Assembly: GCF_900115975.1 (NCBI RefSeq) | Contig: NZ_FOYM01000031.1 | Span: 1-45,424, forward strand | Origin: Desulfoscipio geothermicus DSM 3669 | Lineage (GTDB): Bacteria > Bacillota > Desulfotomaculia > Desulfotomaculales > Desulfallaceae | Reading direction: 5' to 3' | DNA length: 45,424 nucleotides | Part shown: positions 1-45,424 of the stretch, one piece after another | Numbering within the stretch: position 1 is the stretch's first letter | Layout of the letters: every line of letters begins with the position of its first letter | Position numbers and translations under genes: made by a program | Notes under the pieces: generated by a model | Database searches by the model: none | What the model saw: the letters and a program-made list of their open reading frames with translations, nothing else | What the model was told of the DNA's origin: nothing

Positions 1-34
1 TTTATGATAACTTTTACTAAATCGCAACAAAATT

Positions 35-83
35 GCCGGGCTTTAGCCCGGCCGCCCATTCACCACCCGCCTATAGAGGCGGG
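35..83. repeat. Two tandem perfect hairpins; possible IS200/IS605-type end remnant
   Basis: Two perfect 7-bp stems with 4-base loops lie 13 bases apart: GCCGGGC/GCCCGGC at 35-52 and CCCGCCT/AGGCGGG at 66-83. Paired GC-rich hairpins like these occur near the right ends of IS200/IS605-type elements and in TnpB guide-RNA scaffolds. No transposase or tnpB reading frame is present, so the assignment is only a suggestion. The rest of 1-275 shows no convincing gene. Confidence 0.3.
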
Positions 84-275
84 AGTCCTCTGGGCTAATT
101 TTGATAGATATATTCACAGGAAAAGGTTAAATAGCATAAATGTAGCTTTATGTGTTAGATTTGATAAGATAAAATGGAAGTTTCAAGTAAGAAAAATGGG
201 GCGGTAAGATGGGTGTGCAGCCAAGGCCGGCTGTTCTCAATTATTTTATGCAACTTATCCATGGGGCTGTGCGGG

Positions 276-297
276 AAAAAAGCCGCCTGCCGGCGGC
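276..297 (-). terminator. Rho-independent terminator of the 49-aa gene
   Basis: On the minus strand GCCGCC-GGCA-GGCGGC is followed directly by six T residues. It begins at the base after the TAG stop of the small gene at 298-447, which strongly supports that reading frame as a transcribed unit. Confidence 0.8.
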
Positions 298-447
298 CTA
301 AAATACAGTAGTTTCCGTTTTGTATTTTCCTATAAGCTCATCTTTATCTTTTAAACCAGCCATATCCAAACCCGCGGTAATAACGGTTCTTTTAGCGTAT
401 TCAGCATTTTTTCTTTCCAACTCTTCCCCTCTTATTTCCGGCGTCAT
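298..447 (-). CDS. Small hypothetical protein, 49 aa
   Basis: The family is not recognised. The frame starts at ATG 447, reads MTPEIRGEELERKNAEY and ends KTETTVF. A strong Shine-Dalgarno site (GAGGAGG) sits 7 bases upstream, and a stem-loop terminator follows the stop codon with no gap, so it looks like a complete single-gene unit. The protein is hydrophilic and charged, with a possible N-terminal helix and no signal peptide, membrane span or cysteines. Upstream, CATACTA at 475-481 (minus strand) matches the -10 consensus of the forespore sigma factors F and G, but no good matching -35 is seen, so sporulation control is only a hint. It could also be the surviving end of a larger gene, although the site and terminator argue against that. 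Confidence 0.65.
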   Translation of the reverse strand: MTPEIRGEELERKNAEYAKRTVITAGLDMAGLKDKDELIGKYKTETTVF

Positions 448-694
448 TTTAAACCCTCCTCTCAATTTTGATTTTAGTATGCTTAAAAAAGGATTAGGAT
501 ATAATAAGTTATTTTTGGGTAAAAATTAATTTTTTTTTAATAGGTCAAAGGAATTGGAAATGTTTCTTTTGATAAAAACGCGCATGATGAATAACTCCAA
601 TCCTGCGCCAGTTAATGGTAACGCTATCAGCTATTGCTGCTTCTGCTTTTTGCAGGTCACTACCACGTATTGGGTTAAATGCACATAAGCCATA
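448..694. other. AT-rich gap without a recognised gene
   Basis: This stretch holds the upstream region of the 49-aa gene, including the CATACTA box at 475-481 read on the minus strand. Beyond about 550 I see no coding frame with a ribosome binding site, no terminator downstream of sfsA and no repeat of families A to C. Confidence 0.5.
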
Positions 695-1408
695 CTACAA
701 ATATACCGGCATGCTGCCATAAAGTGTAACGCCGTGCATCTCCACCCTGCACCCCAGGGCGTAGACCTCCACCCCGCTCTGGTAAGCCCGACGCAGGGCC
801 CTGCCGAAAAGGGGGTCGCAGCCATCATTGGGGGTGAAATATTCCCCGTCTTCCCGCTGCACCACGAACACCACCGCCGCCCGGTACCCTTCTCCCCGGG
901 CCAGCGCCAGTTCCTCCAGGTGCCTGACCCCGCGTTGCGAGGGGGCGTCAGGAAAGCGTGCTTCCCCTCGCTCCACCAGAGTTACTGATTTTACCTCCAC
1001 CAGGCACCGGCCCCGGTCCCCGGCAAGCAGAAAATCCATCCGCCCCTCCCGGTAGGGAAACTCCCGGCGCACGCCGGTATACCCCGCAAATTCCGGCAAC
1101 TCCCCCCTTTGCAAAGCGCGGTACAACAGCCGGTTGGGCAGCAGGGAATCCACGGAAACCAGTATGCCGCCGTATTCCACCAGTAACAGGGTAAAAGCCG
1201 TCCGCCGCCCCGCCACGCCGGACGGGGCCAGGTAAACGACAGCACCGGGCACCAGCAATTCCCCCATCCGGCCCGAACTGGGCACATGCACCGAAACTTC
1301 CCGCCCATCCAACGTTACCAGGGCTACAAACCTGTTTTTGCGTTCCACAAACCGTGCCTCAACCAAGTTACGGGGCAGCGGCCAATAAGTCAATCTCACC
1401 ACTTCCAT
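695..1408 (-). CDS. sfsA: SfsA family protein (sugar fermentation stimulation homologue)
   Basis: The 237-aa product matches SfsA in length and layout. An N-terminal OB-fold-like half (FVERKNRFVALVTLDG, HVPSSGRMGELLVPGA) is followed by a nuclease-like half with MDFLL, CLVEVKSVTL, the FPDAPSQRG stretch and the terminal VVFVVQRED/FTPND region. The D and ExK of the second half are the catalytic-type residues of the PD-(D/E)XK fold. SfsA proteins are linked to DNA binding and to maltose gene expression in E. coli, but the biochemical role in Firmicutes is unsettled. The gene follows floT on the same strand after 36 bases and may be read through from it. No strong Shine-Dalgarno site precedes the ATG at 1408, and slightly later GTG/TTG starts are possible. 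Confidence 0.88.
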   Translation of the reverse strand: MEVVRLTYWPLPRNLVEARFVERKNRFVALVTLDGREVSVHVPSSGRMGELLVPGAVVYLAPSGVAGRRTAFTLLLVEYGGILVSVDSLLPNRLLYRALQRGELPEFAGYTGVRREFPYREGRMDFLLAGDRGRCLVEVKSVTLVERGEARFPDAPSQRGVRHLEELALARGEGYRAAVVFVVQREDGEYFTPNDGCDPLFGRALRRAYQSGVEVYALGCRVEMHGVTLYGSMPVYL

Positions 1409-1444
1409 TTAACACATTGCCGTTAATATTATTCCATATATCAA

Positions 1445-2902
1445 TTATATTTGGCTTACCGCTTCTTTTTCCACTGCATTACTTTCAATTAATTGACTGT
1501 CTGCCCCCGCAGGAAGTTTTTCATTTGTGCTCTTTTTAAAGAAATCCATCAGGTCGTAACCGGTCAGGCCCTTCACCGTTTCCGGCAAGGTGGCCATGAT
1601 GTCGGTAATGTAACCGGACACTTTGGCGGCACCTTGGCCCTGTCCGTTACCGGAATCCACGATAACGATTTTTTCCACTTTGGCCAGGGGTTCGGCAATG
1701 CTTCTGGCAATCTCCGGCAGCTTGTCAATGATCATCTGAGCCATGGCGGCGTCGTTATATTGTTTGAAGGCTTCCGCCCTCTTCAACAGAATTTCCGCCT
1801 CAGCCTCACCTTTTTTGCGGATCACTTCCACTTCCGCGTCGCCTTCGGCGCGCCGGGCCTGGGCATTGGCCTCACCAAGCAGCTTAACGCTTTCGGCTCT
1901 GGCCTGGGCATCTTGAATGTCCTTGAACTTGATGGCCTCGGCCTGCTTTTCCTGGCTGTACTTTTCAGCATCAGCCTGCATTCTGATGGTCGCGTGCAAT
2001 TCCTTTTCCCGGCGCAGCGCTTCCTGTTCGGCCAGTTCTATTTCTTTCTTCTTCCTGACTATCTCCACCTGCATTTTTTCCTGTTCAACATTTTGCTGTA
2101 CTTTATTGGCTTCAATATCATAGGCCAAGTCTGCCCCGGCTTTTTTCGTTTCCTGTTCCTGCCTGTACTGGTGAACCTTCAGTTCTTTCTCCTTGGAGGC
2201 TTCGGCAATCTGGGTTTCCGCCAGCAGCCGGGCTTCCTCACCCAGCCGGTTGGCTTCGGCAGTGCGAATTTGGGTTTCTTTCAGGGCTTCCGCTTCGGCA
2301 ATGTCGGCATCACGCTTTACTTCGGCAATCCGCTTTTTGCCCAGAGCCTCGAGGTAACCGTTATCATCGGCAATGTCCCTGATGGTAAACGCCTTTATCT
2401 CCAAACCCATTTCCGCCAGGTCCACGGCGGCCACTTCCTGCACCTGGGAGGCAAACTTTTCCCGGTCTTTATATATTTCTTCCACGGTAAGCTTGGAAAT
2501 AATCTCCCGCAGCTTTCCTTCCAGCACATCTTTGGCGGTATCTTTAATTACGCCGATAGTGTCGGTTTCCTTACCGGTGTTGAACTGCTCCAGCGCCGAA
2601 AGGATGGACTCCTTATCGGACTTGACTTTTATGACCGCCACGCCGTCCGCCTTGATGTCCACGCCCTGTTCCGTCAGGGCGCCCCGGGTCTCCACGTTGA
2701 TTTTCATGTTCTCCAGCGAAATTCTGTCCGCCCGCTCCAAAAGCGGAATAACAAAGCCCCCTCCACCGGAGATGACCCGTTTTTTCAAACCGGTAACTAC
2801 CAGCGCTTTATCCTGCGATACCTTTTTCCACATTGTTACTACGCTTAAGGATAAAAGTATAAGGACTACAACAATGATGGCTGCAACATATAACGTACCC
2901 AT
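1445..2902 (-). CDS. floT: Flotillin-like SPFH/band 7 membrane scaffold protein
   Basis: The 485-aa product has the flotillin plan. One hydrophobic N-terminal segment (residues about 3-25) is followed by an SPFH domain (GGGGFVIPLLERADRI through the TIRDIADDNGYLEALG region) and then a long Glu/Ala-rich coiled coil with repeated EAE/KEKE blocks (about 200-390). The tail is Gly-rich. Flotillins mark ordered membrane microdomains and help protein assembly and membrane fluidity. It lies 14 bases after nfeD, the same pairing as yuaF-floT in Bacillus. I chose ATG 2902 because AGGAG is 8 bases upstream; ATG 2908 would be only 2 bases from it. It is the last gene of the sigma/pspA/nfeD unit. Confidence 0.9.
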   Translation of the reverse strand: MGTLYVAAIIVVVLILLSLSVVTMWKKVSQDKALVVTGLKKRVISGGGGFVIPLLERADRISLENMKINVETRGALTEQGVDIKADGVAVIKVKSDKESILSALEQFNTGKETDTIGVIKDTAKDVLEGKLREIISKLTVEEIYKDREKFASQVQEVAAVDLAEMGLEIKAFTIRDIADDNGYLEALGKKRIAEVKRDADIAEAEALKETQIRTAEANRLGEEARLLAETQIAEASKEKELKVHQYRQEQETKKAGADLAYDIEANKVQQNVEQEKMQVEIVRKKKEIELAEQEALRREKELHATIRMQADAEKYSQEKQAEAIKFKDIQDAQARAESVKLLGEANAQARRAEGDAEVEVIRKKGEAEAEILLKRAEAFKQYNDAAMAQMIIDKLPEIARSIAEPLAKVEKIVIVDSGNGQGQGAAKVSGYITDIMATLPETVKGLTGYDLMDFFKKSTNEKLPAGADSQLIESNAVEKEAVSQI

Positions 2903-2916
2903 TTCCATTTCTCCTT

Positions 2917-3447
2917 TCAAATTTTGGTAACCAGGAATACATTTCTGTTAATGTCCACAATGACCACCCTGACCCCCCTGGGTATTTCATCTCCGTCCAC
3001 AGACCTGGCCGGCGCAGAGTATGTATTGTCGTTAACCACATAAGTAATGCGGCCAAAGCTGCTGCCCTTGATATCCAACTGTACCTGCGCCGGCATACCG
3101 ACCAAATCTTTTTGGGATACCGCGGCGGTGTTTTGCACCTTGTACAGCGGTACGATCAGAAACCTGAATAAAATAAACGAAACCAGCCAGCCGCAGAAAA
3201 CAGCCGCCGCCAGGGTGCCAAACACCCCCAACTTCAGGTGTTGCAGGCCAATAATACCCACTCCACCGAATACGGTGATAAATGCCGCGATGACCACCGG
3301 TTTAAAAGGTGAAATCATGGATTCACCCGAGCCGGAATCAACATCACCGCCCAATTCCCCAAAATCAAGCAACTGCCCCAGTATAAACGATGCCGCGGTA
3401 AAAAGCGCTCCCACCCAGAAGCATAGCTGAAATACTTTCAGTAACAT
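2917..3447 (-). CDS. NfeD/YuaF-like membrane protein
   Basis: The 176-aa protein has three hydrophobic segments (about residues 5-27, 48-66 and 75-97), then a C-terminal soluble domain of about 70 residues with the small beta-barrel pattern of NfeD (LVGMPAQVQLDIKG, GRITYVVNDNTY, RGVRVVIVDINRNVFLV). NfeD proteins without the protease domain partner flotillins or stomatins and are thought to stabilise them at the membrane. The gene sits directly upstream of the flotillin gene and downstream of pspA. An acidic, Gly-rich loop (residues about 31-43) separates the first two helices. The Shine-Dalgarno site before ATG 3447 is weak. Confidence 0.85.
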   Translation of the reverse strand: MLLKVFQLCFWVGALFTAASFILGQLLDFGELGGDVDSGSGESMISPFKPVVIAAFITVFGGVGIIGLQHLKLGVFGTLAAAVFCGWLVSFILFRFLIVPLYKVQNTAAVSQKDLVGMPAQVQLDIKGSSFGRITYVVNDNTYSAPARSVDGDEIPRGVRVVIVDINRNVFLVTKI

Positions 3448-3534
3448 TTATTAAACACCGCCCTGCGAAAAATTTTATATTGTTGAACCATCACCCCCTT
3501 TCCTGCAAGGGCAAAGCTTGAAATTATAGCCATA

Positions 3535-4212
3535 TTATTCTTTTTTCTCCTGCAGTTTGGCTTTCAGACGTTGCAGTTCATCATCAATTTCACCGGCCCC
3601 ATTACCCAGTTCGGCAAGCTCATCATCCAGGTTTTTGCTCGCACTGCGCAATTCCTGGCCGGCGGATGCCTCGGCCTCGAACTGGAGCACTTTTTCTTCC
3701 ATGCGCTCAAACCCCTTACGGGCGGTATCCTTACCAAACCCGGACATGGTTTTGTTGATTTCCTTCTGGGCTTTGGCCGCTTCGGCCCTGGCCACCAACG
3801 TGGCTTTCCTGGCCTGCATCCTGGTAAATTCATCTTTCATATCCTGCAGCTGCTTTTTCAGGTTATCCGCCACTTCCCGGGCCCGTTCGAACTGCTCCTG
3901 GTAATCTGCAGCCTTGGCGGCATGTATTTTTTTATCTTCCAGGGCCTTTCTGGCCAGATCTTCGCGGTTTTGCTCCAGAGCCTGCACGGCCTGAGCCTCC
4001 CTCTTTTCCACCATGGCCTGCGCGTCCCTGTACGAGCCCTCGAAACGCTTCACCACGGCGATCTGCTTGGCCACAGCCACCTCGGCGTCCGCAATATCCT
4101 CCTCCATGTCCCGCAGGTACTGTTCCAGCATTTTCACCGGGTCTTCCGCCTTATCCAGTAAACTGTTCAAATTGGCCCGAATGTTGTCTCCTATGCGTTT
4201 GAATAAACCCAC
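3535..4212 (-). CDS. pspA: PspA/IM30 (LiaH-like) membrane-protecting protein
   Basis: The 225-aa product is almost entirely helical coiled coil. It begins MGLFKRIGDNIRANLNSLLD, the amphipathic helix that binds stressed membranes, followed by the family's DPVKMLEQYLRDMEEDI segment. Glu/Lys/Ala-rich helices and an acidic C-terminal helix complete the ESCRT-III-like fold. PspA-type proteins polymerise on damaged inner membrane to hold the proton gradient. The start is GTG 4212, with AGGAGG 8 bases upstream. It lies 34 bases downstream of the ECF sigma factor gene and upstream of nfeD-floT, so the sigma factor probably controls it, as SigW or LiaR does for pspA/liaH in Bacillus. That control is inferred from position. 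Confidence 0.92.
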   Translation of the reverse strand: MGLFKRIGDNIRANLNSLLDKAEDPVKMLEQYLRDMEEDIADAEVAVAKQIAVVKRFEGSYRDAQAMVEKREAQAVQALEQNREDLARKALEDKKIHAAKAADYQEQFERAREVADNLKKQLQDMKDEFTRMQARKATLVARAEAAKAQKEINKTMSGFGKDTARKGFERMEEKVLQFEAEASAGQELRSASKNLDDELAELGNGAGEIDDELQRLKAKLQEKKE

Positions 4213-4246
4213 CCAAATCGCCTCCTAAAACTTTTTTTTAGATCAT

Positions 4247-4765
4247 TCACAGCAGATTTTTTCCGTCCGCTAATTGATTGAACAACTGACGGTATTTTTG
4301 CCTGGCCCGAAACAAAATTACCCGAACCGTGGACGGAGATTTGTTCAACACCGCACCGATTTCTGCAAAACTCATTTCTTCCAATTCCCTGAGTATTATC
4401 ACCGCCCTATATGTTTCCGGCAACCGGTGCAGGGCCTCCCCGGCTAATCGCCGGTTTTCGGCATCCTCCAGGGCCCGGTCCGGGTTGCCGGTCCTGCCCC
4501 GGTCGGGAATATTCCGATCCAAAGGTAAGTGACGGTCCCGGGGATGGCCGCGCAAATACCCGGTATATACGTAAAAAGCTATACGATACAGCCAAGTGGA
4601 AAGGGTCGACTCACCATGAAAGTTTTTCAGCGAAACACAGGCCCGGTAAAACGTCTCCTGGGTCAACTCCTCCGCCAGGTGGCAGTCCCCACCCATGCGG
4701 TAAAGATAGCGAAACACCCCAACCCTGTAATCTCGATAAAGTTTTTCTATGGTTGACACAGTCAA
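4247..4765 (-). CDS. ECF-type RNA polymerase sigma factor
   Basis: The 172-aa protein has sigma region 2 (residues about 8-70, with HLAEELTQETFYRAC and STLSTWLYRIAFY) and region 4 (about 110-165, LPETYRAVIILRELEEMSF then the helix-turn-helix IGAVLNKSPSTVRVILFRAR), without regions 1 and 3. That is the ECF layout. The TTG start at 4765 has GGGAG 8 bases upstream; GTG 4759 is an alternative. No anti-sigma gene is adjacent: pspA, nfeD and floT follow on the same strand, which suggests an envelope-stress regulon of the SigW type. TGTAACA at 4806-4812 (minus strand) resembles an ECF -35 box, but the only following CGGAC is too close, so autoregulation is unproved. Confidence 0.88.
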   Translation of the reverse strand: MTVSTIEKLYRDYRVGVFRYLYRMGGDCHLAEELTQETFYRACVSLKNFHGESTLSTWLYRIAFYVYTGYLRGHPRDRHLPLDRNIPDRGRTGNPDRALEDAENRRLAGEALHRLPETYRAVIILRELEEMSFAEIGAVLNKSPSTVRVILFRARQKYRQLFNQLADGKNLL

Positions 4766-4989
4766 CCACTCTCCCTTTAATAAAGTGTCCGATGAGCGCC
4801 AAATGTTACACTGTAATTTTCATATGTCCGTTTTAACCTTGCGTCTCTTTAACTTTTCCAAAGCACTTAAGGGAAGTTTTTTGCGATCCCCCTTTCGCCT
4901 TAGATTAAAGCAGTTTTTTTAATAACGACTTGAGATACATGCTTATATTACATTAAGTGGTTTTGCTTACTATGTCTTACCTTATTGAA

Positions 4990-5018
4990 ATCATATCATA
5001 TAGTAAAACAGTGCTCAA
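4990..5018 (-). promoter_or_regulatory. Candidate housekeeping promoter for the sigma/pspA/nfeD/floT unit
   Basis: On the minus strand TTGAGC (5013-5018) and TATGAT (4990-4995) are separated by exactly 17 bases. It faces the sigma gene about 220 bases away, leaving a long leader. It is a pattern match only and lies in a divergent AT-rich gap (4766-5154) in which I see nothing else. Confidence 0.4.
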
Positions 5019-5154
5019 TACCCATATTTAACAAAATAACCTCGTAAATACTCATATTTTTAAAATATGCCAATTGTTTTTTCCATAATCTTTTAAATAC
5101 TAATTATGCCTTATCACATTGCCATTTATATTCTAAGTCGTGTTATCATAATTA

Positions 5155-5183
5155 TTGACATGTGGTTTTTAAAACTATATAAT
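5155..5183 (+). promoter_or_regulatory. Perfect consensus SigA promoter for the DUF1836 gene
   Basis: TTGACA at 5155-5160, a 17-base spacer and TATAAT at 5178-5183 match the housekeeping consensus at every position. Transcription would start near 5190, only about 14 bases before the ATG at 5204. The gene is therefore expected to be strongly expressed unless repressed. Confidence 0.8.
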
Positions 5184-5203
5184 ATGATCGAGGTGGTATA
5201 AGG

Positions 5204-5812
5204 ATGAATATGGAATTAAACAATAAAGTCCTGGAAAAGATCGGCGGCGAGCTTTTTTTAACTGATGAAATAAAGCCTTCGGACATCCCGGATCTGGAAT
5301 TATACATGGAACAAATACTTGGTTTTCTGGACGGAAAGCTTGGCCACTTGAAAAGGGGCGAAGATGACAAAGTCTTTACCAAAACCATGATCAACAACTA
5401 TACAAAGGCGGGTATATTGCACCCGCCCCAAAACAAAAAATACAACAAAGAACACATTATTTTATTGATTCTCATCTATAACTTGAAAAACATATTGTCC
5501 ATCAGCGATATCCGGACCATGTTCGCGCCCGTTTTGAACGACATCAACAGCCGGGCTGACGATATTATTCCCCTGGAAGAGATTTATGCAACATACCTGG
5601 AATTGAAAGAGGATGAATTTGCGGAGTTTCGCAGTACTTTTAACGAAAAATTCAAGTTGATCAAAGAAAAGACCCAAAGTATTAAGGACGAGAGGAGCCA
5701 GGATCTGGCTGAAATATTCTTGACGGTGCTGATGCTGGCAGCGCAGGCTAACGCCGCAAAACGGCTTGCCGAGAAAATTATCGACAATTATTTTAAAGAA
5801 CTGACCATCTAA
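5204..5812 (+). CDS. DUF1836 domain protein (putative MerR-like regulator)
   Basis: The 202-aa product carries the DUF1836 signature: FTKTMINNYTKAGILHPPQN, then YNKEHIILLILIYNLKNILS, a winged-helix-like DNA-binding arrangement similar to the start of MerR regulators. A helical C-terminal half of about 110 residues follows. The family is common in Firmicutes and its target is not known. The ATG at 5204 follows an AGGTGG-type site and sits directly behind a perfect SigA promoter. It is transcribed away from the sigma/pspA unit. Function beyond likely DNA binding is inference. Confidence 0.82.
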   Translation: MNMELNNKVLEKIGGELFLTDEIKPSDIPDLELYMEQILGFLDGKLGHLKRGEDDKVFTKTMINNYTKAGILHPPQNKKYNKEHIILLILIYNLKNILSISDIRTMFAPVLNDINSRADDIIPLEEIYATYLELKEDEFAEFRSTFNEKFKLIKEKTQSIKDERSQDLAEIFLTVLMLAAQANAAKRLAEKIIDNYFKELTI

Positions 5813-5949
5813 ACCAGGGATAATCAGTCCATAATTTTAGAGCCGGTGCTTCCTTTTAAACTTAATATTTTTCGACCATTTTAAAAAGCATAAAAGATTT
5901 GCGGCCAGCCATAATAATAACATCTTAATTAATGAAGGAGGAATGCACA

Positions 5950-6120
5950 GTGCCGAGAATTATGTGCTCTGTAAAAAACTGTATGTATCAAGAAAAAAGT
6001 GAGTGCCGGGCTTCCAGTATCCAGGTAAAACCCTCAACGGAAGACTTAATCACCAGCGTGACGGATGACACCGCATGCCAAACCTTCAGACCGCGTAACG
6101 CTATGATTGAAGATATATAA
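5950..6120 (+). CDS. DUF1540 small Cys-rich protein
   Basis: The 56-aa protein holds the four-cysteine DUF1540 pattern: CSVKNCMYQEKSECRASSI, then DDTACQTF near the C-terminus. The spacing suggests a small metal-binding knuckle, and related proteins occur in spore-forming Firmicutes. GTG 5950 is preferred because AAGGAGG (5935-5941) lies 8 bases upstream; the in-frame ATG at 5932 overlaps the start of that site and would have none of its own. It is followed by a bidirectional terminator. Function is unknown. Confidence 0.8.
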   Translation: MPRIMCSVKNCMYQEKSECRASSIQVKPSTEDLITSVTDDTACQTFRPRNAMIEDI

Positions 6121-6145
6121 ATAACATTTAAAGTTCTGTCGTCTA

Positions 6146-6182
6146 AAAAGCGCAGGTGATATATTTTGCCACCTGCGCTTTT
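6146..6182. terminator. Bidirectional Rho-independent terminator
   Basis: AAAAGCGCAGGTG (6146-6158) pairs with CACCTGCGCTTTT (6170-6182) around an AT-rich loop. A-rich and T-rich flanks allow it to work in both directions. It separates the plus-strand DUF1540 gene from the end of the long minus-strand VWA operon. Confidence 0.85.
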
Positions 6183-6216
6183 ACTATTTGCCGCAATGAT
6201 TACTTGTTCTGCAAGC

Positions 6217-9174
6217 CTATTTATTAAACCCGCGGCGTTTGGCAGCCAGCAGCCGGGAGGCCGTTTGCTCCGGCTCCGCCGCCCTGGCTTTGCTTTTCCC
6301 CTCAGCGGATTGGGTGAATCCGGTTTCAGCACCTATGCCGGCAGGTGCCTGCGCACCGGCCCCGGCAGTTGCGCAGGCGCGGCCGCCGTCCTGCTCGCCC
6401 GCACCTGCACCGTTTGGGCTGGAATGCGCCGGTGGTGCCGTCCGGCCGTTCACTCCACCTCGATGCCGGCGCATATCCCGCACCTTGGTCAGGGTGCCGC
6501 CGGTCCAGTCAGGCCGGGCCTCCCGCTCCCGCCCCGGCCGCAGCCGGCGCCGCAGCGCCTGTCCGGAGCGACGCAGGGCGGCGCGTTCCTCGGCTCCCAG
6601 CACCAGGCGCCGCCCGGCCACATCCACCAGCCACAGCAGCGCCGCCACCGCCAGCAACCCGGCGCTCAGGTCCCGGCGGGCCCGCACCGGCGGCAGGTTA
6701 TCCGCGAATGCCTGCTCCGGTTTCTCCAGCACTGTGCCGCCCCCGGCCCGGGCAATGGCCCGCAGGCGCTGCATATCCACCCCCGTTTCCCGGTATTCCG
6801 GCGGGTAGGGCACGACCACGCCGCTGCGGGCCAGCACCTGCGGTTGTTCCCCGCCTCCGGCGACGGATAATAGATAGGCGCCCGGCTTTTCCACCGGCTG
6901 CCGGGCCTCGTAACGCCCGGGCCCGGCGGGCTGCAGCGGTACCGTCAGGGTGCTGCCGCCGGGTCCGGTGACCAGGGCACGTAAAGCGCGCACCTCCTGC
7001 CAGCTGCCGGGATCTTCCACAGTAATTTTCAGCGCCTGACCGGTCGTGTCCCCGCCGGTGGAAGTCACTTCCGTTTCTACGTTTACAGAACCGGTGTTAT
7101 GCGCCGGCAGAATCCAGGACAGCACATTGCCCCACAGGCGCGGAAAAACATCCCCGGCGGCCCAGGGGCCGCTCCAACGCCCGCCCGCGTCCGGCGTCCA
7201 AGCCACCGCCCGGCCCAACCCGTACTGCCAAGCCGCCAGGACAGGATCGCCTTGCGGCGAAACCAGCAGGGTCTCCGCCAGATCTTTGCCGGTTACTGTA
7301 ATATATCCTTCCAGGGGCGGTACCTCCGCCAGCCCCCGCAGCAGGGCACCGGAAGCAGCCACCCGGGGGTAAAAGCGCTGGTTGACGGCGAAGCTCCGGG
7401 TGGCCATGACCGTTTCCTTGGTGAAAATGGCCGGAATGTTATCCGCATCAGCGGTGGCGTAAAAACGCCCACGGCCCAGTTCGGCCAGCGCCTGCAGCAT
7501 GCCCGCGTCGGCCCCCTCCCCCACGGCCACCGCGCTTAGGGTGATACCGGCGGACCGCAAATCGGACAACAGCGCCTGGTAATCCCCCCCGCTGGCTGAA
7601 ATGCCGTCGGTCAACAATATGATGTGTTTCACCTGGGTGGGCATATCCCGCAGCGCCTGGTAGGCCGCCAGCAGCGGCGGGTAGATTTCCGTGCCGCCCC
7701 CGGCCTGAATGCTGCTGATCTGCCGGTGCAGTTTTTCCTTATCATCCACCGGTCCGGGGGGCACGACCCACCAGGGCATGCTGTCAAAGGCCAGCACGCC
7801 CACCCGGTCCCGCCCGGTGAGCACGGATATGCTGCGGGCGGCGGCCTCCCGGGCCAGGCCGATCTTGCTTGCCCCGCCGGCCGGCGCTTCCATACTGCCG
7901 GACTTGTCGATAACCAGGATTAAACCCAGCGAGGGCAATTCCCCCCGGCCCTTGATATCCATTTTCACGGGCAGGGCACGTTCCACCGGCGTGCCGGCGT
8001 AGCCGCCGGGACCGAAGGAATCGGGACCGCCCACCATCACCAGGCCGCCGCCCCCGTCCCGCACATAGGTCTCCAGTTCGCCCATGGCCCTTTCCCCCAG
8101 ACTGTAGGCCGGCACGTTGACCAGAAAAACAGCCTGGTAGCGCGCCCAGTCCGTCAAGCCCCGGGGCGCCGCGCCGGGGCCGGACACCGTAACGTCCACC
8201 CGTCCCGAGGCGCGCAGCGCTGATACCAGGCCGCGCGCCTCAGCGGCGGACGGAGCCAGCACCAGCACCCGGGGCGGACCGGTCACTTCCTGGATACCCC
8301 CGGCCTCATTGTTCGCGGCAAAGGCGTCGACGGTACAGTCCTCCGCCATCACCCGAACCCGGTAGCGGTGCAGCCCGGCCGGGCCCGCCGGAACCGACAG
8401 TGCCAGCTGGTTCACGCCGTCCCGCAAACTAACGGGCCGGGAGGCCAAAAGTTCTCCGTCCCTTTCCAAGTAAATTTCTGCGCCGGTGGCGGAATCAGCG
8501 GTTACGGTTATTTCCACCACGGTATTTTCGCCCACCCGCGCCCGGGGTGGCACATCCACGTTGTCCAGTCGCACATCGGACCCGGCGGCGACGCCGGCCG
8601 GCACTACATCCACCCGCACCCCGCCGGCCTGCAGCATGCGGGCGGCAGCCACGGCCCCATCTTCCGTATCCCGCCCGTCGGTAACGAGCACCACCCGCTG
8701 CCGGGCGTCCCGGGGCAATATGGCCCGGGCAAACCGCAGCGCCTCGCCGACATCGCTGGCTTCCTTGCCCGGGTCGGCGGCGGCCCGGTAAAAGTCGGGC
8801 TGCGTGCCGGGCGGCTCTTCCACCAGGGCCCGTTTGCCGAAAGATACAACGCCCACCGCAGCGCCGGGCGGCCTGGCGGCCAGAACGTCCCTGACCCAGC
8901 GTTCCCCCTCGCTGACCGCGGGACCGACGCTGGCCGAGACATCCAGGGCCATAACCACCGCCTGTCGCTGAATCACGCTCACCAGGCCGGGGCCGCTCAG
9001 CGCCGCCACCAGCAGAACAAGCAGGGCCAGGCGGGTATAAAAACGCCGGCGCTCCCGGCGCTTTTGCACTGCATTGCCGGGCATGTGCAACCAGGGCAGG
9101 CGCAGGTACCAGGCCAGCACGCCCAGCACGGGCAGGAGCAGCCACCACAACGGATCGGTAAAGCTAACGCCCAC
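6217..9174 (-). CDS. Large membrane protein with two VWA domains and an internal GATase-like segment
   Basis: The 985-aa protein starts with two hydrophobic segments (about residues 8-27 and 47-65), separated by a short basic loop. A first von Willebrand A domain follows, with a DVSAS metal site (78-82) and VVLVTDG (161-167). Then come a beta-rich region, a glutamine amidotransferase-like segment (GGGLVMVGGPDSFGPGGY near 374-393), and a second VWA domain with DKSGS (423-427) and HIILLTDG. A late membrane helix (LLAVAALLWLVDVAG) leads to an Arg/Ala/Gly-rich tail. GTG 9174 is the likely start; it overlaps the end of the preceding VWA gene by 11 bases and has a G-rich site upstream. VWA proteins commonly act as adaptors for MoxR ATPases. 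It is the last gene of the block. Confidence 0.82.
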   Translation of the reverse strand: MGVSFTDPLWWLLLPVLGVLAWYLRLPWLHMPGNAVQKRRERRRFYTRLALLVLLVAALSGPGLVSVIQRQAVVMALDVSASVGPAVSEGERWVRDVLAARPPGAAVGVVSFGKRALVEEPPGTQPDFYRAAADPGKEASDVGEALRFARAILPRDARQRVVLVTDGRDTEDGAVAAARMLQAGGVRVDVVPAGVAAGSDVRLDNVDVPPRARVGENTVVEITVTADSATGAEIYLERDGELLASRPVSLRDGVNQLALSVPAGPAGLHRYRVRVMAEDCTVDAFAANNEAGGIQEVTGPPRVLVLAPSAAEARGLVSALRASGRVDVTVSGPGAAPRGLTDWARYQAVFLVNVPAYSLGERAMGELETYVRDGGGGLVMVGGPDSFGPGGYAGTPVERALPVKMDIKGRGELPSLGLILVIDKSGSMEAPAGGASKIGLAREAAARSISVLTGRDRVGVLAFDSMPWWVVPPGPVDDKEKLHRQISSIQAGGGTEIYPPLLAAYQALRDMPTQVKHIILLTDGISASGGDYQALLSDLRSAGITLSAVAVGEGADAGMLQALAELGRGRFYATADADNIPAIFTKETVMATRSFAVNQRFYPRVAASGALLRGLAEVPPLEGYITVTGKDLAETLLVSPQGDPVLAAWQYGLGRAVAWTPDAGGRWSGPWAAGDVFPRLWGNVLSWILPAHNTGSVNVETEVTSTGGDTTGQALKITVEDPGSWQEVRALRALVTGPGGSTLTVPLQPAGPGRYEARQPVEKPGAYLLSVAGGGEQPQVLARSGVVVPYPPEYRETGVDMQRLRAIARAGGGTVLEKPEQAFADNLPPVRARRDLSAGLLAVAALLWLVDVAGRRLVLGAEERAALRRSGQALRRRLRPGREREARPDWTGGTLTKVRDMRRHRGGVNGRTAPPAHSSPNGAGAGEQDGGRACATAGAGAQAPAGIGAETGFTQSAEGKSKARAAEPEQTASRLLAAKRRGFNK

Positions 9175-10999
9175 GGCTGGCCACCCCCCATTCCACCATA
9201 ACAACCAGCAGGGCCGACAGGGCCAGCCACTGCACCAGCGGCAGCGCCCGCCGGCTTTCACCGGCTTCCGCTTCCACAGGAGCCGCCCTGTCGCCGGACC
9301 CACGCGGATCACGCGCCCGCAGATCGGCCTCACCGGCGATATAACCGTTTACCGCAATTTCCCGCACCGTGCTCCCGTCATCCCGGTAAGCGATGAGCCG
9401 GTACAGGCCGGGTTCGGCGGGTACCCAGGGGGACGGCGGGAAGGGCGGGGCCAGTTCCTGCGCTGCGCCGCCGGCATCTTCCACCACCATGCGCCGGGCC
9501 AGGGGCGGAGGGACAATTTTCACCTCATCACCCGGTCGGATGCTGCCCGGTACGCCCAGGGCGGGGGGTAACAACCAGTCCAGCGTATTCTGCATCAATA
9601 CCGGGAACGCCGGGCGCAGGGGCAGGTCCGAACGGTGCAGGTCCACCGACCACACCGCCACGCGCCGGTCTTTCAGTTCACCATGGGCAAACAAGGTGTT
9701 TGCACCGGACACAATGTCGACGGACCATCCCGCCCCGGTGGTTAAAACCCGGGCGTCCCGGACGTTGACATCATCCAGGCTCACATAGGCCAACAAGGGA
9801 CTGCCGGGAGCAGGGGCCGGTCGCACCCGGTCGATGGCCGGCCCTACGGTGAGCCCCGGGGCCGGGGCGCCGGCCGGCGGATCCACCAGCAGTGCCGCAC
9901 CGGGCGGCAGAGGTCCGGGCACGCCGTCCAGCACGGTAATATCATAAGGATACGCGCCGTGCAACAGTAGTTGGTACCGCGCCGCGTCAGCCACGAAAAC
10001 TTCCGCCTGCGACATCAAACCCAGCGCCCGCTCCAAGAAAACATTACCGCCGGTGACCAGTAAAATTTTACGTTTTGTCTTGCCTTCGGGCACTGCCCAG
10101 GCCAGGTTGTCCAATTCCAGCAAGTCCATATCAGGCCGGTCTGGCTTGAGCCGGGCCTCCACCGTCACATTCCGGGGCAGGCCGGTCCAGAGCAGGTGGC
10201 CGGTCTCCCCCGGGGCAAGCCGCCATTTCTTGCTGCCCGCGGGATAATGACCCTTCATAAGGGCCACGGTGCCCGAAGCCGGGCGGGAACCGTGGTTGAC
10301 CACCGTCACCTGGGCCGCCTGCCCGGACCCGGTGGAACGCAGGTGCAGGGCGGCAATGGACACGTTGGCGTCGCCGCCGCCCACCGAAATAAAATCAACA
10401 TCACCGCCGGGCAGGTCCAGGCCGCCGTCGCTGACCAGTACCAGCCGGGGATTTTCGTACTGCCTGGCCAGGGACCGGGCCAGGGAAAGCGCCGGCCCGG
10501 GGTCCGCGGCACAGGTGGAAGGAGTTATCCTCTCCAGCGCCCGGCTGACCTCCCGCGGTTGGGCACTGTCCCGCACCACCACCCGGGGCTGCCGGTCAAA
10601 GGCTATTACCGTGATGGTGGCGTCGCCGCGCAGCCCGGCGGTCAGGGACACCACCTCTTCCCGGGCCCGGTCGAACCTGGTGGCACCCTGTTCCACCGCC
10701 CGCATGCTGGCGGAAGCGTCCAGCAATACAATGGTGCTGCGCGATTCAATGACGGCACGCCACACCGGGCCGGCGGCGGCCAGCACCAGCAGGGCCGCCG
10801 CCAGCAGCTGCAGCCACAACAGCGGGCCGGACCGCAAGCGCTGCCAGGGCCGGCTGGCCTCCAGCCCGGCAGGCGCCGGTCGCCACAGCAGCGTACTGGG
10901 AATCACGGATTGCCTGCGCCTTGGCCGCAATATGTATAAAGCCAGTATGGCCGGCATCGTCAACGCCAGCCACAGCATCCAAGGATGATAAAACAACAC
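9164..10999 (-). CDS. BatA-like N-terminal region plus VWA domain membrane protein
   Basis: The 611-aa protein has the BatA N-terminal layout: a first membrane helix (about 7-24), RPRRRQSVIPSTLLWR, a second helix (about 59-77), then a VWA domain with the DASAS metal-binding site at residues 94-98 and LVLVSDGG further on. An extracellular beta-rich region of about 300 residues and a C-terminal membrane helix (near 588-605) follow. Bat-type proteins are linked to MoxR ATPases and envelope integrity. Its 3' end overlaps the next VWA gene. GTG 10999 follows a GGGAGGG site. A family C palindrome lies only 26 bases upstream. Confidence 0.85.
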   Translation of the reverse strand: MLFYHPWMLWLALTMPAILALYILRPRRRQSVIPSTLLWRPAPAGLEASRPWQRLRSGPLLWLQLLAAALLVLAAAGPVWRAVIESRSTIVLLDASASMRAVEQGATRFDRAREEVVSLTAGLRGDATITVIAFDRQPRVVVRDSAQPREVSRALERITPSTCAADPGPALSLARSLARQYENPRLVLVSDGGLDLPGGDVDFISVGGGDANVSIAALHLRSTGSGQAAQVTVVNHGSRPASGTVALMKGHYPAGSKKWRLAPGETGHLLWTGLPRNVTVEARLKPDRPDMDLLELDNLAWAVPEGKTKRKILLVTGGNVFLERALGLMSQAEVFVADAARYQLLLHGAYPYDITVLDGVPGPLPPGAALLVDPPAGAPAPGLTVGPAIDRVRPAPAPGSPLLAYVSLDDVNVRDARVLTTGAGWSVDIVSGANTLFAHGELKDRRVAVWSVDLHRSDLPLRPAFPVLMQNTLDWLLPPALGVPGSIRPGDEVKIVPPPLARRMVVEDAGGAAQELAPPFPPSPWVPAEPGLYRLIAYRDDGSTVREIAVNGYIAGEADLRARDPRGSGDRAAPVEAEAGESRRALPLVQWLALSALLVVMVEWGVASRGR

Positions 11000-11024
11000 C
11001 CCAAACCCTCCCCAAGATCCCCAA

Positions 11025-11055
11025 GGGGTCAGACTTAAACTTGTTTAAACTAACT
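11025..11055. repeat. Family C repeat, copy C1
   Basis: This copy begins GGGGTCAGACTTAAAC and ends TTTAAACTAACT. It is in the opposite orientation to copies C2 (12341-12371) and C3 (15342-15371). Its core TTAAAC-NN-GTTTAA is self-complementary. It lies between the DUF58 and BatA-like genes. The rest of 11056-11212 is AT-rich and shows no gene. Confidence 0.8.
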
Positions 11056-11212
11056 ACTTACTTTATATATAAGCATATAGTTATACAGCTTAATACGTAC
11101 AACAACCGCAACTATTCTTACCACCCGCCAGTACCAGGACAGTAAACCCATGAAACCTACCCCGGCTGGCATTTAAAAAGTGCCCCGCCTGTGGCCACCG
11201 GTAAATTACAAG

Positions 11213-12157
11213 TTAATAAGTCTTTAATACTCCCAACCGGGGCAAAGTATGCAAAAGGGTTTGTGCAAAAGGAGCCCCGGTGTCTAAAAGCAGGCGCCGG
11301 GCGCCCCAGCGCCGGCAACTATGGTCCAACTGTCGGAAAAATTCCCCTAAACGACGGGCGTAATCCTGCATTGCCGCGGGGGTGAAAGACACATCCACCC
11401 GGGCCCCGGTTTCCGCGTCAACCAGCGTCCACTCCCCTTCGCCCGGCGGGTTAAGCTCACCGGGAGCCAGAATATGCATTAGTGTGACCGCCATTCCCCG
11501 CCCTGCAGCCAGGCGCAGCATATCTTCCACTCCTTGGGGGTCCCAAAGATCGGAAAATACATACAGGCCGGCGGCTCCCGACAGCACCTGCAAGCCGGCT
11601 TGCAAACACCCCGGCAAATCCGTGCCCCCGCCGAAAGAAATTTCGCCCAGCCGGTTCCAGAGTCGCGGCAACGAGCGGCGTCCATTCAGGGGATCAATGG
11701 CCTGCACACCGCTTTGCCCGCCCCGGTTTACGCCGGCCGGGTTGCCGGGTTCAGCGGCGGAAACCGCGCCGGCCACTATGGCCAGGCGGTCATTACCCGC
11801 CAGAACGCAGGTGCCCAATCCGGCGGCCAGGCGCAGAGCATAACGGCCCTTGTGCTCATCACCGTCACCCCAGTCCATGGAAGCACTGGTGTCTATCAGA
11901 AAAAGCACGGAATCCTGCCGTTCATCCTGAAATTCTTTGACATAAAGGCGCCCCAACCTGGCGTAGGCTTTCCAGTCCACCCGCCGGGGCTCATCGCCCG
12001 CTGTGTATTCACGGTAATCGGCAAACTCCACAGCACCGCCCTTGCGGAGGGAACGCCTGGGGCCGGGGTGCGCGCCCGGCACCGGCCGCTGCCGCACCAA
12101 CCGGTAATTTTCCAGACGACCGAGCAGCCCGGCATCCAGCAAAGTATTCTCGCCCAT
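11213..12157 (-). CDS. DUF58 domain protein with VWA-type metal site
   Basis: The 314-aa product has the DUF58 signature: EFADYREYTAGDEPRRVDW followed by KAYARLGRLYVKEF (about residues 44-76), and then DTSAS (89-93), the metal-site start of a VWA-like fold. It has no membrane segment, so it is probably cytoplasmic. DUF58 proteins are the usual partner of MoxR AAA+ ATPases. Here the MoxR gene lies upstream on the same strand, about 195 bases away across a C repeat. ATG 12157 has AAGGTGGG upstream; earlier frame extension to 12253 lacks a site and reads through AT-rich DNA. Confidence 0.88.
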   Translation of the reverse strand: MGENTLLDAGLLGRLENYRLVRQRPVPGAHPGPRRSLRKGGAVEFADYREYTAGDEPRRVDWKAYARLGRLYVKEFQDERQDSVLFLIDTSASMDWGDGDEHKGRYALRLAAGLGTCVLAGNDRLAIVAGAVSAAEPGNPAGVNRGGQSGVQAIDPLNGRRSLPRLWNRLGEISFGGGTDLPGCLQAGLQVLSGAAGLYVFSDLWDPQGVEDMLRLAAGRGMAVTLMHILAPGELNPPGEGEWTLVDAETGARVDVSFTPAAMQDYARRLGEFFRQLDHSCRRWGARRLLLDTGAPFAQTLLHTLPRLGVLKTY

Positions 12158-12340
12158 TGTAATACCCACCTTAATTATTAAGCCTGCTATGTTACATTGC
12201 ATTAACCGGTTAGTGAATAAAAAATTCTGTTGTATAATATAAACCCGGGCCATTTAAAGGCCGTAAATTAACAATGCAAGTCGTAACACAGTAATCTATT
12301 TTTTAGGAATTAACCATTTATTACAATATATAAATATTGC

Positions 12341-12371
12341 AGTTAGTTTAAACTAGTTTAAGTCTGACCCC
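12341..12371. repeat. Family C repeat, copy C2, forms the 3' end of moxR
   Basis: The copy starts AGTTAGTTTAAAC and ends GTTTAAGTCTGACCCC. Its core TTAAACTAGTTTAA is a perfect palindrome. On the minus strand it encodes the final GSDLN and the TAG stop of the MoxR protein. The gap 12158-12340 upstream of DUF58 is AT-rich with no other feature seen. Confidence 0.85.
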
Positions 12372-13387
12372 AGGATTTCGGTGATCAGGTCGTCCGCTGA
12401 AACCCCTTCGGCGGTGGCTTCGTAATTTAGCAGCAACCGGTGCCGCAGCGCCGCCGGGGCCACCCGGCGCACGTCTTCGTAGCCCGCGCCGGGCCGCCCG
12501 GCCCGCAGCGCCTCCGCCCGGGCGCCCAGCAAAAGTGCCTGCAACCCCCGGGGGCCGGAACCGTAACGCGCGAAACGACATACTCCCTCCGGGGCTTCGG
12601 GGGCGTCCGGGCGCGTGGCCAACACCAGGCGCACCGCGTAGTCCATCACATCTTTAACCAACACCACCCGGCGCACCATCTTCTGCCACTTGAGTAGTTC
12701 GCCGGGCTCCAGCACGGTCCGGATTTCCAGTTCCGCAGCACCGGTGGTCAGTGCCCCGATGGCCAGCAATTCCTCGGCCGTGGGGAAAGCCACGTTCACT
12801 TTAAATAAAAACCGGTCCAGTTGTGCTTCGGGTAGTGGATAGGTGCCCTCCATTTCCAGCGGGTTCTGAGTGGCCAAAACAAAAAAAGGCTCGGGTAGTG
12901 GGTAACCCGTGCCGCCCACCGTCACCGTACGCTCTTGCATGGCCTCCAGCAGGGCGCTCTGGGTCTTGGGTGTGGCCCGGTTTATTTCGTCGGCCAGCAC
13001 TATGTTGGCGAAAACCGGTCCGGGCGCGAACCGGAACGGCTCACCGGCGCTTTTTCCGTCATAAACCTGGGTGCCCGTTATGTCCGCCGGCATCAGGTCC
13101 GGGGTGAATTGAATGCGGCGAAAGCTGAGCCCCGTTACCCCGGCCACAGCGCGCACCAGCGCCGTCTTGCCCAGGCCCGGCACCCCTTCCAGCAGCACGT
13201 GACCGCCGGCCAGCATGGCGATCAGTACCTGGTGCACAACCTCCCTCTGACCGACAATTACCTCGCCCAGGGCTTGCTCCACTTGCTGCAGGCGCATTGT
13301 CACTTCCTCCAGCGACCGCTCGACGGATTCAACAGGCTGTTCTCCCTCATTTTCACAATTTATATTATGTAAATCGTTCATTTCCAT
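12353..13387 (-). CDS. MoxR family AAA+ ATPase
   Basis: The 344-aa ATPase has Walker A GVPGLGKT (68-75), Walker B LADEINRA (131-138), sensor 1 LATQNP (171-176) and a C-terminal lid. MoxR proteins act as chaperone-like machines with VWA partners. It is encoded between a Gly-rich membrane protein gene and DUF58/BatA-like/VWA genes on the same strand, which supports one complex. ATG 13387 has GAGG 5 bases upstream; ATG 13381 is also possible. A longer frame back to 13447 would translate a B-family repeat and is unlikely. The last residues and stop (LGSDLN) come from C repeat C2, so the native C-terminus may have been altered. Confidence 0.92.
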   Translation of the reverse strand: MEMNDLHNINCENEGEQPVESVERSLEEVTMRLQQVEQALGEVIVGQREVVHQVLIAMLAGGHVLLEGVPGLGKTALVRAVAGVTGLSFRRIQFTPDLMPADITGTQVYDGKSAGEPFRFAPGPVFANIVLADEINRATPKTQSALLEAMQERTVTVGGTGYPLPEPFFVLATQNPLEMEGTYPLPEAQLDRFLFKVNVAFPTAEELLAIGALTTGAAELEIRTVLEPGELLKWQKMVRRVVLVKDVMDYAVRLVLATRPDAPEAPEGVCRFARYGSGPRGLQALLLGARAEALRAGRPGAGYEDVRRVAPAALRHRLLLNYEATAEGVSADDLITEILGSDLN

Positions 13388-13406
13388 CCCTTCCTCTGGG
13401 TCCTCT

Positions 13407-13472
13407 GGTGCCGGGTGTTGAAAGTTGAAAGCACTTTCAACTTTCAACTTTCAACTTTCAACACCCGGCACC
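13407..13472. repeat. Family B palindrome B1 with heptamer expansion
   Basis: GGTGCCGGGTGTTGAAAG at the left pairs with CTTTCAACACCCGGCACC at the right. The right arm holds four tandem copies of the 7-base unit CTTTCAA, while the left arm has fewer, so the arms are unequal. It fills the 88-base gap between moxR and the Gly-rich membrane protein gene. Confidence 0.9.
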
Positions 13473-13475
13473 GGT

Positions 13476-15224
13476 TTAATCTTCGTTCAAGGTACTGAAA
13501 TACTCCCAGACCAGCTTTTCCATATCCGGCGGCAACGGCTCCCGGCTTAATGATTCATGCGCCCGGGCCATGTATTGGCCGTATACCTCCGTGTACGGGC
13601 GCAACGCCCCCAGCGCGGTGGGCGACCGGTCCAGGCCGACCTGGCTGCCTTGCTCGCCCTGCTGCAACCGGCCCGTTACCCGGGACGGGTTGGCCCGACC
13701 GTCCGGCAATAAGGGAGTGTATACCAAATCCAGGCCCCCGCCGCTTTGCCCGGCACCGGCCCCGCCACTACCGTTGCCGCCGGCGCCGGTACCGCCGCCG
13801 CTTCCGTTGCCGTTGCCCGGCCCACCGCGGTCACCGCTGCCGCCGGCGTTACCGCCCCCCCGGTTGTCGCCGCCCGCTGCGCCGCCGTTACCGTCCGCAG
13901 CACCGCCGCTGCCTGTACCGTCGCCCGCAGCGGTAACGTCGCTCACATCTCCGGTATCCCCGGCAGCCAGGGCCGTTGCCCCGTCAGCGCCCGCGCCGGC
14001 CAATCCGTGGGCCAGGGCGGCCAGGGTAGCTGAAGCCTGGCCAAGGGCGGTGCCGGCGCCTGCCGCTTCAGCCATGCCGGACAGCGCCCCGGATAAGGCA
14101 CCGGTCGCCGCAGCCAGACTACTGCTTCCGGACCCGTTCCCTCCGCCGCTGCCGGAGGTCCCCCCGGCGGCCGGGCTGCCGTTGTCCAGCACCGCACCCG
14201 CCATATCCCGCAGCTGCCGGCGCAGTGACGGGTTATCCACGGCACCGGCGCCCCGGAACAAAGCGGCGGCCATTTTCTGTCGCTGATCACCGCCAGCTTC
14301 CTGTATAGCCTGGTTCAAATCCCGCATGGCCTTGTCAATGGCCCGGGCATTGCCCTGTTCCAGCGCTGCCGCCAGGTTCTGCAGTCCCCGGCTATCTATT
14401 TTTTTCCACATATCAGCCAGCCGCCGTAAATCCTGCTGCACCGCAGGGTCGATTATTTTCCGGGCCTCGTCCAGCCGCCAGCGGGCCTGCTCCAGTTTGT
14501 TCGCCGCTTCCCGCCGGTCGGCGGAATTTTTAATTTCCCGGGGCAGCCCGGCCAACTTTCGCTTAATTTCCCCGGCTAATACATCCTCTCCGCTTACTCG
14601 CAGGTCCTTGACCCGCTCCACCACCCGGCTGGTCTCCAGGGCCGCAGCATCCAGCGCCTCCTGCTCGGCCCGCCTGTCCGCCCAGTAGGTTGCCAAGGGA
14701 TTGGGCACCACCTGGAACACTACCAACAATACCGCCAGCAGCGCCACGTCCCGCCAGGGGCGCCGGTTATTTATCAACGGGTAGGCGAGGGCCAGGTCCG
14801 CACCGGCGCGGCGGCAGGCCGCTATTCCTTTCACCGCCGCCGCCCGGGACCATTTGTCGGCCGCACCTTCCTCCAGCACCCTGAATGCCGTCACCGCCGC
14901 TCCGTTTAATCCCAGCCGGTCCGCCACACGCACCACATCCAGGGCATTCGGTCGCCGGTAAACGCGCAGCGCCACCGCGGCCAGCACCGCCATGCCCCCG
15001 CCCGCCGCAGCCACAGCGGGCGGCAACACCGGAAAAAGCCATACCAACGCCACCGCCGCCACCGCCATGGCCAGTCCCCACAGCAGGGCCAGCCGGGCGC
15101 TTTCCAACCAGTAACGCGCCGCCACCCTGCCGCCCAGGGGCTGCAGGGCCCGGGCCAGTTCGGGGTCGGGCCAACGGTGGCGCCCGGCCCCGCGGGTTCC
15201 GCGCAAGTCAGCTTTTCCAAGCAT
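13476..15224 (-). CDS. Membrane protein with helical region and long Gly-rich low-complexity segment
   Basis: I do not recognise a named family with confidence; the layout recalls DUF4175-type membrane proteins found in MoxR operons. In 582 aa there are two membrane helices (about 44-65 and 70-88), a soluble segment, a third helix (near 157-173), a charged helical region (about 180-310), and then about 180 residues dominated by Gly, Ala, Ser and Asn (for example GNGSGGGTGAGG). The C-terminal 70 residues are ordered again (LDLVYTPLLPDG, PYTEVYGQYMARAHES). ATG 15224 follows GAGGAGGCGG. The Gly-rich stretch may be a flexible linker or may tolerate repeat slippage. Its place in the block suggests a structural partner of the MoxR/VWA proteins. 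Confidence 0.7.
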   Translation of the reverse strand: MLGKADLRGTRGAGRHRWPDPELARALQPLGGRVAARYWLESARLALLWGLAMAVAAVALVWLFPVLPPAVAAAGGGMAVLAAVALRVYRRPNALDVVRVADRLGLNGAAVTAFRVLEEGAADKWSRAAAVKGIAACRRAGADLALAYPLINNRRPWRDVALLAVLLVVFQVVPNPLATYWADRRAEQEALDAAALETSRVVERVKDLRVSGEDVLAGEIKRKLAGLPREIKNSADRREAANKLEQARWRLDEARKIIDPAVQQDLRRLADMWKKIDSRGLQNLAAALEQGNARAIDKAMRDLNQAIQEAGGDQRQKMAAALFRGAGAVDNPSLRRQLRDMAGAVLDNGSPAAGGTSGSGGGNGSGSSSLAAATGALSGALSGMAEAAGAGTALGQASATLAALAHGLAGAGADGATALAAGDTGDVSDVTAAGDGTGSGGAADGNGGAAGGDNRGGGNAGGSGDRGGPGNGNGSGGGTGAGGNGSGGAGAGQSGGGLDLVYTPLLPDGRANPSRVTGRLQQGEQGSQVGLDRSPTALGALRPYTEVYGQYMARAHESLSREPLPPDMEKLVWEYFSTLNED

Positions 15225-15243
15225 TGTACCGCCTCCTCATCAG

Positions 15244-15371
15244 GGGGTCAGACCCGTCATTACTTCAATACAGCCACTTGTTCCTGTGTTATAGAAGAAA
15301 TGGCCGTATATTACATAAAAATCGAAATATATAGATAATACAGTTAGTTTAAATACGTTTAAGTCTGACCC
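15244..15371. mobile_element. Family C element C3, about 128 bp, possible MITE-like element
   Basis: It begins GGGGTCAGAC and ends GTTTAAGTCTGACCC, giving terminal inverted repeats GGGTCAGAC/GTCTGACCC. The right end (15342-15371) matches copies C1 and C2. The internal sequence is AT-rich and carries no gene. On the minus strand its end encodes the last residues and the TAA stop of the ABC permease. The absence of a transposase suggests mobilisation in trans, which is inference. Confidence 0.6.
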
Positions 15372-16407
15372 AGGGTTTGCGGGGGGTGATGGCGAGCACC
15401 GCCACCACCAGTGACACCAACGCCAGCACCGCCTGGTTCAGGGCGAAGCGGGCCCAGAACGGCCAGGCCGCCGGCCCGCCGGGTTTTTCCTCCCCCGTCG
15501 CGGCACCGGACGGCACGTAGCCGGTACTATAGCCCATTTTCATGGCGTATTCCCGCATTTCCCGGGGCTGAAACTGGCGCATCAGTTCATTCATCACCGA
15601 ACTGATCAGGGGAATCCCCCGCCCGGTATTTATGTTCCCCGTATCCGGCATAGCATCCGTCATGGCCGACAGCGGGCTCATGAAAACATACCAGGGAATC
15701 GCCGGCGGCCGGTAGTCATCCGGATCGCCGTACGGTACGGGCCGTTCGTCGTAATTGTCCCTGGCAGCTGCAATGCCCGCAACGATGGGCGTACCGAAAA
15801 TCAATATAAACACCAGCACCAGCGACACAATGGTAGCGGCCTGGCTGCGCCGCAGCACCGCGGACAGGCAGATGCCCAGGGCACCGTAACCCAGGCCGGT
15901 AATCATACACAACAACACGGCCATCATAACGGTGGCCGGGGGCACCCCGCCGTAAAGAAAGACCACCGCCAGCACGGGCAGCGCCGCCAGCACCAGGAAC
16001 AGCAGGTAAACAATGGAGGCCAGCCACTTGCCCAGCACTATGCCGGTCAGGGAAGCCCGGGTGACCAGCAGCAGGTCGTAAGTGCGCCGTTCCCGCTCCC
16101 CGCTGATGGCACCGGCCGATACCGCCGGGGCGATAAAAGCCAGCAGCAGCACCAGGCCGAAAACCATGATGCCGTAAAGGGACAGCCCGACCTGGGGATA
16201 AATATTACCCACCTGCTGCAGGTTCAACCACAAAAAGGCCACCGTGCCCGCGCTGAGCAGGCCCAGGTAAACCGAAAGCAGCGCCGGAGAGCGCCAGCCC
16301 CGGGTGCGGGACCGCATTTCCTTGCCCAGCATGGGCGCCAGGCCGTTGCGCAGGCCGGCCCAGTACTCTTTCCAGCCCGTTTTGATTCCACCGGTTAACG
16401 CGCTCAT
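15349..16407 (-). CDS. ABC-2 type transporter permease
   Basis: The 352-aa protein has about six membrane segments. After an N-terminal cytoplasmic part containing PMLGKEMRSRTRGWRSP, it shows the ABC-2 signature region AGAISGERERRTYDLLLVTR between the second and third helices. A large loop (about 215-310) precedes the last helix. Together with the adjacent ATPase it should form an exporter or a mechanotransducing complex; the substrate is unknown. Its ATG overlaps the ATPase stop by 4 bases (ATGA), showing translational coupling. The C-terminus (WVRLKRI and TAA) is encoded by a family C repeat, so the original end may have been replaced. Confidence 0.88.
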   Translation of the reverse strand: MSALTGGIKTGWKEYWAGLRNGLAPMLGKEMRSRTRGWRSPALLSVYLGLLSAGTVAFLWLNLQQVGNIYPQVGLSLYGIMVFGLVLLLAFIAPAVSAGAISGERERRTYDLLLVTRASLTGIVLGKWLASIVYLLFLVLAALPVLAVVFLYGGVPPATVMMAVLLCMITGLGYGALGICLSAVLRRSQAATIVSLVLVFILIFGTPIVAGIAAARDNYDERPVPYGDPDDYRPPAIPWYVFMSPLSAMTDAMPDTGNINTGRGIPLISSVMNELMRQFQPREMREYAMKMGYSTGYVPSGAATGEEKPGGPAAWPFWARFALNQAVLALVSLVVAVLAITPRKPWVRLKRI

Positions 16408-17330
16408 TGTTCTTGCACCTCCCGGGCCAGTTGAATAAAGGTATCTTCCAGGCTTTGTTCCGTCTGAGCAAAGTGCACCACTTCCGCCCCCGCCCCGATG
16501 ATTCCCTTCAGCAGTCCTGCCACTTCGGCGGCATCGCCGCTCATACGGAATTCCACCTGCTCGTCGGCGGCATTGAGCACCGCCGCCCCGGGCCAGCCTT
16601 CGATCACTTCCACGGCCGCCCGGGCCGGGCCGTTGCTGCGCAGGATAAATTTCCGCACCCGGTCGCCCGCCAGCATTTCATTCAGCGGCCCCTGCCGCAA
16701 CAAACGGCCCTCGCTGATCATGCCCACATGGGTGCAAAGGTCGGCCAGTTCGGAAAGAATGTGGCTGCTGATGATAATTGTTTTACCTAACCGGCACAGT
16801 TCCCGCAATATTTCCCGCATCTCCACCCGGGCCAGGGGATCCAACCCGCTGGCCGGCTCGTCCAGCAGCAGCACTTTGGGGTCGTGAATCAGCGACCGGG
16901 CCAGGCAGAGGCGCTGCTGCATCCCCCGGGACAGGGTGTCCACAAAGGCGTCCCGCTTGTGACCAAGTTCCACCAGTTCCAGCAAATCGTCCCGCAATTT
17001 TTGGGCGGTGGCCCCCCGGATGCCGTACGCGGCGGCATAAAACAGCAGATACTCGCCCACCCGCAGGTCATCGTAAACGCCGAAGAAATCGGGCATATAG
17101 CCCACCACTTCCCGCACGCCCCGGGGGTCGCGCAGCACGTCCCGCCCGGCCACTTCGGCCCGCCCCGCGTCGGGTATGAGCAGCCCCGCCAGAATGCGCA
17201 GGGTGGTGGTTTTCCCCGCCCCGTTCCGGCCGATGAAACCGTACACGGCACCCTCGGGAACGTTTATGTCCAACCCTTGCAGGGCCAGGGTACGCCCGTA
17301 TTTTTTAATTAGACCGCTGGTAGAAATCAC
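16404..17330 (-). CDS. ABC transporter ATP-binding protein
   Basis: The 308-aa ATPase has Walker A GRNGAGKT (34-41), signature LSRGMQQRL (133-141), Walker B VLLLDEP (153-159) and the H-loop ISSHILSEL. An extra C-terminal domain of about 80 residues is typical of CcmA/NatA-type ABC-2 ATPases. It powers the adjacent permease. Its start overlaps the end of the 864-aa membrane protein gene by 4 bases and its end overlaps the permease start, so these three genes are co-translated. In related MoxR/VWA neighbourhoods such ABC pairs are thought to act on the envelope; the cargo cannot be read from sequence. Confidence 0.93.
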   Translation of the reverse strand: MISTSGLIKKYGRTLALQGLDINVPEGAVYGFIGRNGAGKTTTLRILAGLLIPDAGRAEVAGRDVLRDPRGVREVVGYMPDFFGVYDDLRVGEYLLFYAAAYGIRGATAQKLRDDLLELVELGHKRDAFVDTLSRGMQQRLCLARSLIHDPKVLLLDEPASGLDPLARVEMREILRELCRLGKTIIISSHILSELADLCTHVGMISEGRLLRQGPLNEMLAGDRVRKFILRSNGPARAAVEVIEGWPGAAVLNAADEQVEFRMSGDAAEVAGLLKGIIGAGAEVVHFAQTEQSLEDTFIQLAREVQEQ

Positions 17331-19921
17331 TCTTTTTCACCCCCGTATGCCACCGTGGGCGGCAGGAAGAAAAATCCCGTGCCCTTTTCCGGGTAGCCGC
17401 CGGTCACCCTCACTTTTACTTCCCCGTCGGTAGTGGCGTAATCACCGGGCAGGTTGAAGGTGCCGGACCCGGTCAGAGGTTGCCAGGTTCCCCGCCCCGG
17501 ATGGTAAATTTCCAGCACCCCGTCCGGCACAGGGCCGGGTTTGGTCGCAGGCGACATACCCCTCCGGGGGGTGCCTTGCATGGGATAATAATCAAAGCGT
17601 AACGTAACTTGATTTATTTTCACCCTTTCGGGCAGTGAAGGCCTGAAAGCAAATGTCACCGAACCGCCTTCCATGCCCCGCAGGTTGTTATGCCCGAACA
17701 TGCCCCGTATTTGTGAATCAGTCACCTCCGGCATCACCAGGCCGGCCGGAACAGTGAAAGGCCCGGCAGCCAGCTTGATTTCGGGGCTCAGGGCAAACAT
17801 GGTCAGGTAATGGGGCGGGCGGTAAAGTTCCTTTAACCCCAGGTCCAGCACCGGGCTTTCACTCCAGGCCAGCACGGTCAGCGGCCAGCCGGTTTCCACC
17901 GGCCCGCGTCTGAATTCTTCCATCCAGTTATCCATTAAGCCGGCCCGCCTCTGTTCAGCCACGTTCAACCGGCGTTCAGGCCTCGGTGATGGCATGCCGG
18001 GTTTCACCGCCGGTGGCCCGTCGGGATACATGAACACCTGCCAGCCATTGGGGAATTCGGGACCATAACTCCCCTTGGCATTATACTGCGGAACGCTGAC
18101 CGGTAATTCCGCCGTTGCATCCTCGCCCGGTGCCAGGTTGCCCAGCACCTTGTAATTCGATCCCAGGAAAAACGCCACGTGGTCCAGGTGCAGGCCCGTT
18201 TTGTTGACAACCTTGCCCAGGACCTTGTTGCCCCGCACCTCGACGGATGCCTTTAAGCCCTTGACTGTTTCGGGAATATTTTCGTTTTCAAAGGCGATAC
18301 CGCGCATGTTCCACTGTGAAACATCGCTGAACCGCACCGTCAGGTCGGAGCCCTTAATCAGCGTATAAGGTGGTTCGGCGTCTTCCCCCATCAACTCCGG
18401 GGGACGCCCGCCCCTGGACTCCACCTGCACCGGGCGGTCGGGATCCTCCAGCACAGCGGTGAAGTCAGGCCGGGTGGGGGCAAAAAATCCCACCGCCGTG
18501 TATCCGGAAGGCTCCTCGCCGTCCCGATTATCAACCACCTGCACCGCGTTCACCAGCACGTTGCCGCCGGTCTGCACCATGTACAGGTAAACCGCCGCGG
18601 CAAACAAAACAGCAAGCACGGGCACCGCCACCCAGGTATATTCCGGACGCCGGGTGCGGCGCAGCAGCCAGTAGACACCCGGCCCGGCCACCGCCATGAA
18701 AACCAGCAAAAACAGGCCCACCGGTCGCCAGCCCGGAAACGCCTCCGCCGGAAGATTATTGGTCATATTGACCAGCCTGTTCAACCGGTACTCGCTATAG
18801 TTGGGATCATAGCCCCACTTTTCGGTTTCCGGCGTCGCCAGGAAAAGCTGCCACAGGCTTTCCCCCAGGGCCCCGGCCCGCCAGGGCGCCAGGGCGGGGT
18901 CAAAGCCAAGCACCGTAACCGCGCCATTCCCCAGGGGATAGCGCATCCCCAGGGGATTGTCCTGCGGTCCCCAGGGCTCCCCCGCCCCGGACAGGCTGAC
19001 CACCGCCGCAGCAACCGGCTCCGGAGCTTCCCGGCCCAACCAGGCGGCAGCCGCCTGCCAGCGGGACTGCTGCTTTATTTCCCCCACGTTAACGTTTATC
19101 GTCCCGCCGGGTAGGGCGGCCAACGCCTCGTCCACCGCCAGGCCGCCGCTTATCACCAGGGTACCCCCGTTTTTCACCCACCGGGCCAGGGCCCGGCGTT
19201 GTTCGGCGCTGAGCCGGGCAGCCCCCTCGCCGGTCACCAGGATGGTGGTGAAGGCGTTCAGTTCCTCACCCCGGCGGGGGAACAGCTCCCCCGTAAGCTG
19301 CACGGCCTTCATATAGCGGACCACCCCGTCGGGCATGACCACCCGCACCTTTTCCAGGACAGGGGGAATCTGTCCCAGCACCCCCACCCCGCCGGGCCGG
19401 GGCCCGCGCAGGTAAGTAATGTTGCTGGGAATGCCTTTGCTTACCCTGGCCAGTTCCCGATCACCGGCCCGGAACACGAAGTCGGTGCGCCCGCCGGGGC
19501 TGTTCATGGGAAACCAGAGCACCACTTTTTTGGTCCCGCCGGCCGGCAGTGAAATCCTTTCGCCAAAGGCGGCGGCCGGATAAAAGCTGGTCTTTCCGGA
19601 GGACGGCGTCCCGCCCGGCGGAACGGGATGGGAATACTTGAAATAGTTGACGGCTTCCACCACACCGGAAATGTCCCTTCCGGTGGTGTTTTTCAACCGG
19701 ACCACCGCGGGGACATAGCGCCCCGGCACCCCCTGGCCCTGCCAGCCCAGTTCCGCTTCGATCTGCACCGGCTTGTCCTCCGGCGCGGCCCGGGCCGCAT
19801 CCGAAGGCACCGGAAACAGGCACGTTAAAAGGATGACCATGGTCATTGCCGGCCACCCGCGCATTCTATAATAAAATACGGAAAGATACCTGACTTTAAG
19901 CCAATTTTCAAGGCCGCACAA
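17327..19921 (-). CDS. Exported membrane-anchored protein with GATase-like segment, partner of the ABC transporter
   Basis: The family is not recognised beyond general likeness to large extracytoplasmic proteins found beside ABC-2 genes in VWA operons. In about 864 aa there is an N-terminal hydrophobic signal (MTMVILLTCLFPVPSDAARA), an Ig-like beta region (residues about 48-160), a segment resembling class I amidotransferase folds (ALARWVKNGGTLVISGG), two membrane helices near 415-460, and a C-terminal beta-rich domain of about 390 residues. TTG 19921 is chosen because GGAGG lies 10 bases upstream; ATG 19864 or 19846 would give a more typical signal peptide. It is the first gene of the minus-strand block and overlaps the ATPase by 4 bases. 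Confidence 0.68.
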   Translation of the reverse strand: MCGLENWLKVRYLSVFYYRMRGWPAMTMVILLTCLFPVPSDAARAAPEDKPVQIEAELGWQGQGVPGRYVPAVVRLKNTTGRDISGVVEAVNYFKYSHPVPPGGTPSSGKTSFYPAAAFGERISLPAGGTKKVVLWFPMNSPGGRTDFVFRAGDRELARVSKGIPSNITYLRGPRPGGVGVLGQIPPVLEKVRVVMPDGVVRYMKAVQLTGELFPRRGEELNAFTTILVTGEGAARLSAEQRRALARWVKNGGTLVISGGLAVDEALAALPGGTINVNVGEIKQQSRWQAAAAWLGREAPEPVAAAVVSLSGAGEPWGPQDNPLGMRYPLGNGAVTVLGFDPALAPWRAGALGESLWQLFLATPETEKWGYDPNYSEYRLNRLVNMTNNLPAEAFPGWRPVGLFLLVFMAVAGPGVYWLLRRTRRPEYTWVAVPVLAVLFAAAVYLYMVQTGGNVLVNAVQVVDNRDGEEPSGYTAVGFFAPTRPDFTAVLEDPDRPVQVESRGGRPPELMGEDAEPPYTLIKGSDLTVRFSDVSQWNMRGIAFENENIPETVKGLKASVEVRGNKVLGKVVNKTGLHLDHVAFFLGSNYKVLGNLAPGEDATAELPVSVPQYNAKGSYGPEFPNGWQVFMYPDGPPAVKPGMPSPRPERRLNVAEQRRAGLMDNWMEEFRRGPVETGWPLTVLAWSESPVLDLGLKELYRPPHYLTMFALSPEIKLAAGPFTVPAGLVMPEVTDSQIRGMFGHNNLRGMEGGSVTFAFRPSLPERVKINQVTLRFDYYPMQGTPRRGMSPATKPGPVPDGVLEIYHPGRGTWQPLTGSGTFNLPGDYATTDGEVKVRVTGGYPEKGTGFFFLPPTVAYGGEKE

Positions 19922-20128
19922 AATAAAAACACCTCCGCACAATTAGTTCTATATTAAGTAGACGAAGGTGTTTAGCGTTTGGTTCCATAATAAAACAAGT
20001 TTTCTTTTATATCATAGATTATTCCAACTTTGTTTGTTATTATATAGTGTATCAGGAATCCAAAAGGTGACAACATTATCTTAAAAGACAAAATACTAAT
20101 AAAATTTATCAGGTTGCGGAGGATATCA

Positions 20129-20788
20129 ATGAAAAATACGCAATTTGCGGTCATTGGTCTGGGTCGTTTCGGGATGAGCCTGATTAACGAATTAAGCCGG
20201 ATGGGGTACGACGTGCTGGCCATTGACAACGATGAAGAAAAAGTGCAGGATGCCGCGGAAACGGCCACCCATGCCGTACAGGCCGACGCCATGGACGAGC
20301 AGGCGCTGAAGTCGGTGGGCATAAGAAACTTTGACGTGGTAGTGGTGGCCATAGGCGAAAACATCCAGACCAATATACTGTCCACCATTATTTTAAAGGA
20401 AATGGGCGTTAAAACGGTGGTGGCCAAGGCGCGCAACGCCCTGCACGGCAAAGTTTTGGAAAAGATAGGCGCGGACCTGGTCATTTATCCGGAAAGGGAT
20501 ATGGCGGTCAAACTGGCCCGGTCGCTGGTTTCCCGGAATATCCTGGAGCATATTGAACTCTCGCCGGACTACAGCATCATTGAATTGATCACTCCTAAAG
20601 ATTTTATCGGTAAAAGCCTGGTGGATTTGGGCGTGCGTCAGAAAATGGGGGTTACCATCCTGGCCATCAGGCACAGTGATGAAATAATTGTGGCCCCCCG
20701 GGCCAGCCAGATAATTCACCCCGGCGACGTCCTGGTGGCCCTGGGCAAAAACGCCGACCTGCAGCGTTTGGGCGAAATGGAATCTTGA
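20129..20788 (+). CDS. ktrA: KtrA/TrkA-type potassium channel regulatory subunit
   Basis: The 219-aa protein has an N-terminal RCK Rossmann domain with GLGRFG (residues 10-15) and the acidic AIDNDEEKV strand end, plus a C-terminal RCK_C domain (SIIELITPKDFIGKSL to HPGDVLVALGKNADL). Such cytoplasmic rings bind nucleotide and gate the KtrB membrane channel. ktrB follows after 19 bases on the same strand. ATG 20129 has GGAGG 6 bases upstream; the in-frame extension to 20114 would overlap that site. No clear promoter was identified in 19943-20128, which is AT-rich and lies between divergent genes. Confidence 0.93.
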   Translation: MKNTQFAVIGLGRFGMSLINELSRMGYDVLAIDNDEEKVQDAAETATHAVQADAMDEQALKSVGIRNFDVVVVAIGENIQTNILSTIILKEMGVKTVVAKARNALHGKVLEKIGADLVIYPERDMAVKLARSLVSRNILEHIELSPDYSIIELITPKDFIGKSLVDLGVRQKMGVTILAIRHSDEIIVAPRASQIIHPGDVLVALGKNADLQRLGEMES

Positions 20789-20807
20789 GGCAACGAGGTA
20801 AAAGCAA

Positions 20808-22130
20808 ATGTCAATCAAACGATCATTAAACCCTCCCCAGTTGCTGGCACTCAGTTTTCTGGGGTTGATATTTCTGGGCAGCATCCTGCTCAGCACACCC
20901 TGGGCGGCAAAGGACGGGACAACCGATTACCTGACCGCGCTTTTCACCGCCACATCGGCGGTGTGCGTCACCGGCCTGGTGGTGGTGGACACCGGCACAC
21001 ACTGGACCATGTTCGGGCAGTTGGTGATCCTGCTCATGATCCAGGTAGGCGGGCTGGGCGTAATGTCCTTTGCCACCTTTTTCGCCCTGCTTCTGGGCAA
21101 AAGGATTCAACTGCGGCAAAGGCTGATTATGCAGCAGGCCCTGAACCAGCCAACAATGGAAGGGATAGTCAAAATTTTTCGTTATTTGCTGTTTTTTTCT
21201 TTTATTATCGAAGCCGTGGCGGGGCTCGTACTGGCTATTCACTGGGTGCCGGACATGGGCCTGCCCAAGGCGCTCTGGTACGGTATCTTTCATTCCATCT
21301 CCGCCTTTAACAACGCGGGGTTTGACCTGTTCGGCAATTTTACCAGCCTGACCGGGCAAACCACTGACTTGGTCGTCAATCTGGTTATATCCGGCCTGTT
21401 CGTCACCGGAGGGCTGGGATTCGTGGTTCTATATGAAATATTGCATTATCCCAAAACACGCAAATTATCCCTGCACTCTCGAATGGTATTGATTACCACC
21501 ATGCTGCTGATAGGTATAGGTTTCACGGTTATACTGGCATCGGAGTATAATCATGCCCTGCGTAATTTATCCCCCGGCGGGAAAATACTGGCCGCCTATT
21601 TCCAGGCGGTGACGCCAAGAACGGCCGGGTTTAATTCGCTGGAATTGACTTCGTTGCTGCTGTCGTCCCAATTGTTAATTATGTTTTTGATGTTTATCGG
21701 CGGTTCGCCGGGGTCCACGGCGGGTGGCATCAAAACCACCACCTTCACCATACTCTGGCTGGCCATTTACAGCATTTTACGGGGCAAAAAAGACACCGAA
21801 ATACTTGGCCGGAGAATAGACCACCGGGAGGTGTTCCGGGCCCTGGCCATTGTCCTGCTTGCCCTGCTGCTGATTTTTTTGATTACTTTTCTGGTTTCAC
21901 TGACCCACGAGGCTGATTTCACCAAAGTTTTGTTTGAAGTGGTTTCGGCGATGGGCACCGTTGGATTATCCCTGGGTTTGACCACGGAATTAAACGACCC
22001 GGGGAAAATTTTGATTATGATCACCATGTTTCTGGGGCGCCTGGGACCGCTGACCATAGGCTATGCGCTGGCCTACGACAAAAAACAGCCCGATGTGCGC
22101 TATCCCGAAGGGAAAATTATGATTGGTTAA
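20808..22130 (+). CDS. ktrB: KtrB/TrkH-type potassium uptake membrane subunit
   Basis: The 440-aa protein has the four membrane-pore-membrane repeats of Trk/Ktr channels, seen at the pore loops: SAVCVTGLVVVDTG, FNNAGFDLFGNF, TPRTAGFNSLEL and SAMGTVGLSLGL. The glycines of these loops form the potassium filter. IGGSPGSTAGGIKTTT is the conserved segment after the third pore. It works with the KtrA ring encoded just upstream. It is followed by a family A palindrome (22158-22212) that can terminate transcription and faces the convergent ileS gene. Confidence 0.95.
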   Translation: MSIKRSLNPPQLLALSFLGLIFLGSILLSTPWAAKDGTTDYLTALFTATSAVCVTGLVVVDTGTHWTMFGQLVILLMIQVGGLGVMSFATFFALLLGKRIQLRQRLIMQQALNQPTMEGIVKIFRYLLFFSFIIEAVAGLVLAIHWVPDMGLPKALWYGIFHSISAFNNAGFDLFGNFTSLTGQTTDLVVNLVISGLFVTGGLGFVVLYEILHYPKTRKLSLHSRMVLITTMLLIGIGFTVILASEYNHALRNLSPGGKILAAYFQAVTPRTAGFNSLELTSLLLSSQLLIMFLMFIGGSPGSTAGGIKTTTFTILWLAIYSILRGKKDTEILGRRIDHREVFRALAIVLLALLLIFLITFLVSLTHEADFTKVLFEVVSAMGTVGLSLGLTTELNDPGKILIMITMFLGRLGPLTIGYALAYDKKQPDVRYPEGKIMIG

Positions 22131-22137
22131 CAGTGAG

Positions 22138-22212
22138 AAAAAGGGGACAAGCACTGTAAAAAGGGGACTGGCTCCGATTCGTTTTATGAATCGGTGCCTG
22201 TCCCCTTTTTTT
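22138..22212. repeat. Family A palindrome A1, probable bidirectional terminator
   Basis: A half unit (22138-22157) precedes a full hairpin at 22158-22212: AAAAAGGGGACTGGCTCC GATTC, a 7-base loop, then GAATC GGTGCCTGTCCCCTTTTT. Two T-T mismatches lie at symmetric positions. It sits between convergent ktrB and ileS and can form an A/T-flanked hairpin on either strand. Confidence 0.88.
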
Positions 22213-22213
22213 C

Positions 22214-22252
22214 TGCAACTTTCAACATTTTAACTTTCAACACCCGGCACCA
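22214..22252. repeat. Family B repeat B2, partial, forms the 3' end of ileS
   Basis: This copy holds two CTTTCAAC-type units and the CACCCGGCACC arm but lacks the opposite arm. Read on the minus strand, GGTGCCGGGTGTTGA encodes Gly-Ala-Gly-Cys and the TGA stop of IleS. Confidence 0.85.
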
Positions 22253-25026
22253 AGCACGGCGGCGCAGCGGGGGCAGGTTTCGGGATGGTCGGTGTCCCGG
22301 CCGACATCCTCGTGGTACATCCAGCAGCGTGCGCATTTGACGCCCGCCGCCCGGGACACTCCCACCGCCAGGCCGGGCACTTCTTCCACGGAGAGCGTGT
22401 TTTCCGTTTTTTCCGGCAGCGGGTGCAAGGTTGCGCCGGACACGATAAACAGCACCGCCAGATCATTCTCAAAGGGCCTGACAAAACCGGCCACCTTTTC
22501 ATCCACGTATAAGTGCACCCTGGCTTCCAGGGAGTTGCCGATCACTTTCTCCTGCCGCGCCTTTTCCAGGGCCCGGGTGACCACGCCGCGAATTTTCATC
22601 AGCCGGCCCCACTTTTCTTCCAAAGCCACGTCCAGGTAGCGGTCATCGGGCTCGGGCATGTCGGTCAGCTGCACGCTTTCCGGCGCCCCCTCGGTTTTGG
22701 GCACGTAACGCCACATTTCCTCCGTGGTAAAGGCCAGGATGGGTGCCAGCAGGCGCACCAGGGCGTGCAGCGCCTCATACATCACCGTCTGGGCCGACCG
22801 GCGAATGGCGGAATCCGCCTTTTCGCAGTACAGCCGGTCTTTGATAATGTCCAGGTACTGGGCGCTCATGTCCACCGTGCAGAAATGGTGTATGGCATGG
22901 TAAACCACATGGTATTCGTAATTGCGGTAAGCCGCCAGCACACGCTCGATGAGCCGGTGCAGCTTTAACATCGCATACCGGTCCAGTTCCGGCATTTTTT
23001 CATATGATACGGCGTCTTTTTCCGGGGCAAAGTCATAAAGGTTGCCCATCATGAACCGGCAGGTGTTCCTGATCTTCCGGTAAGCTTCAGTCAATTGCTT
23101 GAGAATGCCCTGGGAAACCGCCAGGTCTCCCCGGTAATCCGCCGAAGACACCCACAGGCGCAATATGTCTGCGCCCATTTGCTTGATCACTTTAAGCGGG
23201 TCCACCACGTTACCCAGGGATTTGCTCATTTTACGCCCGTTTTCATCCACCACGAACCCGTGGGTGAGTACCGCCCGGTAAGGGGCCTGCCCCGTCACCG
23301 CCACCGAAGTGCTCAGGGACGAGTTGAACCAGCCGCGATGCTGGTCGCTGCCCTCCAGGTACAGGTCGGCCGGCCAATGCAGTTCGGGCCATTTTTCCGG
23401 TTCGTCCAGCACGGCCAAGTGGCTGGAACCGCTGTCAAACCACACATCCATGATGTCGGTTTCCTTGGTAAACTCCCCGGCCCCGCACGCCGGGCAAGTC
23501 AGCCCCTCCGGCACCAGGTCCGCGGCCTCCCGGGCGAACCACACGTCCGAACCATGTTCCCGGAACAGCTTTTGCAAATGGCTGATAGTCAGGTCATTGA
23601 TGATTTCCTTGCCGCAGGCCCCGCAGTAAAAGATGGGGATGGGCACGCCCCAGGTGCGCTGGCGTGATACGCACCAGTCACCCCGGTTGGCCACCATGTT
23701 GTGGATTCTGTCCCGGCCCCAGGCGGGAATCCAGCGCACCTTGTCAATTTCCTCCAGGGCCGCTTGCCGGAAGCCCTCAATAGAAGCGAACCACTGCTCG
23801 GTGGCCCGGAAGAACACCGGATTCTTGCAGCGCCAGCAATGCGGGTACTGGTGGCTGATCTTGTCCGCCTTGATAAGCACACCGGTTTCCCGCAGCGTGT
23901 CCAGGATGCCCGCGTTGGCCTCGTGGTACACCTGGCCGGCAAATTTACCGGCCTCGTCGGTGAACCGGCCCCGGCCGTCCACCGGGGACAGTATGGGCAG
24001 GTTGTATTTCAGCCCCACCAGGTAGTCCTCGTGACCGTGCCCCGGCGCGGTGTGCACGCAGCCGGTGCCGGCCTCCAGAGTGACGTGGTCGCCCAGAATA
24101 AGCACTGATTCCCGATCGATGAAGGGATGGCTGCAGGTGATCCCCTCCAGTTCGCTCCCTTTGTATTCACCGAGCACCCGGCCTTCGGACAGGCCGGTTT
24201 CCCGCAAGAAAGCCTCCTGTAATTCCTTGGCAATCAGTAATTTTTGGCCTTCGCTTTCTACAAGGATATAATCAAATTCCGGGTGCAAAGTAATGGCCAG
24301 GTTGGCAATCAGGGTCCAGGGGGTGGTGGTCCAGATGACTACATAAGTGTTATCCTCCGGCAAAACCCCCTTGCCGTCCCGCACGGGAAATTTCACGTAA
24401 ATAGAGGGCGACTTTTTATCGGCGTACTCCACTTCGGCCTCGGCCAGGGCGGTTTCGCAGGCAGCGCACCAGTAAACAGGCTTCAAGCCCTTGTAGATAT
24501 AGCCCCGCTTGGCCATTTCGCCGAATACGCCGATTTGCCGGGCCTCAAAATGGGGCATCAGGGTGAGGTAGGGATGCTCCCAGTCGCCGCGTACACCCAG
24601 GCGTTTGAATTCTTCCTTTTGAATATCCACAAATTTCATGGCGTAATCTTTGCATTTTTGCCTGAATTCCACGGCGTCCACGGCGTGCCGGTTGATGCCC
24701 AGGTTTTTGATGGCCTGCTGTTCAATGGGCAGCCCGTGGGTATCCCAGCCCGGCACATAGGGGGCATCATAACCGGCCATGGAGTGGAACTTGACCACAA
24801 TATCTTTGAGGACTTTGTTCAGGGTGTGCCCCAGGTGAATATGGCCGTTGGCGTAGGGCGGCCCGTCGTGGAGGATAAACTTGGGTTTGCCGCTGTTTTT
24901 CTGCTGCACTTTGCGGTAAATGTCAATGTCGTCCCAGAATTGCATGATTTCCGGCTCCCGCTGGGGCAGGTTGCCCCGCATGGGAAAGTCGGTTTTGGGC
25001 AGGTTTAACGTTTTTCCGTACTCCAT
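22237..25026 (-). CDS. ileS: Isoleucyl-tRNA synthetase
   Basis: The 929-aa enzyme charges tRNA-Ile. It has the class I HIGH motif as HLGH (64-67) after FILHDGPPYANG, the CP1 editing domain with GWDTHGLPIE nearby, KMSKS (about 598-602) in ENGRKMSKSLGN, a tRNA-binding helical domain, and a C-terminal zinc knuckle (CARCWMYHED, then CPRC). An internal CGACG/CPAC pair is also seen near the middle. ATG 25026 has GAGGTG 9 bases upstream. A T-box leader upstream fits control by uncharged tRNA-Ile. The final GAGC and stop are derived from a family B repeat, so the native tail after the zinc knuckle was replaced. Confidence 0.97.
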   Translation of the reverse strand: MEYGKTLNLPKTDFPMRGNLPQREPEIMQFWDDIDIYRKVQQKNSGKPKFILHDGPPYANGHIHLGHTLNKVLKDIVVKFHSMAGYDAPYVPGWDTHGLPIEQQAIKNLGINRHAVDAVEFRQKCKDYAMKFVDIQKEEFKRLGVRGDWEHPYLTLMPHFEARQIGVFGEMAKRGYIYKGLKPVYWCAACETALAEAEVEYADKKSPSIYVKFPVRDGKGVLPEDNTYVVIWTTTPWTLIANLAITLHPEFDYILVESEGQKLLIAKELQEAFLRETGLSEGRVLGEYKGSELEGITCSHPFIDRESVLILGDHVTLEAGTGCVHTAPGHGHEDYLVGLKYNLPILSPVDGRGRFTDEAGKFAGQVYHEANAGILDTLRETGVLIKADKISHQYPHCWRCKNPVFFRATEQWFASIEGFRQAALEEIDKVRWIPAWGRDRIHNMVANRGDWCVSRQRTWGVPIPIFYCGACGKEIINDLTISHLQKLFREHGSDVWFAREAADLVPEGLTCPACGAGEFTKETDIMDVWFDSGSSHLAVLDEPEKWPELHWPADLYLEGSDQHRGWFNSSLSTSVAVTGQAPYRAVLTHGFVVDENGRKMSKSLGNVVDPLKVIKQMGADILRLWVSSADYRGDLAVSQGILKQLTEAYRKIRNTCRFMMGNLYDFAPEKDAVSYEKMPELDRYAMLKLHRLIERVLAAYRNYEYHVVYHAIHHFCTVDMSAQYLDIIKDRLYCEKADSAIRRSAQTVMYEALHALVRLLAPILAFTTEEMWRYVPKTEGAPESVQLTDMPEPDDRYLDVALEEKWGRLMKIRGVVTRALEKARQEKVIGNSLEARVHLYVDEKVAGFVRPFENDLAVLFIVSGATLHPLPEKTENTLSVEEVPGLAVGVSRAAGVKCARCWMYHEDVGRDTDHPETCPRCAAVLGAGC

Positions 25027-25064
25027 TTTGCTCGACACCTCAATCGTGAAATAGTATCAACAAG

Positions 25065-25119
25065 AAAAAGGGGACAGGTACCTTTTTCAAAAGGCGAAAA
25101 AGGAGCCAGTCCCCTTTTT
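25065..25119. repeat. Family A palindrome A2 inside the ileS leader
   Basis: AAAAAGGGGACAGGTACC and GGAGCCAGTCCCCTTTTT are nearly complementary arms around a short centre. It lies downstream of the T-box terminator and about 40 bases upstream of the ileS start, so every ileS transcript must pass it. Its hairpin with a T-rich 3' arm could act as a second terminator or stabilise the message. Confidence 0.88.
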
Positions 25120-25141
25120 CGCGTATACTTTCCTTGGCATT

Positions 25142-25420
25142 AAAAAAACCGCCCCGTAAAGGGACGGATGTTTTCCGCGTTACCACCCTAATTGGACCGG
25201 TTGCTAAAAATACCGTGATAATCTGGCCACATTTTTAGCCGGACCCTCTTTGATTACCGTTAACGGCGGCTGCCGGACCGGCTTAATCTCCAGCGGATTT
25301 CAGCCGTCGCCTCCCGGGTGATTTTCAGGCGGCTTTACTGTACCCGGTTCGCACCCCGGCCCGGGCTCTCTGAACAGGTCACCGCTTACTCGTCCCGCTC
25401 ATCGGCTTTTACTATAACAA
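25142..25420 (-). promoter_or_regulatory. T-box riboswitch leader of ileS (Ile specifier)
   Basis: On the minus strand the T-box core AGGGTGGTAACGCGG (25175-25189) is followed by CCGTCCC-TTTAC-GGGGCGG and seven T residues (25142-25167), the intrinsic terminator. The CCGTCCC arm can alternatively pair in the antiterminator. Upstream, Stem I features AGTA and AGAGAG are present, and an ATC (25320-25322) in an AAAATCA context fits the isoleucine specifier codon. Uncharged tRNA-Ile is expected to stabilise antitermination and raise ileS expression. The specifier is my reading and not a folded model. Confidence 0.9.
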
Positions 25421-25426
25421 TATAAA

Positions 25427-25455
25427 ATTATATACAAAAAACAATCTGCAGTCAA
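25427..25455 (-). promoter_or_regulatory. SigA promoter of the ileS T-box transcript
   Basis: On the minus strand TTGACT (25450-25455), a 17-base spacer and TATAAT (25427-25432) form a near-perfect housekeeping promoter. Its -35 box overlaps the stop codon of the DUF167 gene, so ileS can be transcribed separately from the upstream cluster. Confidence 0.8.
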
Positions 25456-25739
25456 CCTTGCAGCTTGTCCCGTGCCAAACCGGCGGAGACCCCCGCCACC
25501 CGGACCGTTTTATTGCGCCCGGTAAGGCCGTGGATTATTTCCACATTGCTTTTGGGCACTCCGAACAGGCCGGCCAAAAACTCGCAACAGGCCTTGTTGG
25601 CCGCGCCGTCCACCGGCGGGGCGGTCAGGCGCACTTTGACAGCGCCGTCCATAACGCCGGCCACTTGATTTTTCGCCGCCCGGGGCTGGACCCGTACCTT
25701 GATGGTGACCCCGCCTTTTTCCTCTTTTATGTCAAGCAT
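25452..25739 (-). CDS. DUF167/YggU family protein
   Basis: The 95-aa protein matches the small DUF167 family over its whole length: VRVQPRAAKNQVAG, VKVRLTAPPVDGAANKACCEFLA, VEIIHGLTGRNKTVRV. The fold is known but the function is not. It lies between divIVA and ileS on the same strand, a place where some Firmicutes clusters keep such a gene. The start at ATG 25739 is preceded by GGGTGG. Confidence 0.88.
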   Translation of the reverse strand: MLDIKEEKGGVTIKVRVQPRAAKNQVAGVMDGAVKVRLTAPPVDGAANKACCEFLAGLFGVPKSNVEIIHGLTGRNKTVRVAGVSAGLARDKLQG

Positions 25740-25767
25740 ATTACCACCCGAAAAGCGTCGTTATTGC

Positions 25768-26400
25768 CTACGCGCTCTCGCCGGCTGCTTGCTCCGGCTC
25801 ACTGTCATCCCGGGATTCTTCCTCCTGGTCGGTTTTGGCAGTGGCCGCTTCCAGCCAGCCCGGTCCGATTTTGTTCATCAATTCCCGGGCTTCCTCCTCC
25901 TGGCCGTCCAGCAAGCTGAGCTGCGCTTCCAAGAAGGACCGGAATTTTACCCGGAACATGTGCACCTGTTTTTCCAGAAACCGGTATTCTTCCATAATCG
26001 CCCGCACCCGGTCCTCGGCTTCGGCAATTCTGTACCGCGCCCGCTCCCGCGCTTCCTGCAGCGCGCGCCCTGATCTGTCTTCAGCCTCGCCGATTATTTT
26101 TTCGGCCTGCAGCCGGGCCTCCTCCAGCAGCACACCGGCTTCCTTGCGGGCATTTTTCAGTAAATCTTCGGCATTTTTTTGCGCCATGATGACAGCGTCT
26201 TTAATGGTTTTCTCCATTTCCTGGTAGCGCACCCTGGCCGCTTCGCTGGCCTCCAGCTTTTCTTTCAAGGACTGGTTTTCCATGTAAATGGTTTCATAAC
26301 TCTGCACCAGTTGGTCCAAAAACCCGTCCACTTCTTCTTCGTTATAACCCCGAAACGAGCGTTTGAATTCTTTTTTCTGTATGTCCAAGGGAGTGAGCAC
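25768..26400 (-). CDS. divIVA: DivIVA-type cell division/polarity protein
   Basis: The 210-aa product begins MLTPLDIQKKEFKRSFRGYN and continues EEEVDGFLDQLVQSYE, the conserved DivIVA lipid-binding N-terminal domain. Long Glu/Ala/Arg-rich coiled coils follow to about residue 180 and the tail is acidic. DivIVA binds curved membrane at poles and septa and recruits division or sporulation partners. GTG 26400 is the likely start because the N-terminus then aligns with the family; GGAGG lies 13 bases upstream, a little far. It belongs to the sepF-proC-yggT-ylmH cluster and is separated from ylmH by a family B palindrome. Confidence 0.9.
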   Translation of the reverse strand: MLTPLDIQKKEFKRSFRGYNEEEVDGFLDQLVQSYETIYMENQSLKEKLEASEAARVRYQEMEKTIKDAVIMAQKNAEDLLKNARKEAGVLLEEARLQAEKIIGEAEDRSGRALQEARERARYRIAEAEDRVRAIMEEYRFLEKQVHMFRVKFRSFLEAQLSLLDGQEEEARELMNKIGPGWLEAATAKTDQEEESRDDSEPEQAAGESA

Positions 26401-26462
26401 GTTAAAAAAAGCACCTCCGTGAAGGCTTATTCGAAAAAATGCAAGCTGCTTGCCCAACCCTT

Positions 26463-26523
26463 GGTGCCGGGTGTTGAAAGTTGAAAGTGTACCATTAACT
26501 TTCAGCTTTCAACACCCGGCACC
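26463..26523. repeat. Family B palindrome B3
   Basis: GGTGCCGGGTGTTGAAAG and CTTTCAACACCCGGCACC form near-perfect arms around a short centre containing a further TTGAAAG/CTTTCAG pair. It lies between ylmH and divIVA, inside the same transcription unit. Confidence 0.9.
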
Positions 26524-26531
26524 GGAGGGTG

Positions 26532-27317
26532 CTATCTGTACCGCCGCAGCAGCACGTTGAGGCGACCTTTTTTGGTTTGGCCGCCGGTTTCCGCCACTTC
26601 CACCCGGCCCCGGCCCCGGGCCGATATCACATCTCCGGGCTTGACCGCGGCGGAAGGGTCCAGGCGGGGACGCCAGTTCAAATAAATTTTGCCGGCGGCT
26701 ATTTCCCGGGCCATTTTACTTCTGGACAGGCCGAACCCGTGCGCGGCCACCGCATCCAGGCGCAGGGACTGCACTGTAACCTTGATTTCCCGGTATTCCC
26801 GGGGCGGGGGCTCCAGTTCTTCCCGGGCAATTTCCCGTACAGTCACCCCGACCCGGCCCACGGCGGTAAGCCCGGCGGTTATATAAGGGGCCACCTCGGC
26901 GGCCACAATAACCTGGGCACCGTTTTCACCCACCAGGATATCTCCCAGCTTTTCCCGGCGCAGCCCCAGGCCGAGCAGCGCCCCCAGGTAATCGCGGTGG
27001 GTGACGTTTTGAAAACGAAAGTTGCCCTGCACCGCCAGAAATGACAGCCAGGCATCCTCCGCCGCGCCATCCATGTAATCCCGGCAAATCAAAACCCGCG
27101 ACCGTTCCGCCGCGGGATATCCACCGTCAACCCGGACCGCCAAGTCGGGGTAAGTTTCCACGACCCGGGCAATCAAACCGCAGCGATAAGGGTCGTAAAA
27201 GTCGGTAACCTGAGGCCGGTGGGTTTTCAGTGCCGTTTCCGCATGATCCAGCGCCCGGGCCAGAATTTCCCTGTCTTCCGGAGAGGTTGCCGCATCCAGC
27301 AACTTCCCAGGGTTCAT
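26532..27317 (-). CDS. ylmH: YlmH-type S4 RNA-binding protein
   Basis: The 261-aa protein has the YlmH layout: an N-terminal region with FYDPYRCGLIARVV and NFRFQNVTHRDYLGALLGLGLRREKLGD, and a C-terminal S4 domain (about residues 180-245; VQSLRLDAVAAHGFGLSRSK, AAGKIYLNW). YlmH homologues bind the ribosome and take part in rescue of obstructed large subunits. It sits between yggT (19 bases upstream) and divIVA, as in other Firmicutes. All key S4 residues appear present. Confidence 0.9.
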   Translation of the reverse strand: MNPGKLLDAATSPEDREILARALDHAETALKTHRPQVTDFYDPYRCGLIARVVETYPDLAVRVDGGYPAAERSRVLICRDYMDGAAEDAWLSFLAVQGNFRFQNVTHRDYLGALLGLGLRREKLGDILVGENGAQVIVAAEVAPYITAGLTAVGRVGVTVREIAREELEPPPREYREIKVTVQSLRLDAVAAHGFGLSRSKMAREIAAGKIYLNWRPRLDPSAAVKPGDVISARGRGRVEVAETGGQTKKGRLNVLLRRYR

Positions 27318-27336
27318 ATTCGATCACCCCGCAGCT

Positions 27337-27609
27337 TTAATAAATACCGATAGAATGCAGCAACCGGATAATCAATGTGCCCAGCAGTTTAAGAGCAAAA
27401 AAGGCCGCTATGGGTGATATGTCAATCATGCCGATGGGCGGTATAATCCGCCGGAAAAAGCCCAACACCGGCTCGGTGGTTTCATAAATAAACCTGACCA
27501 CCGGCTGGTAGGGATTTACCCTGACCCAGGAAAGAATGATGCGGATAAATATCAGCCAGGTATATACCTCAATGGCATAATAAACTACTGTCGTTGCACC
27601 TATATTCAT
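27337..27609 (-). CDS. YggT/YlmG family membrane protein
   Basis: The 90-aa protein has two hydrophobic segments (about 8-28 and 65-84) separated by the family motif ILSWVRVNPYQPVVRF and PVLGFFRRIIPPIGMIDISP. YggT proteins are linked to cell shape, osmotic tolerance and division-site membranes. It is the ylmG position of the cluster, downstream of proC and upstream of ylmH. Confidence 0.9.
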   Translation of the reverse strand: MNIGATTVVYYAIEVYTWLIFIRIILSWVRVNPYQPVVRFIYETTEPVLGFFRRIIPPIGMIDISPIAAFFALKLLGTLIIRLLHSIGIY

Positions 27610-27625
27610 AAGTCACCCCGCTAGG

Positions 27626-28450
27626 TTAGTTGTTGTCGCCGGACAGCTGGCGGGACCGCCGGCAGGCATTTTCCACCGCCCGCCCCAGGACGGCGCGTAA
27701 CCCGCCTTCTTCCAAAGCAAAAAGTCCTTCAATGGTTGTTCCGCCGGGGGTGGTCACCATGTCTTTGAGCACGCCGGGGTGCCGTTCCGTTTCCAGGATC
27801 ATTCGGGCGGCGCCCAGCATGGTCTGGGCCGCCAGGGTAAGGGACACATCGCGCGGCAGCCCCACACGCACTCCGGCGTCGGCCAGCGCCTCGGCTATAA
27901 CATACATATATGCCGGTCCGCTGCCGCTTAGTCCGGTTACCGCGTCCATTAAATCTTCCCGCACCGGTATCGCCCGGCCCACAACCCCGAAAACGGCGCG
28001 GGCCAATTCCAGGTGCTCCCCGGTCGCCCACCGACCGCGGCAAACCGCAGTAGCCGCTGCACCGACCAACGCCGGGGTGTTGGGCATCGCCCGCACCACG
28101 GGCACATTGACGGAGAAAAATTTTTCTATATATGCAGTGGGTACGCCCGCCGCAACAGAGATAACTATTTGTTTTTCGCTTAATTGTCCCCCGATTTCAC
28201 CCAGCACTTCGCCAATAACAAAGGGTTTAACGGCCAGAACAACAATATCCGCCCCGGCAACCAGGGCGGTATTGTCCGGGGTAACCGCCACGCCTAATTT
28301 CTCCCGCAAATATTCCCTGCGCTCCGCGTTGACGTCGCTGACCCGGATTTTTTCCGGCGCCACCAGCCCTGCACCGGTTACCCCGGCCACCAGGGCTTCC
28401 GCAATGGCACCTCCCCCGATAAACCCAAAGTTGTATTCCCCTACAGGCAT
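27626..28450 (-). CDS. proC: Pyrroline-5-carboxylate reductase
   Basis: The 274-aa enzyme makes the last step of proline synthesis, reducing pyrroline-5-carboxylate with NAD(P)H. It shows the Rossmann motif GFIGGGAIAEAL (residues 8-19), ADIVVLAVKP, the VVRAMPNTPALVG segment, and the C-terminal signature TGLSGSGPAYMYVIAEALADAG with VTTPGGTTIEGL. ATG 28450 has AAAGGA upstream. It is placed between sepF and yggT, a frequent arrangement in Gram-positive ylm clusters. Confidence 0.95.
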   Translation of the reverse strand: MPVGEYNFGFIGGGAIAEALVAGVTGAGLVAPEKIRVSDVNAERREYLREKLGVAVTPDNTALVAGADIVVLAVKPFVIGEVLGEIGGQLSEKQIVISVAAGVPTAYIEKFFSVNVPVVRAMPNTPALVGAAATAVCRGRWATGEHLELARAVFGVVGRAIPVREDLMDAVTGLSGSGPAYMYVIAEALADAGVRVGLPRDVSLTLAAQTMLGAARMILETERHPGVLKDMVTTPGGTTIEGLFALEEGGLRAVLGRAVENACRRSRQLSGDNN

Positions 28451-28472
28451 AATTCAAGCATCCTTTCATCCA

Positions 28473-28928
28473 CTATTTCATCCAGGCGAAAATACCCTTA
28501 TCCTTATCCTGATTTACGGCCTCGTTTTCAATATCAACGTTACTGGGGACAAAGAGGAAAATACCCTTGCCCACCTTTTGCATGCTGCCGTCCAATGCGT
28601 AAGTGGCACCGCTGACGAAATCCACCACCCGTTTGGCCAGACCGGGCTCAGCCTGTTCCAGGTTGATAATGACCGGCCGCCTGTTTTTCAGATTGTCCGC
28701 AATACCTTGCACATCGTCAAAACTGGTGGGTTCCACCACCGTCACCCGCATCTGGCGCTGTGCATGCAAGCTCACTACCTGCCCTTTGTTTTTTTTGGGC
28801 TTGGCCGGTAAACCTTTGCTTTCTTCGGTAATATGTTCCCCCTGCTCCCTGCCCTCATCCACCGGTTCTTCCTCAAACCCCATAAAAGTCAATACCCTGT
28901 CCATAAACCTGCTTGACAAATCGCCCAC
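28473..28928 (-). CDS. sepF: SepF cell division protein
   Basis: The 151-aa product has a membrane-binding N-terminal helix (FMDRVLTFMGFEEE), an acidic linker and a C-terminal DUF552 fold (about 60-148): VTVVEPTSFDDVQGIADNL, RPVIINLEQAEPGLAKRVVD, GATYALDGSMQKVGKGIFLF. SepF anchors FtsZ to the membrane and shapes the septum. GTG 28928 is taken as start; ATG 28904, beginning MDRVL, is possible. The gene opens the sepF-proC-yggT-ylmH-divIVA run, with a palindrome-rich island directly upstream. Confidence 0.93.
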   Translation of the reverse strand: MGDLSSRFMDRVLTFMGFEEEPVDEGREQGEHITEESKGLPAKPKKNKGQVVSLHAQRQMRVTVVEPTSFDDVQGIADNLKNRRPVIINLEQAEPGLAKRVVDFVSGATYALDGSMQKVGKGIFLFVPSNVDIENEAVNQDKDKGIFAWMK

Positions 28929-28944
28929 CCCTTCTTAATGAGGA

Positions 28945-29242
28945 TGTTCGAAAAGGCGCGCGCTAAGGGAACTGCTTATAGCGCACCTTTCCAGCTACGT
29001 TGGCTCGGCTTTTGCGGTGCTAACGTATTATATATTACGCTCCGCTCTCTAATTGGGGACATTCCCTAAAAGGGTGTGTCCCCTTTCCTTAAATGCCTTC
29101 GCCGCCTTGATAGGTGCCAGGTGTTGAAAGTTGAAAAATCTTTGATTTTCAACTTTCAACACCTGGCACCAAAGCCGACTACCCCGACTTGGCAAACTTT
29201 GCTCAAGTGCTGCACTAGTACCTACATGCTCCTTTTCGAACA
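28945..29242. mobile_element. About 298-bp island with perfect 12-bp terminal inverted repeats, holding nested palindromes
   Basis: TGTTCGAAAAGG (28945-28956) and CCTTTTCGAACA (29231-29242) are perfect inverted repeats. Inside lie a hairpin with GCGCTA/TAGCGC near 28958-28982, a family A-like hairpin GGGGACA...TGTCCCC (29055-29083) and a full family B palindrome (29113-29170). No gene is visible. It separates sepF from yggS, adjacent genes in related clusters. A MITE-like element that collected other repeats is the simplest reading. Confidence 0.55.
29113..29170. repeat. Family B palindrome B4
   Basis: GGTGCCAGGTGTTGAAAG and CTTTCAACACCTGGCACC are perfect arms, continued inward by TTGAAAA/TTTTCAA. 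The arms carry the paired changes CAGG/CCTG compared with the other copies, so the pairing has been kept by compensatory change. Confidence 0.9.
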
Positions 29243-29247
29243 CTTAC

Positions 29248-29913
29248 TTAATATATGCGGGAACCGAAGAGCACTGTGCCCAGGCGCAGCATGTCGGCGC
29301 CCTCTTCCACCGCCACTTCAAAATCATTGGTCATACCCATGGAAAGGTGTTTTAAATTAAACTTTTGGGCCAAAAGCCGTAGTTCCCGAAAAAAAGGCCT
29401 GACCTCTTCAGGGTTATCAACATAGGGAGCTATGGTCATCAGACCCTTTACCGCCACATTCGGCAAATCCGCAAGGGCCGCCAGAAAATCTGGCAGTTCG
29501 CCGGAACTCAGCCCGAACTTGCTCTTTTCTCCGGAGGTATTGACCTGCACCAGCACCGGCATTTTAACGCCGAGTTTACCGGCGCGCCGGTCGATCTCCT
29601 CGGCGAGGTTCCACCGGTCCAACGAATGGATTAATTCCACTCGCCCCATTATGTATTTCACCTTGTTGGTCTGCAGGTGGCCGATCATGTGCCAGCGTAC
29701 TTCCGGCGGCAGCTCGGTCATTTTTCCCGTCATTTCCCGGACCCGGTTCTCTCCCAGGTCAACAATCCCCGCGTCCACAACCTCTTTGATTTCAGGGACC
29801 TGTACCTGTTTGGTTACGGCAATTATTTTTATCTGTGCCGGATCGCGACCCGCCCGCGCGGCAGCCGCGTTAATCCTCTCCTGTACCTGCTGCAAGTTTT
29901 CCCGTACACCCAA
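29248..29913 (-). CDS. yggS: YggS family PLP homeostasis protein
   Basis: The 221-aa protein is a single-domain PLP-binding TIM barrel. The PLP lysine lies in KIIAVTKQ (K35). IVDLGENRVREM, RWHMIGHLQTNKVKY, MGMTNDFEVAVEEGADMLRLG and the terminal FGSRIY are family signatures. It buffers free PLP and affects amino acid metabolism. It is the ylmE position of the cluster. The next gene downstream, sepF, is separated by a 298-bp island. The HlyD-like gene lies 11 bases upstream. Confidence 0.94.
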   Translation of the reverse strand: MGVRENLQQVQERINAAAARAGRDPAQIKIIAVTKQVQVPEIKEVVDAGIVDLGENRVREMTGKMTELPPEVRWHMIGHLQTNKVKYIMGRVELIHSLDRWNLAEEIDRRAGKLGVKMPVLVQVNTSGEKSKFGLSSGELPDFLAALADLPNVAVKGLMTIAPYVDNPEEVRPFFRELRLLAQKFNLKHLSMGMTNDFEVAVEEGADMLRLGTVLFGSRIY

Positions 29914-29924
29914 ATTATCATCCC

Positions 29925-30872
29925 CTACAAGTCCAGCCGGGCACCTTCCCGGGCCCAGCCGGGGTTGTTTACGTAACGCACCGATTCACTTAAATGGTCA
30001 CCGCCGATGACAACCTTATCATTCAAGCGGTTCCTGGCAGTAACGGGCACCCAGCGGACAATCTGTTTATGCACCACGTAAATACCGGGCTTGCCATCTT
30101 TAAAGGCTATCGCATTGACCGGCACCAGCCAGCCGGTAATTTTCCGGGTGACCAGTTCCAACTGCACCCGCCGCTGGTGGATAAAGTTTTCCGGGTACTC
30201 GGCTACTTCCACGAACATGTTTACGGCATTGTCCGTCACCCGCGCTTCCGTAATTACACCCGTCAGTTCCCGCCCTTCACAGAGCAAACTGACCGTCGCC
30301 CCCTTATCGAACAACCGGGCAGCGTACCGGTCCGGGTTGTCCACCCGTATGTAAATTAACACCGGGTCAAGGTTGTCCACCACTTTACCGATGATTTGAC
30401 CGGCTGCCACCTCACCGGTTGCAGTTTGGGGACTGCTGCTGCTACTTAGTTTTTCAACCCTTCCCATGTCCAATACGTCAATCATGCCGGGAATCAGCAC
30501 ACTTTCCAGACTGTCCAGATGGGTGCAAAAAACGCCCGCCCGGGGGCTCCACGCCGTTTTTTCCTCCACTCCGCGTACTTGCGCCAGCGGCGCCCCCAAC
30601 CGCAGCCGCTCGCCGTCCTGCGCCAGCAAACGCAACTCACCGGAAGCCGGCGCCTTGACAGGTTCCTCTTTTCGAATCACCAGGCCTTCCACAGCAGTGG
30701 TTTTCCTTATTTCATCCCGGGTCAGGAATTTTACTTCGAGAAAGTTCAGCAGCACGGTATTCTTCGCCCAGGCCAGCGTGCTCCACGCACCCCAAACAAC
30801 CAAGACAGCTAGGGAAATCATAACAGTCAGGGCGATAACAAACCGGCCGGGGCGAACCCTGTATCTGCCCAC
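29925..30872 (-). CDS. HlyD-like single-span membrane protein
   Basis: The 315-aa protein has a basic N-terminus, one membrane helix (about 10-30) and an extracytoplasmic part with a lipoyl/barrel-sandwich pattern (VKAPASGELRLLAQDGERLRLGAPLAQV) and a later beta-barrel region (YIRVDNPDRYAARLFDKG), like membrane-fusion or HlyD-type proteins. The predicted long alpha-hairpin of classic HlyD is absent. GTG 30872 has GAGGTG 6 bases upstream; a longer frame to 30962 has no site. It is encoded 11 bases before yggS, and no transporter gene is next to it, so its partner is unknown. Confidence 0.75.
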   Translation of the reverse strand: MGRYRVRPGRFVIALTVMISLAVLVVWGAWSTLAWAKNTVLLNFLEVKFLTRDEIRKTTAVEGLVIRKEEPVKAPASGELRLLAQDGERLRLGAPLAQVRGVEEKTAWSPRAGVFCTHLDSLESVLIPGMIDVLDMGRVEKLSSSSSPQTATGEVAAGQIIGKVVDNLDPVLIYIRVDNPDRYAARLFDKGATVSLLCEGRELTGVITEARVTDNAVNMFVEVAEYPENFIHQRRVQLELVTRKITGWLVPVNAIAFKDGKPGIYVVHKQIVRWVPVTARNRLNDKVVIGGDHLSESVRYVNNPGWAREGARLDL

Positions 30873-30990
30873 ACCGTACACCTCGGTCTTTTTAGAATAC
30901 AGAATTCTAACAAGGCATATATTATTAAGTACCCCGTAAAACGGGAATTTCCTGCAAACCAAGTAAAAACAAATAAAAAATCGCGGGCAG

Positions 30991-31049
30991 AAAAAAAAGG
31001 GGACTGGCTCCGATTCGTTTTATGAATCGGTGCCTGTCCCCCTTTTTTT
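30991..31049. repeat. Family A palindrome A3, possible terminator after phoU
   Basis: A hairpin with GGGGACTGGCTCCGATTC and GAATCGGTGCCTGTCCCC arms and poly-A/poly-T flanks. It starts at the base next to the phoU stop codon (31050) and has a T-run on the minus strand, so it can end the pho transcript. Confidence 0.88.
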
Positions 31050-31709
31050 CTAATTCAACTCATGCCTCTCGCCGGTTACCAGGTAGATAACGGCTTCCCC
31101 GATGTTGGTGGCGTGGTCGGCGATCCGCTCAATGTACCTGCTTACATAAAGCAGGTAAGATGCCTGATATACATTGGTCGGGTCTTCTTTCATACAACCG
31201 ATCAATTCACGAAAGATACGGTTGAAAATAAAGTCCACCTCATCATCCATGGCGCACATCTCAGCAGCTTTTTCCACGTCCCTTTTAACATAGGCGTCCA
31301 GCCCGTCTTTCACCATTTGCTGCACAATATTGGTCATCTCCGGAATGTACTGCACGGGCTTGACCGTATACGGGTGCCCGGACAGGCACATGGTGGCCCT
31401 GGCGATGTCCACGCAGTGGTCCCCCATCCGCTCCAGGGACAGCAAAATTTTGATGCCGGTCACCGCCACCCGCAGGTCCCGGGCCATGGGTTGCTGCGTG
31501 GCAATCACCCGCACGCATTTCTCCTCGATTTGCATGTACAACTCGTCAATCATTTCATCGCCCATAATCACCTGGGCGGCCAGGGCCACGTCCAGTTTGA
31601 CCAGCGCCTGGACAGAATCGTATACCGCCTGTTCCACCAGACTGCCCAATCGCAGGATGTCTTGCTGTATTTCTTTCAGCGTTCGATCAAAGTTAGATCT
31701 GGCACTCAT
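31050..31709 (-). CDS. phoU: Phosphate transport regulator PhoU
   Basis: The 219-aa helical protein has two PhoU repeats, each a three-helix bundle. The metal-binding type motifs are visible as VTGIKILLSLERMGDHCVD in the first repeat and LYVSRYIERIADHATNIGEA in the second. PhoU links the Pst transporter to the PhoR kinase and dampens the pho response at high phosphate. It follows pstB after 17 bases. pstS, pstC and pstA are not in this cassette. Confidence 0.95.
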   Translation of the reverse strand: MSARSNFDRTLKEIQQDILRLGSLVEQAVYDSVQALVKLDVALAAQVIMGDEMIDELYMQIEEKCVRVIATQQPMARDLRVAVTGIKILLSLERMGDHCVDIARATMCLSGHPYTVKPVQYIPEMTNIVQQMVKDGLDAYVKRDVEKAAEMCAMDDEVDFIFNRIFRELIGCMKEDPTNVYQASYLLYVSRYIERIADHATNIGEAVIYLVTGERHELN

Positions 31710-31726
31710 CCAAACACCCCCAAGTA

Positions 31727-32482
31727 TTAGCCGAAACGCCCGGTTATATAATCTTCGGTGCGTTGATCTTTCGGCGCGGTAAATATATCGCCCGTAGCGC
31801 CATACTCCACCAGATCACCGGTCAGGAAAAACGCCGTGTAGTCGGAAACCCGGGCCGCTTGCTGCATGTTGTGGGTCACAATCACTATAGTGTAATCCTG
31901 CTTCAACACCTGGATAAGTTCCTCCACCTTCAGGGTGGAAATGGGGTCCAGCGCTGAAGTGGGCTCATCCATGAGCAGCACGTCGGGTTCCACCGCCAGC
32001 AGCCGGGCGATACACAGGCGCTGCTGCTGACCGCCGGACAGGCCCAGGGCGGGTTGACGAAGGCGGTCGCTGACTTCGTCCCACAAGGCTGACGCGCGCA
32101 GGCTCATTTCCACTATTTCATCCAACTGCCGGCGATTTTTGATGCCGTGAATACGGGGCCCGAAGGCCACGTTATCGTATACCGACATGGGAAAGGGGTT
32201 GGGCTTTTGAAAAACCATGCCCACCCTCTTGCGCAGGGTGACCACGTCACACCGATCATTGTAAATGTCGATCCCGTCCAGCAAAACCTTTCCCTCCACC
32301 CGCACGCCATCGTAAAGGTCGTTCATGCGGTTCAAGGTGCGCAAAAAGGTTGACTTACCGCAACCCGAAGGACCAATCAATGCGGTAACCAAATTGCCGG
32401 CCACTTCCAGGTTGATATTGCGCAACGCCTGAAAATCCTTGTAAAACAGGTTTAAATTATGCACCGAAATTTTATTTTCCAT
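31727..32482 (-). CDS. pstB: Phosphate ABC transporter ATP-binding protein PstB
   Basis: The 251-aa ATPase begins [20 protein letters not shown] and shows Walker [10 protein letters not shown] (37-45), the phosphate-type NRMNDL segment, signature LSGGQQQRL, Walker B VLLMDEP and [19 protein letters not shown]. It energises high-affinity phosphate uptake, but the permease genes pstC and pstA and the binding protein pstS are absent nearby. ATG 32482 is preferred over upstream TTG/ATG codons (to 32518) because the family N-terminus starts here; the ribosome site is only GGAGTGG-like. It lies between phoR and phoU. Confidence 0.93.
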
Positions 32483-32570
32483 ATGCCACAGCCACTCCAT
32501 CATTGATTCATGCTTCAAACATTGTACCAGCAGTTAATTAGGGTCATGTTAGAGCATTGTTAACTTTATA

Positions 32571-33968
32571 TTAAGAGCGGGCATTGTTTTCCACCGTGGG
32601 GTTATCCATGGGCAAAAATATAGAAAAAACCGTCCCCTTGCCCACGGTGCTTTTGACATCCACCCGTCCCCCGTGACCCTTGATGATGTGCTTGACAATG
32701 GCCAACCCCAGCCCGATGCCGCCCAGTTCCCGGGAACGGGCTTTCTCCACCCGGTAAAACCGTTCGAATATGCGGGGCAGGCTTTCGGCGGGAATGCCCA
32801 CACCGGTGTCCGCCACATCCAGCCTGATTTCATCGTTTTCCACCGAAGCACTGACCGTCACACTTCCCCCCGGCGGGGTATACTTGATGGCGTTGTCCAG
32901 CAGGTTGATCAGTACCTGGGCCAGCATATCCGGGTCACCGAACAGGGGCGGCAGGCGGGATGGAAAATTGGCCTTGATGTTGATTTGTTTTTCCTCGGCA
33001 TGGCTGCCACACACCGCCAGCACCCGGTCCACCAGCGCCGGGATTTCCACCCGCTGCCACCGGTGCACCACCCGGCGCTCCTCGATTTTGGAAAGATCCA
33101 GTAATTCTTCCACCAGCTTGGACAAACGCCTGGTCTCGGTGGCGATGATCCCCAGAAAATGCCTGGTCATTTCCGGGTCGTCGGTACCGCTTTCCAGCAG
33201 GGTTTCCACAAAACCGCGAATCGAAGTGAGCGGCGTCCTTAGTTCGTGGGACACATTGGCCACAAACTCGCTGCGCATCTGTTCCATGTTTCTCCTTTCG
33301 GTAACGTCACGCAGCAAAACCACCGCGCCGCCCTGACTGCTGCTGTTGAGCGGAGCGATACGCAAGTGAAAAATCCGCGGCTCGGGGGATATGATTTGTA
33401 TCTCCCGGGTTTGCGGCTTATTGCCGGCCTGCACTTTTTTTAAAATGTTGTCCAGGTCGAAATTGCGAATTACCTCTACTGTGGATTTTCCGACACATTC
33501 TTCCCGGGTTATACCGAACATGGACTCCATCGCCGGGTTCACCATGATGATGCGCCCATCCCGGTCCACCGCTATCACGCAGTCGGTCATGCTGTTCAAT
33601 ATCGTCTGCACCCGGTTTTTCTCTTCGGTAATTTCCTCAATGGTGGCCCGCAGCCGGGCTGCCATGTCATTGATGCTTCTGGCCAGATCGCCGATCTCGT
33701 CCCGGGAAGAAATATTCACCTGCCGGTAAAAATTACCCCGGGCAATATCCCGCGCCGTCCTGGTTATTTCGTTCAGGGGCTTGATCACCCGCCGGTAAAG
33801 CACCCAGGCCAGGCCCACCGCCAGCGGCAGCGAAACGGCAATGGCTCCGCCGATATTTATTCTCTGCACGGCGTACAGTTCCAAAATGGCATAAAAAAGC
33901 AGAAACATAAAAAAATAACTGGCCACGGGACGCCAGCCAATACCCCGGAAAAACCGCCAGATACTCAC
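32571..33968 (-). CDS. phoR: Phosphate regulon sensor histidine kinase PhoR
   Basis: The 465-aa kinase has two closely spaced membrane helices (about 16-33 and 41-58) with almost no outside loop, then HAMP (about 58-110), a PAS domain (about 118-225), HisKA with the phospho-accepting H241 in FVANVSHELRTPL, and an ATPase domain with NLLDNAIKY, DTGVGIP and GIGLGLAIVKHI. Lack of an extracytoplasmic sensor suggests sensing through PstB/PhoU or the PAS domain. Its start overlaps phoP by 4 bases. Confidence 0.93.
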   Translation of the reverse strand: MSIWRFFRGIGWRPVASYFFMFLLFYAILELYAVQRINIGGAIAVSLPLAVGLAWVLYRRVIKPLNEITRTARDIARGNFYRQVNISSRDEIGDLARSINDMAARLRATIEEITEEKNRVQTILNSMTDCVIAVDRDGRIIMVNPAMESMFGITREECVGKSTVEVIRNFDLDNILKKVQAGNKPQTREIQIISPEPRIFHLRIAPLNSSSQGGAVVLLRDVTERRNMEQMRSEFVANVSHELRTPLTSIRGFVETLLESGTDDPEMTRHFLGIIATETRRLSKLVEELLDLSKIEERRVVHRWQRVEIPALVDRVLAVCGSHAEEKQINIKANFPSRLPPLFGDPDMLAQVLINLLDNAIKYTPPGGSVTVSASVENDEIRLDVADTGVGIPAESLPRIFERFYRVEKARSRELGGIGLGLAIVKHIIKGHGGRVDVKSTVGKGTVFSIFLPMDNPTVENNARS

Positions 33969-34678
33969 TTGGGCACCTCCTTGAACCGGTAACCCACCCC
34001 TCGCACAGTTTCAATATATTGCGGCATGCCGGGATATTTTTCCAGTTTTTGTCTCAGGTGTCGAATATGCACATCCACAGTCCGGGAATCCCCTGCAAAA
34101 TCATAACCCCAAATTTTTTCCAGCAGGTGTTCCCGGGAAAACACCCGTCCCGGTTCGGTAGCTATAAAGCGCAGCAACTCAAACTCCTTGGGCGTCAGTT
34201 CCTGACGCTCGCCGTCCACCAGCACTTCAAAACGGTCCTGGTCGATCACCAGGCGGCCCAGCGCCAGCCGGTTTCCTTCATCCGCCCGCCCTTTTTCGTC
34301 TTCTCCGGGCTGCAGCCGGCGCAGCCTGGCCTTGACCCGGGCCACCAGTTCCCTGGGACTGAAGGGCTTGGTCACGTAATCATCGGCCCCGATTTCCAGT
34401 CCCAGTATTTTATCCAGTTCATCGCCCTTGGCGCTGAGCATAATAATGGGGATATTCCGGGTGGCCGTATTTCGGTTCAGCCGGCGGCAGACCTCCAACC
34501 CGTCCATAATGGGCAGCATGACGTCAAGAATAATTAAATCGGGGTTCATTTCCTGCGCCTGCCGTACCGCTTCCTGGCCGTCATATGCCGTTAACACCTG
34601 AAATCCTTCCCGCTCCAGGTTAAACTTGATCAATTCCACAATGTTCTTTTCATCGTCCACAACCAGTATCCTGGGCAC
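33965..34678 (-). CDS. phoP: Phosphate response regulator, OmpR family (PhoP/PhoB)
   Basis: The 237-aa regulator has a receiver domain with D8, D9 and phospho-acceptor D52 (LIILDVMLPIMDG), the conserved TKPF lysine, and a winged-helix output domain (about 135-232; LTPKEFELLRFIATEPGRVF, SRTVDVHIRHLRQKLE). It is coupled to phoR by a 4-base overlap. In this group the name phoB or phoP is used interchangeably. No Pho box was identified by eye upstream. Confidence 0.93.
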   Translation of the reverse strand: MPRILVVDDEKNIVELIKFNLEREGFQVLTAYDGQEAVRQAQEMNPDLIILDVMLPIMDGLEVCRRLNRNTATRNIPIIMLSAKGDELDKILGLEIGADDYVTKPFSPRELVARVKARLRRLQPGEDEKGRADEGNRLALGRLVIDQDRFEVLVDGERQELTPKEFELLRFIATEPGRVFSREHLLEKIWGYDFAGDSRTVDVHIRHLRQKLEKYPGMPQYIETVRGVGYRFKEVPK

Positions 34679-34701
34679 TTCACATCATCCCCCGGTGAAT
34701 G

Positions 34702-35523
34702 TTATTTCAGCATTATTAATGAAGCCATCCGGCCCGCGCGCCCCTTTTGCCGGCGATAGGAAAAAAACAATTCGCCTCGGCAGGCGGTACAATAGCCAGC
34801 CACGGTTATATTTGCCCGCCTGATACCTGCCTCCAGCAGGATGCGGCGGTTCACTTCCCGTAAATCCAGCCACCACCGCCCCGGCCGGCCGGGCCGCGCC
34901 AGACCTTGCGCGTTCGGCAAACACTTGTTAACAGCCTCCATTACCGGCGCATCTACCTCATAGCAGCAAGGGCCGATGGACGGCCCAACCGCTGCAAGGA
35001 CATCCCCGGGCCTGGAGCCATGATATTGCTCCATATGTCGCACTGTTTTGGCGCCGATGCGCAGCACTGTGCCCTTCCAGCCGGCATGGGCCAGGGCCGC
35101 CACCCGGCACACCGGATCCAGAAAAAAAAGCGGCACGCAATCGGCGTAATAACTGGACAGTGGAACATTGGGAGCGGCGGTTACCAGGGCGTCCACCTCC
35201 GGCAGGGCATCCTCCTCGGACCGGGCGCCCCTTCCGGCTTCGGCGGCGTCCACCGTCACCACCCGGTCGCCGTGCACCTGCCGGCCCGCCACCAGCCGGC
35301 CGGCATCGATGCCCAAAGCCCCGCAGGCCAGCCGCCGGTTGGCCAGGACATGGCGGGGATCGTCTCCCACATGGAAGCCCAGGTTCAGTGAATCATAAGG
35401 CGCCGGACTGACCCCGCCCAAACGGGTGGAGAAGGCGTGGGCCACCAGACCGGTGGCCGAAAATAAAGGTATGGTCAGGTAAGCCAGGTCGCCGCGCCGG
35501 TTAAGCAGGAAACCAGCTTTCAT
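34702..35523 (-). CDS. pgeF: Purine nucleoside phosphorylase/laccase-domain protein (PgeF/YlmD)
   Basis: The 273-aa protein belongs to the multicopper-oxidoreductase-like family now linked to purine nucleoside phosphorolysis and cell-wall peptide proofreading. Metal-site segments QVHGDRV, YADCVPLFF and AHAGWKGTVL hold the His-Cys-His set, and VGPSIGPCCYEV and YCTACRGELFFSYRR are typical. ATG 35523 has AAGGA 9 bases upstream. It is the ylmD member of the division cluster, here split from yggS (ylmE) by the pho cassette and the HlyD-like gene. Confidence 0.92.
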   Translation of the reverse strand: MKAGFLLNRRGDLAYLTIPLFSATGLVAHAFSTRLGGVSPAPYDSLNLGFHVGDDPRHVLANRRLACGALGIDAGRLVAGRQVHGDRVVTVDAAEAGRGARSEEDALPEVDALVTAAPNVPLSSYYADCVPLFFLDPVCRVAALAHAGWKGTVLRIGAKTVRHMEQYHGSRPGDVLAAVGPSIGPCCYEVDAPVMEAVNKCLPNAQGLARPGRPGRWWLDLREVNRRILLEAGIRRANITVAGYCTACRGELFFSYRRQKGRAGRMASLIMLK

Positions 35524-35672
35524 GGCTACATTCCTTTCTGACAAAGACAGTTATATTTTTATTATTATGTTTTTTCAGTGTAAAAACATGTTACTTTGGA
35601 GAATACAGAACTCGGAATAATAACTCCTGAATTCTTTTCTCATATTTTGTCTGAATCCTATCAATTTAGATA

Positions 35673-37229
35673 TCAACTTTCCAAAGTTTTATTCAAAACA
35701 CTTTCCAAGTTCTTGAGCTGTTTCATCACCCGTTCAAAATCGGCGCTGTCGGGCGATGAATGGATAAATTTTTCCATTCTGGCCGCCACTGCCTCGTAAG
35801 CCCGCTGCAGGTCTTCGGAACTGAACACCGTTCCCGGCGTTAACTCAATGCTTTCCTGCCAAGTCGGGGCGTAAGCATCAATCCCGGTTTTATCGGGCAC
35901 CAGCGTTTCCATTACCGGCAGGGCCTCGGGGCTGCCGTGCACCAGGAAAACACGCCGGGGCTTTTGTTTGAAGGAATTCAACCAGTTCAGCAGTTCCTGC
36001 TGATCGGCGTGGGATGAGTACCCGTCAATGTTCCGGATATCAGCCTTTACAGCCACTTCCTCACCGTGGATGCGAATGGAAGGCACCCCGCTGAGCAACC
36101 GCTGCCCTTTGGTGCCGGGAGCTTGGTAGCCAACAAACAGCACTGTGCACTCGGGACGCCACAGGTTATGCTTCAGGTGATGCTTAATGCGCCCGGCGTC
36201 GCACATGCCGCTGGCAGACAGTATTATGGCACCGCCCTTGACATTATTTAGGGCTATGGACTCTTCCGCCGTGCGGGAAAAATGCAGCGCCGGCATGGTC
36301 AGCGGGTTGTCCCCGGCTGAAATCAGGTCGGTGGTTTCCTTATCGAAAAGATCCAGGTGTCGCTTGAATATTTCGGTCGCCGCAACCGCCATCGGGCTGT
36401 CAATGAACACCTGCATGGGCGGCATCTGTCCTTTGATCATCAGCAAGTTGATATCATAGAGCAAATCCTGGGTGCGCTCCACGGCGAAGGCGGGGATAAT
36501 CAAATTACCCCCCTTGTTATATGTTTCCTCAATAACCTCTCTCAGCTTTTCCAGCCTGTTTCCCTTATCCTGATGCAGCCGGTTTCCGTAAGTACATTCC
36601 ATTACCAGGTAGTCGGCTTCGTTTATTACAGTGGGGTCTTTGACATAAGGCTTGCCGGCCGAGCCGAGGTCGCCGGAAAATACCAGTTTGGTCTGCCGGG
36701 ACCCTTCCCGCACCCACATTTCCAGGATGGCGGAGCCCAGGATATGACCGGCATCGACAAACCGTACCGAAATGTTTTCATCCAGACTGATTATTTGATC
36801 ATATTTGACGCGCTCAAGATTTTGTACATAACGATAAGCATCTTCGGCAGTGTAAATGGGATTGACAAGTTTCCTGCCCGCCCGCCGCGCTTTACGGTTT
36901 AAACGCTCAACCTCCATTTCCTGGATATGGCCGCTGTCCGGAAGCATAACCTCCAGCAGGTCCACGGTGGAGTTGGTGGCCAGCACCCGGCCGTTGAAGC
37001 CGTGCTTGAACAGTTTGGGCACCAGGCCGCTGTGGTCAATGTGGGCGTGCGTGAGCAGCAGAAAGTCGATGGAAGACGGAATCACGGCAAAGGGCTGGTA
37101 GTTGCGCTCCCGGATCAACCGGGGACCCTGAAACATGCCGCAATCGACCATTATTTTCTTGCCGGACGCTTCCACAACATGACAGGAACCGGTTACCGTC
37201 CGGGCCGCGCCGTAAAAGGTTATCCGCAT
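35673..37229 (-). CDS. Metallo-beta-lactamase/beta-CASP RNA-processing nuclease
   Basis: The 518-aa enzyme has the two-zinc motif THAHIDHSG (H61, H63, D65, H66), DCGMFQGP, GHILGSAI and LVFSGDLGSAG in the lactamase core, an inserted beta-CASP domain (about 205-395; FIDSPMA, LSASGMCDAGRIKHHL) and a C-terminal RMMBL part (DGYSSHADQQELLNWL, FLVHGSPEAL). These are RNA exo/endonucleases like the RNase J/CPSF group; a precise target cannot be given. It is a single gene on the minus strand; the short gap 35545-35672 shows no feature. Confidence 0.9.
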   Translation of the reverse strand: MRITFYGAARTVTGSCHVVEASGKKIMVDCGMFQGPRLIRERNYQPFAVIPSSIDFLLLTHAHIDHSGLVPKLFKHGFNGRVLATNSTVDLLEVMLPDSGHIQEMEVERLNRKARRAGRKLVNPIYTAEDAYRYVQNLERVKYDQIISLDENISVRFVDAGHILGSAILEMWVREGSRQTKLVFSGDLGSAGKPYVKDPTVINEADYLVMECTYGNRLHQDKGNRLEKLREVIEETYNKGGNLIIPAFAVERTQDLLYDINLLMIKGQMPPMQVFIDSPMAVAATEIFKRHLDLFDKETTDLISAGDNPLTMPALHFSRTAEESIALNNVKGGAIILSASGMCDAGRIKHHLKHNLWRPECTVLFVGYQAPGTKGQRLLSGVPSIRIHGEEVAVKADIRNIDGYSSHADQQELLNWLNSFKQKPRRVFLVHGSPEALPVMETLVPDKTGIDAYAPTWQESIELTPGTVFSSEDLQRAYEAVAARMEKFIHSSPDSADFERVMKQLKNLESVLNKTLES

Positions 37230-37347
37230 TGTTTATGCCCCCAATATCGGATGTAATATACGTGTTAACGCAGGTAATAATGTTATTAACTATTCACTGC
37301 ATTTACCGACAATCCCTGCAAGAAAGGCGTAAAAAGTAATTACACTC

Positions 37348-37376
37348 TTGACAGAGAAAGCCGCAAGTCATAAATT
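37348..37376 (+). promoter_or_regulatory. Candidate SigA promoter of fmdB
   Basis: TTGACA at 37348-37353, a 17-base spacer and TAAATT at 37371-37376 precede fmdB by 26 bases. The -35 box is perfect and the -10 box matches four of six positions. Confidence 0.6.
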
Positions 37377-37402
37377 AAATTAAGGAAAGGAGTGCATATA
37401 CT

Positions 37403-37633
37403 ATGCCGATTTACGAATTCCGTTGTCATAAATGCGGACACCGTTTTGAAAAATTATGTTCCATGGGCGAAAACGGCACAGGCCTGCAGTGCCCGGAATG
37501 TTCGACAACCGGACCGAAAAGGGTCATGTCGGGGTTCAGCAAGAAAAGCGCCGGCGGCACCGAAGTGGCCGGCGGCGGGGGCGGCGGCTGCAGCGGTTGC
37601 AGTTCCTCCAGCTGCAGCACCTGCGGACATTAA
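37403..37633 (+). CDS. FmdB family zinc-ribbon protein with Cys/Gly-rich tail
   Basis: The 76-aa protein starts MPIYEFRCHKCGHRFEKLCS and has a second pair CPEC, giving the CxxC...CxxC zinc ribbon of the FmdB regulatory family. The C-terminal tail is a Gly run followed by CSGC, SSSSC and STCGH, five further cysteines that could bind another metal or cluster. AAGGAG lies upstream of ATG 37403. It is a single-gene unit ended by family A hairpins. Confidence 0.88.
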   Translation: MPIYEFRCHKCGHRFEKLCSMGENGTGLQCPECSTTGPKRVMSGFSKKSAGGTEVAGGGGGGCSGCSSSSCSTCGH

Positions 37634-37746
37634 AAAAAGGGGACAGGCACCGATTCACAAAACGAATCGGGAAAAAAAAGGGGGACAGGCACCTTTTTCA
37701 AAATGCGAAAAAGGAGCCAGTCCCCTTTTTTTCTGTCCCTTTTTTT
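37633..37746. repeat. Family A repeats A4, one and a half units
   Basis: A unit with GGGGACAGGCACCGATTC and GAATCGG, lacking the closing GTCCCC arm, is joined to a second complete palindrome GGGGACAGGCACCTTTTT...AAAAAGGAGCCAGTCCCC. It separates convergent fmdB and the LysM gene and should terminate both. Confidence 0.88.
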
Positions 37747-37759
37747 CTTCATGCCCGTA

Positions 37760-38851
37760 TCACCGCACGCAGGTCATCACCACATCATCAATACGCACGC
37801 TGTTGTCGTTGCCCGTGCCGGGCCGGAACACAAAACGCAATTCCACCTGGTCGGTGCCGCGCGGCAATACCCCGGTGGAAAACGAATACTCCTGGTAAGT
37901 GGTGTTCGGCAAACTGCGGGGGCTGAAGGTCGGGTCCACTCTGCCTATATACCTACCTGCACTATTATAGACAAGTATTTCCACTTCCAATATAAAATTG
38001 CCGGTCCTGCCGGGACGCACATGCTCCATGCCCCAAAAAGTAATCTGGTAAATGCGTCCGGGCTCGGCGTACAGTCTTTGCGACAGCGTCGCGTTACGAT
38101 CCGGGTCGGCCCCCAGTTCAGCCGCGTAATTGCCGGAATGTGCAGCCCTGGTGCGGAACACGTTGGTACCGGACCAGACAATGGGTGTATACCGGTCGGC
38201 CCACTGCTCAATGCCCGGGTCGCGCAGCATGTTGGTTTTGGGACAGGGCACCTGGGCCGGAGGGGGCGGCATTTCCCCCGGGCGCACTACCTGAATAACC
38301 GTATCAACGGAAAAGTTGCGCAGTTCCCGGGCCATGTTGAAAGCCCGAAGGGTGAAGTCATCAAAGGCCACGTAATTTCCCTGTTTGTTCCGCAGGTCCC
38401 AGGTGGCATTAAAAGTCTGGCACTCCCCGGGTTGCAGAACCACCCTGCTTTCGACCTGGGTGAAAAACTGGTCGTCGGACCAGCGCCAGACCTCCCGGCC
38501 GTTGCGCAGGGCCACAATGTCAAAACGCTGCCCGGTGCTATAATATAAATTAATGTTGCGGCCGGAGATATTGCACTTTCTAAAGGTGATCAGCACCCGG
38601 TCCCCACGCCGGTAGCGCCGGCGGTCGGTGCGCAGTTCGTAGCGCAGGCCGTCGACAATCCTGGTGTCATAAGCGCCTTCTCCCGGTTGACCGGGAGTGA
38701 CAACCCCGGTGGGAATCATTAATTTCTGCCCCACCCGGATGTAGTTGGGGTTGGCAATGTTATTCACTGCCACCAGTTGCTGCACGGTGGTACCGAACCG
38801 CGCGGCAATTTCAGCCAGCGTATCCCCCGGTTTAACGGTGTATGTGAACAT
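37760..38851 (-). CDS. LysM domain protein with BsuPI-like and C-terminal beta-sandwich domains
   Basis: The 363-aa protein begins with a LysM domain (residues 2-47; [34 protein letters not shown]). A segment of about 110 residues follows ([40 protein letters not shown]) that fits the BsuPI intracellular proteinase-inhibitor family. A Pro-rich linker leads to a C-terminal carbohydrate-binding-like beta sandwich (about 215-360). There is no signal peptide, as in spore-coat LysM proteins, so a spore surface role is plausible but not shown. ATG 38851 follows GGAGGGG. The gap 38852-39026 holds only degenerate GGTCAGT-type tandem repeats near 38965-38997. Confidence 0.85.
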
Positions 38852-38944
38852 GTTATTACCCCTCCTTTCCGGTATCATAAAGCCGGTATAGAAAAAGCCC
38901 TAACCCACTTTATGCAACAGGGAGGGAAAATGTGCGTAACAGGT

Positions 38945-38997
38945 CGTCAATGGTCAAATTGGTTGTCGGTGGTCAGTGGTCAGTCATCAGTAAATAT
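38945..38997. repeat. Degenerate 7-base GGTCAGT-type tandem repeat
   Basis: GTCAATGGTCAAATTGG, then GGTGGTCAGTGGTCAGTC, repeat a GTGGTCA-like unit several times with decay. It is non-coding and lies between the LysM gene start and the NrdG-like gene end. Confidence 0.55.
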
Positions 38998-39026
38998 TGT
39001 AGCTATTCTGTTTCCTGTTTAGTTTA

Positions 39027-39524
39027 TCAATCAAAGTGTACTAATTTAATTCCGCCGGAGGCCAGAGAGACTTTGACATCTATAATCCGCTGGTTGGATG
39101 AGCCACGGAAGGCCAGGGAGATATCCCGCAGGCTTTCTACGTAAGGCCCGTCCACCAGTACGTCAATATACTGCATAACCGGCCAGTCCCGAACCTCCTC
39201 AAAGGTATACCCGGTGTATACCCAAATATCGAACTGCGGCCATTCTTCCCGTACCAACTTCAATACCCCGGCCAGCGCCTCCGCCTGCATCAAGGGGTCG
39301 CCACCGGAAAAAGTAATTCCCCGGGTGAGCGGAGTAATATTGTCTCTGATAACCTCCAGCAATTCACCGGGGGTCAGTTCCCGTCCGCCCGACGCGGGTA
39401 TCAGGTCTGCATTATGGCAGCCCGGGCAATGCCTCGGACAACCCTGGGTGAATATCACCAGCCTGAACCCCGGCCCGTCCACCACACTCTCTTTCACTAT
39501 TCCGGACATACTAATATTTGACAA
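39027..39524 (-). CDS. nrdG: Anaerobic ribonucleotide reductase activating protein-like radical SAM enzyme
   Basis: The 165-aa protein has the NrdG-type cluster motif CX3CX2C at C29, C33 and C36 (CPRHCPGC) after DGPGFRLVIFTQG, then ITFSGGDPLMQ, the SAM-binding GGDP motif, and IDVLVDGPYVESLRD. NrdG uses SAM to make the glycyl radical on NrdD. No nrdD lies in the window, so it may act on a distant NrdD or another glycyl-radical enzyme. The start at ATG 39524 is not marked by a strong site. Confidence 0.87.
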   Translation of the reverse strand: MSNISMSGIVKESVVDGPGFRLVIFTQGCPRHCPGCHNADLIPASGGRELTPGELLEVIRDNITPLTRGITFSGGDPLMQAEALAGVLKLVREEWPQFDIWVYTGYTFEEVRDWPVMQYIDVLVDGPYVESLRDISLAFRGSSNQRIIDVKVSLASGGIKLVHFD

Positions 39525-39610
39525 AGCTTATCAGCCCCCGTTTTACTTTTTGAATCTAAAACCAACAGCAATGTGCATGAGCGTTATAAAGGAGCACGCA
39601 AGCAACATAC

Positions 39611-39654
39611 CGCACCCGGCTTCGGGGTTTGCAACCCCGGCATACCGGCCTGCG
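39611..39654. repeat. GC-rich palindrome after the TPR gene
   Basis: The core CGGGGTT-TGC-AACCCCG (39623-39639) is a perfect 7-bp stem, with CGCA/TGCG outer flanks. It lies between the ends of the TPR gene and the NrdG-like gene. It has no T-run, so a simple terminator is uncertain; it may be a fourth repeat type. Confidence 0.45.
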
Positions 39655-40323
39655 CTACTTCCGTCCGCCGAACAACCTGGCATAAAGGGCCATCTTCCGG
39701 TACCGGCGGCGCATGGTTGGTGAGGACAACCGATAAATATCCAGCACTTCGCTGAAAAACCGGGCTGCCCTGCGCGGCCGGCCCACCTGCTTGAAATATT
39801 TGGCCGCTGCGAAAAATGTATTAACCGAACCATAGCGGAAGATATCCTCAATGAATTCTTCCGTGCGGTCATCATCCCGGGCAGGTCCGTGTTTAAGCAA
39901 GTAAAGGTAGGGATAACCGTGGGCCACCCGGGGGTTTAACTTTACCGCTTCTGCCAGTTCAACCCGGCTTTGCTCCTTTTGCCCCAGGTGGTAGTAAGAG
40001 GCGCCCAGGTAAAACCGGACCAGAGCCGAATCGTCCATTTTTACCAGGGCTTTTTGCAAATACTCCACGGCCCGGCGGTACTGCCCCTGCATAAAATACA
40101 ACTCGCCGAGCTCCAACTGGGCGTTGGCATTATGGGGGTTGGCCTGAATTTCCCGCAACAGCCGGGCCATTCTTTGCCGCTGTCGCAGCGGGGCGGCAAA
40201 ATCGGGTAAAATGCCGATAAAGCTGCGGTCTATAAAAACATAGATCAGGACTATGATCAAAAGCGCCAGCAGCGGGTTGCGGGTAAGCATGGAAATGATT
40301 AAAAACAACCCAAACGTTTTCAA
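39655..40323 (-). CDS. Membrane-anchored TPR protein
   Basis: The 222-aa protein has a hydrophobic N-terminal segment (about 4-35, one or two helices), then TPR repeats in about residues 65-135 (NAQLELGELYFMQGQYRRAVEYLQKAL, VRFYLGASYYHLGQKEQSRVELAEAVKLNP), and a basic C-terminus (RRYRKMALYARLFGGRK). TPR arrays mediate protein contacts; no specific role can be named. TTG 40323 follows GAGGTT by 6 bases; ATG 40290 is an alternative. Confidence 0.78.
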   Translation of the reverse strand: MKTFGLFLIISMLTRNPLLALLIIVLIYVFIDRSFIGILPDFAAPLRQRQRMARLLREIQANPHNANAQLELGELYFMQGQYRRAVEYLQKALVKMDDSALVRFYLGASYYHLGQKEQSRVELAEAVKLNPRVAHGYPYLYLLKHGPARDDDRTEEFIEDIFRYGSVNTFFAAAKYFKQVGRPRRAARFFSEVLDIYRLSSPTMRRRYRKMALYARLFGGRK

Positions 40324-40391
40324 AGGTTTAACCTCGCCATCCGGTAAAGTATTGACCTAATTATAACATCTTTATAACAGTAACAAAAATA

Positions 40392-40463
40392 AAAAAGGGG
40401 ACTGGCAAAAAAGGGGACTGGCTCTTTTTTCGCTTTTTGAAAAAAGTGCCTGTCCCCTTTTTT
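40392..40463. repeat. Family A palindrome A5 with extra half units
   Basis: AAAAAAGGGGACTGGC is repeated, then a hairpin GGGGACTGGCTCTTTTTTCG and AAAAAAGTGCCTGTCCCC closes at 40457. Further C/T-rich copies continue to about 40500. It lies between the DUF169 and TPR genes, which are read in the same direction. Confidence 0.85.
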
Positions 40464-40510
40464 GCCTGCTGACCCCCTTTTTTGCCTGCCTGTCCTTCTT
40501 TTTTTCCGGG

Positions 40511-41299
40511 TTACCGGTTCCGCTCCAGCACTTTTTGCCATTCCTCCCTTTCCAGGAAGCTGCCGGCCACATTATCCTCCATCTCCAGGAACATCTTGTA
40601 GGGCACCGCAAAGGAAAGAATATCCTTGTCAACCTGCTTGCGGGCCGAAATGTCGGTCAGGCCGATGATGGCCCTGGGGGTTTCCTCTTCCCCTTCACTG
40701 TACGGTAACAAGCAGGTCTGGTGGCAGCCCGCACCAAAGGGCGCAATAACGTGAACGCCGGCTTCCCGGGCATAGTTGGCCAGCACCACCAGGGCGGACA
40801 ACTGGTCCGGGTTGGCCAAAAACACCACCACTTTGAGCTCTTCGTTATCTTCCACCTGCTCCAGGGGTTTATACACGACATATTCGGCCGGCACGTCCCG
40901 CATGGGCAGCGCCTCCACGAACTTGGCCGTCAGCTGCGGAGTTTTTACGTATCTCTCCCCGTGTTCCAGCGCGGGCATGTTGCGCACGATATTTTTACCC
41001 ATCTCCGTCCGGCAGAATTCTTTGTTCCCGTTGGACAGGAAACTATAAAAGTTTTCTATGCCCCCGGGAAAATTTTCGTACAGGTTGCCGAAACCCAGAC
41101 CGGTACCGCCGCCCATGCAGCCGAAAGTTTTCCGGTCAAACACTGCTGTTTTGCCGGTGGCCGCGGCCCGGAGCATGGCCACCACGCAGCCCCAGCGTCC
41201 CTCTTTGAACTGCAAAGCACCTTCCGGTTTCTCATTGGTCCAGAGCACTGCCACCGGTGAGTACTTCAATTCAATCGCCTTTGCAATGGCACTGTGCAT
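40511..41299 (-). CDS. DUF169 family protein
   Basis: The 262-aa protein matches DUF169: SPVAVLWTNEKPEG, GCVVAMLRAAATGKTAVFD, FGCMGGGTGLGFG, and the Cys-containing APFGAGCHQTCLLPY. Conserved cysteines and Gly-rich loops suggest a cofactor or metal site, but no function is established. It is divergent from pepF, with a 180-base gap between them. It is common in anaerobic bacteria and archaea. Confidence 0.85.
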   Translation of the reverse strand: MHSAIAKAIELKYSPVAVLWTNEKPEGALQFKEGRWGCVVAMLRAAATGKTAVFDRKTFGCMGGGTGLGFGNLYENFPGGIENFYSFLSNGNKEFCRTEMGKNIVRNMPALEHGERYVKTPQLTAKFVEALPMRDVPAEYVVYKPLEQVEDNEELKVVVFLANPDQLSALVVLANYAREAGVHVIAPFGAGCHQTCLLPYSEGEEETPRAIIGLTDISARKQVDKDILSFAVPYKMFLEMEDNVAGSFLEREEWQKVLERNR

Positions 41300-41332
41300 T
41301 TTTTCACCTTCTTTTTTAAATTAGTTAACAGG

Positions 41333-41361
41333 TTGACATTTAATGATTTTGCCATTATTTT
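41333..41361 (+). promoter_or_regulatory. Candidate SigA promoter of pepF
   Basis: TTGACA at 41333-41338, a 17-base spacer and TATTTT at 41356-41361 point towards pepF, about 120 bases away. The -10 box matches four of six positions. Confidence 0.5.
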
Positions 41362-41482
41362 AACATAAATATTACCATAGCTTCAGTTATAGAATTATAA
41401 TCTTTTTAAAATTGGAGTAATAAAGATAGAATATTAAGTGAACGCGTAAAACCGGTGAATTTACAACAAGGGGGATTATGTT

Positions 41483-43291
41483 TTGCAAACCAAAAAGTTA
41501 CCCGCCCGGCAGGAGATCCCTGCCGAGTACAAATGGCGCCTGGAAGATATTTATGCCGGCGACGAACTGTGGGAGCAGGACTTCCAAAAAGCGCTGCAAA
41601 TGGCCGGCGAAGTGGAGGCTTACCGGGGCCGGCTCGGAGAGTCGGCCCGAACCTTGCTGCAGGCGCTGCAGGCCCGGGAAAGCCTCAGCGAGCTCAGCGA
41701 AAAGGTTTATACCTATGCCCGGATGCGGCGGGACGAAAACAACACCAACCCTACATACCAGGCCTATACTGACCGGGCAGAATCATTAAGCGCCCGGGTA
41801 CAGACGGCGGTTTCCTTTTTCGTGCCGGAAATCCTCCAAATCCCCACCGAAACACTGGAGCATTTCCGGCGGGAGGAACCCGGGTTGGAGCTTTACCGGT
41901 TCGCCCTGGAAGACATTTTCCGGCACAAGCCCCACACCCTGTCCGCCCGGGAAGAGCAAATCATGGCCCAGGCCGAGGAAGTAACCCTGGCCGCGGCCAA
42001 TATTTTTCGCATGCTCAACAACGCTGACTTCACTTTCCCGCCCATAAAAAATGAAGAAGGCCGGGAAGTGGAGGTCACCCACGGCCGGTACATCCGGTTG
42101 ATGGAAAGCCGTGACCGGCGGGTGCGCCGGGACGCCTTCCAATCCATGTACAGCACCTATCGCAAATTCAACAACACCCTGGCGGCCACCCTCGGCGCCA
42201 ATGTAAAAAAAGACACGTTTTATGCCCGGGTGCGCAAACACCCCTCGGCGCTGCAGGCCGCACTCTTTGCCGACAACATTCCGCCCGAGGTTTACGACAA
42301 TCTGATCCAGACGGTGCGCCGCAACCTGCAGGCCATGTACCGTTATGTCAGCCTGCGCAAGAAACTTCTTGGGCTGGATGAGCTGCACATGTACGACCTG
42401 TACACCCCGGTGGTGGAGAATGTGCGATGGGCCATCCCCTACCCCGAGGCCGTGGAAACGGTCAAACGGGGGCTGGCCCCCCTGGGCGGCGAATACCTGG
42501 AAACCATGAGCCGGGGGCTGGCTGAGGGCTGGGTGGATGTTTACGAAAACAAAGGGAAAACCAGCGGAGCGTATTCCTGGGGCCCTTACGGAGTACATCC
42601 CTACATATTGATGAATTACCACGACAACCTGAATAACGTTTTCACCCTGGCCCACGAAATGGGGCACGCCATGCACTCTTATTTTTCCTTCAGGGAGCAG
42701 CCCTATATTTATGCCCACTACACCATATTCACCGCCGAGGTGGCTTCCACGGTCAACGAATCCCTGCTGATGGACCACCTGCTGAATACCGTCACCGACC
42801 GGGACAAAAAGCTCTACCTGCTCAACCATTACCTGGAGCAGTTCCGCGGCACCGTGTTCAGGCAAACCATGTTCGCCGAGTTTGAAAAAATCATTCATGA
42901 AAAGGTGGAATCCGGGGAAGCCCTCACCGCCGACCTGCTATGCCAGATATACCGCCGGCTCAACGTGGATTATTACGGGCCTGAAATGGTGGTGGATGAA
43001 GAAGTGGACATGGAATGGGCCCGCATTCCCCACTTTTACACGGCATTTTACGTTTATAAATACGCCACCGGGTTTTCCGCAGCCGCGGCCCTGACCAGGC
43101 AGATGTTGAAAGAGGGTGCGCCGGCGGTGGAACGCTACCTGGCCTTCCTGAAAAAGGGCGGCTCGGACTACCCGCTGAACCTGCTGAAAACAGCCGGGGT
43201 GGATATGGCCACGCCGCAGCCGGTACAGGAAGGACTTGACGTATTTGCCCGGCTGGTGGATGAAATGGAAGAACTGGCCCTTAAACGCTGA
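41483..43291 (+). CDS. pepF: Oligopeptidase F, M3 family zinc metallopeptidase
   Basis: The 602-aa cytoplasmic peptidase has the M3 zinc motif HEMGH (391-395) within TLAHEMGHAMHSYFS, with the third ligand expected in VASTVNESLLMDHLL (E about 420). The N-terminal helical half includes RLEDIYAGDELWEQDF, typical of PepF. It cleaves oligopeptides of moderate length. TTG 41483 has GGGGG upstream; in-frame ATG codons further down would remove the conserved N-terminus. It stands alone on the plus strand and ends in a compound family A hairpin. Confidence 0.95.
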   Translation: MQTKKLPARQEIPAEYKWRLEDIYAGDELWEQDFQKALQMAGEVEAYRGRLGESARTLLQALQARESLSELSEKVYTYARMRRDENNTNPTYQAYTDRAESLSARVQTAVSFFVPEILQIPTETLEHFRREEPGLELYRFALEDIFRHKPHTLSAREEQIMAQAEEVTLAAANIFRMLNNADFTFPPIKNEEGREVEVTHGRYIRLMESRDRRVRRDAFQSMYSTYRKFNNTLAATLGANVKKDTFYARVRKHPSALQAALFADNIPPEVYDNLIQTVRRNLQAMYRYVSLRKKLLGLDELHMYDLYTPVVENVRWAIPYPEAVETVKRGLAPLGGEYLETMSRGLAEGWVDVYENKGKTSGAYSWGPYGVHPYILMNYHDNLNNVFTLAHEMGHAMHSYFSFREQPYIYAHYTIFTAEVASTVNESLLMDHLLNTVTDRDKKLYLLNHYLEQFRGTVFRQTMFAEFEKIIHEKVESGEALTADLLCQIYRRLNVDYYGPEMVVDEEVDMEWARIPHFYTAFYVYKYATGFSAAAALTRQMLKEGAPAVERYLAFLKKGGSDYPLNLLKTAGVDMATPQPVQEGLDVFARLVDEMEELALKR

Positions 43292-43315
43292 TTGTAATGA
43301 ATAATAACCCCTGAG

Positions 43316-43453
43316 AAAAAGACTGTAAAAAGGGGACTGGCTCCGTAAAAGGGGACTGGCTCCGGTAAAAGGGGACTGGCTCCGATTCGTTTTGTGAATC
43401 GGTGCCTGTCCCCTTTTACGCAGTCCCCTTTTACGGTGCCTGTCCCCTTTTAC
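43316..43453. repeat. Compound family A palindrome A6: three nested units on each arm
   Basis: The left side has three tandem units of AAAAGGGGACTGGCTCCG (near 43327-43389), and the right side three units of the matching arm GGTGCCTGTCCCCTTTT (43396-43453). The middle right unit is short. The whole can fold as one long stem or as nested hairpins. It lies between convergent pepF and the CCA/poly(A) polymerase-family gene. Confidence 0.9.
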
Positions 43454-43472
43454 CCCTTTCTACCCGAAAAAC

Positions 43473-45044
43473 TCATTGTTTTTTCTCGCCCTCCCGCCAT
43501 CGCCGAACAAACTCCCGCGCCTCCGCCCCGGTCTGCACCACCCCTTCCGCCTGGGCGTCCGCCAGCGCTTCCAGCACGCGTCTCACCAGGGGCGATGGTT
43601 TTATACCCAGGAGGGAACAAACCTCCGCCCCGTCAAGCAGCCGTGGCGGAGATACATACAGGTGGCCCTGGTTGTAGTATTTATGCAACATGTCAGCGAT
43701 AAATTTATTATAAGCAGCGGCTGCCTCCACCTGCCCGGAGGCCAGGCGGCTGGAGGCAACGTCCGCCAGGGACAGCAGCAACAGCCCCGGGGCTTCCCGT
43801 CCGGCCCGCCGAAAGAACCGGCGCACGGCCCTTGGTGTGACGGGAGCCGACTTGTAAAGAAAAAGCAGGTCCATATGCTGCCCCACCAGCGTGGCCAAAA
43901 CCTCCCCTTCCCGCTTGCTCAGTTTAAGCCTTTGGGCCACCGACCGGGCCACGGGCTCACCGGCCCGGTTATGCCCGTAAAAGGTGTACTTGCCGTTGCC
44001 CGCGTATTCACGGCAAAATTGCTTGCCGACATCGTGCAGCAGGCAAGCCAGCTTCAGCACCGGCAGGCGGGAACGGCCCCGGGTAATGTTTTGCGCCAGG
44101 TATTCTTGCAGGCCATTGCGTACACCATCGGGCAACCCGGATAAAAAGGCGCGCCCAAACCGGGCGACAGTAACGTCCCTATCCTCGCCGCCCGCGGTAA
44201 TGGTCTTTCCCGTTAACTGGGTTCGACCGCCCTTCGCGGCCTTTGTTACCCCTTCCCTGCCCGCGGGTGTTCCCGGCACCAGCGTCTCAAACCGTTCCAG
44301 CGCCTTCAGACTGTGCTCCCAGGCGTCGTCCACATGATATCCCCCCTGCTGCAGTCCCTTCAGGGGCACAATCTCGGGAAAAATCTGCTCCAGCAAAGTC
44401 GTTTGACCATTCATCAGCCTGACAATGGACGATGACGCTTTATGTAAAATGGCAAACAGCTCATCCCGGATTCTTTCTCCGGCACACACGGTGATAGGCC
44501 GGCGCATGTGCCGGATAAGCTGCAAAGTGTCCGGCGCAAGGACAAACCCCAGCCCGGCCGAGAACCGGAAGGCGCGCAGCGCCCGCAAGGGATCGTCCTC
44601 AATGGCGGCGGAGCTGCAAGCCCTAATAATACCTTTGCGCAAGTCCTCCATGCCGCCCAGGGGGTCGATAACACTGTTTTCAAGAAATGATCCGCCACAA
44701 TAAGCGGCCAGGGGCAACGACAGGGCGTTAATGGTAAAATCGCGCCTTCGCAAGTCCGCAACCAGCCCACCTTCCGGCATGCCCTCCAGATCCAGCTGAA
44801 CGGTTTGCTCTCCCGCCTGTAATATCAGCCGGTGAATATCCCGTCTTTCATCCAGGGGCACCGGCGTACCGGAGAGCTTTTCGGCTAATTCCAGTGCCAG
44901 ATTTTTCGCCCGGCCCTCCACCAGCAGGTCCACGTCACCGGCCGCCCGGCCCTGGATTTTATCACGCAAGTAACCGCCCACCAGGTAGACATTCATGCCC
45001 CGAACGGTTATCAGTTCCTTGATATTTAGTATGATCCGATCCAT
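43473..45044 (-). CDS. CCA tRNA nucleotidyltransferase / poly(A) polymerase family with HD domain
   Basis: The 523-aa protein has the class II nucleotidyltransferase head: LVGGYLRDKIQGR, DVDLLVEG (catalytic Asp pair), RRDFTINALSLPL, and IEDDPLRALRAFRFSAGLGF. An HD phosphohydrolase region follows (HVDDAWEHSLKALE, then LACLLHDVGK, YGHNRAGE). It adds or repairs the tRNA 3' CCA or A residues; sequence alone does not separate CCA- from A-adding enzymes. ATG 45044 has AGGTG 6 bases upstream; the longer GTG 45053 lies inside that site. The segment with GTPAGREGVTKAAKGG (near 260-310) is an unusual low-complexity insertion between the two conserved HD pieces. Confidence 0.92.
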   Translation of the reverse strand: MDRIILNIKELITVRGMNVYLVGGYLRDKIQGRAAGDVDLLVEGRAKNLALELAEKLSGTPVPLDERRDIHRLILQAGEQTVQLDLEGMPEGGLVADLRRRDFTINALSLPLAAYCGGSFLENSVIDPLGGMEDLRKGIIRACSSAAIEDDPLRALRAFRFSAGLGFVLAPDTLQLIRHMRRPITVCAGERIRDELFAILHKASSSIVRLMNGQTTLLEQIFPEIVPLKGLQQGGYHVDDAWEHSLKALERFETLVPGTPAGREGVTKAAKGGRTQLTGKTITAGGEDRDVTVARFGRAFLSGLPDGVRNGLQEYLAQNITRGRSRLPVLKLACLLHDVGKQFCREYAGNGKYTFYGHNRAGEPVARSVAQRLKLSKREGEVLATLVGQHMDLLFLYKSAPVTPRAVRRFFRRAGREAPGLLLLSLADVASSRLASGQVEAAAAYNKFIADMLHKYYNQGHLYVSPPRLLDGAEVCSLLGIKPSPLVRRVLEALADAQAEGVVQTGAEAREFVRRWREGEKKQ

Positions 45045-45226
45045 TTCTATCACCTGCGGCTGCCATAGATTAATTCGCGTTTCAGCGTCCCAAAGAACGA
45101 TGCCATGCAGGCATGGTCTTCCCCCGATAAATTAGACAGTGATTTAAGCGCTTTTTCTTTGTTTTTCACAGTTTTTTACGTAAGCAATTTAACATGAAGC
45201 TTATCCTCAACATGACGGACCGGCGG

Positions 45227-45350
45227 CCTTGACATCCACCCTGCGCGTGTTGATTATTAATTACCGACGGGCGGCTCCAGGAAACATACACTTAGATACA
45301 AGCCCGTCTGAATTGCAAGTGTAACACGCGCCGGGGCCCGTCTGTCAAGG
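45227..45350. ncRNA. Unassigned nested inverted-repeat element with possible pseudoknot
   Basis: Three nested perfect helices are visible: CCTTGACA/TGTCAAGG (45227-45234 with 45343-45350), GCGCGTGTT/AACACGCGC (45243-45251 with 45323-45331) and GACGGGC/GCCCGTC (45266-45272 with 45302-45308). A fourth pair, ACACTT (45288-45293, in the inner loop) with AAGTGT (45317-45322), would make a pseudoknot stacked on the second helix. I recognise no known riboswitch. It lies about 180 bases upstream of the CCA-family gene on the minus strand; the plus-strand neighbour is outside the window. It could instead be the end of a mobile element. The rest of 45045-45424 shows only AT-rich DNA and a small GCCATGC/GCATGG palindrome near 45102-45115. 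Confidence 0.5.
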
Positions 45351-45424
45351 CTTCCCTTCGGCGCCTTATTTACAGTACATGGCTTTTCCCTCTGGGCTCA
45401 CCTAAAAACATAACTTTTTAATAT

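What the first reader, a model, noticed from the sequence alone, without database searches (positions are those of the whole stretch)
45227..45350. A structured element with four mutually compatible helices, including a pseudoknot
Directly seen: three nested perfect inverted repeats of 8, 9 and 7 bp, plus a 6-bp pairing (ACACTT with AAGTGT) from the innermost loop to the strand abutting the second helix. Several perfect pairings in 124 bases with a pseudoknot geometry fit a cis-regulatory RNA or small RNA better than a plain terminator, and no T-run follows. It lies outside any coding frame. I could not match it to a known class.
Basis: partly seen in the sequence, partly recalled or inferred. 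Interest (0 to 1): 0.7.

Follow-up and report, generated by a model that had tools for sequence, protein, structure and literature searches.

The report
Structured RNA carried by jumping genes
The folded element at the end of the window is one copy of an apparently unnamed bacterial RNA of about 200 bases that rides at the end of several different families of jumping genes and seems to have been swapped between them, so it is very probably a real RNA whose job is still unknown.

Summary
In detail: all four pairings are at the stated places, and nested perfect helices of these sizes arose in 0 of 20,000 shuffles. The likely RNA strand is MINUS (core 45365 to 45222), with a conserved 5' block up to 45413. 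It lies in a repeat that reaches the contig end; the genome holds five places.

A covariance model finds it in 38 of 113 genomes of the order and 20 of 398 of the phylum. On 53 sequences 29 of 50 pairs change on both sides. No Rfam match.

It sits at the transposase's 3' side in insertion sequences of seven families (IS3, ISLre2, ISNCY-like, IS21, ISL3, IS110; reversed in IS481), looks exchanged between families, and is present or absent in otherwise matching IS3 ends of this genome. Two matching blocks in it vary together. Function is inferred: a folding switch on IS transcripts, or an independent IS-borne RNA.

The parts
45114..45424 (-). 311-bp repeat (right-end part of an IS3-family insertion sequence; no transposase part here, and the contig ends inside the 5' flank of the RNA)
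   Evidence: BLAST against two other copies in the genome, 100% and 98.7%; transposase fragment beside the sister copy L003
45222..45365 (-). RNA core, 144 nt, covariance model R1 over its full length
   Evidence: cmsearch 139 bits, model positions 1-147; the copy is also one of the 25 sequences the model was built from
45394..45413 (-). conserved 5' block (UUAUGUUUUUAGGUGAGCCC)
   Evidence: alignment of 77 sequences; varies together with the internal block
45277..45289 (-). internal block in the P3 loop (GUAUGUUUCCUGG), the match of the 5' block
45362..45365 (-). P0, 5' arm (GGCG), pairs with 45222-45225
   Evidence: 96.7% of cells paired, 3 of 4 pairs with changes on both sides
45222..45225 (-). 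P0, 3' arm (CGCC)
45343..45350 (-).
   Evidence: 91.9% of cells paired; sequence largely invariant
45227..45234 (-). P1, 3' arm (UGUCAAGG)
45323..45331 (-).
   Evidence: 94.8% of cells paired, 11 of 13 pairs with changes on both sides
45243..45251 (-). P2, 3' arm (AACACGCGC)
45302..45308 (-).
   Evidence: 83.9% of cells paired
45266..45272 (-). P3, 3' arm (GCCCGUC)
45337..45340 (-). conserved pseudoknot PK2, junction strand (CGGG), pairs with 45278-45281
   Evidence: 84.2% of cells paired over the family; G.U 58 against A.C 8; the 4 bp in this copy are read directly
45278..45281 (-). PK2, P3-loop strand (CCUG), inside the internal block
   Evidence: 39% of cells paired
45145..45424 (-). part of the 281-bp segment that is absent from the RNA-less copy of the same IS end in the same genome (C39)
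   Evidence: alignment of L003 with L205
45116..45144 (-). right terminal part of the IS (TCTTCCCCCGATAAATTAGACAGTGATTT on the + strand), shared with the RNA-less copy

Best explanation
Shown by sequence comparison: the element is one copy of a structured RNA of about 200 nt (5' block plus a 144-nt core: P0, a small hairpin, P1, P2, P3 and a pseudoknot between the P1/P2 junction and the P3 loop), read on the minus strand. It is a module at the transposase's 3' side of insertion sequences of several families, shared between families with unlike flanks, and present or absent in one IS3 type; the window copy is a remnant of that IS3 type. Inferred: it acts as RNA. In most elements it would be the 3' tail of the transposase transcript, in IS481 a transcript entering from the IS end. 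It would fold during transcription by exchange of two matching strands (the 5' block is made first and can touch the junction; the P3-loop block made later replaces it as PK2), and the final fold would control the fate of IS-derived transcripts (decay, termination or read-through, or a host factor) and so the activity or cost of the IS.
For: RNA: 29 of 50 pairs with changes on both sides, covariation score 0.231 against 0.132 shuffled, 0 of 500; G.U 172 against A.C 74 on this strand over five helices, PK2 58 against 8. Carried by IS: complete elements with flanking direct repeats in ISLre2 and IS3; of 85 places, 45 lie 3' of one of 16 reference transposases on the same strand, 7 tail-to-tail, 1 beside IS256, 32 with none of these within 300 nt. 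Sharing: IS3 L139 and IS481 L032 of one genome are 90% identical over 232 nt, the match ending 58 nt before and 25 nt after the core; ISNCY-like L050 and IS3 L054 are 84% identical over 197 nt. Presence/absence: one 281-bp segment in otherwise matching IS ends. Two blocks: identity 0.716 against 0.502 +/- 0.021 permuted, 0 of 5,000; spacing agrees in 48 of 52 readable distinct pairs. The P3-loop block pairs with its own junction better than with others' (-10.83 against -9.85, 1 of 5,000).
Against: No expression data. P3 shows no strand asymmetry (G.U 33, A.C 34). PK2 rests on percentage paired and G.U, with changes on both sides in only 2 cells. The 5' block pairs with its own junction only slightly better than with others' (171 of 5,000 permutations reach it), and variants ending in AGG (L002, L004, L143) do not fit the exchange by eye. 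In six IS481 copies the RNA is convergent with the transposase, so it cannot be only a transposase 3' UTR. By reading I saw no promoter or terminator common to the family (the promoter/terminator scan was not run). My own tree-based test passed only two P2 pairs clearly. Related IS3 elements exist without it: 11 of 30 fetched relatives of one transposase have it above 90 bits (several of the 30 are partial).
Confidence: 0.4

Rival explanations
1. An independent trans-acting small RNA of the IS (guide-like or protein-binding). The two matching blocks are not rivals for one strand inside the RNA but two equivalent sites for the same outside partner (a protein dimer, or a nucleic acid that pairs with both).
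For: Both blocks keep the same lineage-specific sequence and the same spacing; in the IS481 type, where the RNA is opposite to the transposase, the G.U excess is on the same RNA strand (24 against 6 in 8 copies, 6 of them with the transposase beside them); transposases of the carriers belong to different families, which points to a host partner or none.
Against: In six IS examined no further near-copy of both blocks was found, and the best complement was the junction strand in two of the six and differed in the others; no promoter common to the family was recognised by reading.
Confidence: 0.3
2. A selfish RNA module that is itself mobile (ribozyme, or RNA copied by a trans-acting enzyme), using insertion sequences only as vehicles.
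For: Sharing between different IS; presence/absence with a sharp 281-bp boundary; 32 of 85 places without a listed transposase within 300 nt, some of them at contig ends; 5' blocks start sharply in several pairs.
Against: The boundaries differ from pair to pair (5' -35 to -58, 3' +3 to +25 relative to the core for pairs from different IS); the 281-bp segment shows no clear duplication; some solitary copies keep the right IS end and can be read as internal deletions of an IS (L138, L001); no ribozyme or intron family of Rfam matches at the element.
Confidence: 0.15
3. A DNA-level feature (cruciform or protein-binding palindrome at the IS end).
For: P1 carries TTGACA with little sequence change; the element lies close to the IS end; palindromes work in DNA too; P3 shows no G.U excess (33 against 34).
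Against: Over five helices G.U pairs outnumber A.C pairs on one strand, 172 to 74, and 58 to 8 in the pseudoknot; a pseudoknot and matched blocks have no obvious sense in double-stranded DNA.
Confidence: 0.1
4. A 6S-like decoy that imitates a promoter: UUGACA in a helix, then 19-22 nt later UAnAAU in a loop.
For: UUGACA and UAnAAU are strongly conserved in the family.
Against: A divergent relative in other IS3 elements has CCUUGAC only about 7 nt before UAAAAU, so the spacing is not kept; Rfam, which holds 6S by recall, does not match.
Confidence: 0.05

Closest known systems
Mobile/repeat sequence candidates (MRSC) of Breaker and colleagues (PMC11109978, passages read)
   Same: Structured motif, several copies per genome, near transposases, covariation.
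   Different: The one described there (MRSC-65-2) is a single long stem; ours has four helices and a pseudoknot and lies inside IS of several families. The other MRSC alignments were not available, so identity with one of them is not excluded.
TnpB omega RNA / reRNA (IS200/IS605, IS607) and IscB/IsrB omega RNA (HEARO); features recalled
   Same: Structured RNA of a few hundred nt at an IS end, often 3' of the IS gene.
   Different: The transposase beside the RNA is of other families; no Rfam match; the core ends 75-106 nt before the IS end in three elements, so no guide adjoins the flank.
IS110 bridge RNA / IS1111 seekRNA; features recalled
   Same: An IS-borne RNA with two sites related in sequence.
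   Different: Only 1 of 85 places is beside an IS110 transposase; complementarity to target and donor was not tested.
IStrons (group I intron + IS; PMC4227781, seen in search listings only)
   Same: RNA module joined to an IS, which could make insertion less costly.
   Different: No group I intron match in Rfam at the element; no splice-site signature was looked for beyond that.
Transposase-resistance motif (PMC2864571, one table row seen)
   Same: A candidate structured motif named for transposases.
   Different: Its alignment could not be seen, so neither sameness nor difference is tested.

Membership tests
Any Rfam 15 family | Score at or near the family's threshold | tested here: not met
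   No match at the element at gathering or E<=10; in 27 further loci at E<=5 (19 with this RNA, 7 with other structured RNAs, 1 without) no match overlaps it
Mobile/repeat structured motif (MRSC kind) | Several copies per genome, near transposases, covariation | tested here: met
   5 places in the own genome, 10 strong ones in G046; 53 of 85 places beside a transposase; covariation
IscB/IsrB omega RNA (HEARO) | Adjacent gene with an RRXRR domain | tested here: inconclusive
   PF14239 gave no match in the own genome, but the control genomes did not ring either; Rfam, which holds HEARO by recall, did not match
TnpB omega RNA | Overlaps the 3' end of tnpB, with the guide adjoining the transposon end | tested here: not met
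   Neighbouring genes are transposases of IS3, ISLre2, ISNCY-like, IS21, ISL3, IS110 and IS481 type; the core ends 75-106 nt before the IS end in the three elements measured
IS110 bridge RNA | Encoded in an IS110-family element | tested here: not met
   1 of 85 places
IS110 bridge RNA | Loops complementary to donor and target DNA | not tested
   Only sameness of the two blocks was tested
MITE / internal-deletion derivative of an IS | Both IS ends kept without a transposase | tested here: inconclusive
   L138 keeps a transposase start and the right end; for the window copy the contig ends before any left end
Self-cleaving or self-splicing ribozyme | Catalysis | not testable with these tools

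The most novel reading that the evidence does not exclude
A previously undescribed class of transposon-borne RNA that works as a general accessory device for insertion sequences of many families: a module shared by DDE-type IS and even IS110, in either orientation, with two co-varying 12-13-nt blocks (one at its 5' edge, one in the P3 loop) that are recognised as equivalents, as in a guide or strand-exchange RNA. Divergent structured RNAs at the same place in other IS3 elements would be further classes of the same device.
Probability: 0.3. Interest if true: 0.9.

Novelty: new variant of a known kind. Interest (0 to 1): 0.72.

Why it matters
Simple insertion sequences are thought of as a transposase between two ends. 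A conserved, pseudoknotted RNA shared by seven IS families, some of them only distantly related (IS3, IS481, IS21 and the ISNCY-like type have an rve-type core by Pfam or recall; ISLre2, ISL3 and IS110 do not), would mean that many of them carry a second, RNA component with a common task. It gives a concrete, testable object (a covariance model, complete elements with target duplications, a natural plus/minus pair in one genome) for the question of how IS control their transcripts or their cost to the host. The co-varying blocks are an unusual signature that any mechanism must explain.

Tried and rejected
Plain terminator: no T-run, and a family with compensatory changes and a pseudoknot. Known Rfam RNA: no match at the element. 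RNA-guided nuclease scaffold of IscB type: no RRXRR match in the genome, though the control was silent. Pyrrolysine readthrough element (PMC3639795, passages read): rejected because the transposase stop codons near the RNA are TAA, TAG or TGA. Transposase 3' UTR only: rejected as a general account by the convergent IS481 copies. DUF3800-associated RNA: the DUF3800 gene and DUF3800-VII RNA beside copy L112 are there because an IS481-like element broke that gene. Antisense to the IS's own genes: no consistent outside complement in six IS. Promoter mimic: spacing not kept in the divergent class.

Tests that went against me or failed: my tree-based covariation test gave only two pairs with E 0.000 and one at 0.417; one search had a counting error and is replaced; the top pairs are P2, but many chance-like pairs between subfamily-specific columns score close behind. 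P3 has no G.U excess. The first block comparison used rough patterns (73 of 85 places, some out of register) and is replaced. The matching blocks are not clearly seen in the divergent class (best in one of three). Plasmid records gave no match with the window's copy. The class search covered the same 113 genomes as the order search, and largely the same genomes, so they are not independent counts. ISNCY-like L033 is counted as sense, but an IS481-type end lies between its transposase and the RNA, so it may belong to IS481.

Rows dropped: A1 used 25 loci chosen by hand, leaving out L001 (same as the window copy), L048 (poor match) and short matches. The 77-row alignment left out L116b, L096, L082, L081, L080, L095, L126, L051 and exact duplicates; L040 was left out because of N. 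One search used 74 of 77, 66 distinct. One search counted the 52 distinct block pairs that its patterns could read; how many of the 77 rows they could not read was not printed. A3 used 53 loci chosen by hand for spread, the rearranged IS3 subfamily included.

Full report
1. The observation. In 20,000 mononucleotide shuffles of the 124 bases, none had nested perfect helices of 8, 9 and 7 bp; folding z-scores are about -4 on both strands. Rfam gives nothing at this place, at gathering or at E<=10.

2. It is a repeat. The window is a whole contig (G000:C68, 45,424 bases). The element lies in a 311-bp segment that runs to the contig end and occurs at 100% and 98.7% in two other contigs; a copy of about 73% identity lies in C32, and the covariance model adds a fifth place in C75. 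The contig probably ends here because of the repeat (inference).

3. It is an RNA family. DNA search found matches in 36 of 150 genomes, the own one included. From 25 loci I made alignment A1 and model R1. R1 finds 38 of 113 genomes of the order and 20 of 398 of the phylum at E<=1e-4; 6 of the 20 are of the same order, and a few of the rest are weak (E above 1e-5). Names come only from a separate pattern scan with 12 contigs: Desulfofundulus, Desulforamulus putei, Desulfovirgula, Syntrophomonadaceae, Thermoanaerobacteraceae and unnamed Bacillota. On a second alignment of 53 loci (A3), 84.4% of 2,635 cells form standard pairs, 29 of 50 pairs have a change on both sides, and the covariation score is 0.231 against 0.132 in shuffles (0 of 500 reach it) and at most 0.089 when the partners are slid. 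Helix P2 carries most of this (11 of 13 pairs); P1 is largely invariant in sequence. On 77 sequences G.U pairs outnumber A.C pairs on the minus strand of the window, 172 to 74 over five helices: P0 12/8, P1 17/8, P2 52/16, PK2 58/8, but P3 33/34. I take this strand as the RNA strand. A stricter tree-based test of my own passed only two P2 pairs clearly; I count it against per-pair claims, not against the structure as a whole.

4. It rides in insertion sequences. Multi-copy genomes give complete elements: in G046 an ISLre2 element of 1,921 bp (six copies compared, direct repeats of about 9 bp at both ends), in G205 one of 1,765 bp (four copies; 8 bp in three, a longer repeat in the fourth), in G181 an IS3 element of about 1,589 bp (three copies, about 4 bp). 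The RNA lies between the transposase gene and the right end. Pfam names of neighbouring genes: UPF0236 (ISLre2), rve (IS3), IstB_IS21, HTH_28 with a weak rve_3 (called ISNCY-like here from recall), DEDD_Tnp_IS110, DDE_Tnp_ISL3. Against 16 reference transposases taken from these loci, 45 of 85 places are 3' of one on the same strand, 7 are tail-to-tail with it (6 of them IS481-like, by recall of the family), 1 is beside an IS256 gene, and 32 have none within 300 nt, some of them at contig ends. IS110 and ISL3 rest on one place each. In 22 of the 60 places printed (counted by eye) a transposase stop codon stands within about 10 nt of the conserved 5' block.

5. It is a module. In one genome, the RNA of an IS3 element (L139) and of an IS481 element (L032) are 90% identical from 58 nt before to 25 nt after the core, where the match ends; ISNCY-like L050 and IS3 L054 are 84% identical from -35 to +4; two ISNCY-like elements with transposases only 47% alike are 89% identical from -43 to +4. 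In the window's own genome, the end of one IS3-family element occurs with the RNA (L003, C81) and without it (L205, C39): the flanks match apart from a few bases and a single segment of 281 bp is the difference. In L180 the core is missing between the two arms of P0 (read by eye against L121). The window copy belongs to this IS3-type element and has lost, or is cut off from, the transposase part.

6. Two matching blocks. The 5' block (consensus CAUGUUYYYUGG, then UGAGCC) and a block in the P3 loop (CAUGUUYYYCGG, then AGCC) resemble each other, and they change together: ACCUGUU in one ISLre2 group, ACAUGCUU in L143 and L144, AUAUGACCC in L078. Over 66 distinct RNAs, identity within an RNA is 0.716 against 0.502 +/- 0.021 for permuted partners (0 of 5,000). 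The distance from the UG to the GG agrees in 48 of 52 readable distinct pairs (28 with 8, 20 with 9, 4 discordant). The P3-loop block pairs with its own junction better than with that of other RNAs (1 of 5,000); the 5' block does so only weakly (171 of 5,000). Permutation does not remove relatedness, so these numbers are not clean probabilities.

7. Other RNAs at the same place. Among 30 fetched loci of IS3 transposases related to that of L054, 11 have this RNA above 90 bits. Three others (L197, L175, L181) have a divergent RNA with CCUUGAC/GUCAAGG, GUGGUAAAAU-like and GACGGGC motifs in the same order; L184/L186 and L174/L185 have other long hairpin structures; L172 shows none of these. These are readings of a few sequences.

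8. Mechanism. An RNA function is well supported, the task is not. The carriers' transposases are of different families, so the RNA probably works alone or with a host factor. In most carriers it would be the tail of the transposase mRNA; in IS481 it is opposite to the transposase, so a transposase-bound role is not general. I favour a co-transcriptional strand exchange (5' block, then P3-loop block, on the junction strand) that sets the fate of IS transcripts, at about 0.4 for the whole statement and about 0.9 for its first, structural half. The main rival is an independent trans-acting RNA with two equivalent binding sites.

9. Novelty. No Rfam match and, in eight searches of the open-licence papers held here (listings seen), no title or abstract start that describes such an RNA in these IS; subscription papers and supplements were out of reach. 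The mobile/repeat candidates of PMC11109978 (passages read) and the Transposase-resistance motif of PMC2864571 (one table row seen) could not be compared by sequence, and PMC8632094 was seen only in two passages, so an earlier sighting is possible.

Noticed in passing
window 25157-25411 (-): A T-box leader, 120.2 bits.
   Followed up: no
window 43473-45053 (-): An open frame that looks like a tRNA nucleotidyltransferase with an HD-type domain (recalled, no family search run); the IS remnant with the RNA lies about 60 bp before its listed start.
   Followed up: no
L112 2414-4788 (G000:C75): An IS481-like element that carries the RNA has split a DUF3800 gene; the DUF3800-VII RNA (RF02967) stands behind the second half.
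   Followed up: partly
L197, L175, L181; L184, L186; L174, L185 (behind IS3 transposase stop codons): Other structured segments at the same place; the first three look like a divergent class of the same RNA.
   Followed up: partly
L097 696-2616, L103 1241-3005, L116 about 1346-3150: ISLre2 ends carry TTGACA near the right tip (L097, L103; in L116 only its relatives do) and TAAAAT near the left tip, so a circle junction could make a -35/-10 promoter (read by eye).
   Followed up: no
L036 974-1123 and 1501-1649 (G091:C119): Two copies of the RNA about 380 nt apart; one has an IS481-type 5' flank and an IS3-type 3' flank, like a natural chimera.
   Followed up: partly
L180 from 2122 (RNA strand): An IS3 end that keeps the 5' block and the two P0 arms but lacks everything between them.
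   Followed up: partly
L206 4458-4476 (IMG/VR contig): The only contig in the viral collection with an exact match to a 19-base motif of the P3 loop.
   Followed up: no
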